Part shown: one piece after another, positions 1 to 64,000 of the stretch
How positions within the stretch are numbered: the stretch's first letter is position 1
How the letters are laid out: each line of letters begins with the position of its first letter
Assembly (NCBI GenBank): GCA_019634625.1
Contig: JAHCBA010000001.1
Span: forward strand, 124,001 to 188,000
DNA length: 64,000 nucleotides
Source: Verrucomicrobiia bacterium
Lineage (GTDB): Bacteria > Verrucomicrobiota > Verrucomicrobiia > Limisphaerales > CAIMTB01
Direction of reading: 5' to 3'
The notes under the pieces: generated by a model
The model's database searches: none
What the model was told of the DNA's origin: nothing
The model's input: only the letters and a program-made list of their open reading frames with translations
Program-made: the position numbers and the translations under genes

Positions 1-361
1 GGCGCGCTGTGTGCGTGTGATCCTCCATGTAATCCGCCAGGGCATGCGTCAGGACCACGGTCGGACGCGCCCGCCGCACCACCGCCGCCACCCGGCGCAG
101 GAGGCGTTCGCCATAGAGGATCTCCAGGTCGTCCGCGATGGGCGCGTGCCATTTCGCCCCCAGCACCTTGGCGGCGGCGCGCGCCTCCCGCGCCCGCACC
201 GTCCGCAACCGGGCCGCAGGAATCGTGGCCGACCCGCAGTTGCCCGTGCTGAGATTGAAGGTGTGCAATTCCCACCCCGCCTCGCCCAGCAGGCACAGAG
301 TCCCCGCCATCAGGAACTCGATGTCGTCCGGGTGCGCGGCGATGGCCAGGGCCGAAGGCAT
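1..361 (-). CDS. PIG-L family deacetylase (3' part missing, cut by window edge)
   Basis: The N-terminal 120 residues of a LmbE/PIG-L zinc-dependent de-N-acetylase. The family signature HPDD is visible at residues 10-13 (AIAAHPDDIEF), and a late motif ADYMEDHTHT lies near the cut and fits the family's distal zinc-binding histidine region. These enzymes remove N-acetyl groups from GlcNAc-type substrates in bacillithiol, mycothiol or glycolipid synthesis; the substrate cannot be told from this fragment. The start is the ATG whose complement is at 359-361. It lies 24 bp beyond the stop of the Gfo/Idh oxidoreductase on the same strand, so the two are probably cotranscribed, with the oxidoreductase upstream. 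The C-terminal half is outside the window. Confidence 0.88.
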   Translation of the reverse strand, partial: MPSALAIAAHPDDIEFLMAGTLCLLGEAGWELHTFNLSTGNCGSATIPAARLRTVRAREARAAAKVLGAKWHAPIADDLEILYGERLLRRVAAVVRRARPTVVLTHALADYMEDHTHTAR

Positions 362-385
362 GTGTCGTCAGGCATCCCCCCGCCC

Positions 386-1420
386 TCAGGCCGTGGGCGG
401 GTGCTTCTTCTCGTGGTGCTGCGCCGACCGGTCGGCCGCAAAGATCACCTCATGCGTGAGAAACGCGTCGTCGAGGCTGGTCAGGGGCATTTCCTGCCCG
501 TGATCCAGTGCCCGGAAGAACGCCTCGAACTGGGCCTGATACGGATGGTCGGAGACGTCGCCCGAATCCAGCAGCGGCACCCCCAGCCGGCTCCATTCCT
601 TCTTGCTCAGCGCCCCGAATCGCGTGCTGTGAAACCGGTCGTCGAGCAACGTCCCCTCGCTCCCCACCAGCTGCACCCGGAAGTAGTAGGGCTGATGACA
701 GTCGATCACCGAGGCGCACTTGCCCACCCGCCCGTCCCGGAACTTCAGGATGGTCACACTCGTGGTCGGGTACTCGTAGGCCGCGAAATCCTTGGAACTC
801 GAATGGGTCGCGTAGCTGCTCACCACCTCCACCTCGTTCCCCATCAGCAACAGCAATCCGTCCATCGCGTGGCACCCCGCCGAAAGCAGGCTGCTCCCCC
901 CCGAACTCCGGCGTGTGTTCCATCGATACTGCCCGTACCACGGACCAATCCCGTGGAAATAGTCCACCTCCGCATAGTGCACCCGTCCCAGCAACCCCTG
1001 GTCCACCATCGCCTTCGCCACCGTCAGTTGCGCCGAATACCGGCACTCGAATCCCACGCAGGTCCGCACCCCGGCCTCCTTCACCGCATCCCGCACGGCC
1101 ACCAGATCCTCCCGGTTCAATGCCACCGGCTTCTCCAGGATCAGGTGCTTCCCGGCCTTCGCCGCCGCGATCGCCTGACGTGCGTGATCCTGCGGATACG
1201 AACACACCGACACCACCTGCATGTCGGGCTGCGCCAGAAACTCCCCCAGATCCCGAAAGACCCGCACCGGCCCCCCATGCTTCGCCGCCAGTCGCGCCTC
1301 GTCCAGCGGCCTCGAACTCAAGATCGACGTCACCCGCGCACGCCCCGTCGCCTGCAACGCCGCAATGTGGGCGCCCGCCACCCACCCATAGCCAATGATG
1401 CCAACATGATATGCGTTCAT
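386..1420 (-). CDS. Gfo/Idh/MocA family NAD(P)-dependent oxidoreductase
   Basis: A 344-aa protein of the length usual for the family. The N-terminal Rossmann fold is clear (GIIGYGWVAGAH, residues 7-18), and the family EKP motif (LILEKPVA) sits at 93-100, followed by the C-terminal GFO_IDH_MocA alpha/beta domain. Such enzymes oxidise or reduce sugars, inositols or amino-sugar derivatives in the cytoplasm; the substrate is not deducible here. The start ATG at 1420 is preceded by a purine-rich GGGGGAC stretch. The gene runs in the same direction as the adjacent PIG-L deacetylase, a pairing common in Verrucomicrobiota and Planctomycetota carbohydrate loci. The insertion sequence starts 75 bp upstream of its start codon and could have separated the gene from its native promoter. 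Confidence 0.9.
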   Translation of the reverse strand: MNAYHVGIIGYGWVAGAHIAALQATGRARVTSILSSRPLDEARLAAKHGGPVRVFRDLGEFLAQPDMQVVSVCSYPQDHARQAIAAAKAGKHLILEKPVALNREDLVAVRDAVKEAGVRTCVGFECRYSAQLTVAKAMVDQGLLGRVHYAEVDYFHGIGPWYGQYRWNTRRSSGGSSLLSAGCHAMDGLLLLMGNEVEVVSSYATHSSSKDFAAYEYPTTSVTILKFRDGRVGKCASVIDCHQPYYFRVQLVGSEGTLLDDRFHSTRFGALSKKEWSRLGVPLLDSGDVSDHPYQAQFEAFFRALDHGQEMPLTSLDDAFLTHEVIFAADRSAQHHEKKHPPTA

Positions 1421-1485
1421 GAATGTCCCCCGGATGGTTCACCCCCATGCCAACCCGTCGCCGCCCCCTTGTCAAAGGCTTCTCC

Positions 1486-1494
1486 GCCGTCCGC
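1486..1494. repeat. left copy of 9-bp target-site duplication
   Basis: GCCGTCCGC lies directly left of the inverted repeat and is repeated exactly at 3990-3998. The alternative boundary that starts the repeat one base further out (CCAGCAG) would leave only a 7-bp duplication, so the 9-bp reading is preferred. Confidence 0.85.
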
Positions 1495-1633
1495 CAGCAG
1501 TTCTCATTTTGGAAGAGTGGCCTGAGCGCGAGGGTGGACGAGCAGAGGGATCGGGCCATGGGACGCCGGTGTTCCCAAAGTTTTTTCACTTTTTGCGGGA
1601 CTCACACCCCTTCCTCGGATATAGCCAAGGCCC

Positions 1634-2509
1634 GTGGTCGTCGACGAAGTCATCCAGGGGCGGCGATTGACCCCGGCGGAACTGGCCGAGATCCGCAACC
1701 TGCTCGCCGACCATCCGGATTGGCATCGAACCCGGATTTCACGAGAGCTCTGCCAGCGTTGGGATTGGCACACCGACACGGGGCGTCCCAAAGACATGGC
1801 CTGCCGCAGCCTGCTCCTCAAGTTGGAGGCTCGTGGCTGGATTCGGCTGCCTTCGCGTCAACGTCCCAGCGTCAACGATCGACGCAACCGGCAACCGGTC
1901 CAGATCGAGCTGGATCGCAGCGTTCTGGAAGCCGACTTGGCGAGCCTGGAGCCGGTGCGCATCGATCCCGTGGCTCCAGGTTCGCGCGAAGACGCTCTCT
2001 TTCGGGCACTGCTCCAGCGCCATCACTACCTGGGTTTTCGCAACCGCGTCGGCGAAAACATCGGCTACCTGGTCTTGTCCCGGACCGGGCGCCCCCTGGC
2101 GGCGCTGCTCTTCGGCTCGGCCGCCTGGCATTGTCAGCCGCGCGACGCCTTCATCGGCTGGAACGAGGAACAACGTCATCGGCATCGCTGGCGACTGACC
2201 AACAATACCCGCTTCCTCATCCCGGCCTGGGTGCGTGTGCCCCACCTGGCCAGCCATGTCCTGGCCCGGGTCCTCGGCCGTCTGGACCGGGATTGGCGCC
2301 AACGCTACGGACATGGCGTGGACCTGGTGGAGACCTTCGTCGAGCCCGAGCGCTTTGCCGGCACCTCGTACCGTGCCGCCGGGTGGCTGCCGTTGGGGCG
2401 AACCACCGGCAGGGGACGCAATGGCCCCTCCGACACCGCCTCCACCACCGCCAAGGAAGTGTTCGTACGCCCGCTGGGCCGGCATTGGCGCCAGCGCCTT
2501 TGCCCATGA
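1634..2509 (+). CDS. DUF4338 (DruA-like) protein, transposon passenger
   Basis: A 291-aa protein of the DUF4338 family. Family-type segments seen are RHHYLGF (about residues 134-140), then VGENIGYLV, the tryptophan-rich FIGWNEEQRHRHR and LTNNTRFLIPAWV stretches, and VDLVETFVEP towards the end. DUF4338 is the domain of DruA from the Druantia anti-phage system, but many members sit inside insertion sequences, as this one does: it lies between the terminal repeats and its stop overlaps the transposase start as ATGA. The start chosen is GTG at 1634, since no ATG precedes the conserved region in frame. The job is probably to assist or regulate transposition. No other Druantia gene is nearby, so a defence role is not supported. 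Confidence 0.82.
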   Translation: MVVDEVIQGRRLTPAELAEIRNLLADHPDWHRTRISRELCQRWDWHTDTGRPKDMACRSLLLKLEARGWIRLPSRQRPSVNDRRNRQPVQIELDRSVLEADLASLEPVRIDPVAPGSREDALFRALLQRHHYLGFRNRVGENIGYLVLSRTGRPLAALLFGSAAWHCQPRDAFIGWNEEQRHRHRWRLTNNTRFLIPAWVRVPHLASHVLARVLGRLDRDWRQRYGHGVDLVETFVEPERFAGTSYRAAGWLPLGRTTGRGRNGPSDTASTTAKEVFVRPLGRHWRQRLCP

Positions 2510-3825
2510 ACCCACCCTTCTTCAATCGGTGGCGGGATCACCTGCGCGAGGCACTGGCCAAGCTGCCAGACCGGCGTCGCGGCACCAACAAGTCCTACGC
2601 GATGGAGGACTTCGGCTTGAGCGCCTTCGCGGTCTTTTTCACCCAGTCGCCCTCCTTCCTCGCCTACCAGAAGGCGATGCGCCAGGCACGTGGCTGCGAC
2701 AACGCCCAGAGCCTCTTCGGCATCACCCGTATTCCCAGCGACAACCAGGTCCGACAGATGCTCGATCCGGTCCCCCCTGAGGCGCTGCATCCGCTCTTCG
2801 ACCGGGTCCTGGATGCCCTGCGGGACGAGGGATTGCTGGAGGACTTTCACGGGGTCCACCAGTCCACGCTCATCGCGCTGGACGGCACCGGCTACCGTTC
2901 TTCGGCGAAGGTCCACGGACCGTGTTGCTCGCACCTCACTCCCGAGAAGGGACCGCGGATCTATTTTCACACGGCCCTGACCCCGGTCATGGTGGCTCCC
3001 GGTCGCGCCGAAGTCTTCGCCTTGCGTCCCGAATACATCGCCCCCCAGGACGGCCACGAGAAGCAGGATTGCGAGATCGCCGCCGCCAAGCGCTGGCTCC
3101 AGGCCAACTTCGAACTCTACCGTCGCCACGGACCCGTCACGGTTCTGGGCGACGACATCTACGCCCATCAACCCTTCTGCCGCCAAGTCCTCCTCCACGA
3201 CGGCCATTTCCTCTTCACCGCCAAGCCCTCGTCCCATATCGCCCTCTACCGCTGGATCGATGATCTCCAACCCGGACCGGACTTGCGCACCTTGCGGATG
3301 CGCGTTCGCGAGAAGGCCGAAACGCTCACCTACACCTACCGATGGACCCACGGCGCCCCTTTGGCCGAGGGGGAAGATGCTCTGAAGGTCAACTGGTTCG
3401 AGCTTCGCGTCACCAACCCCCAAGGCCAGACGGTCTACTACAATGCCTGGGTCACCGACTGGAAGATCGACGAAACCAACGTCGCCAGCCTGGCAGCCTC
3501 GGCACGGGCCCGTTGGAAGATCGAGAACGAGAACAACAACACCCTCAAGACCAAGGGCTATCATCTCGAGCACAACTTCGGTCACGGCAAGAAGCACCTG
3601 GCAGCGGTCCTCACCTCCTTGAACCTCCTGGCCTTCCTCGTGCATACCGCGCTGGGCTGGCTCGATGAGCCCTACAGGCTATTGCGCGCCAGGCTCCCCT
3701 CCCGCCGGACGTTCTTCGAACATGTCCGGGCCCTGACCCTCTACATCCACTTTCCCGGCTGGAGCGAACTCCTGGACTTCATGATGCGAGGCCTCGAACT
3801 GGGGCCGTACTCGAAAAAAGCCTGA
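2506..3825 (+). CDS. DDE transposase (ISNCY-like)
   Basis: A 439-aa transposase. A DDE catalytic core is suggested by LIALDGTGYRSS (first Asp), VLGDDIYAH (second Asp) and the C-terminal ARWKIENENNN (Glu), followed by HNFGHGKKHLA, a His-rich tail typical of this class. The ATG at 2506 overlaps the stop of the DUF4338 gene as ATGA, so translation is probably coupled. A longer reading frame continues upstream to 1423, but that part is out of register with the real passenger gene and is not coding. The frame is intact and nothing key is missing, so the element may still be active. Family assignment rests on the overall look of the catalytic segments. Confidence 0.88.
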   Translation: MNPPFFNRWRDHLREALAKLPDRRRGTNKSYAMEDFGLSAFAVFFTQSPSFLAYQKAMRQARGCDNAQSLFGITRIPSDNQVRQMLDPVPPEALHPLFDRVLDALRDEGLLEDFHGVHQSTLIALDGTGYRSSAKVHGPCCSHLTPEKGPRIYFHTALTPVMVAPGRAEVFALRPEYIAPQDGHEKQDCEIAAAKRWLQANFELYRRHGPVTVLGDDIYAHQPFCRQVLLHDGHFLFTAKPSSHIALYRWIDDLQPGPDLRTLRMRVREKAETLTYTYRWTHGAPLAEGEDALKVNWFELRVTNPQGQTVYYNAWVTDWKIDETNVASLAASARARWKIENENNNTLKTKGYHLEHNFGHGKKHLAAVLTSLNLLAFLVHTALGWLDEPYRLLRARLPSRRTFFEHVRALTLYIHFPGWSELLDFMMRGLELGPYSKKA

Positions 3826-3989
3826 CCGGGTTCTCCGCCCCACCGCGGCCTTTCGGTCCGCGGGGCTTGCGCCTGCCCGAATCTCCCCTCCGCCCTCGTC
3901 CAGGGCCCTCCTCGTCGATCACGCCACCCTTCCACTACCCACGCGTCCACCCTCGCGCTCAGGCCACTCTTCCAAAATGAGAACTGCTG

Positions 3990-3998
3990 GCCGTCCGC
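3990..3998. repeat. right copy of 9-bp target-site duplication
   Basis: GCCGTCCGC directly right of the element, identical to 1486-1494. The repeated nonamer belonged to the pre-insertion sequence TTCTCC-GCCGTCCGC-CCTCC. Confidence 0.85.
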
Positions 3999-4008
3999 CC
4001 TCCTGCCT

Positions 4009-4149
4009 GTGCATCCCGGAGTTGTGGGGCGCGGTGCGAACGTTGCGCAGCGTCGCCTCGGAGGGCCGAGTTCCACGAGGCCGCAAAGCGGTATGGAGCG
4101 TTGGATTGAGGACTCGCGGAGCTGGTCCCTCCGATGACGTGCAGATGCC
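4009..4149. repeat. repeat A, copy 1 (right end decayed)
   Basis: Begins GTGCATCCCGGAGTTGTGGG, the terminal sequence of the 159-bp element described at 20132, and contains the inner arms CGGAGGGCCGAGTTCCACGA and GACTCGCGGAGCT. The right terminal repeat is missing or degenerate (GACGTGCAGATGCCCC). It fills most of the gap between the insertion sequence and the O-antigen ligase-like gene. Confidence 0.8.
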
Positions 4150-4211
4150 CCTCCCGTCGGTTCGCACTTGCCGCTTGAGGGCTCCCCCGGACCGCCCGAC
4201 CATCCCGGCCC

Positions 4212-6800
4212 GTGGAACCCGCCCCCTCCCTCCCGGATGTCGGCCTTCCCGTCGCATCCCGCCGCCGGTCCGCACGCCGGCGCCGTCCCTCCACCCGCGC
4301 ACCTCGTGCCCTCACCCTGGCGGACCAACTGACCGAAGGCCTGATCCTCTTCCTCGTCGTCTTCACCCCCTGGGCCTTCGGCACCACCCAAACCTGGTCC
4401 ATCTGGACCGCCAACGCCGCCTGCCATGCCCTGGGACTGATCCTCTTCGCCAAACTTCTCCTCCGTCACCAGTCCGCCTACCGGCCCGCCCGCTGGGGCG
4501 ACGACCTCGTCGTTACCGACAACTCCGGCGAGTTTCAACCCCCCGCCCGACGGCGTCCCGACCCCGCCACCGCCGCCCTCGCCGCGATCACCGTCGCCCT
4601 CCTTGCATACGTTCTCGTCGGACTTCTCAACGCCCGGGCCGACTACGATCCGGCCACCCGCTCCTTCCAGTACCTCCGTGAGGTCCGGACCTGGCTGCCC
4701 ACCACCTACGACCGCTCCGCCTCCTGGTTCGTCTTCTGGCAGTACCTCGCCTGGGCGGCCGCCTTCTGGGCGATCCGGGACTGGCTCCTCCATCGCGGTC
4801 CGGAGGAACGCCACAGTCGCGCCGGGCCCGCCTGGGATGACGCGACCGGTCAGTGGAACATCCCCGCCCGTCTGCGCCGCCTGCTCTGGGTCCTTTGCCT
4901 CAACGCGGCCCTGCTCGCGGCGATTGCCATCCTCCAACGCGCCGACGGCACCGACAAGCTGCTCTGGATCCTCGGTTCCCAGCGCCCCCGCGAGGCCGGC
5001 GCCCTCTTCGGTCCCTGGGCCTATCGCGCCAATGCCGCCCAGTACTTCAACCTCGTCTGGCCCGTGGCCCTCGCCTTCTGGCTCTGGGCGCAGGAACGTG
5101 CCTCCCGCGCCCCCCATCGCCAGCTCGGCCGTCTCGACGGACCCCAACTCGTCCTGCTCCCCTGCGCCATCATCGCCGCCGTCTGTCCCATGATTTCCGG
5201 AAGCCGCGGCGCCGCCGTGGTCAGTGCCCTCGCCGGTTCCCTCGCCATCGCCCTCGTCCTCCTCGTCTCCCGCCGCCAGATCTCCCCGACCCTCCGCTGG
5301 CTCACCGCCGGGGGCATGCTCGTCGCCGGCCTCGGCGCAGTCATCGGCGGTTGGTCCCTGATCCATTCCCGCCTCACCCGCGCCGACGACCGCTTCCCCA
5401 CCGCCATCGAGGTTGGCCCGTCCGACTTCACCCTTCTCGCCCGGGTCCGTCTTCCCGAAAAACCCGACGGCCCCTGGCATCCCCTGGCCAGTCTTTCCAG
5501 CAGCTTCCGCCAGAGCCATGCTCCCCATTCCCTCCACCTCGCCCTCAATGCCCGTGGCGACTTCGGCGCCCACCTCCTCGGCGCCACCCCCGGCGACGTC
5601 AATCACCTCGTCGCCCCCCGGTTCCTCCCCCGGCACGCCGGCCGGGAAGTCCTCCTTTCCGTCACCCGCGATCCGGAAATGCGCCTGGCCATTGACGGCG
5701 TCCCGATCGAAGCCGCCGCCGGTACTGCCGGCGATGCCGTCGGTTGGAATGCCTACCTCGCCACCCGCTACCTCTTCGTCTCGTCCCCACGCGTTTCCGA
5801 GGTCGCCCTCGTCCATGCGGCGCTTTCCCCCGAAGAACTCGCCGCCGCCGCCCAGGTGCCGTTGACGACCTTCCAGTCCAATCGCGTCGCCCACCCCGCC
5901 CGCTTCCGGTCCGACCTGCTCCTCACCGATGTGGTGGTCCCCGACGGCGTCGCCACGGAAGTGCTCGCCCCGTCCGCCCAGCCCGAATCGCGCTGGCGCT
6001 CCATCCGGCGCGAGGCCGATCCGGGCCTCCTGGGCTTCGGACTGCGCCTCGCCCCCCCCGAACCCCGCCTCCGCGGGCCGCTGACGATGTCCTTCGAAGC
6101 CTGGAACCTCGGCCTCAATCCCCTCCACCTCGCGGTCCACCTCGACGGTCATCCCGGCGGGTTCGTCACCCTCCCGCCGCGCCTCGAACGATCCGTATCC
6201 CTCCCGGTCCGCGCCCCGCATGGCGAATCCCCCCAGGCCGTCGAGATCCTCCTGGTCGATCCTGAAGGCGACCTCCTCCTCGACACCCCGCCCGACACAC
6301 AGTTCCTCGTCCGGAATCTCGAACTCGCCGCGCAACCGGCCATGGTCGCCCGCACCATGGGCCGCAGTCTCAGGATGCTGGACCTTGGGGACCGCCTCTC
6401 GGGCCGGCACGAGTATTACGAAAATGCCCGCCGCATGGCCCTTGACCATCCCCTCTGGGGCGCCGGCGCCGGCACTTTCGTATCCCTCTACCAACTCTAC
6501 CTCCAGCCCGGACAGGACTGGCCCGGCTACCTCCACAACGACTGGATGGAGACCCGCCTCACCCTCGGCCCCATCGGGCTCGGCCTGGTGATCGCCTGGC
6601 TGGCCGCCCTCGCCTGGCGTTCCTGGCGCGGCCCCGGCCTGCCCACCCTTCGCGTTGTCGTGGCCCTTTGGTGGGTCGCCCTCGGCGGCTGCCTCCTCCA
6701 TGCCCGATTCGACTTCCCCTTCCAGATCTACTCCGTCGTCTTCCTCTTCCTCGTCCTCTGCGCCGCCCTCACCGTCATCACCGCCCGGCCCGCCCGCTGA
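4212..6800 (+). CDS. O-antigen ligase/polymerase-like membrane protein with LamG-like insert
   Basis: An 862-aa integral membrane protein. Hydrophobic segments fill roughly residues 40-420 and return near the C-terminus (about 775-860). The Wzy_C-type block GAGAGTFVSLYQLY with YLHNDWMET just after it matches the O-antigen ligase/polymerase family, which joins or polymerises glycan chains on the periplasmic side of the inner membrane. Between the membrane blocks, residues about 400-720 form a soluble region. Its LSVTRDPEMRLAIDGVPIE and EVALVHAALSPEELAAAA segments resemble a concanavalin/LamG fold. That insert is unusual, as the typical family length is about 400-450 aa. The start is GTG at 4212; a later start is possible because the first 35 residues are Pro/Arg-rich. 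No partner glycan genes flank it closely. Confidence 0.8.
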   Translation: MEPAPSLPDVGLPVASRRRSARRRRPSTRAPRALTLADQLTEGLILFLVVFTPWAFGTTQTWSIWTANAACHALGLILFAKLLLRHQSAYRPARWGDDLVVTDNSGEFQPPARRRPDPATAALAAITVALLAYVLVGLLNARADYDPATRSFQYLREVRTWLPTTYDRSASWFVFWQYLAWAAAFWAIRDWLLHRGPEERHSRAGPAWDDATGQWNIPARLRRLLWVLCLNAALLAAIAILQRADGTDKLLWILGSQRPREAGALFGPWAYRANAAQYFNLVWPVALAFWLWAQERASRAPHRQLGRLDGPQLVLLPCAIIAAVCPMISGSRGAAVVSALAGSLAIALVLLVSRRQISPTLRWLTAGGMLVAGLGAVIGGWSLIHSRLTRADDRFPTAIEVGPSDFTLLARVRLPEKPDGPWHPLASLSSSFRQSHAPHSLHLALNARGDFGAHLLGATPGDVNHLVAPRFLPRHAGREVLLSVTRDPEMRLAIDGVPIEAAAGTAGDAVGWNAYLATRYLFVSSPRVSEVALVHAALSPEELAAAAQVPLTTFQSNRVAHPARFRSDLLLTDVVVPDGVATEVLAPSAQPESRWRSIRREADPGLLGFGLRLAPPEPRLRGPLTMSFEAWNLGLNPLHLAVHLDGHPGGFVTLPPRLERSVSLPVRAPHGESPQAVEILLVDPEGDLLLDTPPDTQFLVRNLELAAQPAMVARTMGRSLRMLDLGDRLSGRHEYYENARRMALDHPLWGAGAGTFVSLYQLYLQPGQDWPGYLHNDWMETRLTLGPIGLGLVIAWLAALAWRSWRGPGLPTLRVVVALWWVALGGCLLHARFDFPFQIYSVVFLFLVLCAALTVITARPAR

Positions 6801-6963
6801 CGGATTCCTGGTGCCTCACGCGTTCATGGAGGGGATCGCCCAATGATGGCGCTACTTCCCCGAACACCTCCCCTGGATCGGGAACCGTTGCCTCACTCCG
6901 ACGAAGCAGCCGTGCCCCCCCCGGTCTCGCCAACCGCCCTCGCTCCCGGTTACCCTCCCCCCC

Positions 6964-7680
6964 GTGCCGGCCCTCCCCGCCCCGTCCGAACCCAACCCCA
7001 ACCCGCCCGATCCACCACCGGAACCTGTCCCGGTCGCAATCCGCTTCGTCCGCCATCCCCGTGCCCGACGCTACATCCTCCGCGTGGACCGGCAGGGCGT
7101 GCGGGTCACCATCCCGCGCGGCGGGTCGGAAGCTTTCGCCCGGCAGTTCGTCGCCGCCCGCGAATCCTGGATCCGCACCCACCTTGCCCGCCTCGCCGCC
7201 CGCCTGGCCCCCGCGCAACCCTGGGGACCGGGAACTCCCGTCTGGTACCGCGGCGAACGCCACCCGCTCGTGGCCGATCCGACCACGCTTCGCCTCGGTG
7301 ACCTCTTCCTTCCCCTCCCGCCCCCCGATACCGACTGGCGGTCCTGGGTGGAAGCCGCCCTCCGCCACCTCGCCACCATCGAGTTCCCACCCCTGGTCCT
7401 TGCCATGGCCGCCCACCATCAACTCGCCGTCCGTCACGTCAGCGTCCGGGCCCAGCGTACCCGCTGGGGATCCTGTTCCAGGAATGGAACGGTCTCCCTC
7501 AACTGGCGCCTCGTCCAAACCCCCCGCCCCGTCCGGGATTACCTGATCGCCCACGAACTCGCCCACCTGCGCGAGATGAACCATTCGCCCCGGTTCTGGC
7601 GCGTGGTGGACCGCTTCTTCCCCGGTTGGCACGACTCCGAAGCCTGGCTCCGCCGCCACGGCCGCGACCTCCTCCCCTGA
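6964..7680 (+). CDS. YgjP-type (DUF45) zinc metallopeptidase
   Basis: A 238-aa protein of the M48-related YgjP/WLM family. The zinc motif HELAH is at 197-201, with the third ligand likely His207 in NHSPRFW. The preceding RTRWGSCSRNGTVSLNWRL segment (about 166-182) is the family hallmark. The N-terminal beta-rich part (VAIRFVRHPRARRYILRV) is also typical. The start is a GTG at 6964 followed by a Pro-rich leader of about 20 residues; a later start near residue 24 would also leave the full domain. It is probably cytoplasmic, with unknown substrate. A perfect 25-bp inverted repeat follows the stop directly and separates it from the convergent panC. Confidence 0.87.
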   Translation: MPALPAPSEPNPNPPDPPPEPVPVAIRFVRHPRARRYILRVDRQGVRVTIPRGGSEAFARQFVAARESWIRTHLARLAARLAPAQPWGPGTPVWYRGERHPLVADPTTLRLGDLFLPLPPPDTDWRSWVEAALRHLATIEFPPLVLAMAAHHQLAVRHVSVRAQRTRWGSCSRNGTVSLNWRLVQTPRPVRDYLIAHELAHLREMNHSPRFWRVVDRFFPGWHDSEAWLRRHGRDLLP

Positions 7681-7681
7681 C

Positions 7682-7733
7682 GCGGGGTCAGATCTCTGAA
7701 TTTGACAAGTCAAATTCAGAGATCTGACCCCGC
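7682..7733. repeat. REP-like perfect palindrome between convergent genes
   Basis: Two 25-bp arms (7682-7706 and 7709-7733) are exact reverse complements around a 2-nt loop. The core reads GTCAGATCTCTGAATTTGAC. It lies between the convergent metallopeptidase and panC genes, has no T-tract, and a diverged half-copy occurs at 10798. From memory, this core is widespread in bacterial genomes as a REP-type sequence associated with Y1 (RAYT) transposases. It could also work as a two-way terminator. Confidence 0.85.
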
Positions 7734-7739
7734 CTCCGC

Positions 7740-8603
7740 TCACAATGGCCCGTTGTCGATCAATCGCGTCGAGCCGAACCGGACCGCCAACGCCAAGCGC
7801 GTCCCCGGCACCACCGGGTCTCGTGGCTCCAAGGTCTCCGGATCCATGAATCCGACATAATCCACCCGCCCGCCCGACTCCTCCTCGATCCACGTTCGCA
7901 ATCCGCTCTCCAACTCCCGCGCCCCCACCGTCCCCTCCCCCCGTACCCGCGACCGGGCCCGCCCCATCGCCCGCCACAACACCGTCGCCCGCTCCCGCTG
8001 CTCCGCCGTCAGATAGCGGTTGCGCGAACTCATCGCCAGACCGTCCCGCTCCCTCCGGGTCGGCGCCACCACAAGCCGCACCGGAAAGTTCAGATCCTTC
8101 GTCATCCGCCTGACCACAGCCGCCTGCTGCCAGTCCTTGGCCCCAAACACCGCCACGTCCGGCAGCACCAGATGGAACAACTTCGCCACCACGGTGGTCA
8201 CCCCCCGGAAGTGCGTCGGGCGCGACGCCCCCTCCCATCCGCGGCTGAGCGATTCCTCCACCACATACGTGCTGTACCCGCCCGTCCCACGACCCGGATA
8301 CATCGTCGCATCCTCCGGATGGAACATCACGTCCACCCCGGCCCGGCGACACAGCGCCCGGTCCCGGCCCGGATCCCGCGGGTACGCGGCAAGGTCCTCC
8401 CCCGGCCCAAACTGCGTCGGGTTGACATACAGGCTCACCACGACCTTCCCCGCCCCGCCCACCCGCCGCCGCGCCACCTGGACCAGGCTCAGATGACCCT
8501 CGTGAAGGGCCCCCATGGTCGGCACCAACCCCACCCGGAGCCCCTCCCGCTTCCACCGCAAAGCCAGCCGCTGCATCGCCCCCGGCGCATGGATCGTTCG
8601 CAT
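7740..8603 (-). CDS. panC: pantoate--beta-alanine ligase
   Basis: A 287-aa enzyme that joins pantoate and beta-alanine using ATP, the last step of pantothenate (vitamin B5) synthesis, in the cytoplasm. The HIGH-like PTMGALHEGH lies at residues 28-37, with VNPTQFG, FGAKDWQQ and the KMSKS-equivalent GLAMSSRNRYL also present; length is normal. The frame extends 9 codons further upstream to 8630, but the internal ATG at 8603 (MRTIHAPGAM) has GAGGG about 7 nt before it and matches the usual N-terminus, so it is preferred. No other pantothenate gene is nearby. It is convergent with the metallopeptidase gene. Confidence 0.95.
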   Translation of the reverse strand: MRTIHAPGAMQRLALRWKREGLRVGLVPTMGALHEGHLSLVQVARRRVGGAGKVVVSLYVNPTQFGPGEDLAAYPRDPGRDRALCRRAGVDVMFHPEDATMYPGRGTGGYSTYVVEESLSRGWEGASRPTHFRGVTTVVAKLFHLVLPDVAVFGAKDWQQAAVVRRMTKDLNFPVRLVVAPTRRERDGLAMSSRNRYLTAEQRERATVLWRAMGRARSRVRGEGTVGARELESGLRTWIEEESGGRVDYVGFMDPETLEPRDPVVPGTRLALAVRFGSTRLIDNGPL

Positions 8604-9091
8604 GCACCCCACCCTCGGCCCACTCGTCATCCCGGATCAATCCGCCTCCGCTTCCACCCCCTCCTCCGGGCGCAAAATCAAAATAATGGGACTGGCTGCT
8701 TGCTGTTTACTACGGTTTGCCAGCATGAGAACTGCTCAAGACCCTGGGTCCCGCCCTTATTTCAGTCGAATGGCCCTAAAAATCATGCATATGCACGATT
8801 GTTGGGACCATTACTCTCCTTGCCCTGCCCCCAAAACAATAGGACCGACAGTTTACAATTTACTACTGACGCAGCCTCATAGAATTAGAATAGGTCGGTC
8901 ATTTTATGGTTGATTGGGGTGATACCCGCTCGATCACGTGCTCATGCCGAACAGGCATCATCCCTGATGCTCGCCAGGGATCCCCCCCCTTCGCCTCCTT
9001 TTGCGCCTCCACGCCTCCCTCCCTCGCGTCGCCCATGGGCCCCAACCGAAAAAAGGCTCCGCCGCCCCCGCCGCGCAGCTAACGTCGGCCC
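8604..9091. other. intergenic region with AT-rich patch and palindrome
   Basis: The stretch of 488 bp between panC and the GH13 gene has no convincing ORF. From about 8685 to 8905 it is clearly richer in A/T than its surroundings. It holds the 44-bp palindrome at 8769-8812 and, at 8725-8736, a 12-nt match (ATGAGAACTGCT) to the end of the insertion sequence at 1495-3989. It may be the remains of a mobile element; no terminal repeats are complete enough to define one. Confidence 0.6.
8769..8812. repeat. 44-bp palindromic element (imperfect copy)
   Basis: The 22-bp half-sites match with 4 mismatches around the centre TGCATATGCA. Same outer sequence (AATGG...CCATT) and the same length as the perfect copy at 41491-41534, so both belong to one dispersed family. 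It sits in an AT-rich intergenic patch. Confidence 0.85.
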
Positions 9092-10813
9092 ATGACCGAC
9101 CCCATCCATGCCCACCTCGAGTTCCTCTACGGAGCCACCGCGGCGCCCCGCCTCGCATCCCGCCTCGAAACCCTCATGGCGTCCTACCAGTCCCAGATCC
9201 CCGCCTCCCTCCAGTCCGCCAACCTCGCCGGCCTGTCCGAACGCGACGCTGTCCTCATCACCTATGCCGATCAGGTTCGCGAAGAGGGTGCCGCCCCGCT
9301 CCTAACCCTCGCCGGCTTCCTCGAACGTCACGTCGCGAACCTCCTCAGCGCCGTTCACCTGCTTCCCTTCTATCCGTGGTCCTCCGACGACGGATTCGCC
9401 GTGAAGGACTACCTCGCCGTGGAACCCGACTACGGAACGTGGAACGACATCGCCAGCATCGGCCGCTCCTTCGAACTCATGTTCGATGCGGTCTTCAATC
9501 ACCTCTCCGCCCAAAGCCTGTGGTTCGATCGCTTCCGCCAGGGCGATCCCGCCTTCGCCAACTTCTTCGTGACGGTTCGCGGCCATCCGGACCTTTCCGC
9601 CGTGGTCCGGCCCCGGGCCCTCCCGCTCCTCACCGAGTTCGATACCGAGTACGGGCCGCAGCAGGTCTGGACCACCTTCAGCGCCGACCAGGTGGACCTC
9701 GACGTTCGTCATCCCGATACCCTGCTGGCGCTGCTCGAAGTCCTCCTCTTCTACGTCAGTTGCGGTGCCCGCTTCATCCGCCTCGATGCCATCGCCTACC
9801 TGTGGAAGGAGATCGGGACCCCCTGCATCCACCTGCCGCAAACCCACCGCATCATCCAGTTGATGCGCTCCATCCTCGACCGCGTCGCCCCCCGCTCCCT
9901 GCTCATCACCGAAACCAATGTGCCCCATGCCGACAACCTCTCCTACTTCGGCCGGGGCGGCGACGAGGCCCACCTGGTGTACAACTTCGCCCTGCCCCCC
10001 CTCGTGGTTCACGCCTTTCGCACGGGCGATGCCTCCTTTCTCTCCCGCTGGGCCGCCGAACTCCGCGTGCCCTCCCCCGACGTGACCTTCTTCAACTTCC
10101 TCGCCTCCCACGACGGCATCGGACTCAACCCCGTGCGCGGCATTCTCCCCCCCGAAGCCATCGAGGAACTGGTCCGCGGCACCCTCCTCCGGGGCGGCCT
10201 CATCTCTTGGAAACACAACTCCGACGGGTCCCGCGCCCCCTACGAGATGAACATCAATTACCTCGATGCCCTCGCCGATCCCGACCGCACGGAAACCCCC
10301 GGCGAACTGGCCCGCCGCCTCCTCACCGCCCACGCCATTCTCGCCGCGCTCCCCGGCATCCCCGCGATCTACTTCCATTCCCTGTTTGGCTCCCGCGGCG
10401 ATCGCCCCGCCGCCGATTCCACCGGCATCCCGCGCCGCATCAACCGGGAACGCTTCCCCCTGGAACGTCTCGAAGCCGAACTCGCCACCCCCGGCACCCT
10501 CCGCGCCCTCGTCTTCGCCGGACTGGGAGAACTCCTCTCCGTGCGCCGTGCCGATCCGGCGTTCCATCCCGCCGCCTCCGCTTCGATCCTCGAACTCGAT
10601 CCCCGCCTCTTCGCCATCCGTCGCCAGGCCCCCAACGATCGCTCCGTCCTCTGCCTCCACAACGTCAGCGACCAGGCCATCGATCTGCCCACCGGCCTCG
10701 CCGCCGGCTCCATCCGCTACGCCGCCGGCGCCACCCGACTTGCCGACACCCTCCATCTCGAACCCCACGGAACCGTATGGCTCGGCCCGGAACACCCGGG
10801 GTCGGATCTCTGA
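9092..10813 (+). CDS. GH13_18 glycoside phosphorylase, probably glucosylglycerate phosphorylase
   Basis: A 573-aa alpha-amylase-superfamily protein of the sucrose-phosphorylase subfamily (GH13_18). The barrel entry motif LLPFYPWSSDDGFAVKDY (about 90-107), the likely nucleophile Asp232 (RFIRLDAIAYLW), acid/base Glu274 (LLITETNVPH) and stabiliser Asp341 (FLASHDGIGL) are all visible. In this subfamily the WSSDDGFAVKDY pattern accompanies glucosylglycerate phosphorylase, which cleaves 2-O-glucosylglycerate with phosphate to glucose-1-phosphate and glycerate. The neighbouring glucosylglycerate-synthase-like gene supports that over sucrose phosphorylase. It is cytoplasmic. The last codons and the stop (PGSDL*) lie inside a REP-like repeat half-copy, so the natural C-terminus was probably altered by that insertion. 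Confidence 0.88.
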   Translation: MTDPIHAHLEFLYGATAAPRLASRLETLMASYQSQIPASLQSANLAGLSERDAVLITYADQVREEGAAPLLTLAGFLERHVANLLSAVHLLPFYPWSSDDGFAVKDYLAVEPDYGTWNDIASIGRSFELMFDAVFNHLSAQSLWFDRFRQGDPAFANFFVTVRGHPDLSAVVRPRALPLLTEFDTEYGPQQVWTTFSADQVDLDVRHPDTLLALLEVLLFYVSCGARFIRLDAIAYLWKEIGTPCIHLPQTHRIIQLMRSILDRVAPRSLLITETNVPHADNLSYFGRGGDEAHLVYNFALPPLVVHAFRTGDASFLSRWAAELRVPSPDVTFFNFLASHDGIGLNPVRGILPPEAIEELVRGTLLRGGLISWKHNSDGSRAPYEMNINYLDALADPDRTETPGELARRLLTAHAILAALPGIPAIYFHSLFGSRGDRPAADSTGIPRRINRERFPLERLEAELATPGTLRALVFAGLGELLSVRRADPAFHPAASASILELDPRLFAIRRQAPNDRSVLCLHNVSDQAIDLPTGLAAGSIRYAAGATRLADTLHLEPHGTVWLGPEHPGSDL

Positions 10814-10848
10814 ATTTGACATTTCCGGGCCGGAGATCGATCCCCGCC
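10798..10848. repeat. REP-like element, diverged copy overlapping a CDS end
   Basis: The left part GGGTCGGATCTCTGAATTTG matches the arm at 7682-7706 with one change, while the right part (CCGGAGATCGATCCCC) is diverged. It contributes the stop codon TGA at 10811-10813 to the upstream phosphorylase gene. Confidence 0.75.
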
Positions 10849-10885
10849 ATCCCGGGCCCGGCCAACCCCGTCACCTCCCCGTCGC

Positions 10886-11635
10886 TCACGCCCCCAGCCG
10901 CCCGTCCAGCCAGTGCGCCATCCGCTGCCAATCCCCCGCCCCCTCCGAACCCACCCCGGCCGTCGGATCCAGCAGGAAGGTCGCCCACCCACACTGCCTG
11001 GACGGCACGATGTCGTTGTCCATCCGGTCCCCGACCATCATCGTCTCCGCCATCTCGATCCCCCGCGCCCGTAACCGGGCGTTGAGCACCTGAAAGACAT
11101 GCGGGTCCGGCTTGCTGAACCCGTGCTGAAAGGACCAGAACGTCAGATCGCCCTGAAACACGTTCGCCCCCAAGCCCACCGCCGTCAGGGCATCGTTCAA
11201 TTCGTGCAGCGTGTACGGCTGGGCGTTCGAGGCAATCCCCAGCACCACCCCGGAATTGAGCAGCAACCGCAGCACCGGCGCCGCCCCCGGCATCAACCCC
11301 GTCGTGTGCTGCAACCGCGCCAGGGCCACCTCGAACGCCTGGCGCGATCGTTCCGACAGCCCCTTCAGTTCCGGCAGCACATCGGCGATCACCCCGGGCC
11401 AGTACACCTCGGGATAGGCGATGCCCCGCGCCCGCGCCATCCCGTGGTCCCGTCGCACCACCGCCTCGCACCCCGCCAGAAAGGTCTCCAGGTCCAGACG
11501 CGGCCGCCCCCCAAAGGTGCTCTCCCACAACCATCGCCATCGCGTCGGCGCATCCGCCGGCGGAGGCCCCACCTCCAGCACCGTACGGTACACGTCGAAA
11601 ACCGCCGCCCGCACTCTTACGAGTCCAGATCCCAT
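10886..11635 (-). CDS. HAD-superfamily hydrolase, haloacid dehalogenase-like
   Basis: A 249-aa HAD protein. Motif I is FDVYRTVL near residue 12: the second acidic residue of the phosphatase motif DxDxT is replaced by Tyr, as in L-2-haloacid dehalogenases (DxYGT). Motif II is ASNAQPYT, the motif III lysine is in FSKPDPHVF and motif IV is MMVGDRMDNDI. The missing second Asp argues against an ordinary phosphatase, and so against the obvious idea that this is the phosphatase of a glucosylglycerate pathway. The start is ATG at 11635, lying 19 bp inside the end of the upstream GT4 gene, so translation is probably coupled. A GTG a few codons later is a weaker alternative. Confidence 0.85.
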   Translation of the reverse strand: MGSGLVRVRAAVFDVYRTVLEVGPPPADAPTRWRWLWESTFGGRPRLDLETFLAGCEAVVRRDHGMARARGIAYPEVYWPGVIADVLPELKGLSERSRQAFEVALARLQHTTGLMPGAAPVLRLLLNSGVVLGIASNAQPYTLHELNDALTAVGLGANVFQGDLTFWSFQHGFSKPDPHVFQVLNARLRARGIEMAETMMVGDRMDNDIVPSRQCGWATFLLDPTAGVGSEGAGDWQRMAHWLDGRLGA

Positions 11636-13215
11636 AACAGTGGATAAAGATATTCCCGCGATAACCGTTCCCGGATGAACTCCCCCTGCAACGCCGCCCC
11701 CGTCGCCTCCTCCTTCCCCTCCCGCACCCGCCCCTTCGCCAGCCGCCAGAAGCGCCTCGCATAGGATCTCCCACCCAGCCACCGCCCCGCCGTCTCCGGC
11801 CACCCGCCCACCGCCAACCTCCCCTTCCCCGCCCGTCGTCGCCACTCCTCCAGAAACGGATTCCATCGCACCGCTGCCTCCCACGACACCTCCGCCGGTC
11901 GCGCCAGCACCTCCAACTGCGCCGTCAGGGTCAGACGGCTGAACGCCACCGCGCCCCCCTCCGCCTCCCCCGTCACCAACGCCGGCACCTCGGCCCACCC
12001 CCGGCACGACGCCGGAAGCCGCCTCCGCCACGCCTCGAATAGCCGCTTCTGCCGCACTCTTTCGCTATCGGCATCAAACAACTCCGGATCAATCAGGATC
12101 TCCCTGTACCCGTGCGGAAACCGGAACCCGAACCGCCGCAAATCCGGCGCCACATTCGGCAGGCTCCGCGCCACCAACGGCCGGCCCGCCGCCGTCCCCT
12201 CCACATACGGCAGACCAAATCCCTCCTGCAGCGACGTCAACAGCACCGCCTCGCTCGCCCCCAGCAACTCCGGGATGCTCGGATGCCCGTTGCCCCGCGC
12301 CGACAACACCCCCAACCGCACCCGCCATCCCCCGGCCTTCGATGCCGCCTCCAGCCGCGCCCAATACGGCCGTTCATCGGCCGAACTGGGTCCCCCCGTG
12401 GTCACCAGCCACGCCTCCGGTCGCAGCCAGCGCGTCAGCAGCCATGCCTCCGCCACGTTCTTCCGCCGCAGCAACCGGCAGGGCAGCAGCCATACCGGGG
12501 CCCGCTCCCCCACCGCCTCGTCCAGCCATGCCCGTGCCCGCCCTACCGCGGCGCGCGACGGCCCGTCGCCCGGCTCCACCAGATTCGGCAGCCAGCCGCT
12601 TCGCACTCCCGCATGCCGCCGCAATATCGACGCGTCCGCCCGGTTGATGGCGGCATGACGCACCCACGGAGAACCCGGAAACACCGCCCCGGCCGCCGCT
12701 CCCAGCGTCCCGAATCCCGAAGCCCGGATCTCCGGCCAACGCCGCCATCGCTGGTCAAACCACCAGTCGTGATGATGCGCCACCAGCGGGATCCCCATCC
12801 CATCGCATGCCGCCATCAGCGTCTGCGCCATCGGAAAATTCCGCCCCAACCCCAGATTGTGCGCCCATACCACCACCCGCCCGCCCCCCCTCTGCACCTC
12901 CCCCGCCGCTTCCCCCAGCAATCGCCCCCACACCGCTCGAAGCCGGCTGCGAAGCCCGTCCGCCGATCGTCGCTGTTCCGCCCGGTACCGAAACACCCCG
13001 TCCACCCAGAATCGCACCGGAATCCCCCCCATCGACGTCTCCAGTCCCTTCACCCAGTCAGGATCCCCCGCCTCGCCCGTCGCCACCGTCACCCTTCCAG
13101 CCCCCTCCCCCGCACCGCCACTGCCCCACTCCCGCATCAGATGGGGTAACGCCACTTCGATCACCCGTCGCACGCCTCCCGGACGCAGATGGTGGTGAAC
13201 CACGATCAAATGCAC
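11617..13215 (-). CDS. GT4-type glycosyltransferase
   Basis: A 532-aa glycosyltransferase. The N-terminus MHLIVVHHHLRPGGVRRVIE (GTG start) is the classic GT-B opening with a glycine-rich acceptor loop. The C-terminal donor domain carries LLPCRLLRRKNVAEAW and the EX7E motif EGFGLPYVE near the nucleotide-sugar site. The start is GTG at 13215, because only there does the conserved first strand begin; the frame runs open much further upstream without recognisable content. Donor and acceptor are unknown. It is divergent from the glucosylglycerate-synthase-like gene (105 bp between starts) and overlaps the HAD gene by 19 bp, so GT4 and HAD form an operon beside the phosphorylase gene. Confidence 0.87.
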   Translation of the reverse strand: MHLIVVHHHLRPGGVRRVIEVALPHLMREWGSGGAGEGAGRVTVATGEAGDPDWVKGLETSMGGIPVRFWVDGVFRYRAEQRRSADGLRSRLRAVWGRLLGEAAGEVQRGGGRVVVWAHNLGLGRNFPMAQTLMAACDGMGIPLVAHHHDWWFDQRWRRWPEIRASGFGTLGAAAGAVFPGSPWVRHAAINRADASILRRHAGVRSGWLPNLVEPGDGPSRAAVGRARAWLDEAVGERAPVWLLPCRLLRRKNVAEAWLLTRWLRPEAWLVTTGGPSSADERPYWARLEAASKAGGWRVRLGVLSARGNGHPSIPELLGASEAVLLTSLQEGFGLPYVEGTAAGRPLVARSLPNVAPDLRRFGFRFPHGYREILIDPELFDADSERVRQKRLFEAWRRRLPASCRGWAEVPALVTGEAEGGAVAFSRLTLTAQLEVLARPAEVSWEAAVRWNPFLEEWRRRAGKGRLAVGGWPETAGRWLGGRSYARRFWRLAKGRVREGKEEATGAALQGEFIRERLSREYLYPLLWDLDS

Positions 13216-13320
13216 GTGGTGCGAAGTCTGCGCAGAATCGGCCCCCGCGAGAACGACAAACTTTCCCCGGATCCTCCCTTGGCGTTGTTTCCCCCGGTCA
13301 GGCACACTGCCCCTCCATCC

Positions 13321-14460
13321 ATGGCCGACTTCTTCCAGACCGGAGCCGTCGCCACCCTCCATCGCCTGGGCCGGCCCGACCTCGCCCGCATGGAGGGCGA
13401 ACTCGTCGAATTCGCCCGGGAAACCCCCATCGCCCTCGTCCTCCCCTGCCACATCCGCGAACTCGGCTCCCGCGCCCTCCGCGGCATCATCCGCGAACTC
13501 GCCCAGGTCCCCTACCTCCAGCAGATCATCGTCGGCATCGACGGCGCCACCCGCCTCCGCGACTGGCAGCTCGCCCGCCACACCTTCGCCCCCCTCCCCA
13601 AATCCACCCGCCTCCTCTGGAATGACGGCCCCCGCATGCAGGCCCTCTTCGAACAACTCGACGAGGCCGAACTCGAACCCGGCCCCACCGGCAAGGGTCG
13701 CAATGTCTGGATCTGTTTCGGCTACGCCCTCGCCAGTGACCGCGCCCGCATGCTCGCCGTCCACGACTGCGACATCATCACCTACGGCCGCGAACTCCTC
13801 GCCCGCCTCTGCTACCCCGTCGCCCATCCCAGCCTCGGCTTCGACTTCTGCAAAGGCTACTACGCCCGCGTCACCGACCGCCTCAACGGCCGCGTCATGC
13901 GCCTCCTCGTCACCCCCATGCTCCGCGCCCTGCGCAGCATCCTCGGCCATCACCCCTACCTGGTGTACATGGACACCTTCCGCTATCCCCTCGCCGGCGA
14001 AGTCGCCCTCGATCTCGACATCGCCCGCCGCGTCCGCATGCCCCACGACTGGGCCGTCGAAATCGGTCTCCTCGCCGAGGTCTTCCGCAACTCCGCCCCT
14101 CGCGCCATCTGCCAGTCCGAACTCTGCGAAAACTACGACCACAAACACCAGGACCTCTCCGTTCGCGACTCCGACAAGGGCCTCAACAAAATGGCCGCCG
14201 ATATCGCCAAGTCCGTCTTCCGCCGCATCGCCGCCGAAGGCATCAAACTCGATGCCGGCGTCTTCGACACCCTCCTCAGCGCCTACATGCGCCAGGCCGA
14301 GGACACCCTCCGCTTCTACGCCGCCGATGCCATGGTCAATGGCCTCACCTACCCCCGCCACGAGGAGGAACGCGCCGTCGCCACCTTCGTCCGCAGCATC
14401 CGCTCCGCCGTGAAGGACTTCCTCTCCGATCCCCTCGGCAGCCCCCTCATCGCCAACTAG
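13321..14460 (+). CDS. glucosylglycerate/glucosyl-3-phosphoglycerate synthase-like glycosyltransferase, truncated by TAG
   Basis: A 379-aa GT-A glycosyltransferase with the look of bacterial glucosylglycerate or glucosyl-3-phosphoglycerate synthases. Seen are LPCHIRELGSRALRGI, IIVGIDGAT, the conserved GKGRNVWICFGYALAS (about 124-139) and the metal-binding DCD at 149-151 (LAVHDCDIITYGRELL), then FCKGYYARV and NYDHKHQ. It would transfer glucose from a nucleotide sugar to (phospho)glycerate to make a compatible solute. The start is ATG at 13321; no clear ribosome site is visible. The frame ends at TAG 14458-14460, but 24 further sense codons follow in frame with family-like sequence, so this stop looks like a recent TGG-to-TAG change. 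Only the extreme C-terminus is lost, and the enzyme could still work. Confidence 0.82.
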   Translation: MADFFQTGAVATLHRLGRPDLARMEGELVEFARETPIALVLPCHIRELGSRALRGIIRELAQVPYLQQIIVGIDGATRLRDWQLARHTFAPLPKSTRLLWNDGPRMQALFEQLDEAELEPGPTGKGRNVWICFGYALASDRARMLAVHDCDIITYGRELLARLCYPVAHPSLGFDFCKGYYARVTDRLNGRVMRLLVTPMLRALRSILGHHPYLVYMDTFRYPLAGEVALDLDIARRVRMPHDWAVEIGLLAEVFRNSAPRAICQSELCENYDHKHQDLSVRDSDKGLNKMAADIAKSVFRRIAAEGIKLDAGVFDTLLSAYMRQAEDTLRFYAADAMVNGLTYPRHEEERAVATFVRSIRSAVKDFLSDPLGSPLIAN

Positions 14461-14535
14461 AACCGCGTCCAGTCCGCCCTCCCCGACTTCTTCGAAAAAC
14501 TCCAGGCCGCCGTCGAAGCCGATAACCGCGCCTGA
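14458..14535 (+). pseudogene. detached C-terminal tail of the glycosyltransferase behind an in-frame TAG
   Basis: Reading on in frame from the TAG gives NRVQSALPDFFEKLQAAVEA and four more residues, then TGA at 14533-14535. From memory, family members in other bacteria end with W-N-R-V-Q-S-A-(I/L)-P-D followed by an acidic helix, so the stop occupies the place of a conserved Trp (TGG to TAG is one base). Sequencing error, a real nonsense mutation and readthrough are all possible. Confidence 0.7.
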
Positions 14536-14545
14536 CCCTCCCCAT

Positions 14546-14586
14546 TCCCCATTCGCCGTTCGCCGTTCGCCATTCGCCATTCGCCC
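14546..14586. repeat. CGCCATT/CGCCGTT-type simple repeat
   Basis: About five consecutive variants of CATTCGC/CGTTCGC, a low-complexity tract (CCATTCGCCGTTCGCCGTTC and on). A short relative occurs at about 61822 and a similar CTCCGCC/CTTCGCC tract at about 21136. Confidence 0.7.
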
Positions 14587-14602
14587 CCCCGCAAACCGAA
14601 AG

Positions 14603-14640
14603 GGGGAGTCGGCAGACCTCTTCGTACTGCCCGACTCCCC
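14603..14640. terminator. stem-loop, possible terminator
   Basis: GGGGAGTCGG at 14603-14612 pairs perfectly with CCGACTCCCC at 14631-14640, and inner CAG/CTG pairs extend the stem. No T-tract follows, so this is only a possible terminator for the glycosyltransferase gene. It lies 70 bp after that gene and 147 bp before the sigma factor. Confidence 0.45.
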
Positions 14641-14786
14641 TGAGCACCTTGGTCCCGGTGGAACCGTCTTCACCCGGCGGCCTGTGGGTTGTCTTGGGGG
14701 GATTCCCTTCCCACCGGGACGGAATCGCCGCCGGATCGTCACTGCACTAGACAAATCGGCACTTCCCGCGCGTCCTTGAGGTGGAC

Positions 14787-15299
14787 ATGTCCCCCGAAGC
14801 CGAACTGGCAAGGCTCTACGACGCCCATGCCACCGCCCTGTACGCCTTCGGCATGAGTCTCACCCGCGACCAGGACGACACCCGCGATCTGCTTCAGGAG
14901 GTGTTCGTCCGCCTCGCCCGCGATCCGTCCCGCCTCCTCGGTCTCCGCGACGAGCGGCACTATCTCCTACGCCTCCTCCACAATGCCGCCATCGACCTCT
15001 TCCGCCGCCGCCACACCCGCGCCGCCGCCTCCGAAGCCCTCGCCGCCCAACCCCGCCCCACCTTCGCCCCGTCCCCCGACCCGGACGAACAGGTCCATCG
15101 TGACGCCCTCGCCCTCGCCCTCTCGGAACTGCCCCCGGAACAACGCCAGGTGCTCCACCTCAAGCTCTGGGAAAACCTCACCTTCGAGGCCATCGCCGAT
15201 CTCCTCCGCATCCCCCTCAACACCGCCGCCAGTCGCTACCGCTACGGCTTAGACAAACTCCGCCACCGCCTGCGTCCTCTCTACGAAGAGATCCGATGA
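14787..15299 (+). CDS. RNA polymerase ECF-type sigma factor
   Basis: A 170-aa sigma-70 family protein. Region 2 covers about residues 8-75 (LYDAHATALYAFGMSLTRD, then DDTRDLLQEVFVRLAR, the typical region 2.2 helix). Region 4 covers about 110-165 (LSELPPEQRQVLHLKLWEN, LTFEAIADLL, NTAASRYRYGLDKLR helix-turn-helix). The start ATG at 14787 has AGGTGG just upstream; a GTG two codons earlier is less likely. Its stop overlaps the next ATG (ATGA), and that next gene is a short one-TM protein in the position where anti-sigma factors are usually found. It probably directs a small regulon that includes the following membrane proteins. Confidence 0.9.
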   Translation: MSPEAELARLYDAHATALYAFGMSLTRDQDDTRDLLQEVFVRLARDPSRLLGLRDERHYLLRLLHNAAIDLFRRRHTRAAASEALAAQPRPTFAPSPDPDEQVHRDALALALSELPPEQRQVLHLKLWENLTFEAIADLLRIPLNTAASRYRYGLDKLRHRLRPLYEEIR

Positions 15300-15820
15300 A
15301 ACCCGAGGACTTCGAATCACGACTCTCCCGCACCCCGCTGCAACCGCCCCCGGCAGCCTGGCGCGAAGAGACCCTCGCCGCCGCCCGCGCCGCCCTCCCA
15401 GTCCCGCGGCACGAACGCCATCCCACCCCGCGTCGAACGCCCCTCGCCATCCTCGCCACGCTGTGGCACCGCTGGCACCCCCTTCGCCCCGCCCCCAGCG
15501 CCCCGTGGGCCGCCCTCGCCGGTGCCGGCCTTCTCGTCCTCGCCCTCCACGGCGTCGGCCGATGGATCGATCACCAGGCCGCCGCCCCCGGAATGCCCTC
15601 GGCTGCCGCCCACGATTCCCTCGCCGCCGTGATCGCCGCCGCCCGTTCCTATCATGCCCAGGTCCTCGCCGTCGCCATGCTCGATGGCACCCGCGACGCC
15701 GCGATCGACGAATCCGAACCGTCCGCCCAACCGCCGGATCCAAAGGCCGGCCGCCCCCGTTCCCATTGGAACCCAGCCCAACCCGGCACCGTCCCGTTCG
15801 TCACCCCTCTCCCCGCCTGA
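15296..15820 (+). CDS. single-pass membrane protein, candidate anti-sigma factor
   Basis: A 174-aa protein with an N-terminal soluble part of about 75 residues, one hydrophobic helix (ALAGAGLLVLALHGVGRW, about 77-95) and a Pro-rich C-terminal tail. I recognise no domain. Position and architecture (start overlapping the ECF sigma stop as ATGA, short cytoplasmic N-part, one TM) fit an anti-sigma factor, but there is no zinc HxxxCxxC motif, so this is inference from context. Confidence 0.7.
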   Translation: MKPEDFESRLSRTPLQPPPAAWREETLAAARAALPVPRHERHPTPRRTPLAILATLWHRWHPLRPAPSAPWAALAGAGLLVLALHGVGRWIDHQAAAPGMPSAAAHDSLAAVIAAARSYHAQVLAVAMLDGTRDAAIDESEPSAQPPDPKAGRPRSHWNPAQPGTVPFVTPLPA

Positions 15821-15845
15821 CCCCTCACCCCATCAGGAGTCCACC

Positions 15846-17717
15846 ATGAACCGCTCCCTCCAACGCATCCTGCTCTCCTGGGCCGATTCTCCCTGGAACT
15901 GGCTCCCCTTCACCCGCCTCCGCCCGCCCCCGCACCAACCCATCCCGGCCGCCTGGATCGCCCTTCATGCCCTCTCCGGAATGGTCTGGTTCGGACTCCC
16001 CATCCTCCTCGCCGCCCGCGGCATCCTCGGACGCTGGAGCGCCCCTGCCTTCCTGATCCCGGGTCTCGTCGGTCTGATTGCCGCCCTGATGTGGCACCTC
16101 ATGCTCCGCGCCGCCTGGAACCGCCGGGCCGCCAGCCTCGCCGCAACCCCCGCCTCCCAGGATTCCGCACCCGGCAGCCTCCCCGCGCCACCCGCTCCAG
16201 CCACCCGCCTCAACCCGCTCGAACGCTGGGTCCTTCAGCCGCTCCTCGTCCTGCTGGTCCTCTACGTCGCCATCACCTTCGTGTACGGCGTCGAGAACCT
16301 CCGCGGCGCCCTTGCCCTCCGCGCCCTGCACCGCGATCTGCAGGCCCAAGGCCTCCCCATCGCCCCCGCCGACCTCCTCCCCCCGCCCGTCCCCGACGAC
16401 CGCAATCTCGCCGTCATCCCCCTGTTCAGTCCGCTCTTCGCCTATGACTCGCTGCCCACGGGGATTCGCTGGCACGACACCAATGCCTACCAGCGCGCCC
16501 AGAAGGCCTTCACCTACGAGGATCCCCGGACCCCGTTCCAGCGCTTTGCGAAGGATCGGGGAACCCCCGTGGGCGCCTGGCCGGACGGCCAACGCCTGGA
16601 CCTCGCCGTCTGGCAGGCCTACTTCGCGTCGCTGCCCGACCGGCCTGAGCCCAACCCGGACGCCTCCCCCGGCGCATCCGTTCTCGCCGCCCTCGATCCC
16701 CTCGAAGATGACCTCGATCAACTTCGTTCCGCCGCACGGTCCCGCCCGGAGAGCCTCTTCCCGCTGCACTACGAGGAAGGATTCCATATGCTGCTGCCCC
16801 ACATGGCAGTCCTGAGACGCACGTCCGAACTCCTCCGGCTCCGCGCGGTCGCCCTCCTCTCCGAGGACCGCACCGACGAGGCTCTCGCCGAGACCCTCCT
16901 CGCCCTCCGCCTCAGCGACGCCATCCGGAACGAGCCCATCCTCATCAGCCTCCTCGTCCGCGTCGTCATCGATCGCACCGCCCTCCAGTCCGTGTGGGAA
17001 GGCTGCCTCGATCGCCGCTGGAACGAATCGCAGCTCCGCACCCTCCAACAGGCCTTCGCCACCCGGCGCTACCTCGACGACATGGCCACCGTCCTCCATG
17101 GGGAACGTGTCTTCGGCAGTCACACCTATGACGTCATGGTCCGGGGCGGAGATCCCCTGCGCACCCTGCTGGGGATGATCGCCGACAACGATCACAGTTT
17201 CGCGTCGTTCATCCGATTCATCCCGCGGGGCTGGATCCGCCAGAACCAGGTTGCCCATTCCCGCCACCTGGGCGTCCTCGTCGACGATCTCCAACGCGCC
17301 CCGTCCCATGCCGCCCTCCCCCCCGGCGATGAGCGCCTCCTCCAAACGATCGACCGGCGATCCCCGTTCACCATCATCGCCGGCATGCTCCTCCCGGCCC
17401 TCGCCAAATCCCACACCCGCGCCTACCACGCCGAAGCCGTCAGCCGCCTCGCCCTCGCCGGCCTCGCCCTCGAACGTCATCGCCTCGCCGAAGGCCGCTA
17501 TCCCGACCGCCTCGACGCCCTCGTCCCCCGATTCCTCGAGTCCGTCCCCATCGATCCCATGGACGGCCAGCCCCTTCGCTATCGCCTCACCGACACCGGC
17601 GACTTCCAGCTCTACTCGGTGGGCGAAGATCACCGCGACGACCACGGCACCCGCCCCCGCCCCGGCATGTCCACCGGCACGCACGCCCCCCGTTCCGGCG
17701 ATCTCGTCTGGCGCTGA
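15846..17717 (+). CDS. membrane protein of unknown function
   Basis: A 623-aa protein that I do not recognise. Three hydrophobic helices lie in the first 175 residues (about 40-60, 62-82 and 130-150), followed by a large soluble region, presumably outside the cytoplasm. The C-terminal segment ALERHRLAEGRYPDRLDALV with SVPIDPMDGQPLRYR resembles the pseudopilin-like tails found on many Verrucomicrobiota and Planctomycetota envelope proteins. The start at 15846 is well supported by AGGAG six nt upstream. It follows the sigma factor and its small membrane partner by 25 bp, so the three form an operon and this is probably the sigma factor's effector or sensor. Confidence 0.82.
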   Translation: MNRSLQRILLSWADSPWNWLPFTRLRPPPHQPIPAAWIALHALSGMVWFGLPILLAARGILGRWSAPAFLIPGLVGLIAALMWHLMLRAAWNRRAASLAATPASQDSAPGSLPAPPAPATRLNPLERWVLQPLLVLLVLYVAITFVYGVENLRGALALRALHRDLQAQGLPIAPADLLPPPVPDDRNLAVIPLFSPLFAYDSLPTGIRWHDTNAYQRAQKAFTYEDPRTPFQRFAKDRGTPVGAWPDGQRLDLAVWQAYFASLPDRPEPNPDASPGASVLAALDPLEDDLDQLRSAARSRPESLFPLHYEEGFHMLLPHMAVLRRTSELLRLRAVALLSEDRTDEALAETLLALRLSDAIRNEPILISLLVRVVIDRTALQSVWEGCLDRRWNESQLRTLQQAFATRRYLDDMATVLHGERVFGSHTYDVMVRGGDPLRTLLGMIADNDHSFASFIRFIPRGWIRQNQVAHSRHLGVLVDDLQRAPSHAALPPGDERLLQTIDRRSPFTIIAGMLLPALAKSHTRAYHAEAVSRLALAGLALERHRLAEGRYPDRLDALVPRFLESVPIDPMDGQPLRYRLTDTGDFQLYSVGEDHRDDHGTRPRPGMSTGTHAPRSGDLVWR

Positions 17718-17750
17718 CCCGTCCGCAACCCGGCCCCAAACCGGCCCCGG

Positions 17751-18662
17751 TCACTCCGCAAACAGCGCCGCGGCAAATGCCCCGGCGTCGAACGGCTGCA
17801 GATCGTCCGCCTGCTCGCCCACGCCGATGAACCGGACGGGCAACCCCAGCTCCTTCCGAATCGCCACCACCATCCCGCCCTTGCTGGTCCCGTCCAGCTT
17901 GGTGATCACCAGGCCCGTCAGCGGCACCGCCTTGTGGAACTCCCGCGCCTGGCTCAGCGCATTCATCCCCGTGGTGGCGTCCAGCACCAGCAGCACCTCG
18001 TGCGGCGCCCCCGGACACTGCTTCCCAATGACCCGGTGCAGCTTCTGAAGCTCCTGCATCAGATTGTGCTTGGTGTGCAACCGCCCCGCCGTGTCCACCA
18101 GCAGGAAGTCCGCCTTCCGCGCCCGCGCCGCCGTCACGGCATCGTGCCCCACGGCCGCCGCATCCGCCCCGTACGCCCCCGCCACCACCGGCACGTCCAG
18201 CCGCTGACCCCATAGCTTCAACTGCTCGATCGCCGCCGCCCGAAACGTGTCGCAGGCCGCGATCACCGACGTCCGGCCCCCGCCCCGCATCCAGTGCGCC
18301 AGCTTCGCCGTCGTCGTCGTCTTCCCCGTCCCGTTCACCCCCACAATCGACACCACCGTCACCTCGCCGCCCCGCGGTTCCAATCCCGCCACGTTGCCCT
18401 CGAACACCCGCTCGACCTCCCGTCGCGCCACCTCCAGCACGTCCTCCCCGCCCCGACCCTGCGATTCGTACGCCTGCCGCACCGCCCCCACAATCTGCTG
18501 CGTCGTCGCCAACCCGAAATCCGCCCCCATCAACGCCGCCTCGATGTCGCCCAGCACATCCGAAGTCAGCTTCGGCGACAGCGTCACGATGCGCTTCAGC
18601 TCGTGCACCAGCCGCTGCTGCGTCTTCTGCAGCCCGCTCCTGATCTTGTCGAAAAATCCCAT
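17751..18662 (-). CDS. ftsY: signal recognition particle receptor FtsY
   Basis: A 303-aa SRP GTPase that docks ribosome-SRP complexes at the inner membrane. The NG core is complete: N domain helices (about 1-95), P-loop GVNGTGKTT at 108-116, the DTFRAAAIEQL insertion-box segment near 138, DTAGR at 190-194 and TKLDG at 254-258. It lacks the long acidic A domain of enterobacterial FtsY, normal for many phyla. The opening MGFFDKIRSGLQKTQQ is typical, which fixes the start. It is the last gene of a minus-strand run nusB-PHP-ftsY with short gaps. Confidence 0.96.
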   Translation of the reverse strand: MGFFDKIRSGLQKTQQRLVHELKRIVTLSPKLTSDVLGDIEAALMGADFGLATTQQIVGAVRQAYESQGRGGEDVLEVARREVERVFEGNVAGLEPRGGEVTVVSIVGVNGTGKTTTTAKLAHWMRGGGRTSVIAACDTFRAAAIEQLKLWGQRLDVPVVAGAYGADAAAVGHDAVTAARARKADFLLVDTAGRLHTKHNLMQELQKLHRVIGKQCPGAPHEVLLVLDATTGMNALSQAREFHKAVPLTGLVITKLDGTSKGGMVVAIRKELGLPVRFIGVGEQADDLQPFDAGAFAAALFAE

Positions 18663-18715
18663 GAAAATATCGCCTTCGCTCGGCCGCCGCCGCCGCCATC
18701 CTCATTCGCCTGTCG

Positions 18716-19558
18716 TCAACCCTCCCCGACCGCACCCCGCACCCCCGATCCATGCCGGGCCCGCAACGCCTCGACATGCTCCCACCCCAGCCGCACCGTG
18801 CCCATCGTCGGCCGGTTCTTGCTCCGGCCGTGACAGTCCGATCCGCCGGTCACCAGCAGCCCGTAGCCCCGCGCCAGACCGAGATACTTCTCCACGGCCG
18901 CCGGGCCGTGCTTCGGGTGATGACATTCCAGCCCGTCCACCCCGAGGCGCACCAGGCGATCGATCATCCTGTCGTCGTGGTTCAACCCGGGATGCGCCAT
19001 CACCGCGATCCCGCCTGCCTCATGGATCAATGCCACCGCCCGCTCGGCCGACATCTTCCACTTCGGCACCCAGCCGGGACGGTTCTTCTTCAGGTAGCGG
19101 TCGAACGCCTCGTCGAGGCTGGTGCAATGACCCCCCGCCACCAGCGCCCGCGCCACATGCGGCCGACCCGGGGCCCGACACGCCGCCAGTTCAAACACCC
19201 GCTCCTCCATCAGGGGAATGCCCAGCGCGTTCAGCCGCGCCACCATCTCCCGCACCCGGTCCTGCCGCACCTTCTGCGCCTCGCCCAACGCGGTCCGAAG
19301 TCCGTCGTGCCCCGTGTCCACCAGATACCCGAGGATGTGCAATTCCCGCCCCTTCAGCTCCGCCGTGATCTCCGTCCCCGTCAGAAATCCAATCCCCGCC
19401 CGCTCCGCCAGCCCCGCCACCTCCGCACACCCCTCGATCGTGTCGTGATCCGTCAACGCAATCGCCGACAACCCGTGCCCGGTCGCCGCCTCCACCAACT
19501 CGGACGGCGTGTACGTGCCGTCCGAATGACGTGTGTGAAGGTGCAGGTCGGCGACCAT
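18716..19558 (-). CDS. PHP-domain phosphoesterase (YciV/TrpH-like)
   Basis: A 280-aa protein. The PHP metal site is visible from the start: MVADLHLHTRHSDG (HxH), LTDHDTIEG, GTEIT, and C-terminal MAHPGLN and GGSDCHG. This is the layout of the YciV/TrpH group, which in studied bacteria are 5'-3' exonucleases or 3',5'-nucleoside bisphosphate phosphatases acting in the cytoplasm. The start ATG at 19558 opens directly on the first motif. It lies 22 bp after nusB and 53 bp before ftsY. Confidence 0.9.
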   Translation of the reverse strand: MVADLHLHTRHSDGTYTPSELVEAATGHGLSAIALTDHDTIEGCAEVAGLAERAGIGFLTGTEITAELKGRELHILGYLVDTGHDGLRTALGEAQKVRQDRVREMVARLNALGIPLMEERVFELAACRAPGRPHVARALVAGGHCTSLDEAFDRYLKKNRPGWVPKWKMSAERAVALIHEAGGIAVMAHPGLNHDDRMIDRLVRLGVDGLECHHPKHGPAAVEKYLGLARGYGLLVTGGSDCHGRSKNRPTMGTVRLGWEHVEALRARHGSGVRGAVGEG

Positions 19559-19580
19559 CGAACATCATCCCGCCCGCCGC

Positions 19581-20087
19581 TCAGGCGCCCGCCGGCTCCC
19601 TTGCCGGACGATTCAATTCCCCCTTGATCCGGTCCAGTATCCCGTTCACGAACTTCCCGCTGTCCGCCGTCGAAAACTTCCGCGCAATCTCGATCGCCTC
19701 GTTGATCGTCACCACCGGCGGAATGTCCTCCCGATACTGGAGTTCATACACCGCCATCCGCAGCAGACTCCGGTCCACCGACGCCAGCCGGTTCAGCGAC
19801 CAGTTGATCATCACCTCGCTCAACCGCCGGTCGATGTCCTCCCGCCGGGTCAACGTCCCCCGGATCAACCCGTCGGCAAACACCCGGATCTCCGCCTCCT
19901 CCACCGTGGGCCCCGGCGGCGGCTCGCCCTCCCCCACCGGCCGCTCCACCCCGCGCTCGGACCGCATCACCGCAAACTGCTCCTCCCAGAAGGCATCCAG
20001 TTCCCTGCCGAGATCCTCCATCGGATTCACCTCGTGCTGGAACAGGAACTGCAACGCCTTTTCCCGGGCCACCCGTCGCAACCGCAT
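19581..20087 (-). CDS. nusB: transcription antitermination protein NusB
   Basis: A 168-aa RNA-binding protein that acts with NusE/S10 in rRNA antitermination. The N-terminal RRVAREKALQFLFQ and the C-terminal block NRLASVDRSLLRMAVYELQY with VVTINEAIEIARKFSTADSG and FVNGILDRI are hallmark NusB. An acidic insert at about 45-65 makes it longer than the 140-aa norm. The start is ATG at 20087 with AAGGTG 7 nt upstream; a much longer frame continues through the adjacent repeat element and is not coding. First gene of nusB-PHP-ftsY. Confidence 0.95.
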   Translation of the reverse strand: MRLRRVAREKALQFLFQHEVNPMEDLGRELDAFWEEQFAVMRSERGVERPVGEGEPPPGPTVEEAEIRVFADGLIRGTLTRREDIDRRLSEVMINWSLNRLASVDRSLLRMAVYELQYREDIPPVVTINEAIEIARKFSTADSGKFVNGILDRIKGELNRPAREPAGA

Positions 20088-20131
20088 GCCGTCACCTTGC
20101 CGGACCCGGACCCCACCCGTCAAACGCCGCA

Positions 20132-20290
20132 GTGCATCCCGGAGTTGTGGGTAGAGGTGCGAACTCCGCCAAATGGCGCTTCGGAGGGCCGGGTTCCACG
20201 AGGCCGCAACGGTGTGGAGCGTTGGGTTGAGGACTCGCGGAGCTCGTCCCTCCGATTCGCTGGCCCGGTACCGACAACCTGGGGATGCAC
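20132..20290. repeat. repeat A, full 159-bp copy 2
   Basis: Starts GTGCATCCCGGAGTTGTGGG and ends with the inverted form ...GGGGATGCAC. Inside, a second inverted pair (CGGAGGGCCGGGTTCCACGA and the complement of GGACTCGCGGAGCTCGTCCC) makes the element a long imperfect hairpin. Exactly 159 bp, as are copies 3, 4 and 5. It lies between the divergent nusB and VC0807-family genes. Confidence 0.9.
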
Positions 20291-20362
20291 CGCAAACGCC
20301 GCCTCCCCCCAACTCGGACTTGCCCTCCACCCCAGGCAACGGAAGTGTCGGCCAAACTCACC

Positions 20363-21100
20363 ATGGATACCTCACCGGTCGCGACGTCCACCCCCGCCCC
20401 CGCCCCGCCCCGCGAAAACCTCTGGATCAATCTCCTCTGCAATGCCGTCTTCCCCGCCGTCATCCTCACCACCCTCAGCAAGGAACACCGCCTCGGCCCC
20501 ATGTGGGCCCTCATCGTCGCCGTCTCCCTGCCCCTCACCTACGGCATCTACGACCTCGCCTCCCGCCGGAAATGGAACGTCTTCTCCGTCCTCGGCGTCA
20601 TCAGCATCTCCCTCACCGGCGGCTTCGGCCTGTTCAAACTCTCCGGCCTCTGGTTCGCCATCAAGGAAGCCGCCGTCCCCCTCGTCCTCGGTGCCGCCGT
20701 CCCCCTCACCCTCCACACCCGCCAGCCCCTCGTCCGTATCCTCGTCTGCAACGAGCAGATCATGAACATGCCCAAGGTCGAGGCCGCCCTCCACGCCGCC
20801 AACGCCTGGCCCGCCTTCCAGGCCCTCCTCCGCCGCGTCTCCTGGATCATCGCCGGCTCGTTCGCCCTCAGCGCCACCCTCAACTTCTTCCTCGCCCTCT
20901 GGATCCTCCGCAGCCCCTCCGGCACCCCCGAGTTCGCCGAGGAACTCGGCCGCCTCACCGTCCTCAGCTATCCCGTCATCACCCTCCCCACCATGGTCGT
21001 CATGATGTTCGCCCTCTGGAAACTCATCGCCGGCCTCGAAAAACTGACCGGCCTCTCCGGCGAGGAGCTGTTCCACGACCGCCGCACCAAAGCCCCCTGA
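20363..21100 (+). CDS. VC0807-family multi-pass membrane protein
   Basis: A 245-aa protein with about five or six hydrophobic helices (LWINLLCNAVFPAVILTTL, GPMWALIVAVSLPLTYGIY, a central ISLTGGFGLFKL region, and VLSYPVITLPTMVVMMFALW near the C-terminus). The pattern matches the uncharacterised VC0807 family. Function is unknown. The start chosen is ATG at 20363; an in-frame ATG at 20285 lies inside the repeat element and would add a basic, Pro-rich leader, so it is less likely. It is transcribed alone. Confidence 0.8.
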   Translation: MDTSPVATSTPAPAPPRENLWINLLCNAVFPAVILTTLSKEHRLGPMWALIVAVSLPLTYGIYDLASRRKWNVFSVLGVISISLTGGFGLFKLSGLWFAIKEAAVPLVLGAAVPLTLHTRQPLVRILVCNEQIMNMPKVEAALHAANAWPAFQALLRRVSWIIAGSFALSATLNFFLALWILRSPSGTPEFAEELGRLTVLSYPVITLPTMVVMMFALWKLIAGLEKLTGLSGEELFHDRRTKAP

Positions 21101-21397
21101 ACCCCACCCCGAAAACCTTCTCAAACCCAGCCCGCCCGCTCCGCCCTCCGCCCTCCGCCCTTCGCCCTTTGCCCTTTTTCCACCCGGGTTTCATTTTTGT
21201 CCCAGGAATGGCTTGACCTCTCACCCTCATTGCCGATTCTTGGCGCGTCACCGATGGCGGCATCGCAGGGCGTCGTAGCTGCCCTGCACGGCTCGAGGGG
21301 ACGGGTTGAGCGCTTCACGCGCTAGGGAAGGGATGAGCCGGCCTGACCACCCAAGATCAAGGGTTGTCGCTGTCACGAACAGTTAAGCCGTTCCATC
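21101..21397. other. intergenic leader upstream of the first FN3/Ig-repeat gene
   Basis: About 300 bp without a gene. It contains a CTCCGCC/CTTCGCC low-complexity tract near 21136-21175, followed by a less C-rich stretch from 21210 to 21395 that probably holds the promoter and leader of the secreted protein. I see no recognisable riboswitch fold. Confidence 0.5.
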
Positions 21398-24232
21398 GTG
21401 CAATCCCGAATCCTGGGGTCGTGCAGACCCGTATCCTTGTGTCTCGTCGTCATGACCTTCATGGCGACCCTCACCTCCTCCCTTCATGCCACCTCCGTCG
21501 GCCTGGCATGGAATCCCAACCCGGAACCCGATGTCGTCGGGTACCGCGTCTATCGAGGCACCCAGAGCGGTGCCTATGACTGGGTCCAGGATGCCGGCCC
21601 GGAGCCCTCGGCGACCATCACCGGCCTGCAAACCGGGCAGATCTACTACTTCGTCGTGACCGCACGCAACCGGGCCGGCCTCGAAAGCAGTCCCTCCAAG
21701 GAAGTCCAGTTCGAGGTCCCCGGCGGCAGAGGCTCCCGCCCCGTTGCCCTCTCCGACTCCGGTACCCTCTCCGCCTCCTCCTCCCTCGCCTTCACCCTCT
21801 CCGGATCCGACCCCGACGGCGATGCGCTCGCCTTTGTCGTCACGGCGCCGCCCAACCACGGATCCCTCTCCGGCAAACCGCCCCAGCTCATCTACACGCC
21901 CGATCCCGGCTTCAGTGGCACCGATTCCCTCCAGTTCACCGTCAGCGACGGCAACCTCGTCTCGTCGCCAGCCACCTTCTTTCTCCATGTCTTCGCCCCC
22001 AACCGTCCCCCGGTCGCCTTCCCCGGTTCATGGACCCAGTCGGGCACCGCAACGCTCAACCTGACCCTCGAAGGCGACGACCCGGACGGAGACCCGCTCG
22101 CTTTCCTCGTCACCACCCCCCCCTCCAAGGGCACCCTCTCCGGAACCGCCCCCAAACTCACCTACCGGCCCTTCGCCGGCGCCAGCGGCACGGATAGCTT
22201 CGAGTTCGCGGTCCATGACGGCGCCCTCACCTCAGCCCCGGCCACCGTTTCCATCGTCCTCGCCAGCGCCAACACGCCCCCCGTCGCCCACCCCAGGTTC
22301 CTGACCATCGAGGCCGATTCCACCATTCCCTTCACCCTCCGCGCCACCGATCCGGAAGGGGACTTCTTGACCTTCGCCGTCATCGAGTTCCCTTCCCACG
22401 GGGTCCTTTCGGGATCGCCGCCCAAGGTCCAGTACTCCCCCAACCCCGGCTTCACCGGGATCGATACCCTCCGCTTCGTCGCCAACGACGGCGAATTCAC
22501 CTCCCTCCCGTCCACCGTGACCTTCACCGTGGTCTCCGCCAACCGCCCCCCGGTCGCCACCCCGTTCTCCATCTCGGGAGCGGCGGATACCTCCCTTCCC
22601 ATGACGCTCTCGGGCCAGGATCCCGACGGCGACGCCCTCTCCTTCCAAATCGTCCGCCCCCCGACCCACGGATCCCTCTCCGGCAGTCCCCCCTCGATTC
22701 TCTACCAGCCGGCATCCGGATTCTCGGGCGCGGACTCCTTTGAGTTCCGGGTCAGCGACGGTTCCAACTTCTCCACCCCGGCCACCGTCTCCATCACCGT
22801 GCTCCCCCAAAACCAGGCGCCCGTCGCCCACCAACTCTCGATCAAGCTGTCCGCCGATTCCTCCCAGTCGTTTCAAATCACCGGCTCCGATCCCGACGGC
22901 GATCCCATCACCTTCCAGGTCACCCGTCATCCCTCCTCCGGAACCCTCACCGGTACGGCCCCCAACCTCACCTACCGCCCCAATCCCGGCTTCTCCGGCT
23001 CCGACTCCATCCGCTTCACCGTCAGCGACGGATCCCTGACCTCCACCCCCGCCACCGTCCTCTTCAGCGTCACCACCCCCAATCGCGCCCCGGTCGCCCA
23101 ACCCCTCTCCCTCAGCACCACCCAGGGAACCCAGCTCCCCCTGACGCTCGCCGGCTCTGACCCCGATGGCGATCCCATCTCCTTTCACATCAGCAAGGGC
23201 CCCTCCAACGGCACCCTCACCGGCAAGCCGCCCCTGGTGACCTACCTGCCTGGACCCGGCTTCCTCGGATCGGACTCCTTCCAGTTCGTCGTCTCCGACG
23301 GCAAGACCGACTCCGCCCCCGCCACCGTGTCCCTCAAGGTCAACCCCCTCAACAGCCCCCCGGTTGCCATCGCCGCCAGCCTGTTCACCGGATTCAATAT
23401 GCCGCTCCCCCTCGTCCTCGTCGGCCTTGACCCCGATGGCGATCCCTTGTCCTTCCACATCGACCGCCTCCCCGGAAACGGCTTCCTCTCCGGCACCCCC
23501 CCCATTCTCACCTACTGGCCCAGGGGCAATTTCTCCGGTTCGGACTCCTTCTCGTTCCGTGTCTCGGACGGACATCACACCTCCGAATCCGCCACCATCT
23601 CCCTCAGCGTCCTCTCCATTCGCCTGGCCTCCTCCTCCGCCTCCATCGAGGATTCCGAACTGGCTCCCGAACTGGCAACGGATGCCCCGCCCCCGCAGGA
23701 AACCCTCCTCGTCACCAGGGAAGGCTCCACCTCCTCCCTCCTCTCAGGCGCCAGCCACCTCGGCGGCGAACGCACGGAGGCCGCCTCCACCCAACAACCC
23801 CGCATCGCCCCGGGTCAGCCGCCCATGGCCGGCTCCCTGGAACTCGCTCCCGACGGCTCGTTCCTCTATCGCCACCTCCGTCCAGGCACCTTCACCGACC
23901 AGTTCTCGTACTGGGTCCTCGACGGCGACGAACCCCTCTTCGAAACCGTCGTGCCCATCCATATCCTTCAGTGGGCCCACGTCGAAATCCACGGTGCCAA
24001 CCTCCGTCTCGAGTTCTACGTCGCCCCCGGCGCCGACTATCACGTCGAACTTCAGGAATTCCCCTACGACCCCGCCGCCCCCTGGCACCCGATGATCGCC
24101 TTCCCGGCCCATGCCGCCGGAATCGTCACCGTCTGGGATCATCTCCCGCCCGCCGACCAGCCCCGGTCCTATCGCGTACGCTGCATCACCCCCCACAGCG
24201 AATGGACCTACACGCTCCCCGCTAGGCCGTAA
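21398..24232 (+). CDS. secreted FN3 plus tandem Ig-like (cadherin/tandem-95) repeat protein
   Basis: A 944-aa exported protein. The N-terminus has basic residues, a hydrophobic stretch (VSLCLVVMTFMATLTSSLHA) and a likely cleavage after Ala, then an FN3-like domain (VGLAWNPNPEPDVVGYRVY, IYYFVVTARNRAGLES). Seven or eight repeats of about 90 residues follow, each with N-PPVA, SDPDGD, G-L-G, YTP-PGF-G-DS and F-VSDG, the pattern of cadherin-like/tandem-95 Ig repeats that bind calcium through DPDGD. The C-terminal 150 residues are non-repetitive. The start is GTG at 21398, which keeps a full signal peptide; ATG at 21452 would lose the basic region. A paralogue follows at 24803. It is probably an adhesin or matrix protein. 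Confidence 0.85.
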   Translation: MQSRILGSCRPVSLCLVVMTFMATLTSSLHATSVGLAWNPNPEPDVVGYRVYRGTQSGAYDWVQDAGPEPSATITGLQTGQIYYFVVTARNRAGLESSPSKEVQFEVPGGRGSRPVALSDSGTLSASSSLAFTLSGSDPDGDALAFVVTAPPNHGSLSGKPPQLIYTPDPGFSGTDSLQFTVSDGNLVSSPATFFLHVFAPNRPPVAFPGSWTQSGTATLNLTLEGDDPDGDPLAFLVTTPPSKGTLSGTAPKLTYRPFAGASGTDSFEFAVHDGALTSAPATVSIVLASANTPPVAHPRFLTIEADSTIPFTLRATDPEGDFLTFAVIEFPSHGVLSGSPPKVQYSPNPGFTGIDTLRFVANDGEFTSLPSTVTFTVVSANRPPVATPFSISGAADTSLPMTLSGQDPDGDALSFQIVRPPTHGSLSGSPPSILYQPASGFSGADSFEFRVSDGSNFSTPATVSITVLPQNQAPVAHQLSIKLSADSSQSFQITGSDPDGDPITFQVTRHPSSGTLTGTAPNLTYRPNPGFSGSDSIRFTVSDGSLTSTPATVLFSVTTPNRAPVAQPLSLSTTQGTQLPLTLAGSDPDGDPISFHISKGPSNGTLTGKPPLVTYLPGPGFLGSDSFQFVVSDGKTDSAPATVSLKVNPLNSPPVAIAASLFTGFNMPLPLVLVGLDPDGDPLSFHIDRLPGNGFLSGTPPILTYWPRGNFSGSDSFSFRVSDGHHTSESATISLSVLSIRLASSSASIEDSELAPELATDAPPPQETLLVTREGSTSSLLSGASHLGGERTEAASTQQPRIAPGQPPMAGSLELAPDGSFLYRHLRPGTFTDQFSYWVLDGDEPLFETVVPIHILQWAHVEIHGANLRLEFYVAPGADYHVELQEFPYDPAAPWHPMIAFPAHAAGIVTVWDHLPPADQPRSYRVRCITPHSEWTYTLPARP

Positions 24233-24300
24233 CTCTCGCGCGACCCGCCAGGTCCCGGGTACCCCAATCCGCGACCCACACCCGCCCCCCTGGGGGCCCT

Positions 24301-24349
24301 GACCGCCCGGCCATCCTTCCCTCGGAAGGATCGCCGGGCGGTCCATTTT
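24301..24349 (+). terminator. rho-independent terminator
   Basis: The 11-bp outer stem GACCGCCCGGC (24301-24311) pairs with GCCGGGCGGTC (24333-24343). An inner stem ATCCTTCC/GGAAGGAT stacks on it, and CATTTTC follows. It terminates the first FN3/Ig-repeat gene 68 bp after its stop. Confidence 0.85.
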
Positions 24350-24802
24350 CAGCCTCCTCTCCCCCGGCATTCGTCACGAACAACCCTCTGGAACACCCTC
24401 TCTCCGTCTGTTGCCCCCCCTCCTGGACTCTCTTCCCCTCCCCTTCCGCTGATCCCGCCTAACCCCTTCGCACTGTGACGGCAGGATCGCGAAACGCGCC
24501 CGCGTTGCCCCCCTTCGCCTGAACCGACTTTACGGCGTCAACAAGAATTTTCGCCTCAGTCGATTCAGGTTTTCCAACCGGATCCGATAACTCCAAGTGG
24601 TTGGACATCATAGATTTAAACCAAATCAACCTAATCCACGAATGTTAGGCCTGCATACCTACTCAACCCCCGCTGAGTCGCCGTTCGACAAGCAGGTTCG
24701 CCTAGGAAATTCAGGCAGTCGATCGACTCCCATCCGCCGCTAAGCCGACGCCGCCATGTCGGCGCCCGTAGCAACCGATTCCAAAGTCAACCACCAAGTC
24801 GT
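24350..24802. other. intergenic leader upstream of the second FN3/Ig-repeat gene
   Basis: About 450 bp with no ORF. From about 24530 to 24700 it is notably A/T-richer (for example AACAAGAATTTTCG and ATAGATTTAAACCAAATCAA) and not C-skewed, probably promoter and 5' leader. A GC-rich inverted pair GCCGACGCCGCCATGTCGGC occurs at about 24742-24761. I found no match to a known riboswitch. Confidence 0.5.
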
Positions 24803-27800
24803 ATGTCAACTCCTCTAAGTAGAACCCGTCGTTCGCTCCTGCTCGCCTGGCTGGGCACCCTGCTGACCCTCGCCGGTATCGCCTCCCTCCACGCCGAAAC
24901 CATCCGCCTGGAATGGGACCCCAACACCGAGTCCAACATCGGCGGTTACCGCGTGTACTGCGGCGCCGCCAGCGCGACCTATGACACCGTCATCGACGTC
25001 GGCAATCAAACCCACGCCGACATCGCCGACCTCCTTCATGACCGCACCTACTACTTCGTGGTGACCGCCTACGACATCACCGGCCTCGAAAGCCCGCCCT
25101 CCAACGAGGTCTTCCACAAAGTCGCCAAACTCAACCTGCCGCCCTCGGGCTCCGAGCTCGTCATCACGCTGGCCGAGAACGGTTCCGCCTCCTTCACCCT
25201 GTCCGGTTCCGATCCCGATGGCGACCCCATCGACTTCGCCATCCTCACCACGGTGAAGTACGGCACCCTTTCGGGTAGCCTCCCCCTCCTGACCTACACG
25301 CCCTTCGCCAATTTCCACGGCACGGACGCCTTCACCTACGTCGTCAGCGATGGGCACCTGACCTCCGACCCGATCACCGTCACCTTCCAGGTCACCAAGG
25401 TCAACAAGGCCCCCGTCGCCTCCAACCTCGCCGTCTCCACCCCCGAAGCCACCCCGGTCTCCTTCACCCTCGCCGGCTCCGATCCCGACGGCGATCCCAT
25501 CACCTACAAGGTCGAGGCCGCTCCCAAGTACGGCAGCCTGTCCGGCTCCGCCCCCAACCTGACCTACACCCCGGCCGCCGGGTTCCATGGCTCCGATTTC
25601 CTCACCTTCTCCGTCTCCGACGGCAAGCTCACCTCCACTCACGCCACCGTCTCCATCTCCGTCTCCAAGGTCAATCAACCGCCCGTCGCCCATCACTTCA
25701 AACTCACCCTCGACTCAGGATCGTCCGCCCCCGTCACGCTCCAAGGCACCGATCCCGACGGCGATCCCCTCGTCTTCGTCATCACCCGTCAGCCGACCTA
25801 TGGCGTCATCCTCGGCACGCCCCCGAATATCATCTACCAGGCCAATGCCGGATATTCGGGTTCAGACTCCATCCGCTTCACTGTCAGCGACGGGGAATTC
25901 ACCTCGGCGCCCGCCACCGGCATGATCACCATCCTCGCCGTCAATCAGGCCCCCGTCGCCTCCAACCTCGCCGTCTCCACGCTCGAGGACGGCGCGGTCT
26001 CCTTCACCCTCGCCGGCTCCGATCCCGACGGCGACGCCATCACCTACAAGGTCGAGTCCGGTCCCAAGAATGGCAGCCTGTCCGGCTCCGCCCCCAATCT
26101 GACCTACACCCCGACCGCCGGCTTCCACGGCTCCGATTCCCTCACCTTCTCCGTCTCCGACGGCAAGCTCACCTCCGCCCACGCCACCGTCTCCATCACC
26201 GTCACCAAGGTCAACAAGGCCCCCGTCGCTTCCAACCTCGCCGTCTCCACGCCCGAGGACAGCCCGGTCTCCTTCACTCTCACGGCCTCCGATCCCGATG
26301 GCGATCCCATCACCTACAAGATCGAATCCGCCCCCAAGAACGGTTCCACCTCGGGCACCGCTCCCAACCTGACCTACACCCCGAAGCCTGGCTTCCACGG
26401 CTCCGATTCCCTCACCTTCTCCGTCTCCGACGGCAAGCTCACCTCCGCCCACGCCACCGTCTCCATCACCGTCACCAAGGTCAACAAGGCCCCCGTCGCC
26501 TACGCCGCCACCGTGGCCACCGAACAAGGCGCTTCCGTCGCCGTCACCCTGAAGGGGTCCGACCCCGATGGCGATGCCATCACCTTCAAGACTCAGAGCG
26601 GGCCCGCCAAGGGCACCCTGACGGGAACGGCCCCGAATCTGACCTACACCCCGAATTCCGGGTTCCATGGCTCGGACGAGTTCACCTTCACCGTCAGCGA
26701 TGGCTCGCTCACCTCGGCGCCCGCCAAGATCTCCATCACGGTGATCCGCACCGCCACCCCGCCAGTCGCCCATCCGGACGGCATCCTCGTGGCCCAGGGC
26801 GCCTCCTCCAGCATCCTTGTCAGTGGCGCCACCTCGGTGCTCGCCAATGACACCGACGCTTCGGGTGTCACTGCGTTCGCCACGCTCAAGACGCCTCCCG
26901 TCCACGGAGCCGTCACCCTGGCCGCAAACGGCACCTTCACCTACCGGCACTTCGGTGGCACCGACCTCGCCGACACCTTCACCTACACCGCCTCCAACGA
27001 CTCCGGCGAAAGCGCCGAGGCGGTCGTCCATGTCCGCGTCCTCCAGGTGGCCGCCATTCGCACCCTCAGCACCGGCGCCGAACTCGAGTTCGCCGTGACC
27101 CAGGGCATCGAGTACACCGTCGAATGCCAGAATGCCTCCCCGGGTGCCATCGGACCCTGGGCCGTTCTCACCCGCTTCACGGCGACCACCGACGGCTTCG
27201 CCGCGGTCACGGACCCTGCGGCCTCCACCACGCCGAACCGCCTCTACCGGGTCCGCTCCACCGGGGCGCACGGCGACGTAACCAGCGAACCCTGGGGCTA
27301 CATGCAGATGACCCTGAATGCCTCCGGCGCCCCCCTGACCTCGCCCTTCACCGGCTCCATCGTCCGCCGCGCCCAACTCACCGCCCGCGGTGCCAGCTGG
27401 ATCCGGCTGGAAGGAGCCCCCTGGGCCGACAAGCAACTCAGCCCACACCGCGGACTCGCGTCACACATCGCCGTCGTCGTCGCCAGCGCCAACCCGGCGG
27501 CCGTCGGCCGCTCCTGGACGGTCCGGCTCCATGACGACTCCACCATCGCCCTCAACTCCGGGACCGAAAACGTGGCGCACGTCCTCCAGGTCGGCGATGT
27601 GGTCGAAATCCAGACCACCATCACCATCGCCAGCCTCTTCGGTGTGGCCGGCTCCCCCAACGCCCTCCTCAAGCAGAACGACACCGTCACCATCCACGCG
27701 ATGGAACCCCAGGAGGGCTGGACCCTCCGCTACTCGGTCGCCCGCAACAGCGCCGCCGGTTACTACATGTCCACCCCCGCCGGCATGGTCGGCCCCTTCG

Positions 27801-27916
27801 ACGGCACGACCCTCTACCTCCTCCCCGGTCAATCCTTCTCGCCTCCGTCCAGTCCCAAGAGCGGCGTGAAGGCCATCGGTTCGGGCCGGATCGCGGACGG
27901 ATCGGATTCCCGATAG
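24803..27916 (+). CDS. secreted FN3 plus tandem Ig-like repeat protein (paralogue)
   Basis: A 1037-aa exported protein. Its signal peptide is clear (RRSLLLAWLGTLLTLAGIAS, cleavage near LHAET), followed by FN3 (IRLEWDPNTESNIGGYRVY) and about six 90-residue Ig-like repeats with SDPDGDPITY and SVSDGKLTS. Two neighbouring repeats share 110 identical bp. The end (from about 820, WGYMQMTLNASGAPLTSPF onward to DTVTIHAMEP) resembles the verrucomicrobial TIGR02597 type of secreted domain, an assignment from memory. It is the same architecture as the gene at 21398, so a tandem gene duplication, but each copy has its own terminator. No sorting signal of PEP-CTERM type is seen at the C-terminus. Confidence 0.88.
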   Translation: MSTPLSRTRRSLLLAWLGTLLTLAGIASLHAETIRLEWDPNTESNIGGYRVYCGAASATYDTVIDVGNQTHADIADLLHDRTYYFVVTAYDITGLESPPSNEVFHKVAKLNLPPSGSELVITLAENGSASFTLSGSDPDGDPIDFAILTTVKYGTLSGSLPLLTYTPFANFHGTDAFTYVVSDGHLTSDPITVTFQVTKVNKAPVASNLAVSTPEATPVSFTLAGSDPDGDPITYKVEAAPKYGSLSGSAPNLTYTPAAGFHGSDFLTFSVSDGKLTSTHATVSISVSKVNQPPVAHHFKLTLDSGSSAPVTLQGTDPDGDPLVFVITRQPTYGVILGTPPNIIYQANAGYSGSDSIRFTVSDGEFTSAPATGMITILAVNQAPVASNLAVSTLEDGAVSFTLAGSDPDGDAITYKVESGPKNGSLSGSAPNLTYTPTAGFHGSDSLTFSVSDGKLTSAHATVSITVTKVNKAPVASNLAVSTPEDSPVSFTLTASDPDGDPITYKIESAPKNGSTSGTAPNLTYTPKPGFHGSDSLTFSVSDGKLTSAHATVSITVTKVNKAPVAYAATVATEQGASVAVTLKGSDPDGDAITFKTQSGPAKGTLTGTAPNLTYTPNSGFHGSDEFTFTVSDGSLTSAPAKISITVIRTATPPVAHPDGILVAQGASSSILVSGATSVLANDTDASGVTAFATLKTPPVHGAVTLAANGTFTYRHFGGTDLADTFTYTASNDSGESAEAVVHVRVLQVAAIRTLSTGAELEFAVTQGIEYTVECQNASPGAIGPWAVLTRFTATTDGFAAVTDPAASTTPNRLYRVRSTGAHGDVTSEPWGYMQMTLNASGAPLTSPFTGSIVRRAQLTARGASWIRLEGAPWADKQLSPHRGLASHIAVVVASANPAAVGRSWTVRLHDDSTIALNSGTENVAHVLQVGDVVEIQTTITIASLFGVAGSPNALLKQNDTVTIHAMEPQEGWTLRYSVARNSAAGYYMSTPAGMVGPFDGTTLYLLPGQSFSPPSSPKSGVKAIGSGRIADGSDSR
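26120..26229 (+). repeat. internal coding repeat, unit 1 of identical 110 bp
   Basis: Identical in all 110 bp to 26390-26499, 270 bp (90 codons) further on. Encodes the end of one Ig-like repeat and the start of the next (HGSDSLTFSVSDGKLTSAHA). Identity even at third codon positions points to recent duplication or gene conversion. Confidence 0.9.
26390..26499 (+). repeat. internal coding repeat, unit 2 of identical 110 bp
   Basis: Second of the two identical 110-bp segments (see 26120-26229). The related segment near 25580 in the same gene is diverged, so only the last exchange was recent. Confidence 0.9.
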
Positions 27917-27957
27917 TCCGAATCAGCCGGCCCGCCCGGCTGGACTCCCCTCAAGCT

Positions 27958-27997
27958 CGGCGCCCGCGGCAACCCCGCGCGGCGCCGACGCCTTTTT
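27958..27997 (+). terminator. rho-independent terminator
   Basis: CGGCGCC (27958-27964) pairs with GGCGCCG (27981-27987), an inner CGCGG/CCGCG stem stacks between them, and CCTTTTT follows to 27997. Placed 42 bp after the second FN3/Ig-repeat gene. Confidence 0.88.
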
Positions 27998-28037
27998 CCC
28001 CATCGCCCGCCCATGTCATCCCGCCTCCGCCCTCCCC

Positions 28038-28196
28038 GTGCATCCCGAAGTTGTGGGGAGAGGTGCGAGGTTCGCGAAGCGTCCTCTCCGAGGGCCGGGT
28101 TCCACGAGGCCGCAAGGGTGTGGAGCGTTGGATTGAGGACTCGCTGAGCTCGTCCCTGCGATTCGCTCCCTCCTCACCCACAACTCCGGGATGCAC
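28038..28196. repeat. repeat A, full 159-bp copy 3
   Basis: Begins GTGCATCCCGAAGTTGTGGG and ends ACCCACAACTCCGGGATGCAC-type sequence; same internal arms as copy 2 and exactly 159 bp. It lies 69 bp upstream of prsK, so any promoter of that operon is inside or just after the element. Confidence 0.9.
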
Positions 28197-28265
28197 CGCC
28201 GCCCTCCAAAATTGGCATCTCCAACTGGACGCCCTCGTTGCAGGTCGGCATGGTCCCGGTGAGGC

Positions 28266-30371
28266 ATGGATCTCTCTTGGCTCTCGCTCGGCGCGGCCCT
28301 GTTCGCCACAGCCCTGGGCGTCGTGGTATTCCGGCGTTCTCCACGGCATCCCGCGCACTGGTCCTTCGCCATCGGGATGGCCCTCATCGCCGCCGAAACC
28401 GTCCTCGCCGCCCTCGCCCAACGCGCCCCGCACGTCCTCGAACAGGCCGAGTGGCAGCGCGTCCGCCTGACCGTCGCCGCCCTCCTTCCCATCCCCTGGC
28501 TGATCTTCAGCCGCTGCTACTCCCGCGGCGATGCCCTCACCGTCCTCGAAGGACGCACCCTGCTCCTCCTCGCCGCCGTCGTCCTGCCCCTCTCCCTGGC
28601 GGTCACCTTCCACTCCTCCCTCGTCGTCCTCCCGGAACCCGGCCTGTTCGCCGATCCCATCCCGCGCCTCGGCTGGGCCGGCATGGCCGTCCAGGTCTTT
28701 GTCCTGCTCGCCGCCGTCGGTGTCCTCACCCACCTCGAACGCACCTTCCGCGGCTCGGTCGGCGTCATGCGCTGGCGACTCAAGTACATGGTCCTCGGCG
28801 TCGCCGTCCTGTTCGGATACCGCCTCTACGCCTCCAGTCAGGCCGTCCTCTACCAGATCCCCGAGCAGACCTTCGACCGCGCCGCCACCGCCGCCCTCCT
28901 CGTCGCCTGCGTCCTCATCTCCATCGCCCTCACCCGCGGCACGGTCTTCGATGTTGATGTCTATCCCTCCCAAACCCTCCTCTACCGCTCCCTCACCGTC
29001 CTCCTCGCCGGTTCCTATCTCGTCATCGTCGGCGCCCTGTCCCATCTCGTCGGCCTGCTCGGAGGCGATTCCTCCTTCCCCGCCCAGGCCTTCCTCATCT
29101 TTGCCGGCCTCGCCGGCCTCGCCGTCCTCCTCCTCTCCGAACGCTTCCGCCAGCGTCTCCGCACCTTCGTCAGTCGTCACCTCCGCCGGCCGGTGTACGA
29201 CTACCGCCAGATCTGGAGCACCTTCACCGCCCAAACCACCTCCCTCGTGGACGAGGAATCCTTCAGCCGCACCGTCGCCCGCTGGGTCTCCGACACCTTC
29301 CAGTCCCTCTCCGTCAGCGTCTGGCTCGTCGAATCCTCCGGCGATCACCTCCGCATGAGCGGCTCCACCGTCCTCGCCGACGCCGCCGCCGATGGCCTCG
29401 ACCAGCCCACCGAGGAACTCGCCGAAGCCCTCGCCGCCATCGGACAACGCCACGAACCCTTCATCCTCAACCGCTCCCGCGACCGCTGGGCCGTCACCCT
29501 CGAACGCCTCCATCCCGGCGTCTTCCGCGAGGGCGGTTCCCAGGTCTGCCAGCCCCTCAACGCCGGCGGCAAACTCCTCGGCCTCCTCATCCTCGGCGAC
29601 CGCGTCGCCGGGGTCCCCTTCACCACCGAGGACTTCGACCTCCTCCGCTGCATCGGCGACCAGATCGCCGCCAGCCTCCTCGGCCTCCAGCTCTCCGCCC
29701 AACTCCTTCGCGCCAAGGAAATGGAGGCCTTCCAAACCATGTCCGCGTTCTTCGTCCACGACCTCAAAAACACCGCCTCCACCCTCTCCCTCACCCTCCA
29801 GAACCTCGGACAGCACTTCAGCGACCCCGCCTTCCGCGAAGATGCCCTCCGTGCCGTCGGCAAGAGCGTCCAGCACCTCAACGGCCTCATCGCCCGCCTC
29901 TCCCGGCTCCGCCAGGAACTTCGCGTCCAGGCCGTCCCCGGCGACCTCGTCGCCATCATCGAATCCGCCCTCTCCTCCGTCGGCTCCAGCCCATCAGCCG
30001 TCGTCGAAAACAATGCCCAACCCCTCCCGCCCGTCCTCGTCGATGCCGAGCAGTTCGAGAAGGTCGTCGTCAACCTCCTCGTCAACGCACGCGAGGCCGT
30101 CGCCTCCAATGGCCATATCCGCATCGACACCCGGCGCCAGGACAACTGGGCCTGCCTCTCCGTCGCCGACAACGGCTGCGGCATGAGCCCCGAATTCCTT
30201 CACCGCTCCCTCTTCCGCCCCTTCCAAACCACCAAACGCAACGGGCTCGGCATCGGCATGTTCCACAGCCGCATGATCGTCGAAGCCCACCACGGCCGCA
30301 TGGAGGTCGAATCCACCCCAGGCCACGGCACCACCGTCCGCGTCCTCCTCCCGTTCGCTCCCATCGTATGA
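28266..30371 (+). CDS. prsK: PEP-CTERM system sensor histidine kinase PrsK
   Basis: A 701-aa membrane kinase. Seven or eight hydrophobic helices fill residues 1-300 (GAALFATALGVVVF at the start; VLGVAVLFGYRLYA and VLLAGSYLVIVGALSHLVGL later). A GAF-like region follows at about 310-475, then the unusual H-box FFVHDLKNTASTLSL with His498, and a complete HATPase (NNAQPLPPVLVDAEQFEKVV, NLLVNAREAV, DNGCGMS, GLGIGMFH). This layout, with HDLKN as the phosphoacceptor box, is that of PrsK in exosortase/PEP-CTERM exopolysaccharide clusters. It overlaps prsR by ATGA. No exosortase or PEP-CTERM substrate is in the window. Confidence 0.9.
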   Translation: MDLSWLSLGAALFATALGVVVFRRSPRHPAHWSFAIGMALIAAETVLAALAQRAPHVLEQAEWQRVRLTVAALLPIPWLIFSRCYSRGDALTVLEGRTLLLLAAVVLPLSLAVTFHSSLVVLPEPGLFADPIPRLGWAGMAVQVFVLLAAVGVLTHLERTFRGSVGVMRWRLKYMVLGVAVLFGYRLYASSQAVLYQIPEQTFDRAATAALLVACVLISIALTRGTVFDVDVYPSQTLLYRSLTVLLAGSYLVIVGALSHLVGLLGGDSSFPAQAFLIFAGLAGLAVLLLSERFRQRLRTFVSRHLRRPVYDYRQIWSTFTAQTTSLVDEESFSRTVARWVSDTFQSLSVSVWLVESSGDHLRMSGSTVLADAAADGLDQPTEELAEALAAIGQRHEPFILNRSRDRWAVTLERLHPGVFREGGSQVCQPLNAGGKLLGLLILGDRVAGVPFTTEDFDLLRCIGDQIAASLLGLQLSAQLLRAKEMEAFQTMSAFFVHDLKNTASTLSLTLQNLGQHFSDPAFREDALRAVGKSVQHLNGLIARLSRLRQELRVQAVPGDLVAIIESALSSVGSSPSAVVENNAQPLPPVLVDAEQFEKVVVNLLVNAREAVASNGHIRIDTRRQDNWACLSVADNGCGMSPEFLHRSLFRPFQTTKRNGLGIGMFHSRMIVEAHHGRMEVESTPGHGTTVRVLLPFAPIV

Positions 30372-31717
30372 AACCTGCCCTGCTGATCGTTGACGACGAC
30401 GAGGAAATCCGTTCCCAGCTCCGCTGGGCTCTCGCCGCCGATTACGAGGTCTCCCTCGCCGCCGACCGCTCCGAAGCCGTCAAGGCCTTCCGTGAACTCC
30501 ATCCCCCGGTCGTCCTCCTCGACCTCGGCCTCCCCCCCTCCCCGGCCGCCCCCACCGAAGGACTCGCCACCCTCGGCGAAATCCTCGCCGAAGATCGCCG
30601 CGCCAAGGTGGTCATCGTCAGCGGTCAGGGCGAACGCGCCAATGCCATGCAGGCCATCGGCCTCGGTGCCTGGGATTTCTTCGGCAAACCCATCGACACC
30701 TCCGAACTCCAGGCCATCCTCCGGCGCGCCTTCCAGGTCTCCCAGCTCGAACGCGATTTCCATGCCCTCCAGCAGGAGTTCCACGAGGACTCCTTCGAGG
30801 GCATCCTCGGCAACAGCCCCGGCATGCGTGAGGCCTTCCGCCTCATCCAGCGCGTCGCCACCACCGACGCCTCCGTCCTCATCCTCGGCGAAAGCGGCAC
30901 CGGCAAGGAAATGGCCGCCCTCGCCATCCACCGCCGCAGCCGACGCCGCGATCACCCCTTCGTCGCCATCAACTGCGGCGCCATCCCCGAAAATCTCATC
31001 GAAAGCGAACTCTTCGGCAACGAGAAGGGCGCCTTCACCGGCGCCACCGCCCAACGCAAGGGCCGTATCGAAATGGCCGAAAAAGGCACCCTCTTCCTCG
31101 ACGAAATCGGCGAACTCCCCGCCCCCCTCCAGGTCAAACTCCTCCGCTTCCTCCAGGAACAATCCATCGAACGCGTCGGTGGCCGCGAAAGTCTCCCCGT
31201 CGATGTCCGCGTCATCGCCGCCACCCACGTGGACCTCAAACAGGCCATGACCGTCGCCCGCTTCCGCGAAGACCTCTACTACCGCCTCGCCGTCGTCACC
31301 CTCCGCATGCCCGCCCTCCGCGAACGCGAAGGCGATATCGCCCTCCTCGCCCAGGCCTTCCTCCGCCGCTTCGCCGCCCACTTCGAACGGAAAGACCTCG
31401 CCTTCGACCCCGCCGCCCTCCGCCTCCTCGAACGTCACCCCTGGCCCGGCAATGTCCGGGAACTCGAAAATCGCATCAAACGCGCCGTCATCATGGCCGA
31501 CGGCCGCCATGTCACCGCCGCCGACCTCGAACTCGCCAACGCCGATGCCCCCACCGGTGCCACCCTCAAGGAAGCCCGCGAACAAATGGAACGGGAAATG
31601 GTCGCCCAGGCCCTCCGCCGCAACGGAGGCAAAATCACCAGCACCGCCGCCGAACTCGGCATCAGCCGCCCCACCCTCTACGAACTCATGGAGAAACTGA
31701 ACATCCAGCGGGAATAA
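30368..31717 (+). CDS. prsR: sigma-54-dependent response regulator PrsR
   Basis: A 449-aa NtrC-family regulator, partner of PrsK. The receiver domain has the phosphoacceptor Asp52 (VVLLDLGLP) and acidic pocket VDDDEE. The AAA+ domain carries Walker A GESGTGKE near 174-181, the sigma-54 contact loop GAFTGA at about 221-226, Walker B TLFLDEIGEL and the arginine-finger region RFREDLYYRL. The C-terminal Fis-type helix-turn-helix is RRNGGKITSTAAELGISRPT. PrsR-type regulators activate sigma-54 promoters of PEP-CTERM protein genes. Start overlaps the prsK stop (ATGA), so one operon. I could not find a convincing -24/-12 site next to it. Confidence 0.92.
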   Translation: MKPALLIVDDDEEIRSQLRWALAADYEVSLAADRSEAVKAFRELHPPVVLLDLGLPPSPAAPTEGLATLGEILAEDRRAKVVIVSGQGERANAMQAIGLGAWDFFGKPIDTSELQAILRRAFQVSQLERDFHALQQEFHEDSFEGILGNSPGMREAFRLIQRVATTDASVLILGESGTGKEMAALAIHRRSRRRDHPFVAINCGAIPENLIESELFGNEKGAFTGATAQRKGRIEMAEKGTLFLDEIGELPAPLQVKLLRFLQEQSIERVGGRESLPVDVRVIAATHVDLKQAMTVARFREDLYYRLAVVTLRMPALREREGDIALLAQAFLRRFAAHFERKDLAFDPAALRLLERHPWPGNVRELENRIKRAVIMADGRHVTAADLELANADAPTGATLKEAREQMEREMVAQALRRNGGKITSTAAELGISRPTLYELMEKLNIQRE

Positions 31718-31741
31718 TCCCGCCCCCTTCCTTCCCCATCC

Positions 31742-31816
31742 CGGAGGGACAACCTCCGGAGGGACAAACGGCGGAGGGACGAGCTCCGCGAGTCCTCATC
31801 CCATCGCACCACACCC
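31742..31816. repeat. repeat A fragment with triplicated GGAGGGAC
   Basis: Three GGAGGGAC copies in about 38 bp lead into GAGCTCCGCGAGTCCTCATC, the inner arm of repeat A, then CATCGCACCACACCC. No terminal repeats remain. It joins directly to repeat B at 31831, as also happens at 54651-54976. Confidence 0.75.
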
Positions 31817-31830
31817 TTCCCCCCCCTCAG

Positions 31831-32028
31831 TCCTCGTACTCATCCCGAAGGGCGGTCCTCGCCCTCGTCCTCGTCCTCGACGCGCAGGCACACCGTTTCA
31901 GCGTCGCCTCATGGCTGGCACGTTGGGTTCGATCCTGTTCGGTCCTCCCATTCCGCATGCGAACCGGGCAGGGCGATTACGATTACGAGTACGAGTACGA
32001 GGCCTGCTGCAAAAGTCTGAGGTGCGCT
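31831..32028. repeat. repeat B, copy with GATTAC/GAGTAC hexamers
   Basis: Opens TCCTCGTACTCATCCCGAAG and ends GAGTACGAGTACGAGGCCTG then CTGCAAAAGTCTGAGGTGCG. CTCGTACTC near the left and GAGTACGAG near the right are inverted copies. The hexamer tract (GATTAC twice, GAGTAC twice) lies at about 31976-31999. The left terminal GGGCGCATCTC seen in the copies at 35394 and 36274 is absent. Confidence 0.8.
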
Positions 32029-32073
32029 GGCAGGGCGGGGACGTGGGGGGGGCAGCGGCTGGGTCGGACTCTG

Positions 32074-32141
32074 TTGGGTGTGCACGCTTTAGCGTGTCGG
32101 GGGCGGATTTGGGAGGCTCACGCTGAAGCGTGGACACCCAA
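32074..32141. repeat. imperfect palindrome with GTGTGCACGC / GTGGACACCC arms
   Basis: TTGGGTGTGCACGCTTTAGC on the left pairs imperfectly with the complement of GCTGAAGCGTGGACACCCAA on the right, loop about 22 nt. A third repeat type packed into the 500-bp gap between prsR and the capsule export gene. Confidence 0.75.
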
Positions 32142-32175
32142 CGGTTCCTCCGATCCCACCCCTTCCGCTTCACTC

Positions 32176-32206
32176 CGGAGGGACGAACTCCGCGAGTCCC
32201 CAATCC
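32176..32206. repeat. repeat A inner-arm fragment
   Basis: CGGAGGGACGAACTCCGCGA followed by GTCC matches the inner arm of repeat A. Only this arm is present, 13 bp before the end of the capsule export gene. Confidence 0.65.
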
Positions 32207-32218
32207 CTCTCCCCGAAC

Positions 32219-32893
32219 TCAATAAAACGAAAACCGCTCCGGCACGTGCACCACGTCCGACGGCCGCAGATAAAACTGATCCGCCTCCCGACCCCGCAGC
32301 GCTGCCTGCAAATCCAGCACGTACGTCCGCGTGCTCCCGTCGTCCCGCTGCCGTACCACCCGCACCCGTCGCAGATCCGCCCGACCCTCCACCGCCCCCC
32401 CCGCCTCCACCAGCGCCTCCATCACCGTGATCGATTGGCGGCATTGCACCCGCCCCGGACGCAGCACCGCCCCCCACACGAAAATCGGGAAACCGGACGA
32501 CTCCACCGCCACCGACACCGCTTTCACCACCAACTGCGGTCCGTACACCTCGAGCACCCGCGACTCGATCTCCGCCGCCGACTTCCCGCGCACCTGCAGC
32601 GATTCCCCCAACGGCATCGCAATCGTCCCATCGGCCTGCACCTGCTGCACCGTGCTCATCGTCGGCGCCGAAGGAAAATTGATCCGTACCACATCCCCGG
32701 GCTGCACCCCCACCGCCGTGTACGGCTGACGATCCTCCGGCGAAATCGGCGTCGTCTCCGTCGTCCGGCACCCCGCCACCCCCAGAACCACCCCGAGGCA
32801 CAACAGCCATCGGGCTCCCAACCGAACAAAACCCGACAGGACCCCCGACACCCCGGTACCCGGGGCCCAATTCATCCGGCATGACGCGTTCAT
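32219..32893 (-). CDS. polysaccharide export lipoprotein (Poly_export/SLBB family)
   Basis: A 224-aa lipoprotein. Lipobox GVAGC follows a hydrophobic signal (RWLLCLGVVLGVAGC). Then come the Poly_export domain (VGVQPGDVVRINFPSAPTMS, VQADGTIAMPLGESLQVRGK) and an SLBB-like segment (FPIFVWGAVLRPGRVQCRQS, ITVMEALVEAGG). Such Wza/GumB relatives form or support the outer-membrane exit for capsule or exopolysaccharide. The ATG at 32893 has GGAGG 7 nt upstream, so it is chosen over the TTG one codon earlier. At 224 aa it is shorter than Wza, closer to EpsE/XrtA-cluster export proteins, which fits the nearby prsK-prsR. Confidence 0.87.
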   Translation of the reverse strand: MNASCRMNWAPGTGVSGVLSGFVRLGARWLLCLGVVLGVAGCRTTETTPISPEDRQPYTAVGVQPGDVVRINFPSAPTMSTVQQVQADGTIAMPLGESLQVRGKSAAEIESRVLEVYGPQLVVKAVSVAVESSGFPIFVWGAVLRPGRVQCRQSITVMEALVEAGGAVEGRADLRRVRVVRQRDDGSTRTYVLDLQAALRGREADQFYLRPSDVVHVPERFSFY

Positions 32894-32982
32894 CAAATTC
32901 CTCCGTTGTGTCTTCGGGGCGAAACCCTACGCCCCCCCTCCCCCGCCGATAAGCCCAAAGTGCGCCCGGCGCCGTCCCACCT

Positions 32983-35307
32983 TCACAGACCTAGTACCCG
33001 CCCCAATTCCCGTGCCGGACCGTTCCCCGGCTCCAACCGCAACACCCGCTCCACCGCCTCACGCGCCTCCCCCATCCGCCCCAACTGCACCAGCACCGTC
33101 GCCCGCGCATACGGGATCCGCGCATCCTCCGGACGCAACCGCTCCGCCTCCGCCAGCGCCCCCAGCGCCGCCTCCGCCCGTCCCGCCCCATGGTACGCAA
33201 GCCCGAGGTTGTACCAGGCCCGGTCATGCCGTGTGTCCAGCCGCACCGCCGCCTCCAACGCCGCCAGCGTCCCCCCCGCATCCCCGGTCTCGTTTCGTGC
33301 CAGTGCCAGCCGGTAATGGTTCTCCGCCTCGCCCGGTTCCAAACGCACCGTTGCCTCCACCTGCGCCAGCGCCTCCCGGGAACGCCCCACCGTGCTCAGC
33401 ACCACCGCGTAGTCATGTCGCAACGCCGGCGATCCCGGATCCCACGCCACCGCCGTCGCATAGTGCCGCACCGCCTCCTCCCATCGCCCCCGGTCCATCG
33501 CCAGCGCCCCCAACTGCGCCTGCCCCGAAGGCTGGTCCGCATTCAACGCCAGCATGTGCGCCAGTTCCCCCCCCGCCCGCGTCCCCATGTCCACCTCGTC
33601 CCGCAACGCCCACGCCGCGTGAAACCGTACCCCCCGGGATGCATCCGCCAACCGATCCCGCAGCAACGCCCGCACCCCGTCGTCCCCCATCCCCACCCGC
33701 GGCGCCAATCCCTGTGCCGCCCGCGCCCGCACCAGCGGATGCTCGTGCTCCAGCTGCCCCACCAGCCCCGTGACCACCCGCGGCTGGTCAATCCACCGGT
33801 CCAGCAGCGCCATCGTCGAGGCCTTCCAGTACGGCGCCTCGGGCCCCGCCAGAATCTCCAGCAACCGCCCCACCACCGCCCCGTCCCCCGCCCGCGCCCG
33901 CGCCAACGCCTCCGTCCGTCCCCGCGCCGGCCGTTCCAACCGGCTCCCCCACCATTCCTCACTCACCGCCAGCGCCCAAGCCGCGTCACGGTCCTGATGA
34001 CACCGGTTGCACGCATTCGGAATCCCGTGCCGCAACGTCATCAGCGGATCCGGAATCGTGAACCCGTGGTCGTGCCGCCAGTGCTTCTGCATGTACAGCG
34101 TCTGCGGCATGTGGCAGTCCACACACCGGCTCCCCGGCGTCCCCGGCAGATGCCGGCTGTGCCGCACCGCATCGATCACCGGCGACCCCGCGCGCGTCCC
34201 GTCGTGGCACTGCATGCACAGCGCATCGCCCGTCATCCTCGTCTTCCCCCCGTGCGGCTCGTGACAATCCATGCACGTCACCCCCGCCGCATGCATCCGG
34301 CTCCCCAAAAACGGCGCATACTCGTAATCCTCATCCCATACCTGCCCGTCCGGATAAAACACGTCCGTCCCATCCACCACCGCCAGCAGGTAATGATCCC
34401 AGAACGCATCCCCCGGCGCGAAGTCCCCCGTCAACTCCCCCCGCCGCGCATGGCACGCCGCGCAATTCTCCATCCGTTGCTCCAGCGTGAACGCCCTCAG
34501 TGTGGGATCCTTCCGGCCCGACCCCTGCCACGCCTCCTGCCACATCACGTGGTCCCGCATTGGTCCATGACACGACTCGCAACCCACCGTCCGCTCCGCC
34601 ATCGTGCTCCGGTAGAGGTCCGTCTCCACCTCGTAATTCTTCCGGAACCGCGTGTTGTGGCACGTTCCACACATCGCGTTCCAATTCATGCCGCGCCCGC
34701 TCCAATGACCCCACTCGCCCGGCATCCGGTCCTCGTCCCCATACACGTTGAACCACTCCCCACCCCGCGGATCCCACGACGCCTCCAGCGTCTGCAACCG
34801 CCCCCCGGGCTCCGCCACCAGGAACTGCCGCAGCGGATCGTGCCCGATCACCCGCTCCACCCGCCGCGCCTCCCGCCGCCCGTCCGGCCCCGTCACAATC
34901 ACCTCGTAGCTCCCGTCGTCCGCCACCCCCGCTTCGGTGGATTGCGTCCCATGCCGGAATGTCCGCCTGGGCTCGAACGCCGCCGCGTCCAGTTCGGCAC
35001 TCGCCTCCCGCTCCGCCAACCCGTGGTGCGACCCCCGCCACGCCGCGTACGCCTCCGCATGGCAGTCCCGACACCGGTCCGAACCCGCATACCGCGCAAA
35101 TACCGCCCCCTCCGCCTCCACCACCACCCCGTCCCACGGCACTTCCACCGCCGATCCTCCCCCGCCATCCCTCGCCCCAAAGCCCCACCACACCGCCAAT
35201 CCCACCGCCACCAACCCCACGCCCGCCGCCACCCAACGCCACGCCCGATTCCCCACGCCCGCCCCCGGCCGGGCCCCGTCTCCACGCTTCTTCGTTCGCT
35301 TCGCCAT
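32983..35307 (-). CDS. octahaem cytochrome c fused to HEAT and TPR repeats
   Basis: A 774-aa exported protein. One N-terminal hydrophobic helix ([19 protein letters not shown], about 22-40) is followed by eight CXXCH haem sites in the first half: CRDCH, CGTCH, CESCH, CAACH, CMDCH, CMQCH, CVDCH and CNRCH. After about residue 440 come HEAT-like repeats ([18 protein letters not shown]) and from about 590 four or five TPRs ([39 protein letters not shown]). The cytochrome part resembles the multihaem c554/NapC-NrfA-related proteins common in Verrucomicrobiota and Planctomycetota. It acts in the periplasm as an electron carrier or reductase. The start ATG at 35307 ([11 protein letters not shown]) opens a proper membrane anchor; the frame extends further without support. 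Confidence 0.9.
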
Positions 35308-35393
35308 GCATCGCGGATTCCCTTCTCCGCCCCGCAACGCTGCCCGCACCGCCACCCCATTGGCAACCGCGCGATCCCGCCTCAATCCCCCGC

Positions 35394-35524
35394 GGGCGCA
35401 TCTCAGCTCTTTGGAACTCCCCTAAGCCCTACCTCGCGGGCACTCGTACTCAACCCGAAGGGCGGTCCTCATCCTCGTCTTCGTCCTAGTCCTCGATCCG
35501 GCAGGCACACCCCTTCGAGCGCCC
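35394..35524. repeat. repeat B, left part only
   Basis: Starts GGGCGCATCTCAGCTCTTTG, continues with CTCGTACTCAACCCGAAGGG and CGGCAGGCACACCCCTTCGA, and stops where the 123/124-bp tandem array begins. The right terminal part (GAGATGCGCC) is missing here but present in the copy at 36274-36451 on the other side of the array. Confidence 0.8.
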
Positions 35525-36268
35525 CCCCACTTCTCCGCCCGAGGTTCCATCCTCCTCCCTGCAATCCGCCACCCCCACTCCATGCCCCACCGACCCTCCC
35601 AAAATCGTCGGAACTTCTGTGCATATGCACGCCATTTCCGTTCATTCGCCCCACTTCTCCGCCCGAGGTTCCATCCTCCTCCCTGCAATCCGCCACACCC
35701 ACTCCATGCCCCACCGACCCTCCCAAAATCGTCGGAACTTCTGTGCATATGCACGCCGTTTCCGTTCATTCGCCCCACTTCTCCGTCCGAGCTTCCATCC
35801 CCCTCCCTGCAACCCGCCACCCCCACTCCATGCCCCATCCACCCTCCCAAAATCGTCGGAACTTCCGTGCATATGCATGCCATTTTCGTCTATTTGCCCC
35901 ACTTCTCCGCCCGGGCTTCCATCCCCTCCCTGCAATCCGCCACACCCACTCCATGCCCCACCCATCCTCCCAAAATCGTCGGAACTTCCGTGCATATGCA
36001 TGCCATTTTCGTCTATTTGCCCCACTTCTCCGCCCGGGCTTCCATCCCCTCCCTGCAACCCGCCACCCCCACTCCATGCCCCACCCATCCTCCCAAAATC
36101 GTCGGAACTTCTGTGCATATGCATGCCATTTTCGTCTATTTGCCCCACTTCTCCGCCCGGGCTTCCATCCCTTCCCTGCAATCCGCCACACCCACTCCAT
36201 GCCCCATCCACCCTCCCAAAATCGTCGGAACTTCCGTGCATATGCACGCCATTTCCGTTCATTGGCCC
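35521..36268. repeat. tandem array, six units of 123-124 bp, each with a TGCATATGCA core
   Basis: Six head-to-tail units. Successive GCATATGCA cores start at 35621, 35745, 35869, 35992, 36115 and 36238, giving periods 124, 124, 123, 123 and 123. Each unit holds CCCCACTTCTCCGCCCG, CCACTCCATGCCCCA, CAAAATCGTCGGAACTTC and then GTGCATATGCA. Units are about 90 percent or more alike by eye, and pairs alternate in detail (AATCCGCCACACCC against AACCCGCCACCCCC). The array is flanked on both sides by repeat B. It is open in several frames because the unit is 41 codons, but nothing suggests it is translated. Confidence 0.92.
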
Positions 36269-36273
36269 CACTT

Positions 36274-36451
36274 GGGCGCATCTCGAGTTTTCGGAACCCG
36301 CCCAAGCCATCCCTCGTGTGTCCTCGTACTCAGCCCGAAGGACGGGACACGGACTCGTCCCCGAACCCGCAGGCACACCTTTTCGAGTGCCGCCTCATCC
36401 GTATCCATGCAGACGAGTGCGAGGCCTGCTGCAAAATGCTGAGATGCGCCC
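36274..36451. repeat. repeat B, most complete copy (178 bp)
   Basis: Terminal inverted repeats GGGCGCATCTC (36274-36284) and GAGATGCGCCC (36441-36451). Inside are CCTCGTACTCAGCCCGAAGG, CGCAGGCACACCTTTTCGAG and GAGGCCTGCTGCAAAATGCT. The hexamer tract of the copies at 31831 and 54755 is reduced to CAGACGAGTGCGAGG. Confidence 0.85.
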
Positions 36452-36516
36452 CGAGCCCATCCCCCGTTCACCGCCGCCTTGGCGCACCCCTCCCTTCCGT
36501 GCATGCTCGCGCCGCC

Positions 36517-38172
36517 ATGCCGCTCCACCCGCTCGCCGGACAGCCCGCCCCTCGCGAGATGCTCGTCGATGTCGCCCGTCTCGAACGCGATTACCTCACC
36601 CTCCAACCCGATCCCGCCAACCCCGCCCAGGCCGTCAGCTTCGGCACCAGCGGCCACCGCGGCACCCCCGGCAAAGGCACCTTCAACGAGGCCCACATCC
36701 TCGCCATCACCCAGGCCATCGGCGAATACCGCCACGCCCACAACATCACCGGCCCCCTCTTCATGGGCATGGACACCCATGCCATCTCCGCCTCCGCCCA
36801 GCGCACCGCCCTCGAGGTCCTCGCCGCCCTGGGCGTCGAGGTCTGCCTCCAGCACGCCGGCGGATTCACCCCCACCCCCGCCATTTCCCACGCCATCCTC
36901 ACCCACAATCGTGGACGCTCCTCCGGCCTCGCCGACGGCCTTATCATCACCCCCTCCCATAACCCCCCCGCCGACGGCGGCTTCAAGTACAACCCGCCCT
37001 ACGGCGGTCCCGCCGACAGCGCCGTGACCGGATGGATCGAGCGGCGCGCCAACGAATGGCTCCGCCAGGGCACCGGCGGCATCCGCCGGCTCCCCTACGA
37101 GCGCGCCCTCCTCGCCCCGTCCACCCATCCCCACGACTTCATCTCCCCCTTCGTCAATGACCTCGCCCAGGTGCTGAACCTCGCCGCCGTCCGTGAGGCC
37201 CGCGTCCGTATCGGCGTCGATCCCCTCGGCGGCGCCTCCCTCCGCTACTGGGAACCCATTCAGGCCGCCTACGACCTCGCCCTCACCGTCGTCAATACCC
37301 GCGTCGATCCCCAGTTCGGATTCATGACCCTCGATCACGACGGCCAGATCCGCATGGACTGCTCCAGTCCCCACGCCATGGCCGGCCTGATCGCCCTCAA
37401 AGACCGCTTCCAGGTCGCCTTCGGAAACGATCCCGACGCCGACCGCCATGGCATCGTCACGCCGGCCGGCCTGATGAACCCCAATCACTACCTGGCCGTC
37501 GCCATTCACTACCTCATCCATCACCGCCCCCGCTGGCCCAAAAAGGCCCGCATCGGCAAGACCATCGTCAGTTCCCGCCTCATCGACCGTGTCGTCCGCT
37601 CCCTCGACCGCGAACTCCTCGAAGTCCCCGTCGGCTTCAAATGGTTCGCCCCGGGTCTCCACGATGGCTCCGTCGCCTTCGGTGGCGAGGAAAGCGCCGG
37701 TGCCTCCTTTCAACGCCTCGATGGCACGGCCTGGAGCACCGACAAGGACGGTCTCATCCTCGGTCTCCTCGCCGCCGAGATCACCGCCGTCACCGGACGC
37801 GACCCCGCCCAGCATTACCGCGAACTCACCGCCCAGTTCGGCGCCCCGCTCTACACACGCATCGACGCTCCCGTCACCCCGGAGCAGAAAGCCGCCTTCC
37901 AACGCCTCACCGCGGACTCCGTCACCGCCACCGAACTCGCCGGCGATCCCATCACCCGCAAACTCACCCACGCCCCCGGCAACCAGGCCGCCATCGGTGG
38001 CCTCAAGGTCGAGACCGAACACGGCTGGTTCGCCGCCCGCCCGTCCGGCACCGAAAACCTCTACAAGCTCTACGCCGAAAGCTTCCGCGACGAGGCTCAC
38101 CTCAACGCCCTCCTCGACGAAGCCCGCCAGCTCGTCTCCCGCGTCCTCGACGCCCCGGCCCAGCCCGCCTGA
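36517..38172 (+). CDS. pgm: phosphoglucomutase, alpha-D-glucose-phosphate specific
   Basis: A 551-aa enzyme converting glucose-1-phosphate and glucose-6-phosphate in the cytoplasm. It shows [19 protein letters not shown] (about 40-58), the active serine loop [19 protein letters not shown] with Ser147, the metal loop DPDAD at about 305-309, the sugar-binding [10 protein letters not shown] and the phosphate-binding [15 protein letters not shown]. Length and motifs match the bacterial Pgm branch. The start is ATG at 36517. The open frame continues more than 3 kb upstream through the repeats and across the cytochrome gene, but that part is plainly not coding. It feeds glucose-1-phosphate to the nucleotidyltransferase and glucosylglycerate enzymes in this window. 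Confidence 0.95.
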
Positions 38173-38243
38173 TTCATCCCCTCCACCTCTCCAACTTCCC
38201 GCGCACCACCGCCACCGCTCTTAACCCCTCCCACCCCCGCCCC

Positions 38244-39173
38244 ATGCCCAAGGCCAAGTCCACCTCCGCCGCAAACCCCGTCCTCGTCGTCGGCTCCACC
38301 GCCCTCGATTCCATCAAGACGCCCAATTCCGAAAACCCGCGCCTCCTCGGCGGCTCCGCCAGTCATGCCGCCGTCGCCGCCAGCTTCTTCGCCCCCGTCC
38401 GCATGGTCGGCATCGTCGGCGACGATTTTCCCAAAAAGTACGTCTCTCTGTACCAACGCCACGGCATCGACCTCGCCGGTCTCCAGCGCCAATCGGGCGC
38501 CACCTTCCACTGGGCCGGGGAATACGAGGCCGACATGAACCGCCGCCGCACCCTGGCCACCGAACTCGGCGTCTTCGAAACCTTCTCCCCGGATCTCCCT
38601 CCCTCCTGGACCCGCTCCCCTTTCGTCCTCCTCGCCAATATCGGACCCGACCTCCAGCACCATGTCCTCGACCGCGTCGTCCGGCCCCGCTTCGTCGCCG
38701 CCGACACCATGGACCTCTGGATCAACATCGCCCGCCCCTCCCTCCTACGCCTCCTCCGCCGCCTCGACCTCTTCGTCCTCAACGACAGCGAAGTCCATGC
38801 CCTCACCGGAGAGGACAACGTCTTCGTCGCCCTCCCCAAACTCCATCGCCTCGGTCCCCGCCACCTCATCGTCAAGCTCGGTTCCCACGGCTCCGTCCTC
38901 AGCGGCCCCGCCGGCCGCTTCCTCTGCCCCGCCTACCCGCTCACCCGCGTCGTCGATCCCACCGGCGCCGGCGATTCCTTCATCGGCGCCCTCATGGGCT
39001 TCCTCGCCGCCTCCCGCGGCCCCGTCGATCGACACCTCCGCCAGGCCATGGTCCACGGCTCCGTCGTCGCCTCCTTCTGCTGCGAGGGCTTCGGACTCAC
39101 CCGCACCGACCGCGTCCGCCCCGCCGACATCGCCCGCCGCGTCGCCGAACTCACCGCCATGGCCCGCTTCTAG
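38244..39173 (+). CDS. PfkB-family sugar or nucleoside kinase
   Basis: A 309-aa kinase. Seen are the N-terminal LVVGSTALDSIKTPN, GGSASHAAVAASFF (PfkB signature 1 region), the lid-like HWAGEYEADMNRRRT, LFVLNDSEVHALTGE and the anion-hole/base motif DPTGAGDSFIGALMGFLA near residues 240-256 with the catalytic Asp. The family phosphorylates ribose, fructose derivatives or adenosine in the cytoplasm; the substrate here is open. It follows pgm by 71 bp and is followed directly by a repeat A copy that starts 3 bp after its stop. Confidence 0.9.
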   Translation: MPKAKSTSAANPVLVVGSTALDSIKTPNSENPRLLGGSASHAAVAASFFAPVRMVGIVGDDFPKKYVSLYQRHGIDLAGLQRQSGATFHWAGEYEADMNRRRTLATELGVFETFSPDLPPSWTRSPFVLLANIGPDLQHHVLDRVVRPRFVAADTMDLWINIARPSLLRLLRRLDLFVLNDSEVHALTGEDNVFVALPKLHRLGPRHLIVKLGSHGSVLSGPAGRFLCPAYPLTRVVDPTGAGDSFIGALMGFLAASRGPVDRHLRQAMVHGSVVASFCCEGFGLTRTDRVRPADIARRVAELTAMARF

Positions 39174-39176
39174 CCG

Positions 39177-39335
39177 GTGCATCCCCAAGTTGTCGGTGAG
39201 GAGGCAGCCAATCGGAGGGACGAGCTCCGCGAGTCCTCATCCCAACGCACCCCATCGTTGCGGCCTCGTGGAACTCGGCCCTCCGAGGCGATGCTTCGCG
39301 AAGTTCGCGCCTCTACCCACAACTCCGGGATGCAC
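39177..39335. repeat. repeat A, full 159-bp copy 4 (opposite orientation to copies 2 and 3)
   Basis: Begins GTGCATCCCCAAGTTGTCGG and ends ACCCACAACTCCGGGATGCAC-type sequence. The GAGCTCCGCGAG arm now comes first, so the element is inverted relative to copies 2 and 3. Exactly 159 bp. It lies 3 bp after the PfkB stop. Confidence 0.9.
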
Positions 39336-39462
39336 GGGCTTCCAGCCCGAACCCGACAAACCCGTTGACGCTCGGGCCCGTCTCCAACAGCCTCGCCCTC
39401 CGGGTCGATCCCGCCCGTCCGGGCGGATTCGCGCCCGTGCCGGCCTCTCGACGCATCTCCAC

Positions 39463-40713
39463 ATGGCTACCTCCAAGTCCCCATCCCTGAATCCCCTCGA
39501 CGCAATCTACGCCAACCTTCAGGTCCAAACCGGCGCGAAAATCGCCCTCGTCGTCCTGGATGGCGTCGGCGACATCGCCACCCGGGAACAAGGCTACCTG
39601 ACCCCCCTCGAGGCCGCCCAAACCCCCAACCTCGACGCCCTCTCCAAGGACTCCGCCCAGGGCCGCATGATCCCCGTCGCCCCCGGCATCACCCCGGGCA
39701 GCGGCCCCGGACACCTCGCCCTCTTCGGCTACGACCCCCTCGAATTCGAGGTCGGACGCGGGGTCATCGAAGCCCTCGGCCTCGGCGTCCGCCTCCAGGG
39801 CGGCGATGTCGCCATCCGCGGCAACTTCTGCACCCTCGGCGCCGGTAATCTTGTCACCGACCGCCGCGCCGGCCGCATCCCCACCAGCCGCTGCGAGGAA
39901 CTCTGCGCCATCCTCGCCCGCAAAATCCGCAAACTCGGCGACGTCGAGGTCCTCATCCATCCCGGCAAGGAACACCGCTTCGTCATCGTCCTCCGCGGTC
40001 CCGGCCTCGAAGGCCCCCTCTGCGACACCGACCCCGGCCGCGAAGGCCAGCCCATCGCCCCCGCCAAACCCCAGAGCGCCAAATCACCGAAGCAGAAGAA
40101 GACCGCCCAGGTCCTGGCCGAGTTCTACAAACAGGCCCTGCCGCTCCTCAAGAACCAGACCCCTGCCAATGGCTTCCTCCTCCGCGGCATCGCCCACCAG
40201 CCCCACATCCCCACCTTCGAGGAACGCTACGGCCTCCGCGCCGCCGCCCTCGCCGTCTATCCCATGTACAAGGGCCTCGCCCAACTCGTCGGCATGACCT
40301 GCATCGAGGGACCCCAGACCATCGCCCAGCAGTTCCAGCGCTTCGGCGAAATCCAGGACGACCACGACTTCTTCTTCATCCACTTCAAATACACCGACAA
40401 GGCCGGTGAAGACGGCAACTTCGAGGCCAAGATCCGTGCCATCGAGGAGCTCGACGCCGCCCTCCCCATCCTCCTCGAACGCAAACCCCAGGTCCTCGCC
40501 ATCACCGGCGACCACTCCACCCCCTGCGCCCTTCACGGCCATTCCTGGCATCCCCAGCCCGTCCTCATTCACTCCCCCTTCTCCGGCTGGGACAAACTCG
40601 ACCGCTTCACCGAAACCGGCGCCAACCTCGGCTCCCTCGGCATCTTCGAGGCCAAATACCTCATCCGCCACCTCCAGGCCCACGCCGGCATGTTCGCCAA
40701 GTTCGGCGCCTGA
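39463..40713 (+). CDS. apgM: 2,3-bisphosphoglycerate-independent phosphoglycerate mutase, archaeal type
   Basis: A 416-aa enzyme interconverting 3- and 2-phosphoglycerate. The alkaline-phosphatase-like metal sites are visible: IALVVLDGVGD near the start, the catalytic-region PGSGPGHLALFGYDP, KYTDKAGEDG and ITGDHSTPCALHGHSWHP near the end. It is the ApgM form rather than the 510-aa GpmI form. The start is ATG at 39463, just before the conserved N-terminus. Its product pool (3-phosphoglycerate) is also the acceptor for glucosyl-3-phosphoglycerate synthase. It lies 9 bp before the nucleotidyltransferase gene, so they are probably cotranscribed. Confidence 0.94.
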   Translation: MATSKSPSLNPLDAIYANLQVQTGAKIALVVLDGVGDIATREQGYLTPLEAAQTPNLDALSKDSAQGRMIPVAPGITPGSGPGHLALFGYDPLEFEVGRGVIEALGLGVRLQGGDVAIRGNFCTLGAGNLVTDRRAGRIPTSRCEELCAILARKIRKLGDVEVLIHPGKEHRFVIVLRGPGLEGPLCDTDPGREGQPIAPAKPQSAKSPKQKKTAQVLAEFYKQALPLLKNQTPANGFLLRGIAHQPHIPTFEERYGLRAAALAVYPMYKGLAQLVGMTCIEGPQTIAQQFQRFGEIQDDHDFFFIHFKYTDKAGEDGNFEAKIRAIEELDAALPILLERKPQVLAITGDHSTPCALHGHSWHPQPVLIHSPFSGWDKLDRFTETGANLGSLGIFEAKYLIRHLQAHAGMFAKFGA

Positions 40714-40722
40714 CCCCATCCC

Positions 40723-41475
40723 ATGAAGGCCGTCCTCCTTGCCGCCGGCAAGGGCACCCGCATGCGGGAACTCACCCAGGAGCTCCCCAAACCCATGCTC
40801 CCCGTCCAGGGTCGCCCCATCCTGGAACATATCCTCGAAGGCCTCCGCGACGCCGGCGTCCGCGAAGCCTGCCTCGTCACCGGCTGGCGCGCCGAAGTCA
40901 TCGAAAATCACTTCGGCGACGGCTCCCGCCTCGGCCTCCACCTCCACTACGCCCGCCAGACCGTCCAGGACGGCACCGGCCGCGCCGCCGATGTCGCCCG
41001 CCCCTTCGTCGGCGATCATCCCTTCATCCTCACCTACGGCGACATCCTCGTCCGGCCCGACACCTACGCCCGCATGATCGCCCGCCACCGCGACACCGGC
41101 GGCGCCGGCGTCATCACCGTCACCCTCGGCCAGGATGTCGCCCTCGGCGGACTCAACCTCTTCGACCGCGACTTCTTCCTCACCCGCGTCATCGAGAAAC
41201 CCTCCGCCGACCAGCTCGCCGAACTCCGCGCCTCCGGCAACCTCGCCCCCGGTGCCCCGCTCCACTACAACGCCGGCATCTACCTCTTCCCGCCCGCCCT
41301 CTTCGAATTCACCGCGCGCCTCGAAAAATCCCCCCGCGGCGAATACGAACTCACCGACGCCATCACCCTCCTCCTCGCCGCCGGCCACCGCCTCGCCGGC
41401 CTCGTCATCGAAGGCCGCTGGGTCGATGTCCGCGACCCGGAAGTCCTCGCCCGCCTCGAACGCGGCGACCTGTAG
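40723..41475 (+). CDS. sugar-phosphate nucleotidyltransferase
   Basis: A 250-aa protein of the NTP_transferase family. The nucleotide loop LLAAGKGTRMRELTQELPKP is at about 5-24, with metal Asp in ILTYGDILV, VIEKPS and HYNAGIYLFP also typical. The short, single-domain form resembles RmlA/UGPase-like or MurU-like enzymes, which load a sugar-1-phosphate onto NTP. The sugar and base cannot be decided by eye. It lies 9 bp after apgM. A perfect palindrome follows 15 bp after its stop. Confidence 0.9.
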   Translation: MKAVLLAAGKGTRMRELTQELPKPMLPVQGRPILEHILEGLRDAGVREACLVTGWRAEVIENHFGDGSRLGLHLHYARQTVQDGTGRAADVARPFVGDHPFILTYGDILVRPDTYARMIARHRDTGGAGVITVTLGQDVALGGLNLFDRDFFLTRVIEKPSADQLAELRASGNLAPGAPLHYNAGIYLFPPALFEFTARLEKSPRGEYELTDAITLLLAAGHRLAGLVIEGRWVDVRDPEVLARLERGDL

Positions 41476-41490
41476 GCCTCCTCGTCCCGA

Positions 41491-41534
41491 AATGGCCCCA
41501 ACTATCGTGCATATGCACGATAGTTGGGGCCATT
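41491..41534. repeat. 44-bp perfect palindrome centred on TGCATATGCA
   Basis: All 22 base pairs match. The left half begins AATGGCCCCAACTATCGTGC. It is the intact relative of 8769-8812 and shares the GTGCATATGCA core with the tandem array. It could form a cruciform or a strong RNA hairpin at the end of the nucleotidyltransferase transcript. Confidence 0.95.
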
Positions 41535-41835
41535 GTCGTGCCGTCGCCTGAACCCAGCCGCCAGCCGCCGGCAGGCTGCCGTCCCCGCTCCACGCCGCCC
41601 GGATCGCTCCCCCCACACACACACAGAAAATGCCCTCGGTCTGGCCTCCACACTCCCCTGTCCCCGCCCACCCCGGTTCTGCGCCTTAGCCAGATGGACG
41701 ACCCCAATGCGGTGGACGGAAAAGGCTGCACCAGCACAACCCAGCCCAGTCACCCGCGGCGGCGGTCCAGGTGCCGAATCCCCCAGGGTTCACACCGTCC
41801 GCAAACACAAAACAAACCAGAATAGGAATCCCAAA

Positions 41836-42237
41836 ATGACCACTCACACCACTGTCAACCAGGAACTTCATAGGGAACTGGACGCCATCGTCGAGGAGTT
41901 CGGCCTCGACATCCCCTCCGAGGAGTCCAACGACGCCCTTGCCAGTCTCAACGCTGAACTCAAGGGCACCGAGTTCGCCGCCAGCCCCAACGAATCCCTG
42001 GGTGCGCTCGGCCTGGGGGATGATCCTTCCTTCGAACCCCTCATCTTCAATGTCATCAAAAACCGGGCGAAGAAGCTCATCGAAAAGCTCATCGCGCTCG
42101 CAAAGAAGTACAAGAACTGCCCCAAGTGCATCGCCTACGTGACCGCCGCGGTCGCCGCGTTCAAGACGGGCAACTTCCTCTCGGCACTCGCCGCGGGTGC
42201 CAAGGCCGTGAGCTGCTTCCGAGGCTGCGCAAAGTGA
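41836..42237 (+). CDS. small two-part peptide, candidate secreted or processed peptide precursor
   Basis: A 133-aa protein that I do not recognise. Residues 1-68 are acidic and hydrophilic (HRELDAIVEEFGLDIPSEES). From about 69 it becomes cationic and hydrophobic (NVIKNRAKKLIEKLIALAKK, AYVTAAVAAFKTGNFLSALA) with four cysteines at 95, 98, 127 and 131 (CPKC and CFRGC). This leader-plus-core shape is that of bacteriocin-like or other processed peptides, although there is no double-Gly cleavage site and no signal peptide. AGGA lies 8-9 nt before the ATG. A strong terminator follows 8 bp after the stop, then a 65-aa ORF and a subtilase gene. Such an arrangement allows high expression of the peptide over its processing gene. 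A processed peptide is inference. Confidence 0.82.
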   Translation: MTTHTTVNQELHRELDAIVEEFGLDIPSEESNDALASLNAELKGTEFAASPNESLGALGLGDDPSFEPLIFNVIKNRAKKLIEKLIALAKKYKNCPKCIAYVTAAVAAFKTGNFLSALAAGAKAVSCFRGCAK

Positions 42238-42245
42238 TGTCCCCT

Positions 42246-42300
42246 GGAGACCCGCCGATCCCTTCGGCGGGTCTCCTCCCTCTTTCTCTCTATCTTCATC
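42246..42300 (+). terminator. strong intrinsic terminator directly after the peptide gene
   Basis: GGAGACCCGCCGA (42246-42258) pairs perfectly over 13 bp with TCGGCGGGTCTCC (42264-42276) around a 5-nt loop, followed by the pyrimidine/T-rich TCCCTCTTTCTCTCTATCTT. It would end most transcripts after the peptide gene and let only a fraction read through into the subtilase. Confidence 0.88.
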
Positions 42301-42310
42301 AAGATCTGTC

Positions 42311-42508
42311 ATGTCACCCGCCCCAACTGTCTCCCCAAACGCATCCATCGAGGACCAGATCCGTTACCTCGATGATTTCCTCCGCGAAATCGGCGCCGAC
42401 TCCGGTCAGGCTCCCAACCTCCTGCCCCCCCCAAGCCCCGCGCTCCTTCGCGCCCGCGCCTCCCTCATCGAGGTCCGCCAGACCATCGCCGCCGAAACCG
42501 ACCTCTGA
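42311..42508 (+). CDS. small acidic hypothetical protein
   Basis: A 65-aa predicted protein, acidic, with two amphipathic segments (IEDQIRYLDDFLREIGADS and LRARASLIEVRQTIAAETDL) around a Pro-rich middle. No known domain. It lies between the terminator and the subtilase gene (30 bp to that ATG) in the same direction, which is the main support for calling it a gene. The ribosome site is weak (AAGA). It may be a small partner or inhibitor of the protease, which is inference from position only. Confidence 0.6.
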   Translation: MSPAPTVSPNASIEDQIRYLDDFLREIGADSGQAPNLLPPPSPALLRARASLIEVRQTIAAETDL

Positions 42509-42538
42509 TTCGTCCCCAACCCCAACCCCTTCCTTCCC

Positions 42539-44203
42539 ATGCCCAAAATCCCCAGCCGCCCCGAACGTTATATCATCCGCATCCCCCAGATCCGCGCCCT
42601 GTCAGGCCCGACCCCGGATCTCAATGCCGTCGCCCGGGAGATCGAGGACCTGATGACCTCCTCAGCCCCCCTCGCCGCAACCGGATCACCCGCGGCAACA
42701 CCCCCGGTCATCGAGCGCCTCGAACGGACAGGCGAGGGCCTCCACGCCCTGTCGGCGCTCCTCGATGACGATGCCTACAACGCCCTCCAGGCCCGGCATC
42801 GCAACAGCCTCCTTATCGAACGCGACGATGAACTGCTCCCCCAGGACCAGTTCGCCACCCTTCACGACACCCGAACCCTGCCCCCCGAGAATCATTTCCA
42901 GACCGTCAAGGGCACCGACTTCCGGTTCAAGGTCACGGACGCAGCCCACCAGCCGGTGGCCCGGGTCCTGGTCGAACTCGTCGGCTCCCGCCGCAGCGCA
43001 CGGGACGTGTCGGATGCCCGTGGCCAGGTGACCCTGACCCTCTTCTCCGAAACCCCGGAAACCCTCCGCCGCCTGATTGTCAAACCGCCCGACCGCTTCT
43101 GGGGAATCGATGTCGAACGTCCCGCCCTCACCCCCGCACCCGTCGGCGACAACCCCATCGTCCTCGATCCCCTGGAGGACCTCGACCGTCAGGTCTCCAC
43201 CTGGGGCCTCCAAATCATGGGCCTCGACCACGCTCCAGCCCAACCCGCCACTCACCCGGTCCGCGTGGCCATCATCGATTCCGGGCTATCGGCCCAGCAT
43301 CCGGATCTCGAGGCGGCAGGCGGACATGATTTCAATGCCGGCGCCGATCCCGCAAAAACCTGGAAGCAGGACGACAGCGGACACGGAACCCATGTCTCCG
43401 GTGTGTGCGGTGCCTTGAACAACCAGATCGGCATCGTAGGGGCCGCCGCTCCAGGAGTGCAGATCTTCGGACTCAAAGTCTTCCCCGACGCCCGGGTCTC
43501 CAAACTGGTGCGCGCCCTCGACTGGTGTATCGACAACCGCGTGGACATCGTCAACCTCTCCCTCGGAACCACGGCTTTCAATCAGACCTTCCAAGAAGCC
43601 GTCGCCCGGGCGCGCTCCGCCGGACTGGTGCTGGTCGCCGCTGCCGGCAACTCCTCCGGCGACGTCCTCTATCCCGCCCGCTTCAACGAGGTCGTCGCCG
43701 TCGCCGCCCTCGGAAAAGCCGACGCCTTCCCGGCAACCTCCCCGCACCGGCACTACATCGGACCACACCAGTCCGGAAATCTCTTCGTCGCCGACTTCAC
43801 CTGCACCGGCGATGAGATCGACTTCATCGCCCCGGGCGTCGCCGTCGTCTCAACCGTCCCCGGAGGAAGCTATGCCGCCTGGGATGGCACCTCCATGGCC
43901 TGCCCCTTCATCACCGGCTTCCTTGCCCGCCTCCTCCAAACGGACCCGCACCTCGCCAGCCTGCCCCGCGACGCCTCAAGAGTCTCCCGGCTCGTCGATC
44001 GGGCCAAATCCCTCGCCCGCTATCTCGACTTTCCCCCCACCACCCAGGGCGCCGGTCTCCCAGTCTGGCCGGCCAATGCCTCCCCGGAACCCCACCCCGA
44101 TTCCGAAACCAAACGCGAGATCCTCCGGCACCTCGACCGCGTCCTCTTCCTGCTCGATCAACGCCTCGGCGAGTCGCCCGACCCCGCCCGCCTTTCCACC
44201 TGA
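42539..44203 (+). CDS. subtilisin-like (S8) serine peptidase with N-terminal extension
   Basis: A 554-aa protease. The catalytic set is intact: Asp247 (VAIIDSGLS), His282 (GHGTHVSG), oxyanion Asn371 (AAAGNSS) and Ser452 (DGTSMACPF). The N-terminal 240 residues are not an ordinary propeptide. They hold an unrecognised helical part (1-115) and a beta-rich carboxypeptidase-regulatory-like segment (FRFKVTDAAHQPVARVLVEL, about 128-147). There is no signal peptide or TM, so it should act in the cytoplasm. A helical tail follows the catalytic domain. The start is ATG at 42539. It is in the same direction as the peptide gene and the 65-aa ORF and is the natural candidate to process the peptide. A terminator follows at 44218. 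Confidence 0.92.
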   Translation: MPKIPSRPERYIIRIPQIRALSGPTPDLNAVAREIEDLMTSSAPLAATGSPAATPPVIERLERTGEGLHALSALLDDDAYNALQARHRNSLLIERDDELLPQDQFATLHDTRTLPPENHFQTVKGTDFRFKVTDAAHQPVARVLVELVGSRRSARDVSDARGQVTLTLFSETPETLRRLIVKPPDRFWGIDVERPALTPAPVGDNPIVLDPLEDLDRQVSTWGLQIMGLDHAPAQPATHPVRVAIIDSGLSAQHPDLEAAGGHDFNAGADPAKTWKQDDSGHGTHVSGVCGALNNQIGIVGAAAPGVQIFGLKVFPDARVSKLVRALDWCIDNRVDIVNLSLGTTAFNQTFQEAVARARSAGLVLVAAAGNSSGDVLYPARFNEVVAVAALGKADAFPATSPHRHYIGPHQSGNLFVADFTCTGDEIDFIAPGVAVVSTVPGGSYAAWDGTSMACPFITGFLARLLQTDPHLASLPRDASRVSRLVDRAKSLARYLDFPPTTQGAGLPVWPANASPEPHPDSETKREILRHLDRVLFLLDQRLGESPDPARLST

Positions 44204-44217
44204 ACCCCACCCGATCC

Positions 44218-44266
44218 CCGACCGCATCCCGCCGCGCCAGGGAGGCAGGATGCGGTCGGTTCGTTT
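44218..44266 (+). terminator. rho-independent terminator after the subtilase gene
   Basis: CCGACCGCATCC (44218-44229) pairs perfectly over 12 bp with GGATGCGGTCGG (44248-44259), loop 18 nt, followed by TTCGTTT. It lies between the convergent subtilase and GT2 genes and could serve both directions. Confidence 0.8.
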
Positions 44267-44333
44267 CCCCCCCGAATCGCCCCCCCCATTGGCCGCCTGT
44301 TTCCACTCCCGGCTTCGCCCGTCCCTCCCGACG

Positions 44334-45083
44334 TCACCCGGTCACAACCCCGGGCTCTCCACCTGGCATCGGTCCCCCAGGCGACCCGAACAGCCCCGGC
44401 GGCGCCCGCCGCGGCTCGGTATCCACCCGCACGCCCGATCGAAACCGCCCCAACCCTCCGCCGTTCTGCCGGATCGCCTCCCCAAGGAAGTAGTCGTCTC
44501 CAAAATGAACCAGCCGACGGTCCGGCCAGTCCAGCAGCCGGATCCACGCGCTGCGAATCGCCCAGAACCCGCCCAGCACGAAATCAATCCGCCCCACACA
44601 TCCCGGCCGGTCCGGCGGCAGCAGCGGCATGCCCCGGTACCAGGGCGCCTCCTCAATCCAGCGCCGCCCCGCCTCGTCCACTCCAACCGACGCCGGGATC
44701 CCCAGAATCACCGCACCGGGCTGCGCCGCCACGGCAATCTCCAAGGACGCAAGCCAGTCCGCCCGGAACGGAAACGAGTCGTCATCGAACCAGATCGTCC
44801 ACTCGGTCTCGATTCCAGGCTCGCGAAAGAGCCGCCGCATCGTCGCCGCCTTCCCGGGATTCCCATCCATCCCCAGCCGCCGAATCATGCGGCCCTCCGA
44901 CATCGCCCTCGCCACAATCCCCTCCGTCCGAACCCCGCACGCATTCATCCCCACCCGCAGCGGAATCCCCTGCCCGCATCGCCTCCACTGCCGGAAAAAC
45001 CGCTCCGCAATCCGCGGATGTTCCCCATACACCAGCACACAGGCCGTCGCCGATAGCCTCCCGTTCACCTTAGCCGTATCCAT
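44334..45083 (-). CDS. GT2-like glycosyltransferase
   Basis: A 249-aa protein. CVLVYGEHPRIAERFFRQW at the start and the metal-binding acidic motif TIWFDDDSFPFRADWL (about 95-110), followed by GGFWAIRSAWIRLLDWPD and HFGDDYFLGEAIRQNGG, fit a GT-A fold glycosyltransferase. There is no TM. Donor and acceptor are unknown; with a small Cys-bearing peptide gene converging on it, peptide glycosylation is one possibility. It is the last gene of the minus-strand operon that starts with the ECF sigma factor, but it is separated from the trypsin-like gene by 196 bp containing a palindromic repeat, so it may have its own promoter. Confidence 0.8.
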   Translation of the reverse strand: MDTAKVNGRLSATACVLVYGEHPRIAERFFRQWRRCGQGIPLRVGMNACGVRTEGIVARAMSEGRMIRRLGMDGNPGKAATMRRLFREPGIETEWTIWFDDDSFPFRADWLASLEIAVAAQPGAVILGIPASVGVDEAGRRWIEEAPWYRGMPLLPPDRPGCVGRIDFVLGGFWAIRSAWIRLLDWPDRRLVHFGDDYFLGEAIRQNGGGLGRFRSGVRVDTEPRRAPPGLFGSPGGPMPGGEPGVVTG

Positions 45084-45115
45084 GCAGTAAGGAGGAAAGC
45101 GATGGCGCCGCAGAG

Positions 45116-45197
45116 TTTCGGGCAGGACGAGGAGTGAGCGAGGTGCGTCTCGGAACCGGGATACCTAACGAGCGAACGACGAAGCTCTTGCCCGAAA
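45116..45197. repeat. 82-bp REP-like imperfect palindrome
   Basis: The left end TTTCGGGCAGGACGAGGAGT and the complement of the right end (TTTCGGGCAAGAGCTTCGTC) match at the tips. Arms GAGTGAGCGAGGTGCGTCTC and the complement of ATACCTAACGAGCGAACGAC match partly, around the centre GGAACCGGGATACC. It has the look of REP/RAYT-type elements and interrupts the operon between the trypsin-like and GT2 genes. Confidence 0.75.
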
Positions 45198-45279
45198 AGT
45201 CCAAGCCAGCGCCCCCGACCTTGTTGCATGGTTACGGCTTGGTTCCCTCCCACTCCGGCCCCCGCATCCCACCCGCCCC

Positions 45280-46140
45280 TCAGGGAGCGTATCGCTGTCG
45301 GATGGCATCCAACCAATCGATGAGGCCCTTGTTCAACCGGAGCGCCACCAGATGCGGATTGGCCGACACCGGCTCGTTGATCGACCGCCGCACATACATG
45401 GCCACGAGCTTGTTCTCCTCGGCTTTGCCCATGAACACCGGCGAGCCGCTGTCCCCAAACGCGATGCACCTGCCCTGCTCCTGCTTGCTGACATCGCACT
45501 CGCATGCCTTGAAGACATACTCCCGCTCCGCATCGTGCCCGTGGATCGCCGGCTCCTGATCCTTCGAGCTGTAAGTCACCTCCCGCCATTTGCGCCGATG
45601 GCCATTCTTACCCTGGCTTTCGCCGGAACTGTCACTGAATCCCGCGATCCTCAGATCCCGGAATTCGTCGTGGGCTTCGAGTGTCGCACAATTCCTCAGA
45701 TCAAACGCCCGCTGCGCCAGTTGCCCCCGTACGGAACCCTTCTCATTCCCCCACTGCCCCTCGTCGAACTGGAGCATCAGCAACCGCACATCGAAGCCAT
45801 GCCCCCTGCCAGCCTTCGGATGATCGATGATCCGTCGAACCCGGAAAATCCGCTCCGAATCAGACACGCCCTTCAATCCCGGAAGATGAACGCGGTCCCC
45901 CATCACCAGTTCCGACCGCGGCCCATGCGCAACGGTCAGGACCGCGCATTCATGAATCAAAATCCCGGTGGACCACCACTCGTAAGCCCTATCGCCGCCA
46001 CCGGCGGCCCCTGCGTCGCTCCCGGCAGAGGCTTCTTTGGAGTTGGAACCGGGCGCCTTGGCCGCACCGATCCTGCAACAGTAGCGTGGGAAATACGCCC
46101 CATCTTCGCCGCATTCATTGGCAAGAATTGAGTTGTACAT
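45280..46140 (-). CDS. trypsin-like (S1) serine protease
   Basis: A 286-aa protease. The catalytic triad is His72 (AVLTVAHG), Asp117 (FDVRLLMLQF) and Ser231 (AFGDSGSPVF); the fold-typical ILIHECAVLTVAHG strand is clear. Six or seven Cys are spread through it (CCRIG, HECAV, NCATL, ACECD, GRCIA), so disulphides and an exported location are possible, though no classical signal peptide is seen at the ATG. The frame starts at 46140 without a good ribosome site, and the true N-terminus could be elsewhere. DNA here is lower in C-skew than the operon around it, so this gene may be a later arrival. It lies 25 bp after the Tat-exported protein gene. Confidence 0.85.
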   Translation of the reverse strand: MYNSILANECGEDGAYFPRYCCRIGAAKAPGSNSKEASAGSDAGAAGGGDRAYEWWSTGILIHECAVLTVAHGPRSELVMGDRVHLPGLKGVSDSERIFRVRRIIDHPKAGRGHGFDVRLLMLQFDEGQWGNEKGSVRGQLAQRAFDLRNCATLEAHDEFRDLRIAGFSDSSGESQGKNGHRRKWREVTYSSKDQEPAIHGHDAEREYVFKACECDVSKQEQGRCIAFGDSGSPVFMGKAEENKLVAMYVRRSINEPVSANPHLVALRLNKGLIDWLDAIRQRYAP

Positions 46141-46165
46141 GGATTGAATCAGGTGGGATCAACAG

Positions 46166-47449
46166 TCACTTCCAAAGTGTCACCCCCAGCACGAAGGGCG
46201 AGGCGCAGGACCCGGGGTCCGCCCGCAGGGTGAAGCCCTCCATCTCACGGCCCCTTCCCGACGCGCCGATCCGGATCTCGGTGGCGTACAAAACGCCCGG
46301 ACCGTCCCCCACACGTCCGGTCCAGACCACCCGGGCTTCCCCGGACACCGGCGAATCCCTCCAGCAGCCGGTGTCGCGCCCGTACATCAGCGGCCTCCGA
46401 ATGGGTGCGGCCTCCCCGCGCACGCGCAGAACGCATTCCCCCGCAATCTCTCCAGGCCGCCCCCGACAGGCGGTGGCATGAAGCACAACCATCCGGCCCG
46501 CCGTCCGTCCCCCCAGCGACAGTTCCCGGCTCTCCAGGGGATAAGCCTGACCCAGAAAACCCTCCCCCTTCTCGAACTCCTGCCAGGTCGCCACCGTCCC
46601 GCCCGTGGTCTGGATCATCCTTCGGGCATCGAACGGATCCGGAGTCAGTCCCGCACCGCACCGGGTCTCCCGCAGAAACCCATCCAGGGTCAGTCCGTCC
46701 GGCAGCCCGTCCATCCAGGGCAAATCCGGATTCGCATTGGCCGCTCCTTCGAGATCCACACAGCCCGCCGGCAACCCCTCGGGCCTCGGCAGATCCGTTT
46801 GCCCAGGCGCCCCGGAATGCCGGGACAGCAGCCACGGCATCGTGTAGGGCTCCGGGCGTATGTCCGGAAAGGTGTACTCCCAGTACCGGCCGCTCAGATA
46901 GCCGCGTCCATCCACCCCGAGATTCAACACCGTATCCCCGTGCCGCCGGCATCGCAGCATCGGCACCCGGCCGCCCATCGCCGTCCGGGTCAGGGCCACC
47001 TTCCACTCCCGCATCTCCATGTCCGGCAGTTCCCCGAGAATCGCCCGATCCACCCGATCCGCGCTGAACTCATAGTTGTAATTCGATTCCGGGTTGTAGG
47101 TGCTCGACGAATGGAGATCCCCCTCGGGAGCGAACAGATAGGTCCCGCTTCGCTCCGCCAGGGGACAAACCCACGCCCTCGGATAGGCCAGCAATCGCTC
47201 GACCCGCAACGCCCCCAGGTCGGCCGGCCATTCCTCCGCCCCGTGCGCCCGCTGCCAGCGCCGCACCGCGTCACGCAATATTCCCATCCGTCGAAAACAC
47301 TCCCGCATGTCCGCCTCCCCGCTCTCGCCAGTCGCCCGCCATGCCCCCGCCAGCGCCAACCCCATCCATCCCGCCCGCCGGAGAAATGCCCGGCGCCCCA
47401 GACGTCCCTGGCGCCAGTCCGGAGATGCAAAGGGGACGGAGTATCTCAT
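46166..47449 (-). CDS. Tat-exported protein of unknown function
   Basis: A 427-aa protein. The twin-arginine signal LGRRAFLRRAGWMGLALAGA (about 17-36) marks export of a folded protein. The mature part begins with a helix (MRECFRRMGILRDAVRRWQR) and PADLGALRVERLLAYPRAWV then CPL, like the pseudopilin-type modules of Planctomycetota/Verrucomicrobiota envelope proteins, followed by beta-rich sequence without a known family. Three or four Cys occur in the mature part. The start is ATG at 47449; the frame extends upstream without recognisable sequence. It is in the minus-strand operon between the 188-aa hypothetical and the trypsin-like protease. Confidence 0.8.
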   Translation of the reverse strand: MRYSVPFASPDWRQGRLGRRAFLRRAGWMGLALAGAWRATGESGEADMRECFRRMGILRDAVRRWQRAHGAEEWPADLGALRVERLLAYPRAWVCPLAERSGTYLFAPEGDLHSSSTYNPESNYNYEFSADRVDRAILGELPDMEMREWKVALTRTAMGGRVPMLRCRRHGDTVLNLGVDGRGYLSGRYWEYTFPDIRPEPYTMPWLLSRHSGAPGQTDLPRPEGLPAGCVDLEGAANANPDLPWMDGLPDGLTLDGFLRETRCGAGLTPDPFDARRMIQTTGGTVATWQEFEKGEGFLGQAYPLESRELSLGGRTAGRMVVLHATACRGRPGEIAGECVLRVRGEAAPIRRPLMYGRDTGCWRDSPVSGEARVVWTGRVGDGPGVLYATEIRIGASGRGREMEGFTLRADPGSCASPFVLGVTLWK

Positions 47450-47511
47450 GGTTGGGATCGTCGCTGAGGAAACCCGGCGTGGACCAGGCATCCCCCAAGC
47501 CGCGGCACCCT

Positions 47512-48078
47512 TCATCCGCTTCCCGGCGGATTCGTCGAATTGCGGGACTCCGACTGCCCCGGCGTCTCGAGGCTGAACGCGCGGCTCCGCACCAACACCT
47601 CGGTGATGTACCCGTCCACCGTGATGGCAGGCTGAATCCACGTGTACGGATCCCTCATCTCAGCCCCCCACTTGATCCTCAGATCCGCGTAATTCCGGAC
47701 CGCCATGTCGTACAGTCTCCTCGCTTCGCTCGCGTCCAGTCCGTTGGCCCTTCCCACTCGGTAGTGGTAGAGACCCGTGTTGAGCCGGTCCATCGCGTTC
47801 ACAATGTCCCAGACAAAATCCGGAAACTCACTGCCCGCCATCTCATGCTCGCCGGACTCCGGAAACCGAACCGGTCCGCCCGACACACTCAGCGGCGGCG
47901 GATGGGGCCTCGTCAGCGGGTATTCCTCAGTGGGCATCGCATCCGGATTCCACTGATTCGTGCCGGCCGACGCCTCCCGAGGGGTTTCGGCGTGCGACCG
48001 CTGCTCAACCTGCTCCGCCCCCTTCGCCTGGTCTGGACCGCTGCCCGCTGGGGATTTCGTCTTCGCAACTTTACTCAT
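47512..48078 (-). CDS. hypothetical protein in the kinase operon
   Basis: A 188-aa protein that I do not recognise. The first 70 residues are polar, Pro/Thr/Glu-rich and probably disordered. The second half is helical (FVWDIVNAMDRLNTGLYHYR, SEARRLYDMAVRNYADLRIK). No Cys, no TM, no signal peptide. The ATG at 48078 overlaps the end of the GT9 gene by 8 bp, so translation is coupled with that glycosyltransferase. Confidence 0.78.
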   Translation of the reverse strand: MSKVAKTKSPAGSGPDQAKGAEQVEQRSHAETPREASAGTNQWNPDAMPTEEYPLTRPHPPPLSVSGGPVRFPESGEHEMAGSEFPDFVWDIVNAMDRLNTGLYHYRVGRANGLDASEARRLYDMAVRNYADLRIKWGAEMRDPYTWIQPAITVDGYITEVLVRSRAFSLETPGQSESRNSTNPPGSG

Positions 48079-49048
48079 GATAGATGGTAATGGGTTGAAC
48101 CTGTCGCGCAGGAAGGTGGGCTCGCACGGATTGAATGACCATCGGCGCCTCAATGCTCGCCATGCAACGGGGCAATCCCACCCCGGCATCGAAATCCAGA
48201 CACAGCCTCTCCGGATCGTCGTTGCAGTCTCCGTCCCCAAGGGGCACCGACCGCCTCTTCCAGCACCCTCCCGAGGCGCAGCAGGGCAGGGTGCCGACGG
48301 TGTGCAGATAGCGGTGCCAGGGATACGCCTCCCAGTGCGCCGGCTCCCTCGCGCCGGCCACCACCACACAGGGCCGCTCACCCCGCCGGTCCGGAGGCTG
48401 CGGCACCGCCGCCGCCAGGTGCATCAACGACGTCACCGGACACACCACCCCGCGACTGTGATACACCAGCCGAACCAGCTCTCTCAGCGTCGTCCGCCCA
48501 CGCATGTCCACCACGCCCTCCAGCCGTGGATGATAATGATGCGCCTCCCCCACCTGGACGAACACCACCTCGTCCCGCAGCCGATTCACCACCTCCTGCC
48601 ACCGCCGGCGGTGCCACCACTTGATCGTGAAGTCATACTTCCCCCCCGCCGCGATGATCCAGTACGGACGCCTGTCCCCATGCACCTCCTCGACGGGACC
48701 AGGGTCCGTCATCTCACTCTTGGAAAGATGGATGTCACCCCGGAACGCGGTCGGATGCAGCGAGACTCCCAGCTCCCCGCCAAGATGCTGCACGAAACCG
48801 TGCAGGAAATGCCAGGGCTCGCTGTTGGCCCTGTCAATGAGCGGATACCGGCACTCAATGTGGCGCACCTCCGGGTCGTCGCTCCGCAACGGCGTCAACC
48901 AGGGATTGTATCGCCACAGATCCGGACACGATGTGCGGACATCCGTCACAAACCGCCCCGGATGGCATCGATGCAAATCCCGCACCGCAGCCGTGAGCAT
49001 GACGATGTCCCCGGGCGACAGAGAACACTTCAGGATCAGCTTCGTCAT
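48071..49048 (-). CDS. GT9 (heptosyltransferase-like) glycosyltransferase with Cys-rich tail
   Basis: A 325-aa GT-B glycosyltransferase. The start LILKCSLSPGDIVMLTAAVR is the GT9 acceptor loop; PYWIIAAGGKYDFTIKWWHR and VVCPVTSLMHLAAAVPQ form the donor domain. The last 90 residues carry six Cys (PCCASGGCWKRRSVPLGDGD, then C-NDDPERLC and LPRCM), a feature I associate with a GT9 subgroup in Planctomycetota and Verrucomicrobiota and not with LPS heptosyltransferases. It may bind metal. The start is ATG at 49048, overlapping the upstream stop by 4 bp. A role in lipopolysaccharide is possible, but the operon (sigma factor, kinase, proteases) suggests a different acceptor. Confidence 0.85.
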   Translation of the reverse strand: MTKLILKCSLSPGDIVMLTAAVRDLHRCHPGRFVTDVRTSCPDLWRYNPWLTPLRSDDPEVRHIECRYPLIDRANSEPWHFLHGFVQHLGGELGVSLHPTAFRGDIHLSKSEMTDPGPVEEVHGDRRPYWIIAAGGKYDFTIKWWHRRRWQEVVNRLRDEVVFVQVGEAHHYHPRLEGVVDMRGRTTLRELVRLVYHSRGVVCPVTSLMHLAAAVPQPPDRRGERPCVVVAGAREPAHWEAYPWHRYLHTVGTLPCCASGGCWKRRSVPLGDGDCNDDPERLCLDFDAGVGLPRCMASIEAPMVIQSVRAHLPARQVQPITIYHE

Positions 49049-49614
49049 CCCCCGCCTCCCCCCGGTCGCGGCCCCGATCCCGCGCCCGTAGTCGCGCAGC
49101 CCATCCGATTCAGATCCGCCAGGATCTCCTCCCTCGGTATGCCCGGAATCGACGCCACCTTCGCCAGCAGCCCCGCATCCGGCAGCGCCACCTTGACGCA
49201 CGCCTCCTGCTCGCTGTGCCGCCGGTGGTTCTCGACAACCCGCTTCCGGGCATACCGGAACACGAGATCCACCGCCTGGTTGCCGCGCATCACCGGCTCC
49301 GCATCGAACCCCACCGGGGCACAGCGGTCCTCGAGCCGGTCCCGAAACTCAATCGCCCGGTGCAGGGCCGCCACCAGGACCGCCTCGGCCCCGGGACCCG
49401 CAGCCCCCGCGCGACACTCCTCCAACGCCCGATGCAGCCGGTTGAGGCGGTAGTAGGCCGCCAGAAACTCGATCTGCTGCCGCCCGTCAGCATCGCTCGT
49501 GTCCGCCGCAGGCCAGGCGCCGCCGTCGCACGCCGGCATCGCCCCTGGATCCGCCGGCCCGCCGCCCCCCCGCGGATCCGTCACGAATTCCTCGAATGTG
49601 TCCGCCATGAGCAT
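49045..49614 (-). CDS. hypothetical protein between kinase and GT9
   Basis: A 189-aa protein of unknown family. A polar N-terminal third is followed by helices (EFLAAYYRLNRLHRALEECR, AAGPGAEAVLVAALHRAIEF, VDLVFRYARKRVVENHRRHS) and a short, conserved-looking IPGIPREEILADLNRMGC. It ends in a Gly-rich tail. ATGs at 49614 and 49608 are both possible; the first is given. Its stop overlaps the GT9 start, and it begins 19 bp after the kinase stop. Confidence 0.75.
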   Translation of the reverse strand: MLMADTFEEFVTDPRGGGGPADPGAMPACDGGAWPAADTSDADGRQQIEFLAAYYRLNRLHRALEECRAGAAGPGAEAVLVAALHRAIEFRDRLEDRCAPVGFDAEPVMRGNQAVDLVFRYARKRVVENHRRHSEQEACVKVALPDAGLLAKVASIPGIPREEILADLNRMGCATTGAGSGPRPGGGGG

Positions 49615-49633
49615 CGATTCCGTCGCCCTGCCT

Positions 49634-52600
49634 TTAATGCGTCGTTTCCGTGTCCAGAGGGACACCCGACTTCATCCCCGCATATTCCACGCCCGCCCAC
49701 GACGGCAGGCAGTTCTCCTCCCCCAGCAGTCTCAGGATCATCCCGACATCCCAAACCCGCAGTTGCCCGTCTTCGCCAATCGCCCCCAGCCAGCGATCCC
49801 CTCCTGCAAACCGCAGCCGCTCAAACCTCGAAAACGCCCCCGCCCCCAATAACACCACCGGCCTTAGTCGAGGTGACTCCTCCACCCTGAAGTGTCCCAG
49901 GACTATTCCTCCCGAACTCAGCGCGCCGGCCGCCACCACCCCCGTCCGCTGGACCGCCAGTTCCATCAGCGAATCCTCCCCCCATTCCCCATCCACCCGC
50001 ACGGCCGGGTTCGCCCCGATAACATCCACCACCAGCACCTCCCCTCCACCGCTCACCACACACCAACGGTTCCCGACAAACGCCACACGGCGCCCGCTTC
50101 CGGGGAGTGCCGCCGCAACCCGGTCCCCCCACCCCGCACCCCAGACCCGCAGCCCCTCATCCACCCAGGCAATCCTCCCCCCATCCCCCGACATCGCCAG
50201 ATCCTCCACCCCGCCCCCTCCCGGACGTTCCATCTCCACGACCTCCCCACCCCCAAGCTCAGCCCATTGGATCCGGCCCCTGCGCACCATCGCAGCCCGG
50301 CTCTTTCCCACGTTCAACACAATGCGGGCCGGTGCCTCCTCTGGATCCACCTCCCTGAATGCGCGGCTCAATGGCAGAGCGCCCCGGTTCAGGGTTCCTC
50401 CATCCCAGACCAGACCGAGATCCCCGAACCGCGAGGACGCCACCAGGCTTGTCGGCGTCAGGAACCGTACCCCGCGACTCATGGCAGCCGTTCCCGATGC
50501 CGCATGCTCGCGCCGGTTCCCATCAAACACCGTCACACCCCCCGAACCCGCACAGGCCACCAGGATTCCGTCAGGTGCCACGTCAAAATCCTCGATCCGG
50601 CCCAGCCGCTGGCTGGCGAAGGCGCGGGTGACCGGACTCGGAACGCGGCGGAGCGCCCCGACGCCGCCATCCTCCCGATGAATCACGAGGTCGTCTCCCC
50701 GCCGCCCCAGGGCCACAGGACGGGAACCGCGGGTGACGGCGACCGACGGGCGCCCGGTCAGCACATCGAAACAGTACACACCGCCGGCCTCATCCGCCGC
50801 CACGAGATAGCCGTCGCGGGGAAAGCGTGCGAGAAGCTCCCACTGCCTCGGATGCCCCGCCTCGCTGTCACCCTTCGCCGGATACCGGGCCAGCGGTCGA
50901 TCCACCCGGACCGCACGTTGTCCCCCCTCCTCGATGCCCCAGGCGTACAGGTACGCATCCGCAGCGGCAGCAATCATCCGGTTCGATGCGGTCCATATCG
51001 CCTTCCGCACCGGTGCCGGGTGATACGCGCATACCGCGATCCGGCCGACACTCAACTCCCACACCAGCAGTTCCAGCGAATGGAGGCTCCACTGGGCCAG
51101 AAGCCGGTCGTCCGGACTGAACGCCAGGCCTGTGGGCGGACGGGATCGCACACCGGAATCGTCGCCCGCCAGAATTCCGCTCACAGCCCAATCCGGGGCC
51201 GCCCGCAGTTCAACCCCGCCTTCGTTCCAGCCGTCCGCAAGACCCACCGCGAGTATATCCCCCCGCGTGTTCCACCCCAACGAAAGTGGCGGACCCCCGA
51301 GGGCGATCCGGGCCTCCTCGGTCCCGTCGCTCCCATTCAGGAGAATGACCTGCCGCCGCCACCCGACCGCCGCACGCGCCGCCATCGGCGCCAGCGCCAG
51401 CACCGCGGGCTGCTCCAATTCCACCTCGCTCCGCCACAGCCGCCTCCCGTCCAGCCCGTCGATCAAGTCCACCCCGCCCCCCGCCACCTGTCGCAGCAGG
51501 AATCTCGAACTCCCCTCAAGCACCGCCTGCAGCCCCCGCCCGTCCAACGCCAAACCCTTCCCCTCCTCAATCGACCAGTCCTCCAACTCAAGAACCCGCA
51601 CATAGGCATCCGCCATCCGTCGCCGCTCGTCGTCCGACCGGGCCTCCACCCGCGCAAGGACGCTCCGAACCGATTCAATACGGTTCGGCGCCTCACTCGT
51701 CGCCAATCGTGCCAGTTCGTTGAGCTGGCTCGACTGGGCGTTGATCCGGGCTTCGCTCTCCGCCGCCGACGCAGCCCGCGCCCGATCCACGGCGTACCAC
51801 CCGAACCACGCCAGCAGGGCCACCACCCCGCTCGCCAGCACCGCCGTCAGCGCAACCCCCCGCCGGTAGGCCGCCCGCTCGCGCGCCGCAATCTCCGCCC
51901 GGCGCCGTTGCTCCCCCGCCTGCCTGGCTTCCAGCGCCCGCAGGCTCGCCGCCAGCTCGCCCGCACTGGCCCACCGCCGGCCCGGCGTTCCCGCCAGACA
52001 CCGGTTCAAATCCTCCCGAAGCAGCGGATCCTCGATCCGCATGGGCCAGTCCGCCGGGTCCAGAGCGGCCTTGAGATTGCCCACCAGCAACTGCCACAAC
52101 ACCACCCCCAGACTGTAGATGTCCGACCGCGCCGTCGCCGCCCCCCCTTCCAACACCTCGGGCGCCAGATAAAGCATGGTCCCCGACAACTCCGACCTCG
52201 ATATCCCCGACAAGGTGCGCGTGAACCCGGGCCGCCCCTCCGCCGACGCGATCTCATCCAAAACCACCTGCCCGATCCCGAAATCCGCAATCAGTACATG
52301 AACCTCCGCTCCCCCCGAACCCCCAGCCCCCTGATCCCGCACCAGCAGGTTCCCCGGCTTGATGTCCCGGTGCAGGATCCCCGCGTCGTGCGCCGCCTCC
52401 AAGGCCTCCGCCGCCTGCGCCACAATCTCGATCCGCGTCCGCAATGGCACTCCTCCCAACCCGTCCGGTCGCTCCGCACACCACGTCTCCAAATCCCGCG
52501 CATCCTCCCCCTCCATCATCAAATACCATGGCGGCTCATCCAGGGAAACCTCGTGAAGCTGCACGAAATGCGGGTGACGCCCGATCCGCTCCTTCAGCAG

Positions 52601-53842
52601 CCGGTACAGCGTATACTCCCGCCTCAACGTTCGCACCTTCGCCTCGCTGGCGCAGAACTTGAACACCCGACGCTGACCCAGCCGCTCATGCTGCCCCAGC
52701 CACACCTCCCCGGTGCCACCATCCCCCAGCGGTTCGATCAAACGCCATTCGGTCCCGGGTACCATGGCACCCGCGGCAGGCACCCATGCCGGCACAGGCC
52801 TCGCCGGTAGCCCGTAGCTCCCCGACACCCGGGCCATCGCCCGACCCAACGAGGCCACCGAGTAAAATCGATCCGCCGGATCCCGCCGAACCGCCCGCGC
52901 CACCAGCAAATCCAGCTCTTCAGGACAATCCGGCAACACATCCTTCAACCGTGGCATCGGCGCGGTCAGGACCGCCTGCCGAACCGCCGCCAGTCGGGTC
53001 CCCGGCGGAAACTCGAACAGCCGCCGCCCCGACAGAATCTCGAACAGCACCGCACCCAACGCATACACGTCCACGCTCTGCGACCGCCGGAAATCCGTGT
53101 CCAGCCCAAGATGCTGCTCCGGCGCCGCATAGTGGGGCGTTCCCGAGAAATGAGCCGGATCCCCCGCGCTGGTCATCCCCAAAAACCGCGCAATCCCAAA
53201 GTCCAGAATCACCGGCCGCTCATCCGAACCCACCAGGATGTTCGCCGGCTTCAGGTCCCGATGAACAATGTGACGGTCGTGGGCCGCCTGGACCGCCTCA
53301 CACACCGCCACCATCACCTCCAGTTTCCGCTTCCGATCGTCGCCAACAGCCCCCGCCCAGCGGTCAAGCGCCTGCCCATCCACCAGTTCCATCGCAAAAT
53401 ACGGCAGCGGCCCGCGAACCGGATCCTCATGATATCCCGCATCGAACACCCGCACGATCCCAGGATGTCTCAACCGCCCCAGAAGCCGGACCTCATCGAG
53501 CGAACGCTCCAGGGATTGGGCCGAAACCACCGCCGGATGCAGGATCTTCAGCGCCACATCCCGCTCGATCGTCCGCTGCGTCGCCCGCCACACCGCACCC
53601 ATCCCCCCGTTGCCGATCTTCTCCACCAGCGTGTAGCCCCCACCCACCACCGCGCCAGGCCCAAGCCCGTTCTGGATCGGAGGCAGACCGTGCCATACCC
53701 CCACCAGCGTCAATACCGACGGCGGTTCCCCCGCAGCAGCCAGTTCCTCAAGCCGCACCAACGCCTCTTCCGCCGACAACGCCCCCAACTGCTCCGCCAA
53801 CTCCTCCACCCGCCGCCAGTGCCCTTCCGTCGGAATCCTCAT
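49634..53842 (-). CDS. tandem Ser/Thr protein kinase with TM segment and WD40-like C-terminus
   Basis: A 1402-aa protein with two complete-looking kinase domains. Kinase 1, about 68-335: glycine loop KIGNGGMGAVWRA, Lys99 (VALKIL), HRD 194-196 with Lys198 and Asn201, DFG 214-216. Kinase 2, about 366-635: PLGDGGTGEVWLG, Lys395 (VFKFC), HRD 491-493 with Lys495 and Asn498, DFG 520-522. After that come a coiled, charged stretch, one TM helix (AVLASGVVALLAWFGWYAV, about 667-685) and roughly 700 residues of WD40-like beta repeats (LAFSPDDRLLAQWS, LAMSGDGGRIAWVDE, GEDGQLRVWD). Kinase-TM-WD40 proteins behind ECF sigma factors are common in this superphylum; two kinases in one chain are not. The ATG overlaps the sigma factor stop (ATGA). 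Confidence 0.93.
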   Translation of the reverse strand: MRIPTEGHWRRVEELAEQLGALSAEEALVRLEELAAAGEPPSVLTLVGVWHGLPPIQNGLGPGAVVGGGYTLVEKIGNGGMGAVWRATQRTIERDVALKILHPAVVSAQSLERSLDEVRLLGRLRHPGIVRVFDAGYHEDPVRGPLPYFAMELVDGQALDRWAGAVGDDRKRKLEVMVAVCEAVQAAHDRHIVHRDLKPANILVGSDERPVILDFGIARFLGMTSAGDPAHFSGTPHYAAPEQHLGLDTDFRRSQSVDVYALGAVLFEILSGRRLFEFPPGTRLAAVRQAVLTAPMPRLKDVLPDCPEELDLLVARAVRRDPADRFYSVASLGRAMARVSGSYGLPARPVPAWVPAAGAMVPGTEWRLIEPLGDGGTGEVWLGQHERLGQRRVFKFCASEAKVRTLRREYTLYRLLKERIGRHPHFVQLHEVSLDEPPWYLMMEGEDARDLETWCAERPDGLGGVPLRTRIEIVAQAAEALEAAHDAGILHRDIKPGNLLVRDQGAGGSGGAEVHVLIADFGIGQVVLDEIASAEGRPGFTRTLSGISRSELSGTMLYLAPEVLEGGAATARSDIYSLGVVLWQLLVGNLKAALDPADWPMRIEDPLLREDLNRCLAGTPGRRWASAGELAASLRALEARQAGEQRRRAEIAARERAAYRRGVALTAVLASGVVALLAWFGWYAVDRARAASAAESEARINAQSSQLNELARLATSEAPNRIESVRSVLARVEARSDDERRRMADAYVRVLELEDWSIEEGKGLALDGRGLQAVLEGSSRFLLRQVAGGGVDLIDGLDGRRLWRSEVELEQPAVLALAPMAARAAVGWRRQVILLNGSDGTEEARIALGGPPLSLGWNTRGDILAVGLADGWNEGGVELRAAPDWAVSGILAGDDSGVRSRPPTGLAFSPDDRLLAQWSLHSLELLVWELSVGRIAVCAYHPAPVRKAIWTASNRMIAAAADAYLYAWGIEEGGQRAVRVDRPLARYPAKGDSEAGHPRQWELLARFPRDGYLVAADEAGGVYCFDVLTGRPSVAVTRGSRPVALGRRGDDLVIHREDGGVGALRRVPSPVTRAFASQRLGRIEDFDVAPDGILVACAGSGGVTVFDGNRREHAASGTAAMSRGVRFLTPTSLVASSRFGDLGLVWDGGTLNRGALPLSRAFREVDPEEAPARIVLNVGKSRAAMVRRGRIQWAELGGGEVVEMERPGGGGVEDLAMSGDGGRIAWVDEGLRVWGAGWGDRVAAALPGSGRRVAFVGNRWCVVSGGGEVLVVDVIGANPAVRVDGEWGEDSLMELAVQRTGVVAAGALSSGGIVLGHFRVEESPRLRPVVLLGAGAFSRFERLRFAGGDRWLGAIGEDGQLRVWDVGMILRLLGEENCLPSWAGVEYAGMKSGVPLDTETTH

Positions 53843-54417
53843 GCCTCACCCATCCTCGAGGCCGCCTCCAGCATTTTCCGCAGCAACACCCTCGCCTTCT
53901 TCAAATCGCGGTCCACCGTCTTCTCGCTCACCTCCTGAAACTGCGCCATCTCCGCAACCGTGTACCCGAAGTAGTAGTGCTGACGCAGGATCCCCGCGAG
54001 CCGCGCATCCTGCTCGCCCAGGCGGGTCAGCGCCTCCTCCAGCATCAGGACCCGCTCCGGCTTCTCCTCCGCCGCGGCCGGCAGATCCCGAAACACATCC
54101 TCGTCCGGTGGCAGGTATAGCACCTTGCTCCGACCCTTCGCCCGCCGCCGCCGCGCATGGTCCACCAGCGCATTGCGCATGGCGACCGACATCGCCGCCA
54201 TGAAATGCCCGCGGTTCTCCCACCGCACATCCTCCCACGCCTCCTCCTTCAACTTCGCCCGCCGCAACGCCGTCATCGCCAGCGCCGTCGGCGTGTAGGT
54301 GTGGTTGCGGGATTCAAATGCCAGCAGTCGCGCCGCGACCATCCGCAATTCCCCGATCAAGTCCCGCAGATCGTCCACCGTGACGCATTCGCCCGCCGCC
54401 TGCCCGGATGGCTCCAT
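53839..54417 (-). CDS. ECF sigma factor (Sigma70_ECF type) heading the kinase operon
   Basis: A 192-aa sigma factor of the Planctomycetota/Verrucomicrobiota Sigma70_ECF type. Region 2 is about 15-90 (DLRDLIGELRMVAARLLAFE, GHFMAAMSVAMRNALVDHAR), with the linker KGRSKVLYLPPDEDVF typical of this group. Region 4 is about 125-185 (ALTRLGEQDARLAGILRQHY, YTVAEMAQFQEVSEKTVDRD). The start is ATG at 54417 with GAGAA upstream; the frame runs further upstream without family sequence. The overlap with the kinase gene (ATGA) suggests the kinase controls the sigma factor, as proposed for such pairs. Confidence 0.92.
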   Translation of the reverse strand: MEPSGQAAGECVTVDDLRDLIGELRMVAARLLAFESRNHTYTPTALAMTALRRAKLKEEAWEDVRWENRGHFMAAMSVAMRNALVDHARRRRAKGRSKVLYLPPDEDVFRDLPAAAEEKPERVLMLEEALTRLGEQDARLAGILRQHYYFGYTVAEMAQFQEVSEKTVDRDLKKARVLLRKMLEAASRMGEA

Positions 54418-54650
54418 AGGGTTCTCGTGATCGTTGGAGGCAATCTCGCTCCGTTGCTGCCGCAGCGGCCTTCCATCCCGACACCACCCCCATGAACGCC
54501 TCCCAGGAAAGCGCTCGAAAACCTGCCCCAGGACGCTCACCCGGCGCGGTCTTCAAGCCGTTGGAATTCCACCGCTGATGATCCGGAGCCTCGCGAATCC
54601 ATAAGGCCGAGTTCAAGGCAAAATCAGCAGGATGGGCGTATCCATCCCCT

Positions 54651-54745
54651 TGCATCCCGAAGTCGTGGGGAGAGGTGCGAATTTCGCCAAGCGTCGTCTC
54701 GGAGGGACGAGCTCCGCGAGTCCGCAATCCATCGCTCCACATCCC
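54651..54745. repeat. repeat A fragment (internally deleted) joined to repeat B
   Basis: Starts TGCATCCCGAAGTCGTGGGG and passes straight into CGGAGGGACGAGCTCCGCGA, skipping the middle of the element, and has no right terminal repeat. It is followed immediately by repeat B, the same junction type as at 31742-32028. Confidence 0.75.
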
Positions 54746-54754
54746 TTCTCCCTC

Positions 54755-54976
54755 CCCGTACTCGTACTCAGCCCGAAGGGCGGTACTCGTCCTCGTCCTC
54801 GAACCCCCAGGCGCACCTTCTTGAGCCCTGCCTCGTGGCGGGTGCGATGGGTTCGGTCTTGTGCGGTCTTCCCATTGCGCATGGGAATTGGGGGGGCGAG
54901 GGAGATTAAGATTAAGATTAAGATTAAGATTACGAGTACGATCGCGAGCGCGAGGACTGCTGCAGGAAATGGTGCC
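54755..54976. repeat. repeat B copy with GATTAA/GATTAC hexamer tract
   Basis: Opens with CTCGTACTCAGCCCGAAGGG and ends GAGGACTGCTGCAGGAAATG. At about 54903-54950 it carries GATTAA four times, then GATTAC, GAGTAC, GATCGC, GAGCGC: a variable hexamer tract. With the preceding repeat A fragment it fills the 560-bp gap between the ECF sigma and miaA genes. Confidence 0.8.
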
Positions 54977-54980
54977 AGCC

Positions 54981-55931
54981 TCACCCTGACCCCATCTCAC
55001 CGAGGCCGCTCCCGCGATCCATCTCCACCCCCTCCCTCACCCGGCCCGCGGTGACCTCCGGCGGCTCCTCCACCGCCACGTCGATCCACCTCGCCGCCAT
55101 CTGATGCCGGAACCACGTCATCTGCCGGCGTGCAAACTGCCACGTCCTGGTCTTCACCCGCGCAATCGTATCCGGCAAATCGGCCAGGCCCTCCAGATGC
55201 TCCACCACCTGCCGATACCCGATGGCCTGCATCGCCGTGCGATTCCCGCGCAACCCCCGTTCCAGCAATCCCCGGGTCTCCTCCACCAACCCTCCCGCAA
55301 ACATCGCGTCCACCCGGCTGTCGATCCGCCGGCGCAAATCGGCGGGCGTCCGCCGCAGGACCACTACCATTCCTGCGTCCCGGCCCTCGACCACCGCCCC
55401 CAACCCGCCCGCCCCCGCCCGACCCGTCCGCCGCAACCGCTCCACCGCCCGGATCACCCGTCGCGGATTCGACCGGTCCACCCGGGCCCACGTCTCCGGA
55501 TCCCCCGCCTCCAGTTCCTGAAGCAGCTCGCCCAAAGGCATCGACTCCAGGGCCGCCCGCTGGTCCGGATCGGATGGGCAATCGTCATCGAGCCCCTCCA
55601 GCCACGCCCGGAAGTACAACCCCGTCCCGCCACACACCACCGATGCCCTCCCCCGACCCTTCACGTCGGCATGCGCCCATCGTGCGCATCCAAGCCAGCG
55701 GGCCGCATCGAACGATTCCCAAGGATCGACCAGATCGATCAGATGATGCGGTACCCGTGCCCGTTCCGCCGCCGTCGGCTTGGCCGTCCCGATGTCCAGC
55801 CCCCGGTACACCTGCATCGAGTCCGCGGTCAGGATCTCTCCACCCAAGGCCTCCGCCAGAACGAGCGCCACCGCCGACTTCCCAGACGCCGTGGGCCCCG
55901 CCAGCAGGACCGTCGGAATCCCTCGCTCCAT
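54981..55931 (-). CDS. miaA: tRNA dimethylallyltransferase
   Basis: A 316-aa enzyme that adds a dimethylallyl group to A37 of tRNAs reading UNN codons. P-loop AGPTASGKSAVAL at 11-23, the family DSMQVYRGLDIGTAKPT, HHLIDLVDPWESFDAARW, GGTGLYFRAWLEGLD, NPRRVIRAVERL, and GNRTAMQAIGYRQ are all present. The start is ATG at 55931 with the usual short N-terminus. The C-terminal 25 residues lie next to the repeat region and may be partly repeat-derived. The TIM-barrel isomerase gene ends 17 bp upstream on the same strand. Confidence 0.95.
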   Translation of the reverse strand: MERGIPTVLLAGPTASGKSAVALVLAEALGGEILTADSMQVYRGLDIGTAKPTAAERARVPHHLIDLVDPWESFDAARWLGCARWAHADVKGRGRASVVCGGTGLYFRAWLEGLDDDCPSDPDQRAALESMPLGELLQELEAGDPETWARVDRSNPRRVIRAVERLRRTGRAGAGGLGAVVEGRDAGMVVVLRRTPADLRRRIDSRVDAMFAGGLVEETRGLLERGLRGNRTAMQAIGYRQVVEHLEGLADLPDTIARVKTRTWQFARRQMTWFRHQMAARWIDVAVEEPPEVTAGRVREGVEMDRGSGLGEMGSG

Positions 55932-55948
55932 CGCCAGGGCCCTGACCC

Positions 55949-56914
55949 CTACGCGTAGTGCGGTTCCAATTCGCTCCGCACCCGCTCGAGCAGTGCCTTC
56001 GTCTTCAGAATCCCCTCCGCCTCGCTCACGCCGCCCCCCTCGTACTCGATCCCGACCCAGCCCCGGTATCCCGAATCCAGCACAATCCGCATCATCCGCC
56101 GGTAGTCGGTGTGAATCTCGTCCCCGTTCTCATCGAAGTCGTGCGACTTGGCGCTGACCGCCTTCGCAAACGGCATCATCTCCTGAACCCCGCGATAACG
56201 GTCGTACACCTCCCCCGCCCGGATCTGGAAGTTCCCGAAGTCCGGCAGCGTCCCGCAGTTCGCCATGCCCACCTGCCGCATCACCCCGGCCAGCCACGCG
56301 CCGTTCGAGGACAACTGCCCGTGGTTCTCGACAATCACATTCAGGCCGTGCTGCCGCGCAAACTCCGACAAACGCCCCAAACCGTCGGCCGCCCGGTCCT
56401 GCTGCTCCTCGAAGCTCCCAACCCCGCGCGTCTCCGCGTTCACCCGGATCGAATGGCACCCCAGAAACTGCGCCGCCTCCACCCACGGGTAATGGTTCTC
56501 CACCGCCTTGGTCCGCGCCGCCTCGTCGGGATCGCCCAACGCCCCTTCGCCGTCCACCATGATGAGCAGGGTCTGCACGTTCATCTCCAACGCCCGCTGC
56601 TTGAAGGCGCTCAGGTACGCACGATCCCGCGCCTTGTCCTTGAAGAACTGGTTCACCAGCTCGATCCCGCTCAACCCAAAGTCCAGCCGCGCCACCTTCG
56701 GGAAGTCCATGTGATCCATCGCCCCCGAGAAGATCGCCCGGTGCAGCGACCACTCGGCCAGCGAGATCCGATAAAGCCGGCTCTCCGCCCTGGGCCTCGG
56801 CCCGTAGGCCGCCGCCCCCAGCGGTGCCAGCGCGGTTCCTGACCCCGCTGCCGCCATGGCGGCAGCAAGCCCGGTGCGACGAAGGAATTGGCGACGATCC
56901 ATCGGAGAGTTCAT
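55949..56914 (-). CDS. Tat-exported sugar phosphate isomerase/epimerase-like TIM barrel protein
   Basis: A 321-aa protein of the xylose-isomerase-like TIM barrel family. The Tat signal [20 protein letters not shown] precedes a barrel with [49 protein letters not shown] (metal Glu), LPDFGNFQI and [14 protein letters not shown]. Such proteins isomerise or epimerise sugars or inositols in the periplasm in Verrucomicrobiota. Two ATGs are possible, 56914 ([10 protein letters not shown]) and 56902 (MDRRQF); the longer is listed. It lies 38 bp after the transporter gene, so both may handle the same imported sugar or nucleoside. Confidence 0.87.
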
Positions 56915-56952
56915 GAGGTTGGGGTCTGCGTGGTGTCTGCAGGCTTTGAGGT

Positions 56953-58317
56953 TCAGGCAGCGCCGTTCCGCGGCCGCGGATTCCGGAATGCCACCAGGAA
57001 AAACATCATGATTGCCCCGGCAAACAGGGCGGGCTTCATCCACAGTGGCCGCCACTCGATGGCCTTCAGCTCCGCCTGGCGCAACTCGACGGCCTCATTT
57101 CCCAGAATCCGCGCCTGCGCCTCCAGGGATTCGCGTTCCGCCCCGCTCGCGCCCGCCGCCAACGCCGTCACCCGATCCCGTTCGGCCGCCTTCGCCACCA
57201 CCTGCACCGACAGCGCCTTCGCCTCGTCTGTGGTGTGCCGGGCCTCGATCCGGCCCGCCACCTGCGCCCCGATGAACATCCCCAGCCCCAGCGTGAACAA
57301 CACCAGCATCCCCTGCGCCTGCGCCCGGATCGTCCGCGGTGCCACCTGGTCCGTGTAGATCTGCCCGGTCACAAAGAAGAAGTCGTAACAGATGCCGTGC
57401 AGCAGCACCCCGAAAATGATCATCCACCGGATCTGGTCCGGCGCCCCGATCGCAAACAGGAAATACCGCCCCACCCACGCCATCATCCCCACCATCAGCA
57501 TCCACTTCACCCCCAGCCGCGCAAAGAAGAACGGCATCACGATCATGAAGAAGATCTCCGACATCTGCCCGTACGACATCGTCTGGCCAATCGGCAGCCC
57601 GGTCATCTCCACCACCCGGCTGGTGATCTGATAATAGAACGCCAGGGGAATGCAGATCAGCGTCGAGGCGATCATGAAGGTCCGGTACGATGGATCCTTC
57701 AACAACACCAGGGCATCCAGCCCCAGAATCTGCCGCGCCGACACCGGCCCCGTCGCCGTCGGCGGCGTGTTCGGAAGGAAAAAGCTGAACAATCCCAGCG
57801 CCACCCCCGCCCCCACCGTCAGGTAGAACATCCCGATGCTCCGGTCGAGACTCAGCCATGTCAGGCTCAACCCCGCCGCAATCCACCCGATCGTCCCGAA
57901 CACCCGGATCATCGGAAACTCCTTCTGCGGATCCGTCATGTTCCGCATCGCCAGCGTGTTCGTCAGCGCCAGCGTCGGGTAGTACGTCAGCATGTGCCCG
58001 AAGAACGCCAGGTTGATCAGGCCCGGCGACGGGCTCTCCGCCCGCATCATCAGCGTCGCCAGCAGCATCAGCCCCGCCCCCATCAGGTGCATCGCCCCCA
58101 GCACCCGCTGCGCCGGAAAAAACCGGTCCGCAATCATCCCCACGAAAAACGGCGACAGCATCCCCGCAATCGGCCCCACCGAGTACGTCCAGCCAAAGTC
58201 CCCGGCCTGAAATCCTATCGTCCCCAGGTAGTTCGGCGCCGTGACATACCACGAGCCCCAAACAAAGAACTGGATGAACATCATTACCGACAACTGGGCG
58301 CGGATTCCGTTGTGCAT
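56953..58317 (-). CDS. MFS transporter, nucleoside:H+ symporter-like
   Basis: A 454-aa protein with 12 predicted TM helices. [20 protein letters not shown] at the start, [20 protein letters not shown] with [34 protein letters not shown] and [20 protein letters not shown] match the NupG/XapB (NHS) family, used in this phylum for nucleosides or sugars. A soluble, charged stretch (about 375-425) before the last helix is an oddity. It is followed by the Tat isomerase gene at 38 bp. The start at 58317 is well placed before helix 1. Confidence 0.9.
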
Positions 58318-58413
58318 GGCCGTATTCGATCCCCCTCCGTCCTGTGGGTGTGTCCGTGTCCGGGGCGGGTGCGCGGACCTTACGGGACCCCCTTTCCGCC
58401 TTGCAAGGCTGCC

Positions 58414-59589
58414 CTACGCCGTCGCCAGATTTCGCCTCAGCACCTCGCCAGACACCCCGCCGTTCCCCATCGGCGCTCCTTCGGCCGCCCCTTCATCCCA
58501 CACCCGGATCGGCTCGTAGAAGGTGTTCCGCTGCACCGGCACGAATCCCGCCTCCCGGATCGCCTTCACCAGTTCCGCCTCCGTCCGGCCCTGCGGCGAC
58601 GTCGCCCCCGCCATGTGGAAGATGTGCTCCTCCAGGATCGTCCCGTGCAGATCGTCCGCCCCGTAGCTCAACGCCACCTGCGACAGCTTCGTCCCCAACC
58701 CCACCCAGTACGCCGTCAGGTGATCGAAGTTGTCCAGGAACAGCCGGCTGATCGCCAGCGTCCGCAGCGAATCGAATCCCGTCGGCCCGTGCTCGACCGG
58801 AATCCGGTTGTTGTCCGGCTGGTACGGCAGCGGAATGAACCCCGTGAACCCCCGCGTCTCGTCCTGCAAGTCCCGCAACTGCCTCAGGTGATCCACCCGG
58901 TCCTCCACCGACTCCACATGCCCGTACAGCATCGTGCAGGTGCTCCGCCCCCCAAGCCGGTGCCACGTCCGATGCACATCCAGATACTCCGCCGCCGATT
59001 CCTTGCCCCGCGCAATCTGCTGCCGCACCGCCGGACGGAAGATCTCCGCCCCGCCGCCGGTCAGCGCGTCGAGTCCCGCCGCCCGCAGTTCCGACAGCGT
59101 TTCCTCCACCGACTTCCTGGCCAGCCACGCCAGGTGCAGCACCTCGATCGCCGTGAAACACTTCAGTTGCAGCCGCGCATCCAGCGACTTCAACGCCCGC
59201 AGAAACTCGAGGTAATACGAAAACGGCAGCGACGGATGCAGCCCCCCCACGATGTGCAGCTCGGTGATCCCGATCGCCAGCGCCTCCCGCGCCTTCCCGA
59301 TCATCTGCTCCGCCGTCAGCTCAAACCCGTCCGCATCCCGCCGCTTCCTCGCAAACGCGCAGAACTGGCAGCTCAGAATGCAGTAGTTCGAGTAGTTCAG
59401 GTACCGGTTCACCAGGTAGCTCGTCCGCCGCCCCACCCGCCTCAGCCGCATCGCATGGGCCAGTGACCCCAGCGCGTTCAGATCCCGGCACGCAAACAAC
59501 CGCCCCGCGTCCTCCACCGTCAATCGCTCCCCCGCCTCAACCCGCCCGGCCAGATCGCGAATCTCACTTCGAAGTACGGCACCGTTCAT
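58414..59589 (-). CDS. mqnE: aminofutalosine synthase (radical SAM)
   Basis: A 391-aa radical SAM enzyme of the futalosine route to menaquinone, joining chorismate-derived enolpyruvylbenzoate to an adenosyl radical. The CX3CX2C cluster is Cys70, Cys74 and Cys77 (SNYCILSCQFCAFAR). Further marks are ITELHIVGGLHPSLPFSYYL, LTGGGAEIF, HRLGGRSTCTMLYGHVE, and FIPLPYQPDNNRIPVEHGPT, which separate MqnE from MqnC and CofH. The start is ATG at 59589. No other mqn gene is in the window. It points to menaquinone-based respiration, in line with the two multihaem cytochromes. Confidence 0.93.
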   Translation of the reverse strand: MNGAVLRSEIRDLAGRVEAGERLTVEDAGRLFACRDLNALGSLAHAMRLRRVGRRTSYLVNRYLNYSNYCILSCQFCAFARKRRDADGFELTAEQMIGKAREALAIGITELHIVGGLHPSLPFSYYLEFLRALKSLDARLQLKCFTAIEVLHLAWLARKSVEETLSELRAAGLDALTGGGAEIFRPAVRQQIARGKESAAEYLDVHRTWHRLGGRSTCTMLYGHVESVEDRVDHLRQLRDLQDETRGFTGFIPLPYQPDNNRIPVEHGPTGFDSLRTLAISRLFLDNFDHLTAYWVGLGTKLSQVALSYGADDLHGTILEEHIFHMAGATSPQGRTEAELVKAIREAGFVPVQRNTFYEPIRVWDEGAAEGAPMGNGGVSGEVLRRNLATA

Positions 59590-59643
59590 GCGCCCCGCCA
59601 GTGTGCCGCTTCCACTCCCCCATGCAACGCTCCGCCAACGTTG

Positions 59644-59802
59644 GTGCATCCCGGAGTTGTGGGTGAGGAGGCCGTGAATCGGAGGGACGAGCTCCGCGAG
59701 TCCTCATCCCAACGCTCCACTCCCTTGCGGCCTCGTGGAACTCGGCCCTCCGAGACGAGGATTCGCGAAGTTCGCAGATCTCCCCACAACTCCGGGATGC
59801 AC
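59644..59802. repeat. repeat A, full 159-bp copy 5
   Basis: Starts with and ends in the perfect inverted 20-mer GTGCATCCCGGAGTTGTGGG, with the second pair of arms inside. Same orientation as copy 4 and exactly 159 bp. It sits between the divergent mqnE and phoB-like genes and so carries or borders both promoters. Confidence 0.92.
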
Positions 59803-59889
59803 GACGCCCGCGTCGCCAGTTCGTAACCCCCTTGTCACCCCCCTTCCGTTGCCCCACCCTCCGCATCGATGGTAGCCACGCGCCGCGTC

Positions 59890-60570
59890 ATGCCAAAAAT
59901 CCTGGTCGTGGACGACGAGCCCGATGCCGTCGAATTGATCTCCTTCAACCTAAAGGGCGCCGGCTTCGAGGTCGTGGCCGCCGCCGACGGCGCCGAAGCC
60001 CTCAAAGCCGCCCGCCTCTACGCCCCCAATCTCATCCTCCTCGACGTCATGCTCCCCGAGGTGGACGGCCTCGAAGTCTGCAAACTCCTCCGCCGCGACC
60101 CCGCCACCGCCGGCGTCCCCATCATCATGCTCACCGCCAGGGCCGCCGAAATCGACCGCGTCCTCGGCCTCGAACTCGGTGCCGACGATTACGTCACCAA
60201 ACCCTTCAGCCCCCGCGAACTCGTCCTCCGCGTCCGTAAACTCCTCGAACGCCGCACCCAGTCCGCCGAACGCCCCGAACGCCTCCAGACCGGCGACCTC
60301 GCCGTCGATATCCCCCGCCACCTCGTCACCGTCGGCGGCAAACGCATCGACCTCACCGCCACCGAGTTCAAACTCCTCACCACCCTCATGGAACGTCGCG
60401 GCCGCGTGCAGTCCCGCGAACAGCTCCTCCAGGACGTCTGGGAATACGACAACATCATCGACACCCGCACCGTCGATACCCACATGCGCCGCCTCCGCGA
60501 AAAACTCGGCCGCGCCGCCCGCCACCTCGATACCGTCCGCGGCGTCGGGTACCGCTTCGCCGAGGACTGA
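59890..60570 (+). CDS. PhoB-type response regulator
   Basis: A 226-aa OmpR/PhoB-family regulator. The receiver domain has acidic pocket DDE at 8-10, phosphoacceptor Asp52 (LILLDVMLPEVDG), the Thr in IIMLTARA and Lys in YVTKPFSPREL. The winged-helix domain follows (LTATEFKLLTTLMERRGRVQ, REQLLQDVWEYDNIIDTRTV, DTHMRRLREKLG). The start is ATG at 59890 (MPKILVVDDE); a GTG-type extension of seven residues is possible. It lies 22 bp before a PhoR-like kinase, so probably a phosphate- or envelope-responsive pair. Confidence 0.93.
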   Translation: MPKILVVDDEPDAVELISFNLKGAGFEVVAAADGAEALKAARLYAPNLILLDVMLPEVDGLEVCKLLRRDPATAGVPIIMLTARAAEIDRVLGLELGADDYVTKPFSPRELVLRVRKLLERRTQSAERPERLQTGDLAVDIPRHLVTVGGKRIDLTATEFKLLTTLMERRGRVQSREQLLQDVWEYDNIIDTRTVDTHMRRLREKLGRAARHLDTVRGVGYRFAED

Positions 60571-60592
60571 TCCCGGCCTTCCCGACGCTTCC

Positions 60593-61801
60593 ATGTGGAC
60601 CGCGGTCGCCCTCGCCCTGGCCGCCGCCCTCGTCGCCAGCCATGCCTGGTGGGGGTGGCGATGGCACCGCGCCCGGCTCCGCTTCGATCGCGACGCCGCC
60701 CGCGCCCGCGAACTTGAACGCCATCTCCGCGACGAACTCGAACGCGACCGCGCCGGCCAGACCGCCGCCTTCAATTGCATGGTCGAAGGCCTCCTCGTCC
60801 TCGGCCCCGATGCCCGCGTCCAGTGGATCAACCGCCCCCTCCAACAGATCTTCGCCCTCCCCGACGACATGCGCGGACGCACCCTCATCGAGGCCCTCCG
60901 CCGCCATGAACTCGAGGAACTCGCCCAGCGCGCCCGCCTCGAAGGCCAGGCCCTCGGCTACGAACTCGAACTCCACGGCCCCCATCCCCGCATCCTCCAG
61001 GTCAACGCCACCACCTCCGGCAACGGCGACCCGCGTCATCGCCTCGTCATCCTCGTCTTCCACGACGTCACCCGCCTCAAGGAACTCGAAAGCACCCGCC
61101 GCGAATTCGTCGCCAACGTCTCCCACGAACTCCGCACCCCCCTCGCCCTCATCAAGGGCTACGTCGAAACCCTCATCGACGGCGCCCGACACGATCCCGA
61201 AGTCGCCCTCCGCTTCCTCCAGACCATCGAGAAACACACCAACCGTCTCACCTTCCTCATCGAGGATCTCCTCACCATCTCCCAGCTCGAAGCCGGCCAG
61301 GTCGTCATGAACCGCCAGGCCGGCGAACTCCATCCCCTCGTCGCCCGCGTCTTCGAAGACTTCACCGCCCGGGCCGCCGACCGCCAGGTCCAGCTCGTCA
61401 ATGCCGTCCCGGAGGACCTCTCGCTGCGCGTGGACTTCGACCGCCTTCAGCAGGTCCTCTTCAACCTCATCGACAACGCCATCAAATACGGTCGCGCCGG
61501 CGGACGCGTCACGGTCGGCGCCCAAACCAATCCCCGCGCCGCCCGCGCCGAACTGTGGGTGGCCGACGACGGACCCGGCATCCCCCGCGAAGCCCTCGAC
61601 CGCGTCTTCGAACGCTTCTACCGCGTCGATGCCGCGCGTTCCCGCGAACAGGGCGGCACCGGACTCGGCCTCTCCATCGTGAAGCACATCGTCCAGGCCC
61701 ATGGCGGTGAAGTCCGTGCTGAAAGCGAATCCGGCAAGGGCGCCACCTTCCGCCTCACCCTCCCCTGGGACCCCCCACCGCCCAATCCCCCCATACCCTG
61801 A
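60593..61801 (+). CDS. PhoR-type sensor histidine kinase
   Basis: A 402-aa kinase. One N-terminal TM helix (AVALALAAALVASHAWWGW), a PAS domain (about 55-165, AAFNCMVEGLLVLGPDARVQ and VILVFHDVTRLKELE), HisKA with His178 (FVANVSHELRTPLALIKGYV), and HATPase_c with N box LFNLIDNAIKYG, G1 VADDGPGIP, F box VFERFYRVD and G2 GGTGLGLSIVKHI. It has no extracellular sensor loop, as in PhoR, which reads phosphate through PstB/PhoU. The start is ATG at 60593, the only one that keeps the TM helix at the N-terminus. Confidence 0.93.
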   Translation: MWTAVALALAAALVASHAWWGWRWHRARLRFDRDAARARELERHLRDELERDRAGQTAAFNCMVEGLLVLGPDARVQWINRPLQQIFALPDDMRGRTLIEALRRHELEELAQRARLEGQALGYELELHGPHPRILQVNATTSGNGDPRHRLVILVFHDVTRLKELESTRREFVANVSHELRTPLALIKGYVETLIDGARHDPEVALRFLQTIEKHTNRLTFLIEDLLTISQLEAGQVVMNRQAGELHPLVARVFEDFTARAADRQVQLVNAVPEDLSLRVDFDRLQQVLFNLIDNAIKYGRAGGRVTVGAQTNPRAARAELWVADDGPGIPREALDRVFERFYRVDAARSREQGGTGLGLSIVKHIVQAHGGEVRAESESGKGATFRLTLPWDPPPPNPPIP

Positions 61802-61866
61802 CCCCACTGCGCCCCCCTTTTAGCCATTCGCCATTCCCGAATCGCCAGAACCCCTGTCCGAGGAAG

Positions 61867-61942
61867 TGGTGGAGCCGAGGGGAGTCGAACCCCTGACCTT
61901 CTCATTGCGAACGAGACGCTCTACCAACTGAGCTACGACCCC
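61867..61942 (-). tRNA. tRNA-Ala(CGC)
   Basis: A 76-nt cloverleaf on the minus strand with CCA encoded. The acceptor GGGGTCG pairs with CGGCTCC and includes the G3-U70 wobble pair that marks alanine tRNA. The D arm is GCTC/GAGC, the anticodon stem TCTCG/TGAGA with loop TTCGCAA (anticodon CGC, codon GCG), and the T arm AGGGG-TTCGACT-CCCCT. GCG-reading Ala tRNA fits the GC-rich codon use. Confidence 0.95.
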
Positions 61943-62207
61943 GACCGCGGACGCCGGAAAAACTGCGAGACCCGCCTGCCATTGGCAAGCCCGGAAGAGC
62001 CACGGAATTCCCCCGTCAGTTCTTAATCACGGCGGCTTCCCCCGGGCCTTCCGTCGCCACACCAGCACGGGGTTCAGGTGTCCCCGCGTGCCCATCCCCA
62101 GGCGCTCCGCGATCCTGCCCGCCGTCATCCTCCTCTCCGCCCGCAACCGCGCCGCCGTCGCCCAGTTGGCCGTTGTCCGATGCCCCACCGGCGCGCAAGG
62201 TACCCTC

Positions 62208-62654
62208 ATGGACTCCAGCCCAACGCCTTCTCCCGGCCCGAGATCAGCTGCGGCTCCGGACGATGACGTCGCCTGGGCCCGCCGCGTCAATGGACGGTGG
62301 CTCGTTCACCATGGTCTCCGGGAGGATGCCGAGGCCTATCTCGATCACCTCGCCAGGGAAGCCCCCGACAGACTGCTCCGTTCCTGCCGTCGCGCCCGCG
62401 CCATGGGACGCCAATGCCCCCCCGGCACCGACCCCAAACCGTGGTTCTACGGAGGCCTGTTCAGTCTCGCCACCGAGGAGGAGGCCAGTCGATTCCTGGC
62501 CGGTCACTGGTTCACCCTGTGTACCGTCCCGTCGGTCCATGAACCCGCCAAGGCAGCGGCCAACGTCCCGCCCGGCGAAGTGTCCGACGGCACGCGGGAC
62601 ACCCTTCGATCCGTCCGCGAAGCCATCGCCGCATTGACCCTGAGCGGGGAATAG
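62208..62654 (+). CDS. hypothetical protein
   Basis: A 148-aa protein of unknown family. A Pro/Ser-rich first 25 residues are followed by a compact, partly helical region (DVAWARRVNGRWLVHHGLRE, DAEAYLDHLAREAPDRLLRS) and PWFYGGLFSLATEEEASRFL. Three Cys. No TM or signal peptide. ATG at 62208 has AAGG about 9 nt upstream and is preferred over the frame's earlier ATG at 62088. It stands alone, convergent with the cytochrome operon. Confidence 0.65.
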   Translation: MDSSPTPSPGPRSAAAPDDDVAWARRVNGRWLVHHGLREDAEAYLDHLAREAPDRLLRSCRRARAMGRQCPPGTDPKPWFYGGLFSLATEEEASRFLAGHWFTLCTVPSVHEPAKAAANVPPGEVSDGTRDTLRSVREAIAALTLSGE

Positions 62655-62738
62655 GGACCGCAAACGCCGGCCGAAGCGTGCCTCTCAGATCCGCGTGTCT
62701 CGTCGTCTCCCTCCGCCTCACCCCCATCGGACTCCCGA

Positions 62739-63083
62739 TCACGAGAAGTCGTGCCGGATCCGCACCAATCGCACCCCGGCTCCCGTCACCATCAGCGTGT
62801 CCCACCAGTCCGCCCCCTGGTATCGGTACCGCACCTGCACCCCGCGGACCGCCCCGGATTCCAGCAACGCCCGCGCCTCCTCCAGCGTCAGGCGCCCTTC
62901 CTCGACCATCCGCCGGTCGGCGAACTTCGGAATCACCTCGACGATCTCCGCGCATTGGGACAAATCCCGGAACAGCCTGCCCAGCGTCTCCGAATCCAGC
63001 ACCGCCTGATTCAACTCGGGCAACGGCCCCTCGTCGCCATCCCCCGTTCCTGTCCCCGTCCCCGCGCCCGATCCTCCACTCAC
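62739..63083 (-). CDS. hypothetical protein coupled to the tetrahaem cytochrome
   Basis: A 114-aa protein. A Gly/Thr-rich start is followed by a helical segment (LGRLFRDLSQCAEIVEVIPK), a helical ALLESG stretch (LTLEEARALLESGAVRGVQV) and a beta-type tail (YRYQGADWWDTLMVTGAGVR). I do not recognise the family. The GTG at 63083 overlaps the cytochrome stop (GTGA), the only in-frame start that fits, so translation is coupled to that gene and a role in the same electron-transfer module is likely. Confidence 0.7.
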   Translation of the reverse strand: MSGGSGAGTGTGTGDGDEGPLPELNQAVLDSETLGRLFRDLSQCAEIVEVIPKFADRRMVEEGRLTLEEARALLESGAVRGVQVRYRYQGADWWDTLMVTGAGVRLVRIRHDFS

Positions 63084-63943
63084 GGGGCCGCTCCCCCCGG
63101 AATCCCGGTCAACAGCCCCGAACCCGGCCCCGCCGTGACACCCAGCAGAAATGGATACGCCTCCAGCCCGGCGTCCGGCACATGGCACTGCGTGCAGGCC
63201 TGCCGTTCCGGGTGCGGCGTCCTCAACGCAAACGCGCCGAACGGCCCGTGGCAGCTCATGCAATCCTCCCGCATGCGGGTCGGGTGCGGAATCGTCGGGG
63301 GCGCCTCCGGCCAGGCCCGCGTGCCGCGGCGCGGGGCCGATGCCCCGATGAACCCGTTCCCGGCCAGCGGCTCGTCCATCGCCGCCATCGGAAACGCCAT
63401 CCCCAGGCCGGCCTCCGAAACGTGGCATTGCGTGCAGTTCGGATACACGGGGTGGCTCATCCGCGAGGCAAACCGATCCTTCACCGCCATCCCTTCCCCG
63501 TGGCACGCCAGGCAGGCCGTCACCGAGTCCTGCACAATCGGATGCGGCACCGTCGGTGGCGCCCCGTCGAAGGCCCGTCGCGCCGCCCGATCCCGGCGCG
63601 CCCGTTCCCGGTCGGCCTCGGAAACCGCCTGCACGTCGGCCGGCTCGAACGACGGTTGCACCAGGCGCGCCAGGTGGCTTTCCCATCCCGCATTCGGCCC
63701 GTCCCGCAACCAGTCCTGCCGGGAATACGCCACGGCCACCGGTGCCTGCGGTTCGCCCGCCCCTTCCGGCCGGACCGCGTCCGCCGTCGAAAACGTCGCC
63801 GGTTCCCCGCGGTTCAACGCCGATCCGGTCTGCCTCAACCCCATGAAATACCCGCTCACCGCCGCCGTCACCAGCACCGCCCCGACCACCCACGTCCCCT
63901 TCCGCAGGTGCCCGTAGCGGGAAGGTTGATCCGGCGCACTCAT
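63080..63943 (-). CDS. tetrahaem c-type cytochrome, NapB-like halves
   Basis: A 287-aa membrane-anchored periplasmic cytochrome. One TM helix (GTWVVGAVLVTAAVSGYFMG, about 16-35), then four CXXCH sites: CLACH, CTQCH, CMSCH, CTQCH. The two halves (VPHPIVQDSVTACLACHGEG with SHPVYPNCTQCHV, and IPHPTRMREDCMSCHGPFGA with PERQACTQCHV) repeat the di-haem NapB pattern, so this looks like a duplicated NapB, electron donor to a periplasmic reductase such as nitrate reductase. The start is ATG at 63943, overlapping the stop of the partial upstream gene. The downstream 114-aa gene overlaps its end. Confidence 0.88.
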   Translation of the reverse strand: MSAPDQPSRYGHLRKGTWVVGAVLVTAAVSGYFMGLRQTGSALNRGEPATFSTADAVRPEGAGEPQAPVAVAYSRQDWLRDGPNAGWESHLARLVQPSFEPADVQAVSEADRERARRDRAARRAFDGAPPTVPHPIVQDSVTACLACHGEGMAVKDRFASRMSHPVYPNCTQCHVSEAGLGMAFPMAAMDEPLAGNGFIGASAPRRGTRAWPEAPPTIPHPTRMREDCMSCHGPFGAFALRTPHPERQACTQCHVPDAGLEAYPFLLGVTAGPGSGLLTGIPGGAAP

Positions 63944-64000
63944 CCCGCCGCCCTCCCCTCGCGCGACACCGACACGCCCGCGGCCTTCACAGCGTCACCT
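63940..64000 (-). CDS. C-terminal end of an upstream gene (partial)
   Basis: An open frame enters from the window edge and encodes GDAVKAAGVSVSREGRAAG, then TGA overlapping the ATG of the tetrahaem cytochrome (ATGA). Only 19 residues are visible, so the product is unknown; the overlap is the main reason to call it a gene. By context it should belong to the same electron-transfer operon. Confidence 0.5.
   Translation of the reverse strand, partial: GDAVKAAGVSVSREGRAAG

Follow-up and report, generated by a model that had tools for sequence, protein, structure and literature searches.

A conserved ECF sigma factor/kinase operon of Verrucomicrobiota as a candidate protein glycosylation cassette

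Does a small plus-strand peptide gene that lies beside a sigma factor/kinase operon belong to that operon, and what might the operon make? We addressed this question in a window of 64,000 nucleotides (positions 124001 to 188000 of contig 1) from a draft genome of 6.74 Mb in 88 contigs. Judged both by its genome and by the GT9 glycosyltransferase of the operon, its relatives lie among Verrucomicrobiota of the Pedosphaera/Limisphaerales group. An initial annotation had joined the genes of both strands into one system, and all the genes that it named are present where it placed them.

The minus-strand operon and its conservation

The minus-strand row starts with a TIGR02999-like ECF sigma factor of 192 aa that has a TPTAL motif (53839 to 54417). 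It is followed by a tandem Ser/Thr kinase of 1402 aa, with a transmembrane segment and a weak beta-propeller at the C terminus (49634 to 53842). The next gene, p189 (49045 to 49614), encodes a conserved protein without an assigned family and lies directly upstream of a 325-aa GT9 glycosyltransferase with a cysteine finger (48071 to 49048). Then come p188, our proposed acceptor (47512 to 48078); an exported protein with a twin-arginine-like signal (46166 to 47449); a trypsin-like protease (45280 to 46140); and a GT2-like glycosyltransferase with a DDD motif (44334 to 45083). Family searches gave no match for p189, p188 and the exported protein, nor for the two small plus-strand products described below.

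We re-measured the tight spacing reported for this row. The sigma and kinase genes share an ATGA at 53839 to 53842, the gap from kinase to p189 is 19 bp, and p189 runs 4 bp into GT9, all as described. However, the reported 8-bp overlap of GT9 and p188 exists only if p188 starts at 48078. The p188 proteins of relatives align only from about residue 72, which makes a start near 47841, giving about 110 aa, just as likely and leaves the overlap insecure. Elsewhere in the window, ARAGORN called a tRNA-Gly at 7078 to 7167, inside an open reading frame (6964 to 7680) and without Rfam confirmation; it is probably false.

Comparison with other genomes indicates that the block from 44334 to 54417 is a real operon, beyond chance, because it recurs gene for gene in a sister species. 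A genome of the same genus (G003, locus L037) has all eight genes in the same order (sigma, kinase, p189, GT9, p188, exported protein, trypsin, and GT2) between different flanking genes. The identities to the window proteins are 69, 46, 55, and 67% for sigma, kinase, p189, and GT9 and 50, 49, 36, and 52% for p188, exported protein, trypsin, and GT2. In a second sister genome (G004), the operon is divided between two contigs. Other Verrucomicrobiota keep a core of sigma, kinase, p189, GT9, p188, exported protein and usually GT2, without the plus-strand genes; this core was found in G007 (two copies), G042, G043, G451, G537, G602, and a Chthoniobacteraceae locus, L122. The three genomes of more distant families (G007, G042, and G043) have a regulator, p189, GT9, a p188-like gene, the exported protein, and GT2, and lack trypsin and S8 genes. 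Loci L106 and L112 run from sigma through kinase, p189, GT9, and p188-like gene to exported protein, and L122 adds GT2. Genes in the comparison loci were called with a caller trained per locus, and the GT9 frame was forced in some loci.

The gene order kept in relatives bears out the earlier view of the minus-strand genes as a single unit that includes the sigma/kinase pair. GT9, p189, and p188 are the constant parts of the cassette, and the trypsin gene is an operon member only within the source genus. Of 245 genomes of the order, 13 carry p189, mostly adjoining GT9. The initial annotation knew of no described system of such composition; we found none in the literature searched, and no paper describing the finger-GT9 family in the open-access literature. 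The minus-strand operon is thus genuine and apparently undescribed. The source genome carries a paralogous module (L048, G000:C13:35001-55000), in which a kinase with an N-terminal cyclase-like domain is accompanied by a 99-aa Pro/Thr-rich membrane peptide, a GT9 (54% identical), and a GT2. A broken GT9 copy with in-frame stops lies at G023:C38:1538-2285. Among cultured relatives, Chthoniobacter flavus and Verrucomicrobium sp. BvORR034 have a finger-GT9 gene.

The plus-strand genes

On the plus strand, a 133-aa peptide gene with four cysteines within the last 40 residues (41836 to 42237) is followed by an intrinsic terminator, a 65-aa open reading frame of modest coding score (42311 to 42508), and an S8 subtilase with a unique N-terminal region (42539 to 44203; PF00082, E 7e-41). 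The terminator proved real, with a 13-bp stem at 42246 to 42276, −29.6 kcal/mol and a z score of −6.3. Therefore, the peptide gene and the 65-aa/S8 genes need not share one transcript.

We found no relative of the 133-aa peptide in 58 genomes of the order, 388 genomes of the phylum, GTDB contigs, or plasmids, and no relative of the S8 N-terminal region in 293 genomes of the order. The convergent layout with peptide, 65-aa, and S8 genes did not recur in the relatives searched. The initial annotation had proposed a search for co-occurrence in relatives and held that genes found apart would be chance neighbors. In that search, the peptide and the S8 N terminus did not travel with the kinase operon, which by this reasoning makes them chance neighbors. 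In a RiPP or bacteriocin system, a precursor conserved with maturation or export genes would be expected; here the peptide and the S8 N terminus have no relatives. The plus-strand peptide and S8 are probably separate units that just lie next to the operon.

The source genome has about 12 S8 genes. An S8 gene within 10 kb of the operon by chance would be unlikely, but with that many copies it is not remarkable. In G003 and G004, another S8 gene stands head-to-head with sigma; its product is 31% identical in the catalytic domain only and has a different N terminus. A loose genus-level link between the operon and S8 proteases is therefore possible.

The finger-GT9 enzyme, its regulators, and Ser-rich neighbors

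The window GT9 scores 36.3 bits against PF01075 (curated cutoff 22; E 5e-9). Its predicted model (pLDDT 85) has a GT-B heptosyltransferase fold, and the closest structures are Veillonella GT9 3tov (Z 23.2), WaaF (20.9), TibC (19.4), and WaaC (19.3). A GT9 profile gave no significant match to PDB sequences (best, WaaF, E 0.93). NCBIfam scans of family members hit mainly LPS heptosyltransferase models, and the window GT9 falls below their cutoffs. D14 is present in 99 of 101 GT9 domains, with gaps in the remaining two, and C256, C262, C283, and C295 are present in 93 to 97 of the 101. These cysteines form a putative metal finger towards the C terminus, C-x5-C-x20-C-x11-C. These alignments and the model place the window GT9 in a distinct four-Cys-finger family whose fold is close to that of TibC, minus the TibC barrel.

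TibC is an autotransporter O-heptosyltransferase that heptosylates TibA; it binds iron via C339, C342, C358, and C370, and changing any of these cysteines abolishes activity (PMC4358343). The window enzyme resembles such bacterial autotransporter heptosyltransferases (BAHTs; TibC and Aah) in its GT9-type GT-B catalytic domain, its four-Cys motif towards the C terminus, and its proposed protein O-glycosylation. However, the TibC finger is spaced C-x2-C-x15-C-x11-C, and the N-terminal beta-barrel of TibC (about 97 residues) is absent, residue 1 of the window GT9 aligning with TibC residue 96 and no sequence lying ahead of the catalytic domain. TibC-type enzymes also assemble as dodecamers with a beta-hairpin thumb; the model here is of a monomer. 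There is also no autotransporter among the window gene neighbors; the partner is a small Ser-tailed protein, and the cassette has sigma/kinase control and a second glycosyltransferase. Without the barrel and an adjacent autotransporter, we do not file the window GT9 as a BAHT, but it may work like one.

Both domains of the kinase keep HRD and DFG motifs. TPTAL (RPTAL in L104) occurs in all seven full-length sigma factors of such modules, PTAL being common to all, and occupies the site of the acidic DxxD in ordinary ECF sigma factors. The sigma gene adjoins a Hanks-type kinase gene in the window and in L037, L106, L107, L112, and L122. No sigma-70-type promoters were found. ECF43 sigma factors adjoining Hanks kinases are activated by phosphorylation and have a QTTA motif; such pairs are EcfP-PknT and EcfK-PknS, and a type VI secretion system is under the control of EcfK (PMC13147305). 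The window pair matches them by adjacency to a membrane kinase gene and by motif, with Thr in region 2.2 at the site of an acidic residue (QTTA in ECF43, TPTA here). It differs in its likely target, a glycosylation operon, and in its tandem kinase domains.

The predicted p189 structure is a helical hairpin plus a beta hairpin, and a fold search gave no informative match (best Z 6.3, on the helical hairpin). A profile comparison was negative for p189 and p188 as paralogues. The exported protein appears, by eye, to have a pseudopilin-like segment and a C-terminal beta-sandwich-like region. The trypsin-like protease (family match E 3e-7) has an apparently intact catalytic triad and no evident signal peptide, and seven of eight aligned GT2 members match Pfam GT2 families.

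The proteins encoded just after GT9 in such operons are poorly conserved apart from Ser-rich C-terminal ends, which are modest in the window's clade and extreme elsewhere (SESSSSSSSSSASS). The window p188 tail, SLETPGQSESRNSTNPPGSG, contains 5 Ser among its final 20 residues, and PGQSES-NSTNPP is common to it and the p188 of the sister species. Other tails at this position are SESSSSSSSSSASSYFPPEY (L122), SSNKSSSSSSAP (L116), YFASSSSSSSSTIPEEGL (L114), and NPHSSSSAIKVP (L069); in L188, a 52-aa Ser-tail peptide lies directly before GT9. Over the final 20 residues, Ser made up a fraction of 0.314 in 11 p188-position proteins versus 0.070 in other proteins of the same loci. The p of 2e-7 is optimistic, because SSSSS was the reason for picking 2 of the 11 and background proteins containing it were left out. 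In the nine selected purely by position, 3 to 12 of those residues are Ser. p188, which lies inside the operon, is a better acceptor candidate than the 133-aa peptide.

Independently, we considered poly-Ser genes, defined by 8 Ser in 12 aa, around finger-GT9 genes of seven phyla. They make up 15 of 409 genes within three genes of GT9 versus 4 of 428 farther away (p 0.007); a within-locus permutation of their positions gave only p 0.029, and only 15 of 80 cellular GT9 loci have one. Among 19 viral GT9 loci in IMG/VR, 14 have a poly-Ser protein versus 0 of 80 control loci, a comparison with some redundancy among the viral loci and with controls drawn from a single terminase query. Two further viral control sets were too small or empty. 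Clustering by GT9 similarity yields 11 groups of viral loci, about 8 of which have a poly-Ser protein. The poly-Ser label changes 20 times on the GT9 tree, so the vicinity is not one inherited neighborhood. No poly-Ser neighbor is seen in a clade of 23 GT9 genes, many of which carry a GT71-like fusion and lie next to kinases. This absence limits the Ser-tract claim.

The viral loci include phage contigs (L189 to L207) on which finger-GT9 genes, several of them with extra fused domains, occur together with poly-Ser proteins. These proteins matched no PHROGs family, and no GT9 was found in named plasmids and phages. In Bacteroidota loci L144 (11067 to 12998) and L146 (7360 to 8547), poly-Ser proteins directly after GT9 have a weak Trypsin_2 match, possibly an echo of the window trypsin gene.

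A proposed cassette and the alternatives

We suggest, with a probability of about 0.5, that the minus-strand operon is a protein glycosylation cassette under ECF sigma/kinase control, with sugar, reaction, and Ser-tail acceptor all inferred. In this scenario, the membrane kinase would sense an envelope cue and phosphorylate the Thr of TPTAL, and the phosphorylated sigma factor would transcribe the operon. GT9 would O-glycosylate Ser in the p188 tail, probably from a nucleotide sugar such as ADP-heptose, perhaps aided by p189, and GT2 would extend the glycan. GT9 fusions to GT34-like, GT71-like, or GT2 domains in other loci are consistent with stepwise extension. The exported pseudopilin-like protein may display, receive, or sense the product. 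Processing may fall to the trypsin-like protease, perhaps along with an S8 protease, as additions at the genus level. The plus-strand peptide would be transcribed separately. The glycosylation function suggested by the initial annotation is thus supported as a reading, with a different acceptor. Points against the cassette include the lack of ADP-heptose genes in the operon, the Ser content of window p188, which is far below the extreme cases, and the clade of 23 GT9 genes without a poly-Ser neighbor.

Most GT9 enzymes with a known function are LPS heptosyltransferases, and WaaF is among the nearest folds. GT9 and GT2 might thus build an envelope polysaccharide or an LPS-core-like lipid-linked glycan, with p188 and p189 as unrelated accessories. 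We consider this rather unlikely, because the operon lacks genes for lipid A, a flippase, a polymerase, or sugar nucleotides and GT9 adjoins small nonenzyme Ser-tail proteins, and poly-Ser proteins in phages. That the tails are instead phosphorylated by the kinase in the same operon, GT9 serving something else, seems far-fetched, since phage and many cellular loci pair poly-Ser with GT9 with no kinase seen nearby.

Two further explanations draw on the proteases. PADLOC kinase and subtilase models match, and proteases lie near the kinase, as they would in an intruder-triggered conflict or defense module. The matches reflect only shared domains, however, and it is GT9, p189, and p188 that are constant, while the trypsin gene is operon-linked only in the source genus and S8 lies outside the operon; this explanation is improbable. 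Similarly improbable is the original proposal that the sigma/kinase pair controls production of the 133-aa peptide, its cleavage by S8, and its glycosylation to a secreted RiPP- or glycocin-like product. The genes are physically close, the peptide resembles a leader plus a cationic four-Cys core, and the unrelated S8 adjoins sigma in the two sister genomes. However, the peptide and the S8 N terminus are absent from all operon-carrying relatives, the strand is opposite, a terminator lies inside the cluster, and no transporter is seen. The operon recurs without them, and the idea that it makes, cleaves, or glycosylates the peptide is not supported.

The glycosylation cassette has a parallel in the serine-rich repeat glycoproteins (Fap1/GspB type), in which dedicated glycosyltransferases modify Ser-rich protein regions, as proposed here. 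Those systems differ in their glycosyltransferase types, accessory Sec system, and large Gram-positive adhesins, whereas the candidate acceptors here are small proteins or phage proteins.

More broadly, we give even odds that finger-GT9 enzymes constitute an undescribed O-glycosyltransferase family acting on Ser tracts in at least seven bacterial phyla and phages, each tagging dedicated Ser-tail or linker proteins, and placed under a kinase-activated ECF sigma factor in Verrucomicrobiota. If true, a compact cytoplasmic enzyme recognizing Ser runs would represent a general protein glycosylation principle outside pathogens, found in both environmental bacteria and phages, where neighboring genes encode candidate acceptors. 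It would also give a function to the conserved p188 and p189 of uncultured Verrucomicrobiota, a testable output to one of their many sigma/kinase pairs, and possibly a glyco-engineering tool with a short acceptor tag.

Other arrangements of these genes were also seen. Loci L079, L083, L084, and similar ones, in which GT9 is fused to GT34/GT71-like domains and adjoins an ECF sigma factor and kinase, form a second regulated type without poly-Ser neighbors. In L104 (10884 to 12815) and L188, RebB genes (R-body, PF11747) adjoin a sigma-kinase-GT9 locus with the 52-aa Ser-tail peptide.

Follow-up and report, generated by a model that had tools for sequence, protein, structure and literature searches.

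A tandem-kinase membrane protein encoded next to a dedicated ECF sigma factor in Limisphaerales

The protein encoded at 49634..53842 (−) of the window, the whole 64,000-nucleotide stretch of Verrucomicrobiia DNA analysed here, contains two complete kinase domains of separate ancestry, K1 and K2, followed by a predicted transmembrane segment and a propeller-like C-terminal half, and its gene adjoins that of a dedicated ECF sigma factor. Judged from sequence, the gene pair probably (roughly 60%) constitutes a one-operon phospho-signaling unit in which the membrane kinase would activate its own sigma factor by phosphorylation.

The gene encodes 1402 residues from an ATG start, with its stop codon at 49634-49636. 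K1 (52850..53638 (−), residues 69–331) was delimited with the Pfam Pkinase profile and our own HMMs and K2 (51920..52747 (−), residues 366–641), a domain of the VFKFC type, with our own HMMs and a structure model; the linker between them (52748..52849 (−), residues 332–365) is about 35 residues long. The initial annotation had proposed two full kinase domains within one kinase-transmembrane-propeller protein, and the Pkinase profile indeed matches two separate stretches of the open reading frame, at 140.6 and 100.1 bits in the search of the organism's own genome (cut-off 31.7; whole-protein E 5.7e-69). The catalytic motifs listed in that annotation, the glycine loop, ATP-binding lysine, HRD with its Lys and Asn, and DFG, are all present in K1 (GNGGMG, K99, E117, HRDLKPAN at 194, DFG at 214) and in K2 (GDGGTG, K395, E409, HRDIKPGN at 491, DFG at 520). 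K1 thereby combines the profile match, Lys, HRD, Asn, and DFG of a Hanks-type Ser/Thr kinase, and K2 combines the same features with a predicted kinase fold. Modeled alone, K2 adopts this fold with a pLDDT of 89 and a pTM of 0.87, and a Foldseek search with the model places PknA, PknB, and PknI on top (E about 1e-16); sequence searches of the PDB with K1 and with K2 likewise return PknB, PknA, and similar kinases. A model of the K1–K2 tandem (pLDDT 84, pTM 0.69) is not taken as evidence on how K1 and K2 are arranged, since only one further row of its alignment is not a single kinase.

The single transmembrane segment, located by a hydropathy scan, lies at about residues 662–682 (51797..51859 (−)), and the C-terminal half (49637..51742 (−), residues 701–1402) is predicted to form a WD40-type propeller. 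The WD40 profile PF00400 matches the window protein weakly (E 0.011, 16.7 bits, cut-off 27) and exceeds the cut-off in the orthologues from genomes G266 (61.4 bits), G272 (65.4 bits), and G064 (34.3 bits). K1 is of an ordinary PknB-like type that is common in the organism's own genome. Kinases are frequent in this genome and its relatives; among its 48 Pkinase matches, two full domains occur only in this open reading frame. Another frame with two listed matches holds one domain in two halves.

K1 and K2 fall into separate clades of the kinase tree (SH-aLRT 99). The window K2 lies inside a cyclase-linked VFKFC clade (SH-aLRT 99; 100/99 in a further tree), and the tandem K1s form one clade (support 95). 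An origin of the tandem by domain duplication is ruled out, since the two domains belong to different clades. In the non-redundant set, 31 K2 rows have a readable partner. K2 is preceded by a cyclase in 21 of them, by K1 in eight, and by a kinase plus a degenerate cyclase in two; PF00211 confirmed a class III cyclase in all three intact cyclases scanned (E 2.3e-18 to 4.2e-15). No class III cyclase precedes the window K2, and K1 occupies that place. The window K2 is thus a domain relative of the VFKFC subfamily, and the window protein itself is no cyclase-kinase. It shares K2, linker, transmembrane segment, and repeats with the cyclase-kinase (VFKFC)-transmembrane-repeat proteins of Limisphaerales, and its linker stretch W-PA-G--VPGT-W resembles their cyclase–K2 linker; they differ in carrying a class III cyclase instead of K1, and no adjacent sigma factor gene was found for them. 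The VFKFC sequence, which lacks a VAIK context, had been taken as a sign that the activity of K2 may differ. This sequence is instead the signature of the K2 subfamily, exact in 26 of the 31 rows, with the lysine present in 30, and therefore gives no sign of lost activity; nor is altered activity suggested by the tandem K2s, all eight of which retain every catalytic residue checked. The same genome also encodes a K2-type pseudokinase (L031), in which Lys is replaced by Arg and HRD by HGN, and two gammaproteobacterial contigs (L112 and L130) carry kinase-pseudokinase tandems.

The K1–K2 architecture is kept in orthologues: a survey of 320 Limisphaerales genomes, with the best three candidates per genome scored, found it in eight, spread over four families. 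Identity across the tandem region is 41–63%, and a single HSP covers the whole length in 7/8. Both domains retain Lys, Glu, HRD or HCD, Lys, Asn, and DFG in 8/8 tandem proteins. Purifying selection acts on K1 and on K2, as seen in the dN/dS values between genomes G003 and G004 (0.13 for K1, 0.09 for K2, and 0.22 for the C terminus). A tandem at E 1e-60 was found in only one of the 387 genomes of a phylum sample, namely the organism's own, and at the genus level it was not found in two of five genomes, each on the basis of the best three candidates per genome. The tandem kinase-sigma unit is rare. In genome G144, the dedicated sigma factor gene is followed by a K1 fragment whose contig stops after 160 residues, and no K2-type match of the strength expected of the other half was detected elsewhere in this assembly (78% complete). 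The G064 K1 groups with the other seven tandem K1s (95), and a single clade of all eight tandem K2s has a support of 20/0, with the G064 K2 loosely placed. The G064 tandem may have arisen independently, the K1 and K2 trees being compatible with either option.

The sigma factor gene (Sigma70_ECF, PF07638; 53839..54417 (−)) was identified by profile match and alignment with orthologues, the latter of which proposes the ATG at 54417 as start; the open reading frame opens at GTG 54540. It lies upstream of the kinase gene, and its stop overlaps the kinase start by 4 nt, as ATGA. A solved-structure search with the sigma factor gave one weak match (E 0.097). An ECF sigma factor gene lies directly upstream in all seven tandem loci whose contig is long enough, and probably in the eighth. 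Searched with the same HMM, K2 loci without this K1 have an upstream sigma factor gene in 0/17 cases, some of them with little upstream sequence. The dedicated sigma factors form a clade present in 10 of 320 genomes (216–318 bits versus 114 for the next best), and in nine of these the gene adjoins the tandem kinase or its 5′ fragment. The tenth (G061) has an orphan sigma factor with no kinase downstream.

Region 2.2 of the window sigma factor carries the motif TPTALAMT (54271..54294 (−)), in which T44 is position 3 and T49 is position 8, counted from the ATG at 54417. Position 8 is Ser/Thr in 10/10 dedicated sigma factors and Glu/Asp in 66/66 other sigma factors of the family, 27 of which adjoin a kinase gene. 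The motif of the dedicated sigma factors is without any acidic residue. As these proteins form one clade, the shared motif does not represent ten independent events. At position 3, the residue phosphorylated in EcfP and EcfK, Thr is found in 76/76 sigma factors examined and is therefore not specific to kinase pairing.

The closest functional parallels are EcfP-PknT of Vibrio parahaemolyticus and EcfK-PknS of Xanthomonas citri, of group ECF43, as far as the available parts of the sources describe them (PMC8999054; PMC13147305). As in those pairs, an ECF sigma factor gene adjoins a Hanks-type kinase gene, Thr occupies the phosphorylated position of region 2.2, and the acidic DAED motif, missing or reduced in EcfP and EcfK, is absent. 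PknS is likewise a membrane kinase, and its repeats are periplasmic. In contrast, the kinases of both pairs are described there with one kinase domain and TPR repeats rather than two domains and WD40-like repeats, and the window sigma factor has Ser/Thr at position 8 as well. Compared with the ECF43 sigma factors, it is placed by Pfam PF07638 only, and the likeness consists of adjacency and motif. In the preferred reading, the window protein would be a single-pass membrane protein with two active kinase domains on the cytoplasmic side and a propeller-like C terminus, probably periplasmic, that serves as the sensor. The kinase protein would phosphorylate region 2.2 of the sigma factor encoded just upstream, returning negative charge to this region and allowing the sigma factor to bind RNA polymerase, with K1 standing in the position held by the class III cyclase in K2 relatives. 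In favor of this reading are the conserved catalytic residues and purifying selection of both domains, the dedicated sigma factor clade beside the tandem, and the acid-free motif of that clade; counting against it are the rarity of the unit, the general presence of Thr at position 3, the orphan sigma factor of G061, the membership of all dedicated sigma factors in one clade, and the sub-threshold WD40 match of the window protein.

Single kinase-transmembrane-WD40/TPR proteins of Planctomycetota and Verrucomicrobiota show the same order of kinase, transmembrane segment, and repeats, and the window protein differs from them in having an additional kinase, unrelated to the first, ahead of the transmembrane segment. 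The available part of one source describes kinase-transmembrane-repeat kinases as frequent in Planctomycetota (PMC11032199). A literature search, in which subscription journals were thinly covered, yielded no paper recognizable as describing two kinase domains within a single bacterial polypeptide, and "two kinase" is absent from the main texts of PMC1262709 and PMC11032199. The KKP module of Pseudomonas prophages also relies on two Ser/Thr kinases acting together; as far as its source is available, these are encoded by two separate genes along with a phosphatase and have a toxin-antitoxin and defence role (PMC11341870).

How the two domains share the work allows several readings. One domain may phosphorylate the activation loop of the other, K1 that of K2 or K2 that of K1, with one domain alone acting on the sigma factor or another target. 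Both domains appear intact, with a linker of only about 35 residues between them, and K1, standing where K2 relatives have their cyclase, could therefore regulate K2; such a cascade in one chain is possible, though not the favored account, and it agrees with sigma factor activation rather than opposing it. Tandem kinase folds are also known from JAK and from plant kinase-pseudokinase tandems, and L031 and the tandems of L112 and L130 lend some plausibility to one domain being a regulatory pseudokinase. This is unlikely, given that in all eight tandem proteins both domains, which unlike those of JAK and the plant tandems derive from different subfamilies, retain their catalytic residues and that the lowest dN/dS belongs to K2. 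Fusions easily arise in a genome so rich in kinases, but a functionally meaningless chance fusion of two adjacent genes is highly improbable for an architecture common to four families, aligned over one HSP in most orthologues, with both domains under purifying selection.

Within the preferred reading, activation of the sigma factor by its receptor kinase, a more elaborate and rather doubtful version is that K1 and K2 phosphorylate different region 2.2 residues (T44 and T49), such that the sigma factor is fully charged and active only with both kinases on. The fixed Glu of ordinary family sigma factors would then have given way to another phosphorylatable residue solely in the clade associated with the double kinase, and the operon would contain a coincidence gate. 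The orphan sigma factor of G061, which has the same Thr, may represent another form of the system that works in trans; its genome encodes a kinase-degenerate cyclase-K2 protein.

Direct phosphorylation of a sigma factor by a membrane kinase has been demonstrated for few pairs. The present pair would add a version that is conserved and has two kinases, its sigma factor carrying Ser/Thr precisely at the family's acidic position in region 2.2, and offers a clean test case for whether a phosphorylatable residue replaces a fixed charge upon addition of a second kinase. That a kinase stands where relatives of K2 have a nucleotide cyclase also points to a possible way for receptor kinases to alter their input.

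The tandem kinase gene (49634–53842, minus strand) encodes a protein of 1402 residues in which Pfam identifies two Pkinase stretches, K1 (residues 69–331) and K2 (residues 366–641, HMM borders in both cases), which score 140.6 and 100.1 bits, respectively, in a search of the whole genome. The kinase residues named in the initial annotation are present, and its assignment of two kinase domains is borne out, with neither region found to lack a kinase fold: the K2 model, predicted from an alignment of the window sequence with sequences of related loci (pLDDT 89.0, pTM 0.87), is kinase-like, and PknA, PknB, and PknI rank first in Foldseek. The protein has a single strong hydrophobic segment, with peak windows starting at residues 662–663. 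WD40-type profile matches at its C terminus are weak, but three orthologues (from genomes G266, G272, and G064) score above the WD40 cut-off. An antisense open frame of 972 residues (49892–52810, plus strand) runs across the kinase gene and is probably a by-product of high GC content.

The VFKFC sequence around the K2 lysine had been taken as a hint of altered activity, a suggestion that the relatives do not support. The exact motif occurs in 26 of 31 K2 sequences and the ATP-binding lysine in 30, so VFKFC is a trait of the K2 subfamily. The Glu, HxD, and Asn residues are kept in the same 30 sequences, and the DFG position reads DFG in 28, NFG in one, and is unaligned in two, the raw sequences of which contain DFG. 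The exception is a K2-type pseudokinase of the same genome (L031, contig C13, 543–5288, minus strand), in which Lys is replaced by Arg and HRD by HGN; a cyclase accompanies this domain, and the C terminus is WD40-like by eye.

In a protein search of 58 related genomes, full-length matches within the genus are limited to two besides the organism's own (46–47% identity); outside these, the K2 half alone is matched (36–54% identity). The complete K2-only relatives start at the N terminus with a class III cyclase, recognized as PF00211 in three intact cyclase-K2 proteins (1.6e-17, 2.3e-18, and 4.2e-15), and the linker ahead of K2 is alike in cyclase-K2 and K1-K2 proteins, with a W-PA and VPGT-W pattern. 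Among 31 nonredundant K2 sequences, the partner ahead of K2 is a cyclase in 21, a kinase-cyclase in two (L081 and L082), and K1 in eight; a 32nd (L061) was omitted from this count because its partner is unreadable. In a tree of 104 kinase domains, the K1 and K2 types are split by a supported branch (99), all eight tandem K1 domains form one clade (support 95), and seven of the eight tandem K2 domains form another (support 100), with that of G064 placed apart. Given this split and the cyclase-K2 relatives, the tandem protein arose from the union of two different kinases, with K1 at the place of the relatives' cyclase. Judged from sequence, K1 may have replaced the cyclase directly, or an intervening cyclase may have been lost, as L081 and L082 suggest; their cyclase is degenerate, with a weak Pfam match (0.0011) in one and none in the other.

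Several related loci show other builds. L081 (G080, contig C123) and L082 (G061, contig C315) combine a PknB-like kinase, the degenerate cyclase, and K2, followed in L081 by TPR, and represent a second way to place a kinase ahead of K2; no ECF sigma gene was detected by HMM directly upstream of either. L041 (G055, contig C34; 120–2918 and 2705–3961, minus strand) is a cyclase-K2 gene interrupted into two overlapping frames; K2 is followed by a membrane part that resembles a sensor (CHASE2-like on visual inspection) and then by another kinase. The proteins of the gammaproteobacterial loci L112 (4468–6297, plus strand) and L130 (3821–5707, plus strand) pair a kinase that looks active with a second, kinase-like domain behind it, in which HRD reads HGH and DFG reads DFS or DFA, by eye a tandem kinase-pseudokinase.

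The K1-K2 tandem is found in 8 of 320 genomes of the order (the organism's own, G003, G004, G266, G271, G272, G273, and G064), which span four families (f1, f9, f7, and f20). A profile search returns the identical eight, with scores dropping from 927.6 to 467.2 bits at the next match, and a sample of 387 genomes of the phylum contains no match at 1e-60 except the organism's own; these searches scored the three best candidates of each genome. The window protein shares 60% identity with G003 and G004 in K1, 67–69% in K2, and 32–33% in the C terminus; between G003 and G004, dN/dS by a simple counting method is 0.13, 0.09, and 0.22, respectively.

The gene directly upstream of the tandem kinase encodes an ECF sigma factor (53839–54417, minus strand; PF07638, E 9.8e-22). 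In the window, G003, and G004, the sigma stop codon and the start codon of the kinase share an ATGA overlap; the kinase frame starts immediately past the sigma stop in G271, G272, and G273 and 78 nt past it in G064. In G266, the sigma gene sits at one end of contig C99. This contig has a 46-nt end in common with the start of kinase contig C237, and because the stretch is repeat-like, the two contigs are probably, but not certainly, joined. The sigma gene is thus upstream of the tandem in all seven cases on one contig, with G266 as a probable eighth, and the same HMM finds none upstream of 17 K2 loci without this K1, some of which have little upstream sequence. The next gene upstream of the pair is a tRNA modification gene, IPP transferase by Pfam, in the window (54981–55931, minus strand), and by eye a dihydrouridine synthase-like gene in G271, G272, and G273 (L072, 823–2025; L073, 850–1998; L074, 6912–8006), possibly a chance resemblance between the two lineages.

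A profile of the eight tandem-linked sigma factors has matches in 121 of the 320 genomes at 1e-25, ten of which score 218–319 bits, the next scoring 114. These ten dedicated sigma factors belong to the eight tandem genomes, to G144, where a 160-residue K1 fragment ended by the contig end follows, and to G061, where no kinase was found downstream (L281, contig C135, 1211–2182, minus strand; motif QPTALIHT) and the kinase-degenerate cyclase-K2 protein is encoded on another contig. They were aligned with 66 others, a nonrandom sample of nonidentical sigma factors over the HMM threshold from loci of the organism's own genome, of the remaining seven genomes with a tandem, and of the 20 best further matches, with weaker PF07638 matches left out. 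In the region 2.2 motif (TPTALAMT in the window), position 1 is Gln in all 66 others and Thr (eight), Arg (one), or Gln (one) in the dedicated factors. Because position 3 is Thr in 76 of 76, it loses weight as a specific marker. Position 8 does serve as one: all 66 others carry E or D there, and all ten dedicated factors carry Ser or Thr. A kinase frame lies within 500 nt downstream of 27 of the 66 others (for another 14 the sequence is too short to judge), and since all 27 keep E or D, the change tracks the double kinase and not kinase linkage as such. On these alignments, the association is a correlation from few independent events in one clade, yet both Ser and Thr occur.

Related systems point to a probable mechanism. 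EcfP carries STTA in place of the acidic DAED motif, and phosphorylation of its second Thr by PknT provides the charge for RNA polymerase binding, as described in PMC8999054; PMC13147305 describes phosphorylation of EcfK at T51 and linker sites by PknS, whose kinase is cytoplasmic and whose repeat domain is periplasmic. Where EcfP has STTA, the window sigma factor reads TPTA; its position 3 is Thr, and no acidic residue occurs up to position 8. By analogy with EcfP and EcfK, the tandem kinase would phosphorylate, and should thereby activate, the upstream sigma factor. A bolder and less likely inference of ours is a two-site gate in which K1 and K2 would each modify a different residue of region 2.2 (T44 and T49), both being needed for activity. 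The two kinases of KKP are encoded in two genes, as reported in PMC11341870, whereas those of the window share one chain, and among the papers listed by our literature searches none was recognized as describing a single bacterial polypeptide that carries two kinase domains. On this reading, the window protein would be a sigma-linked membrane receptor kinase with a second kinase added.
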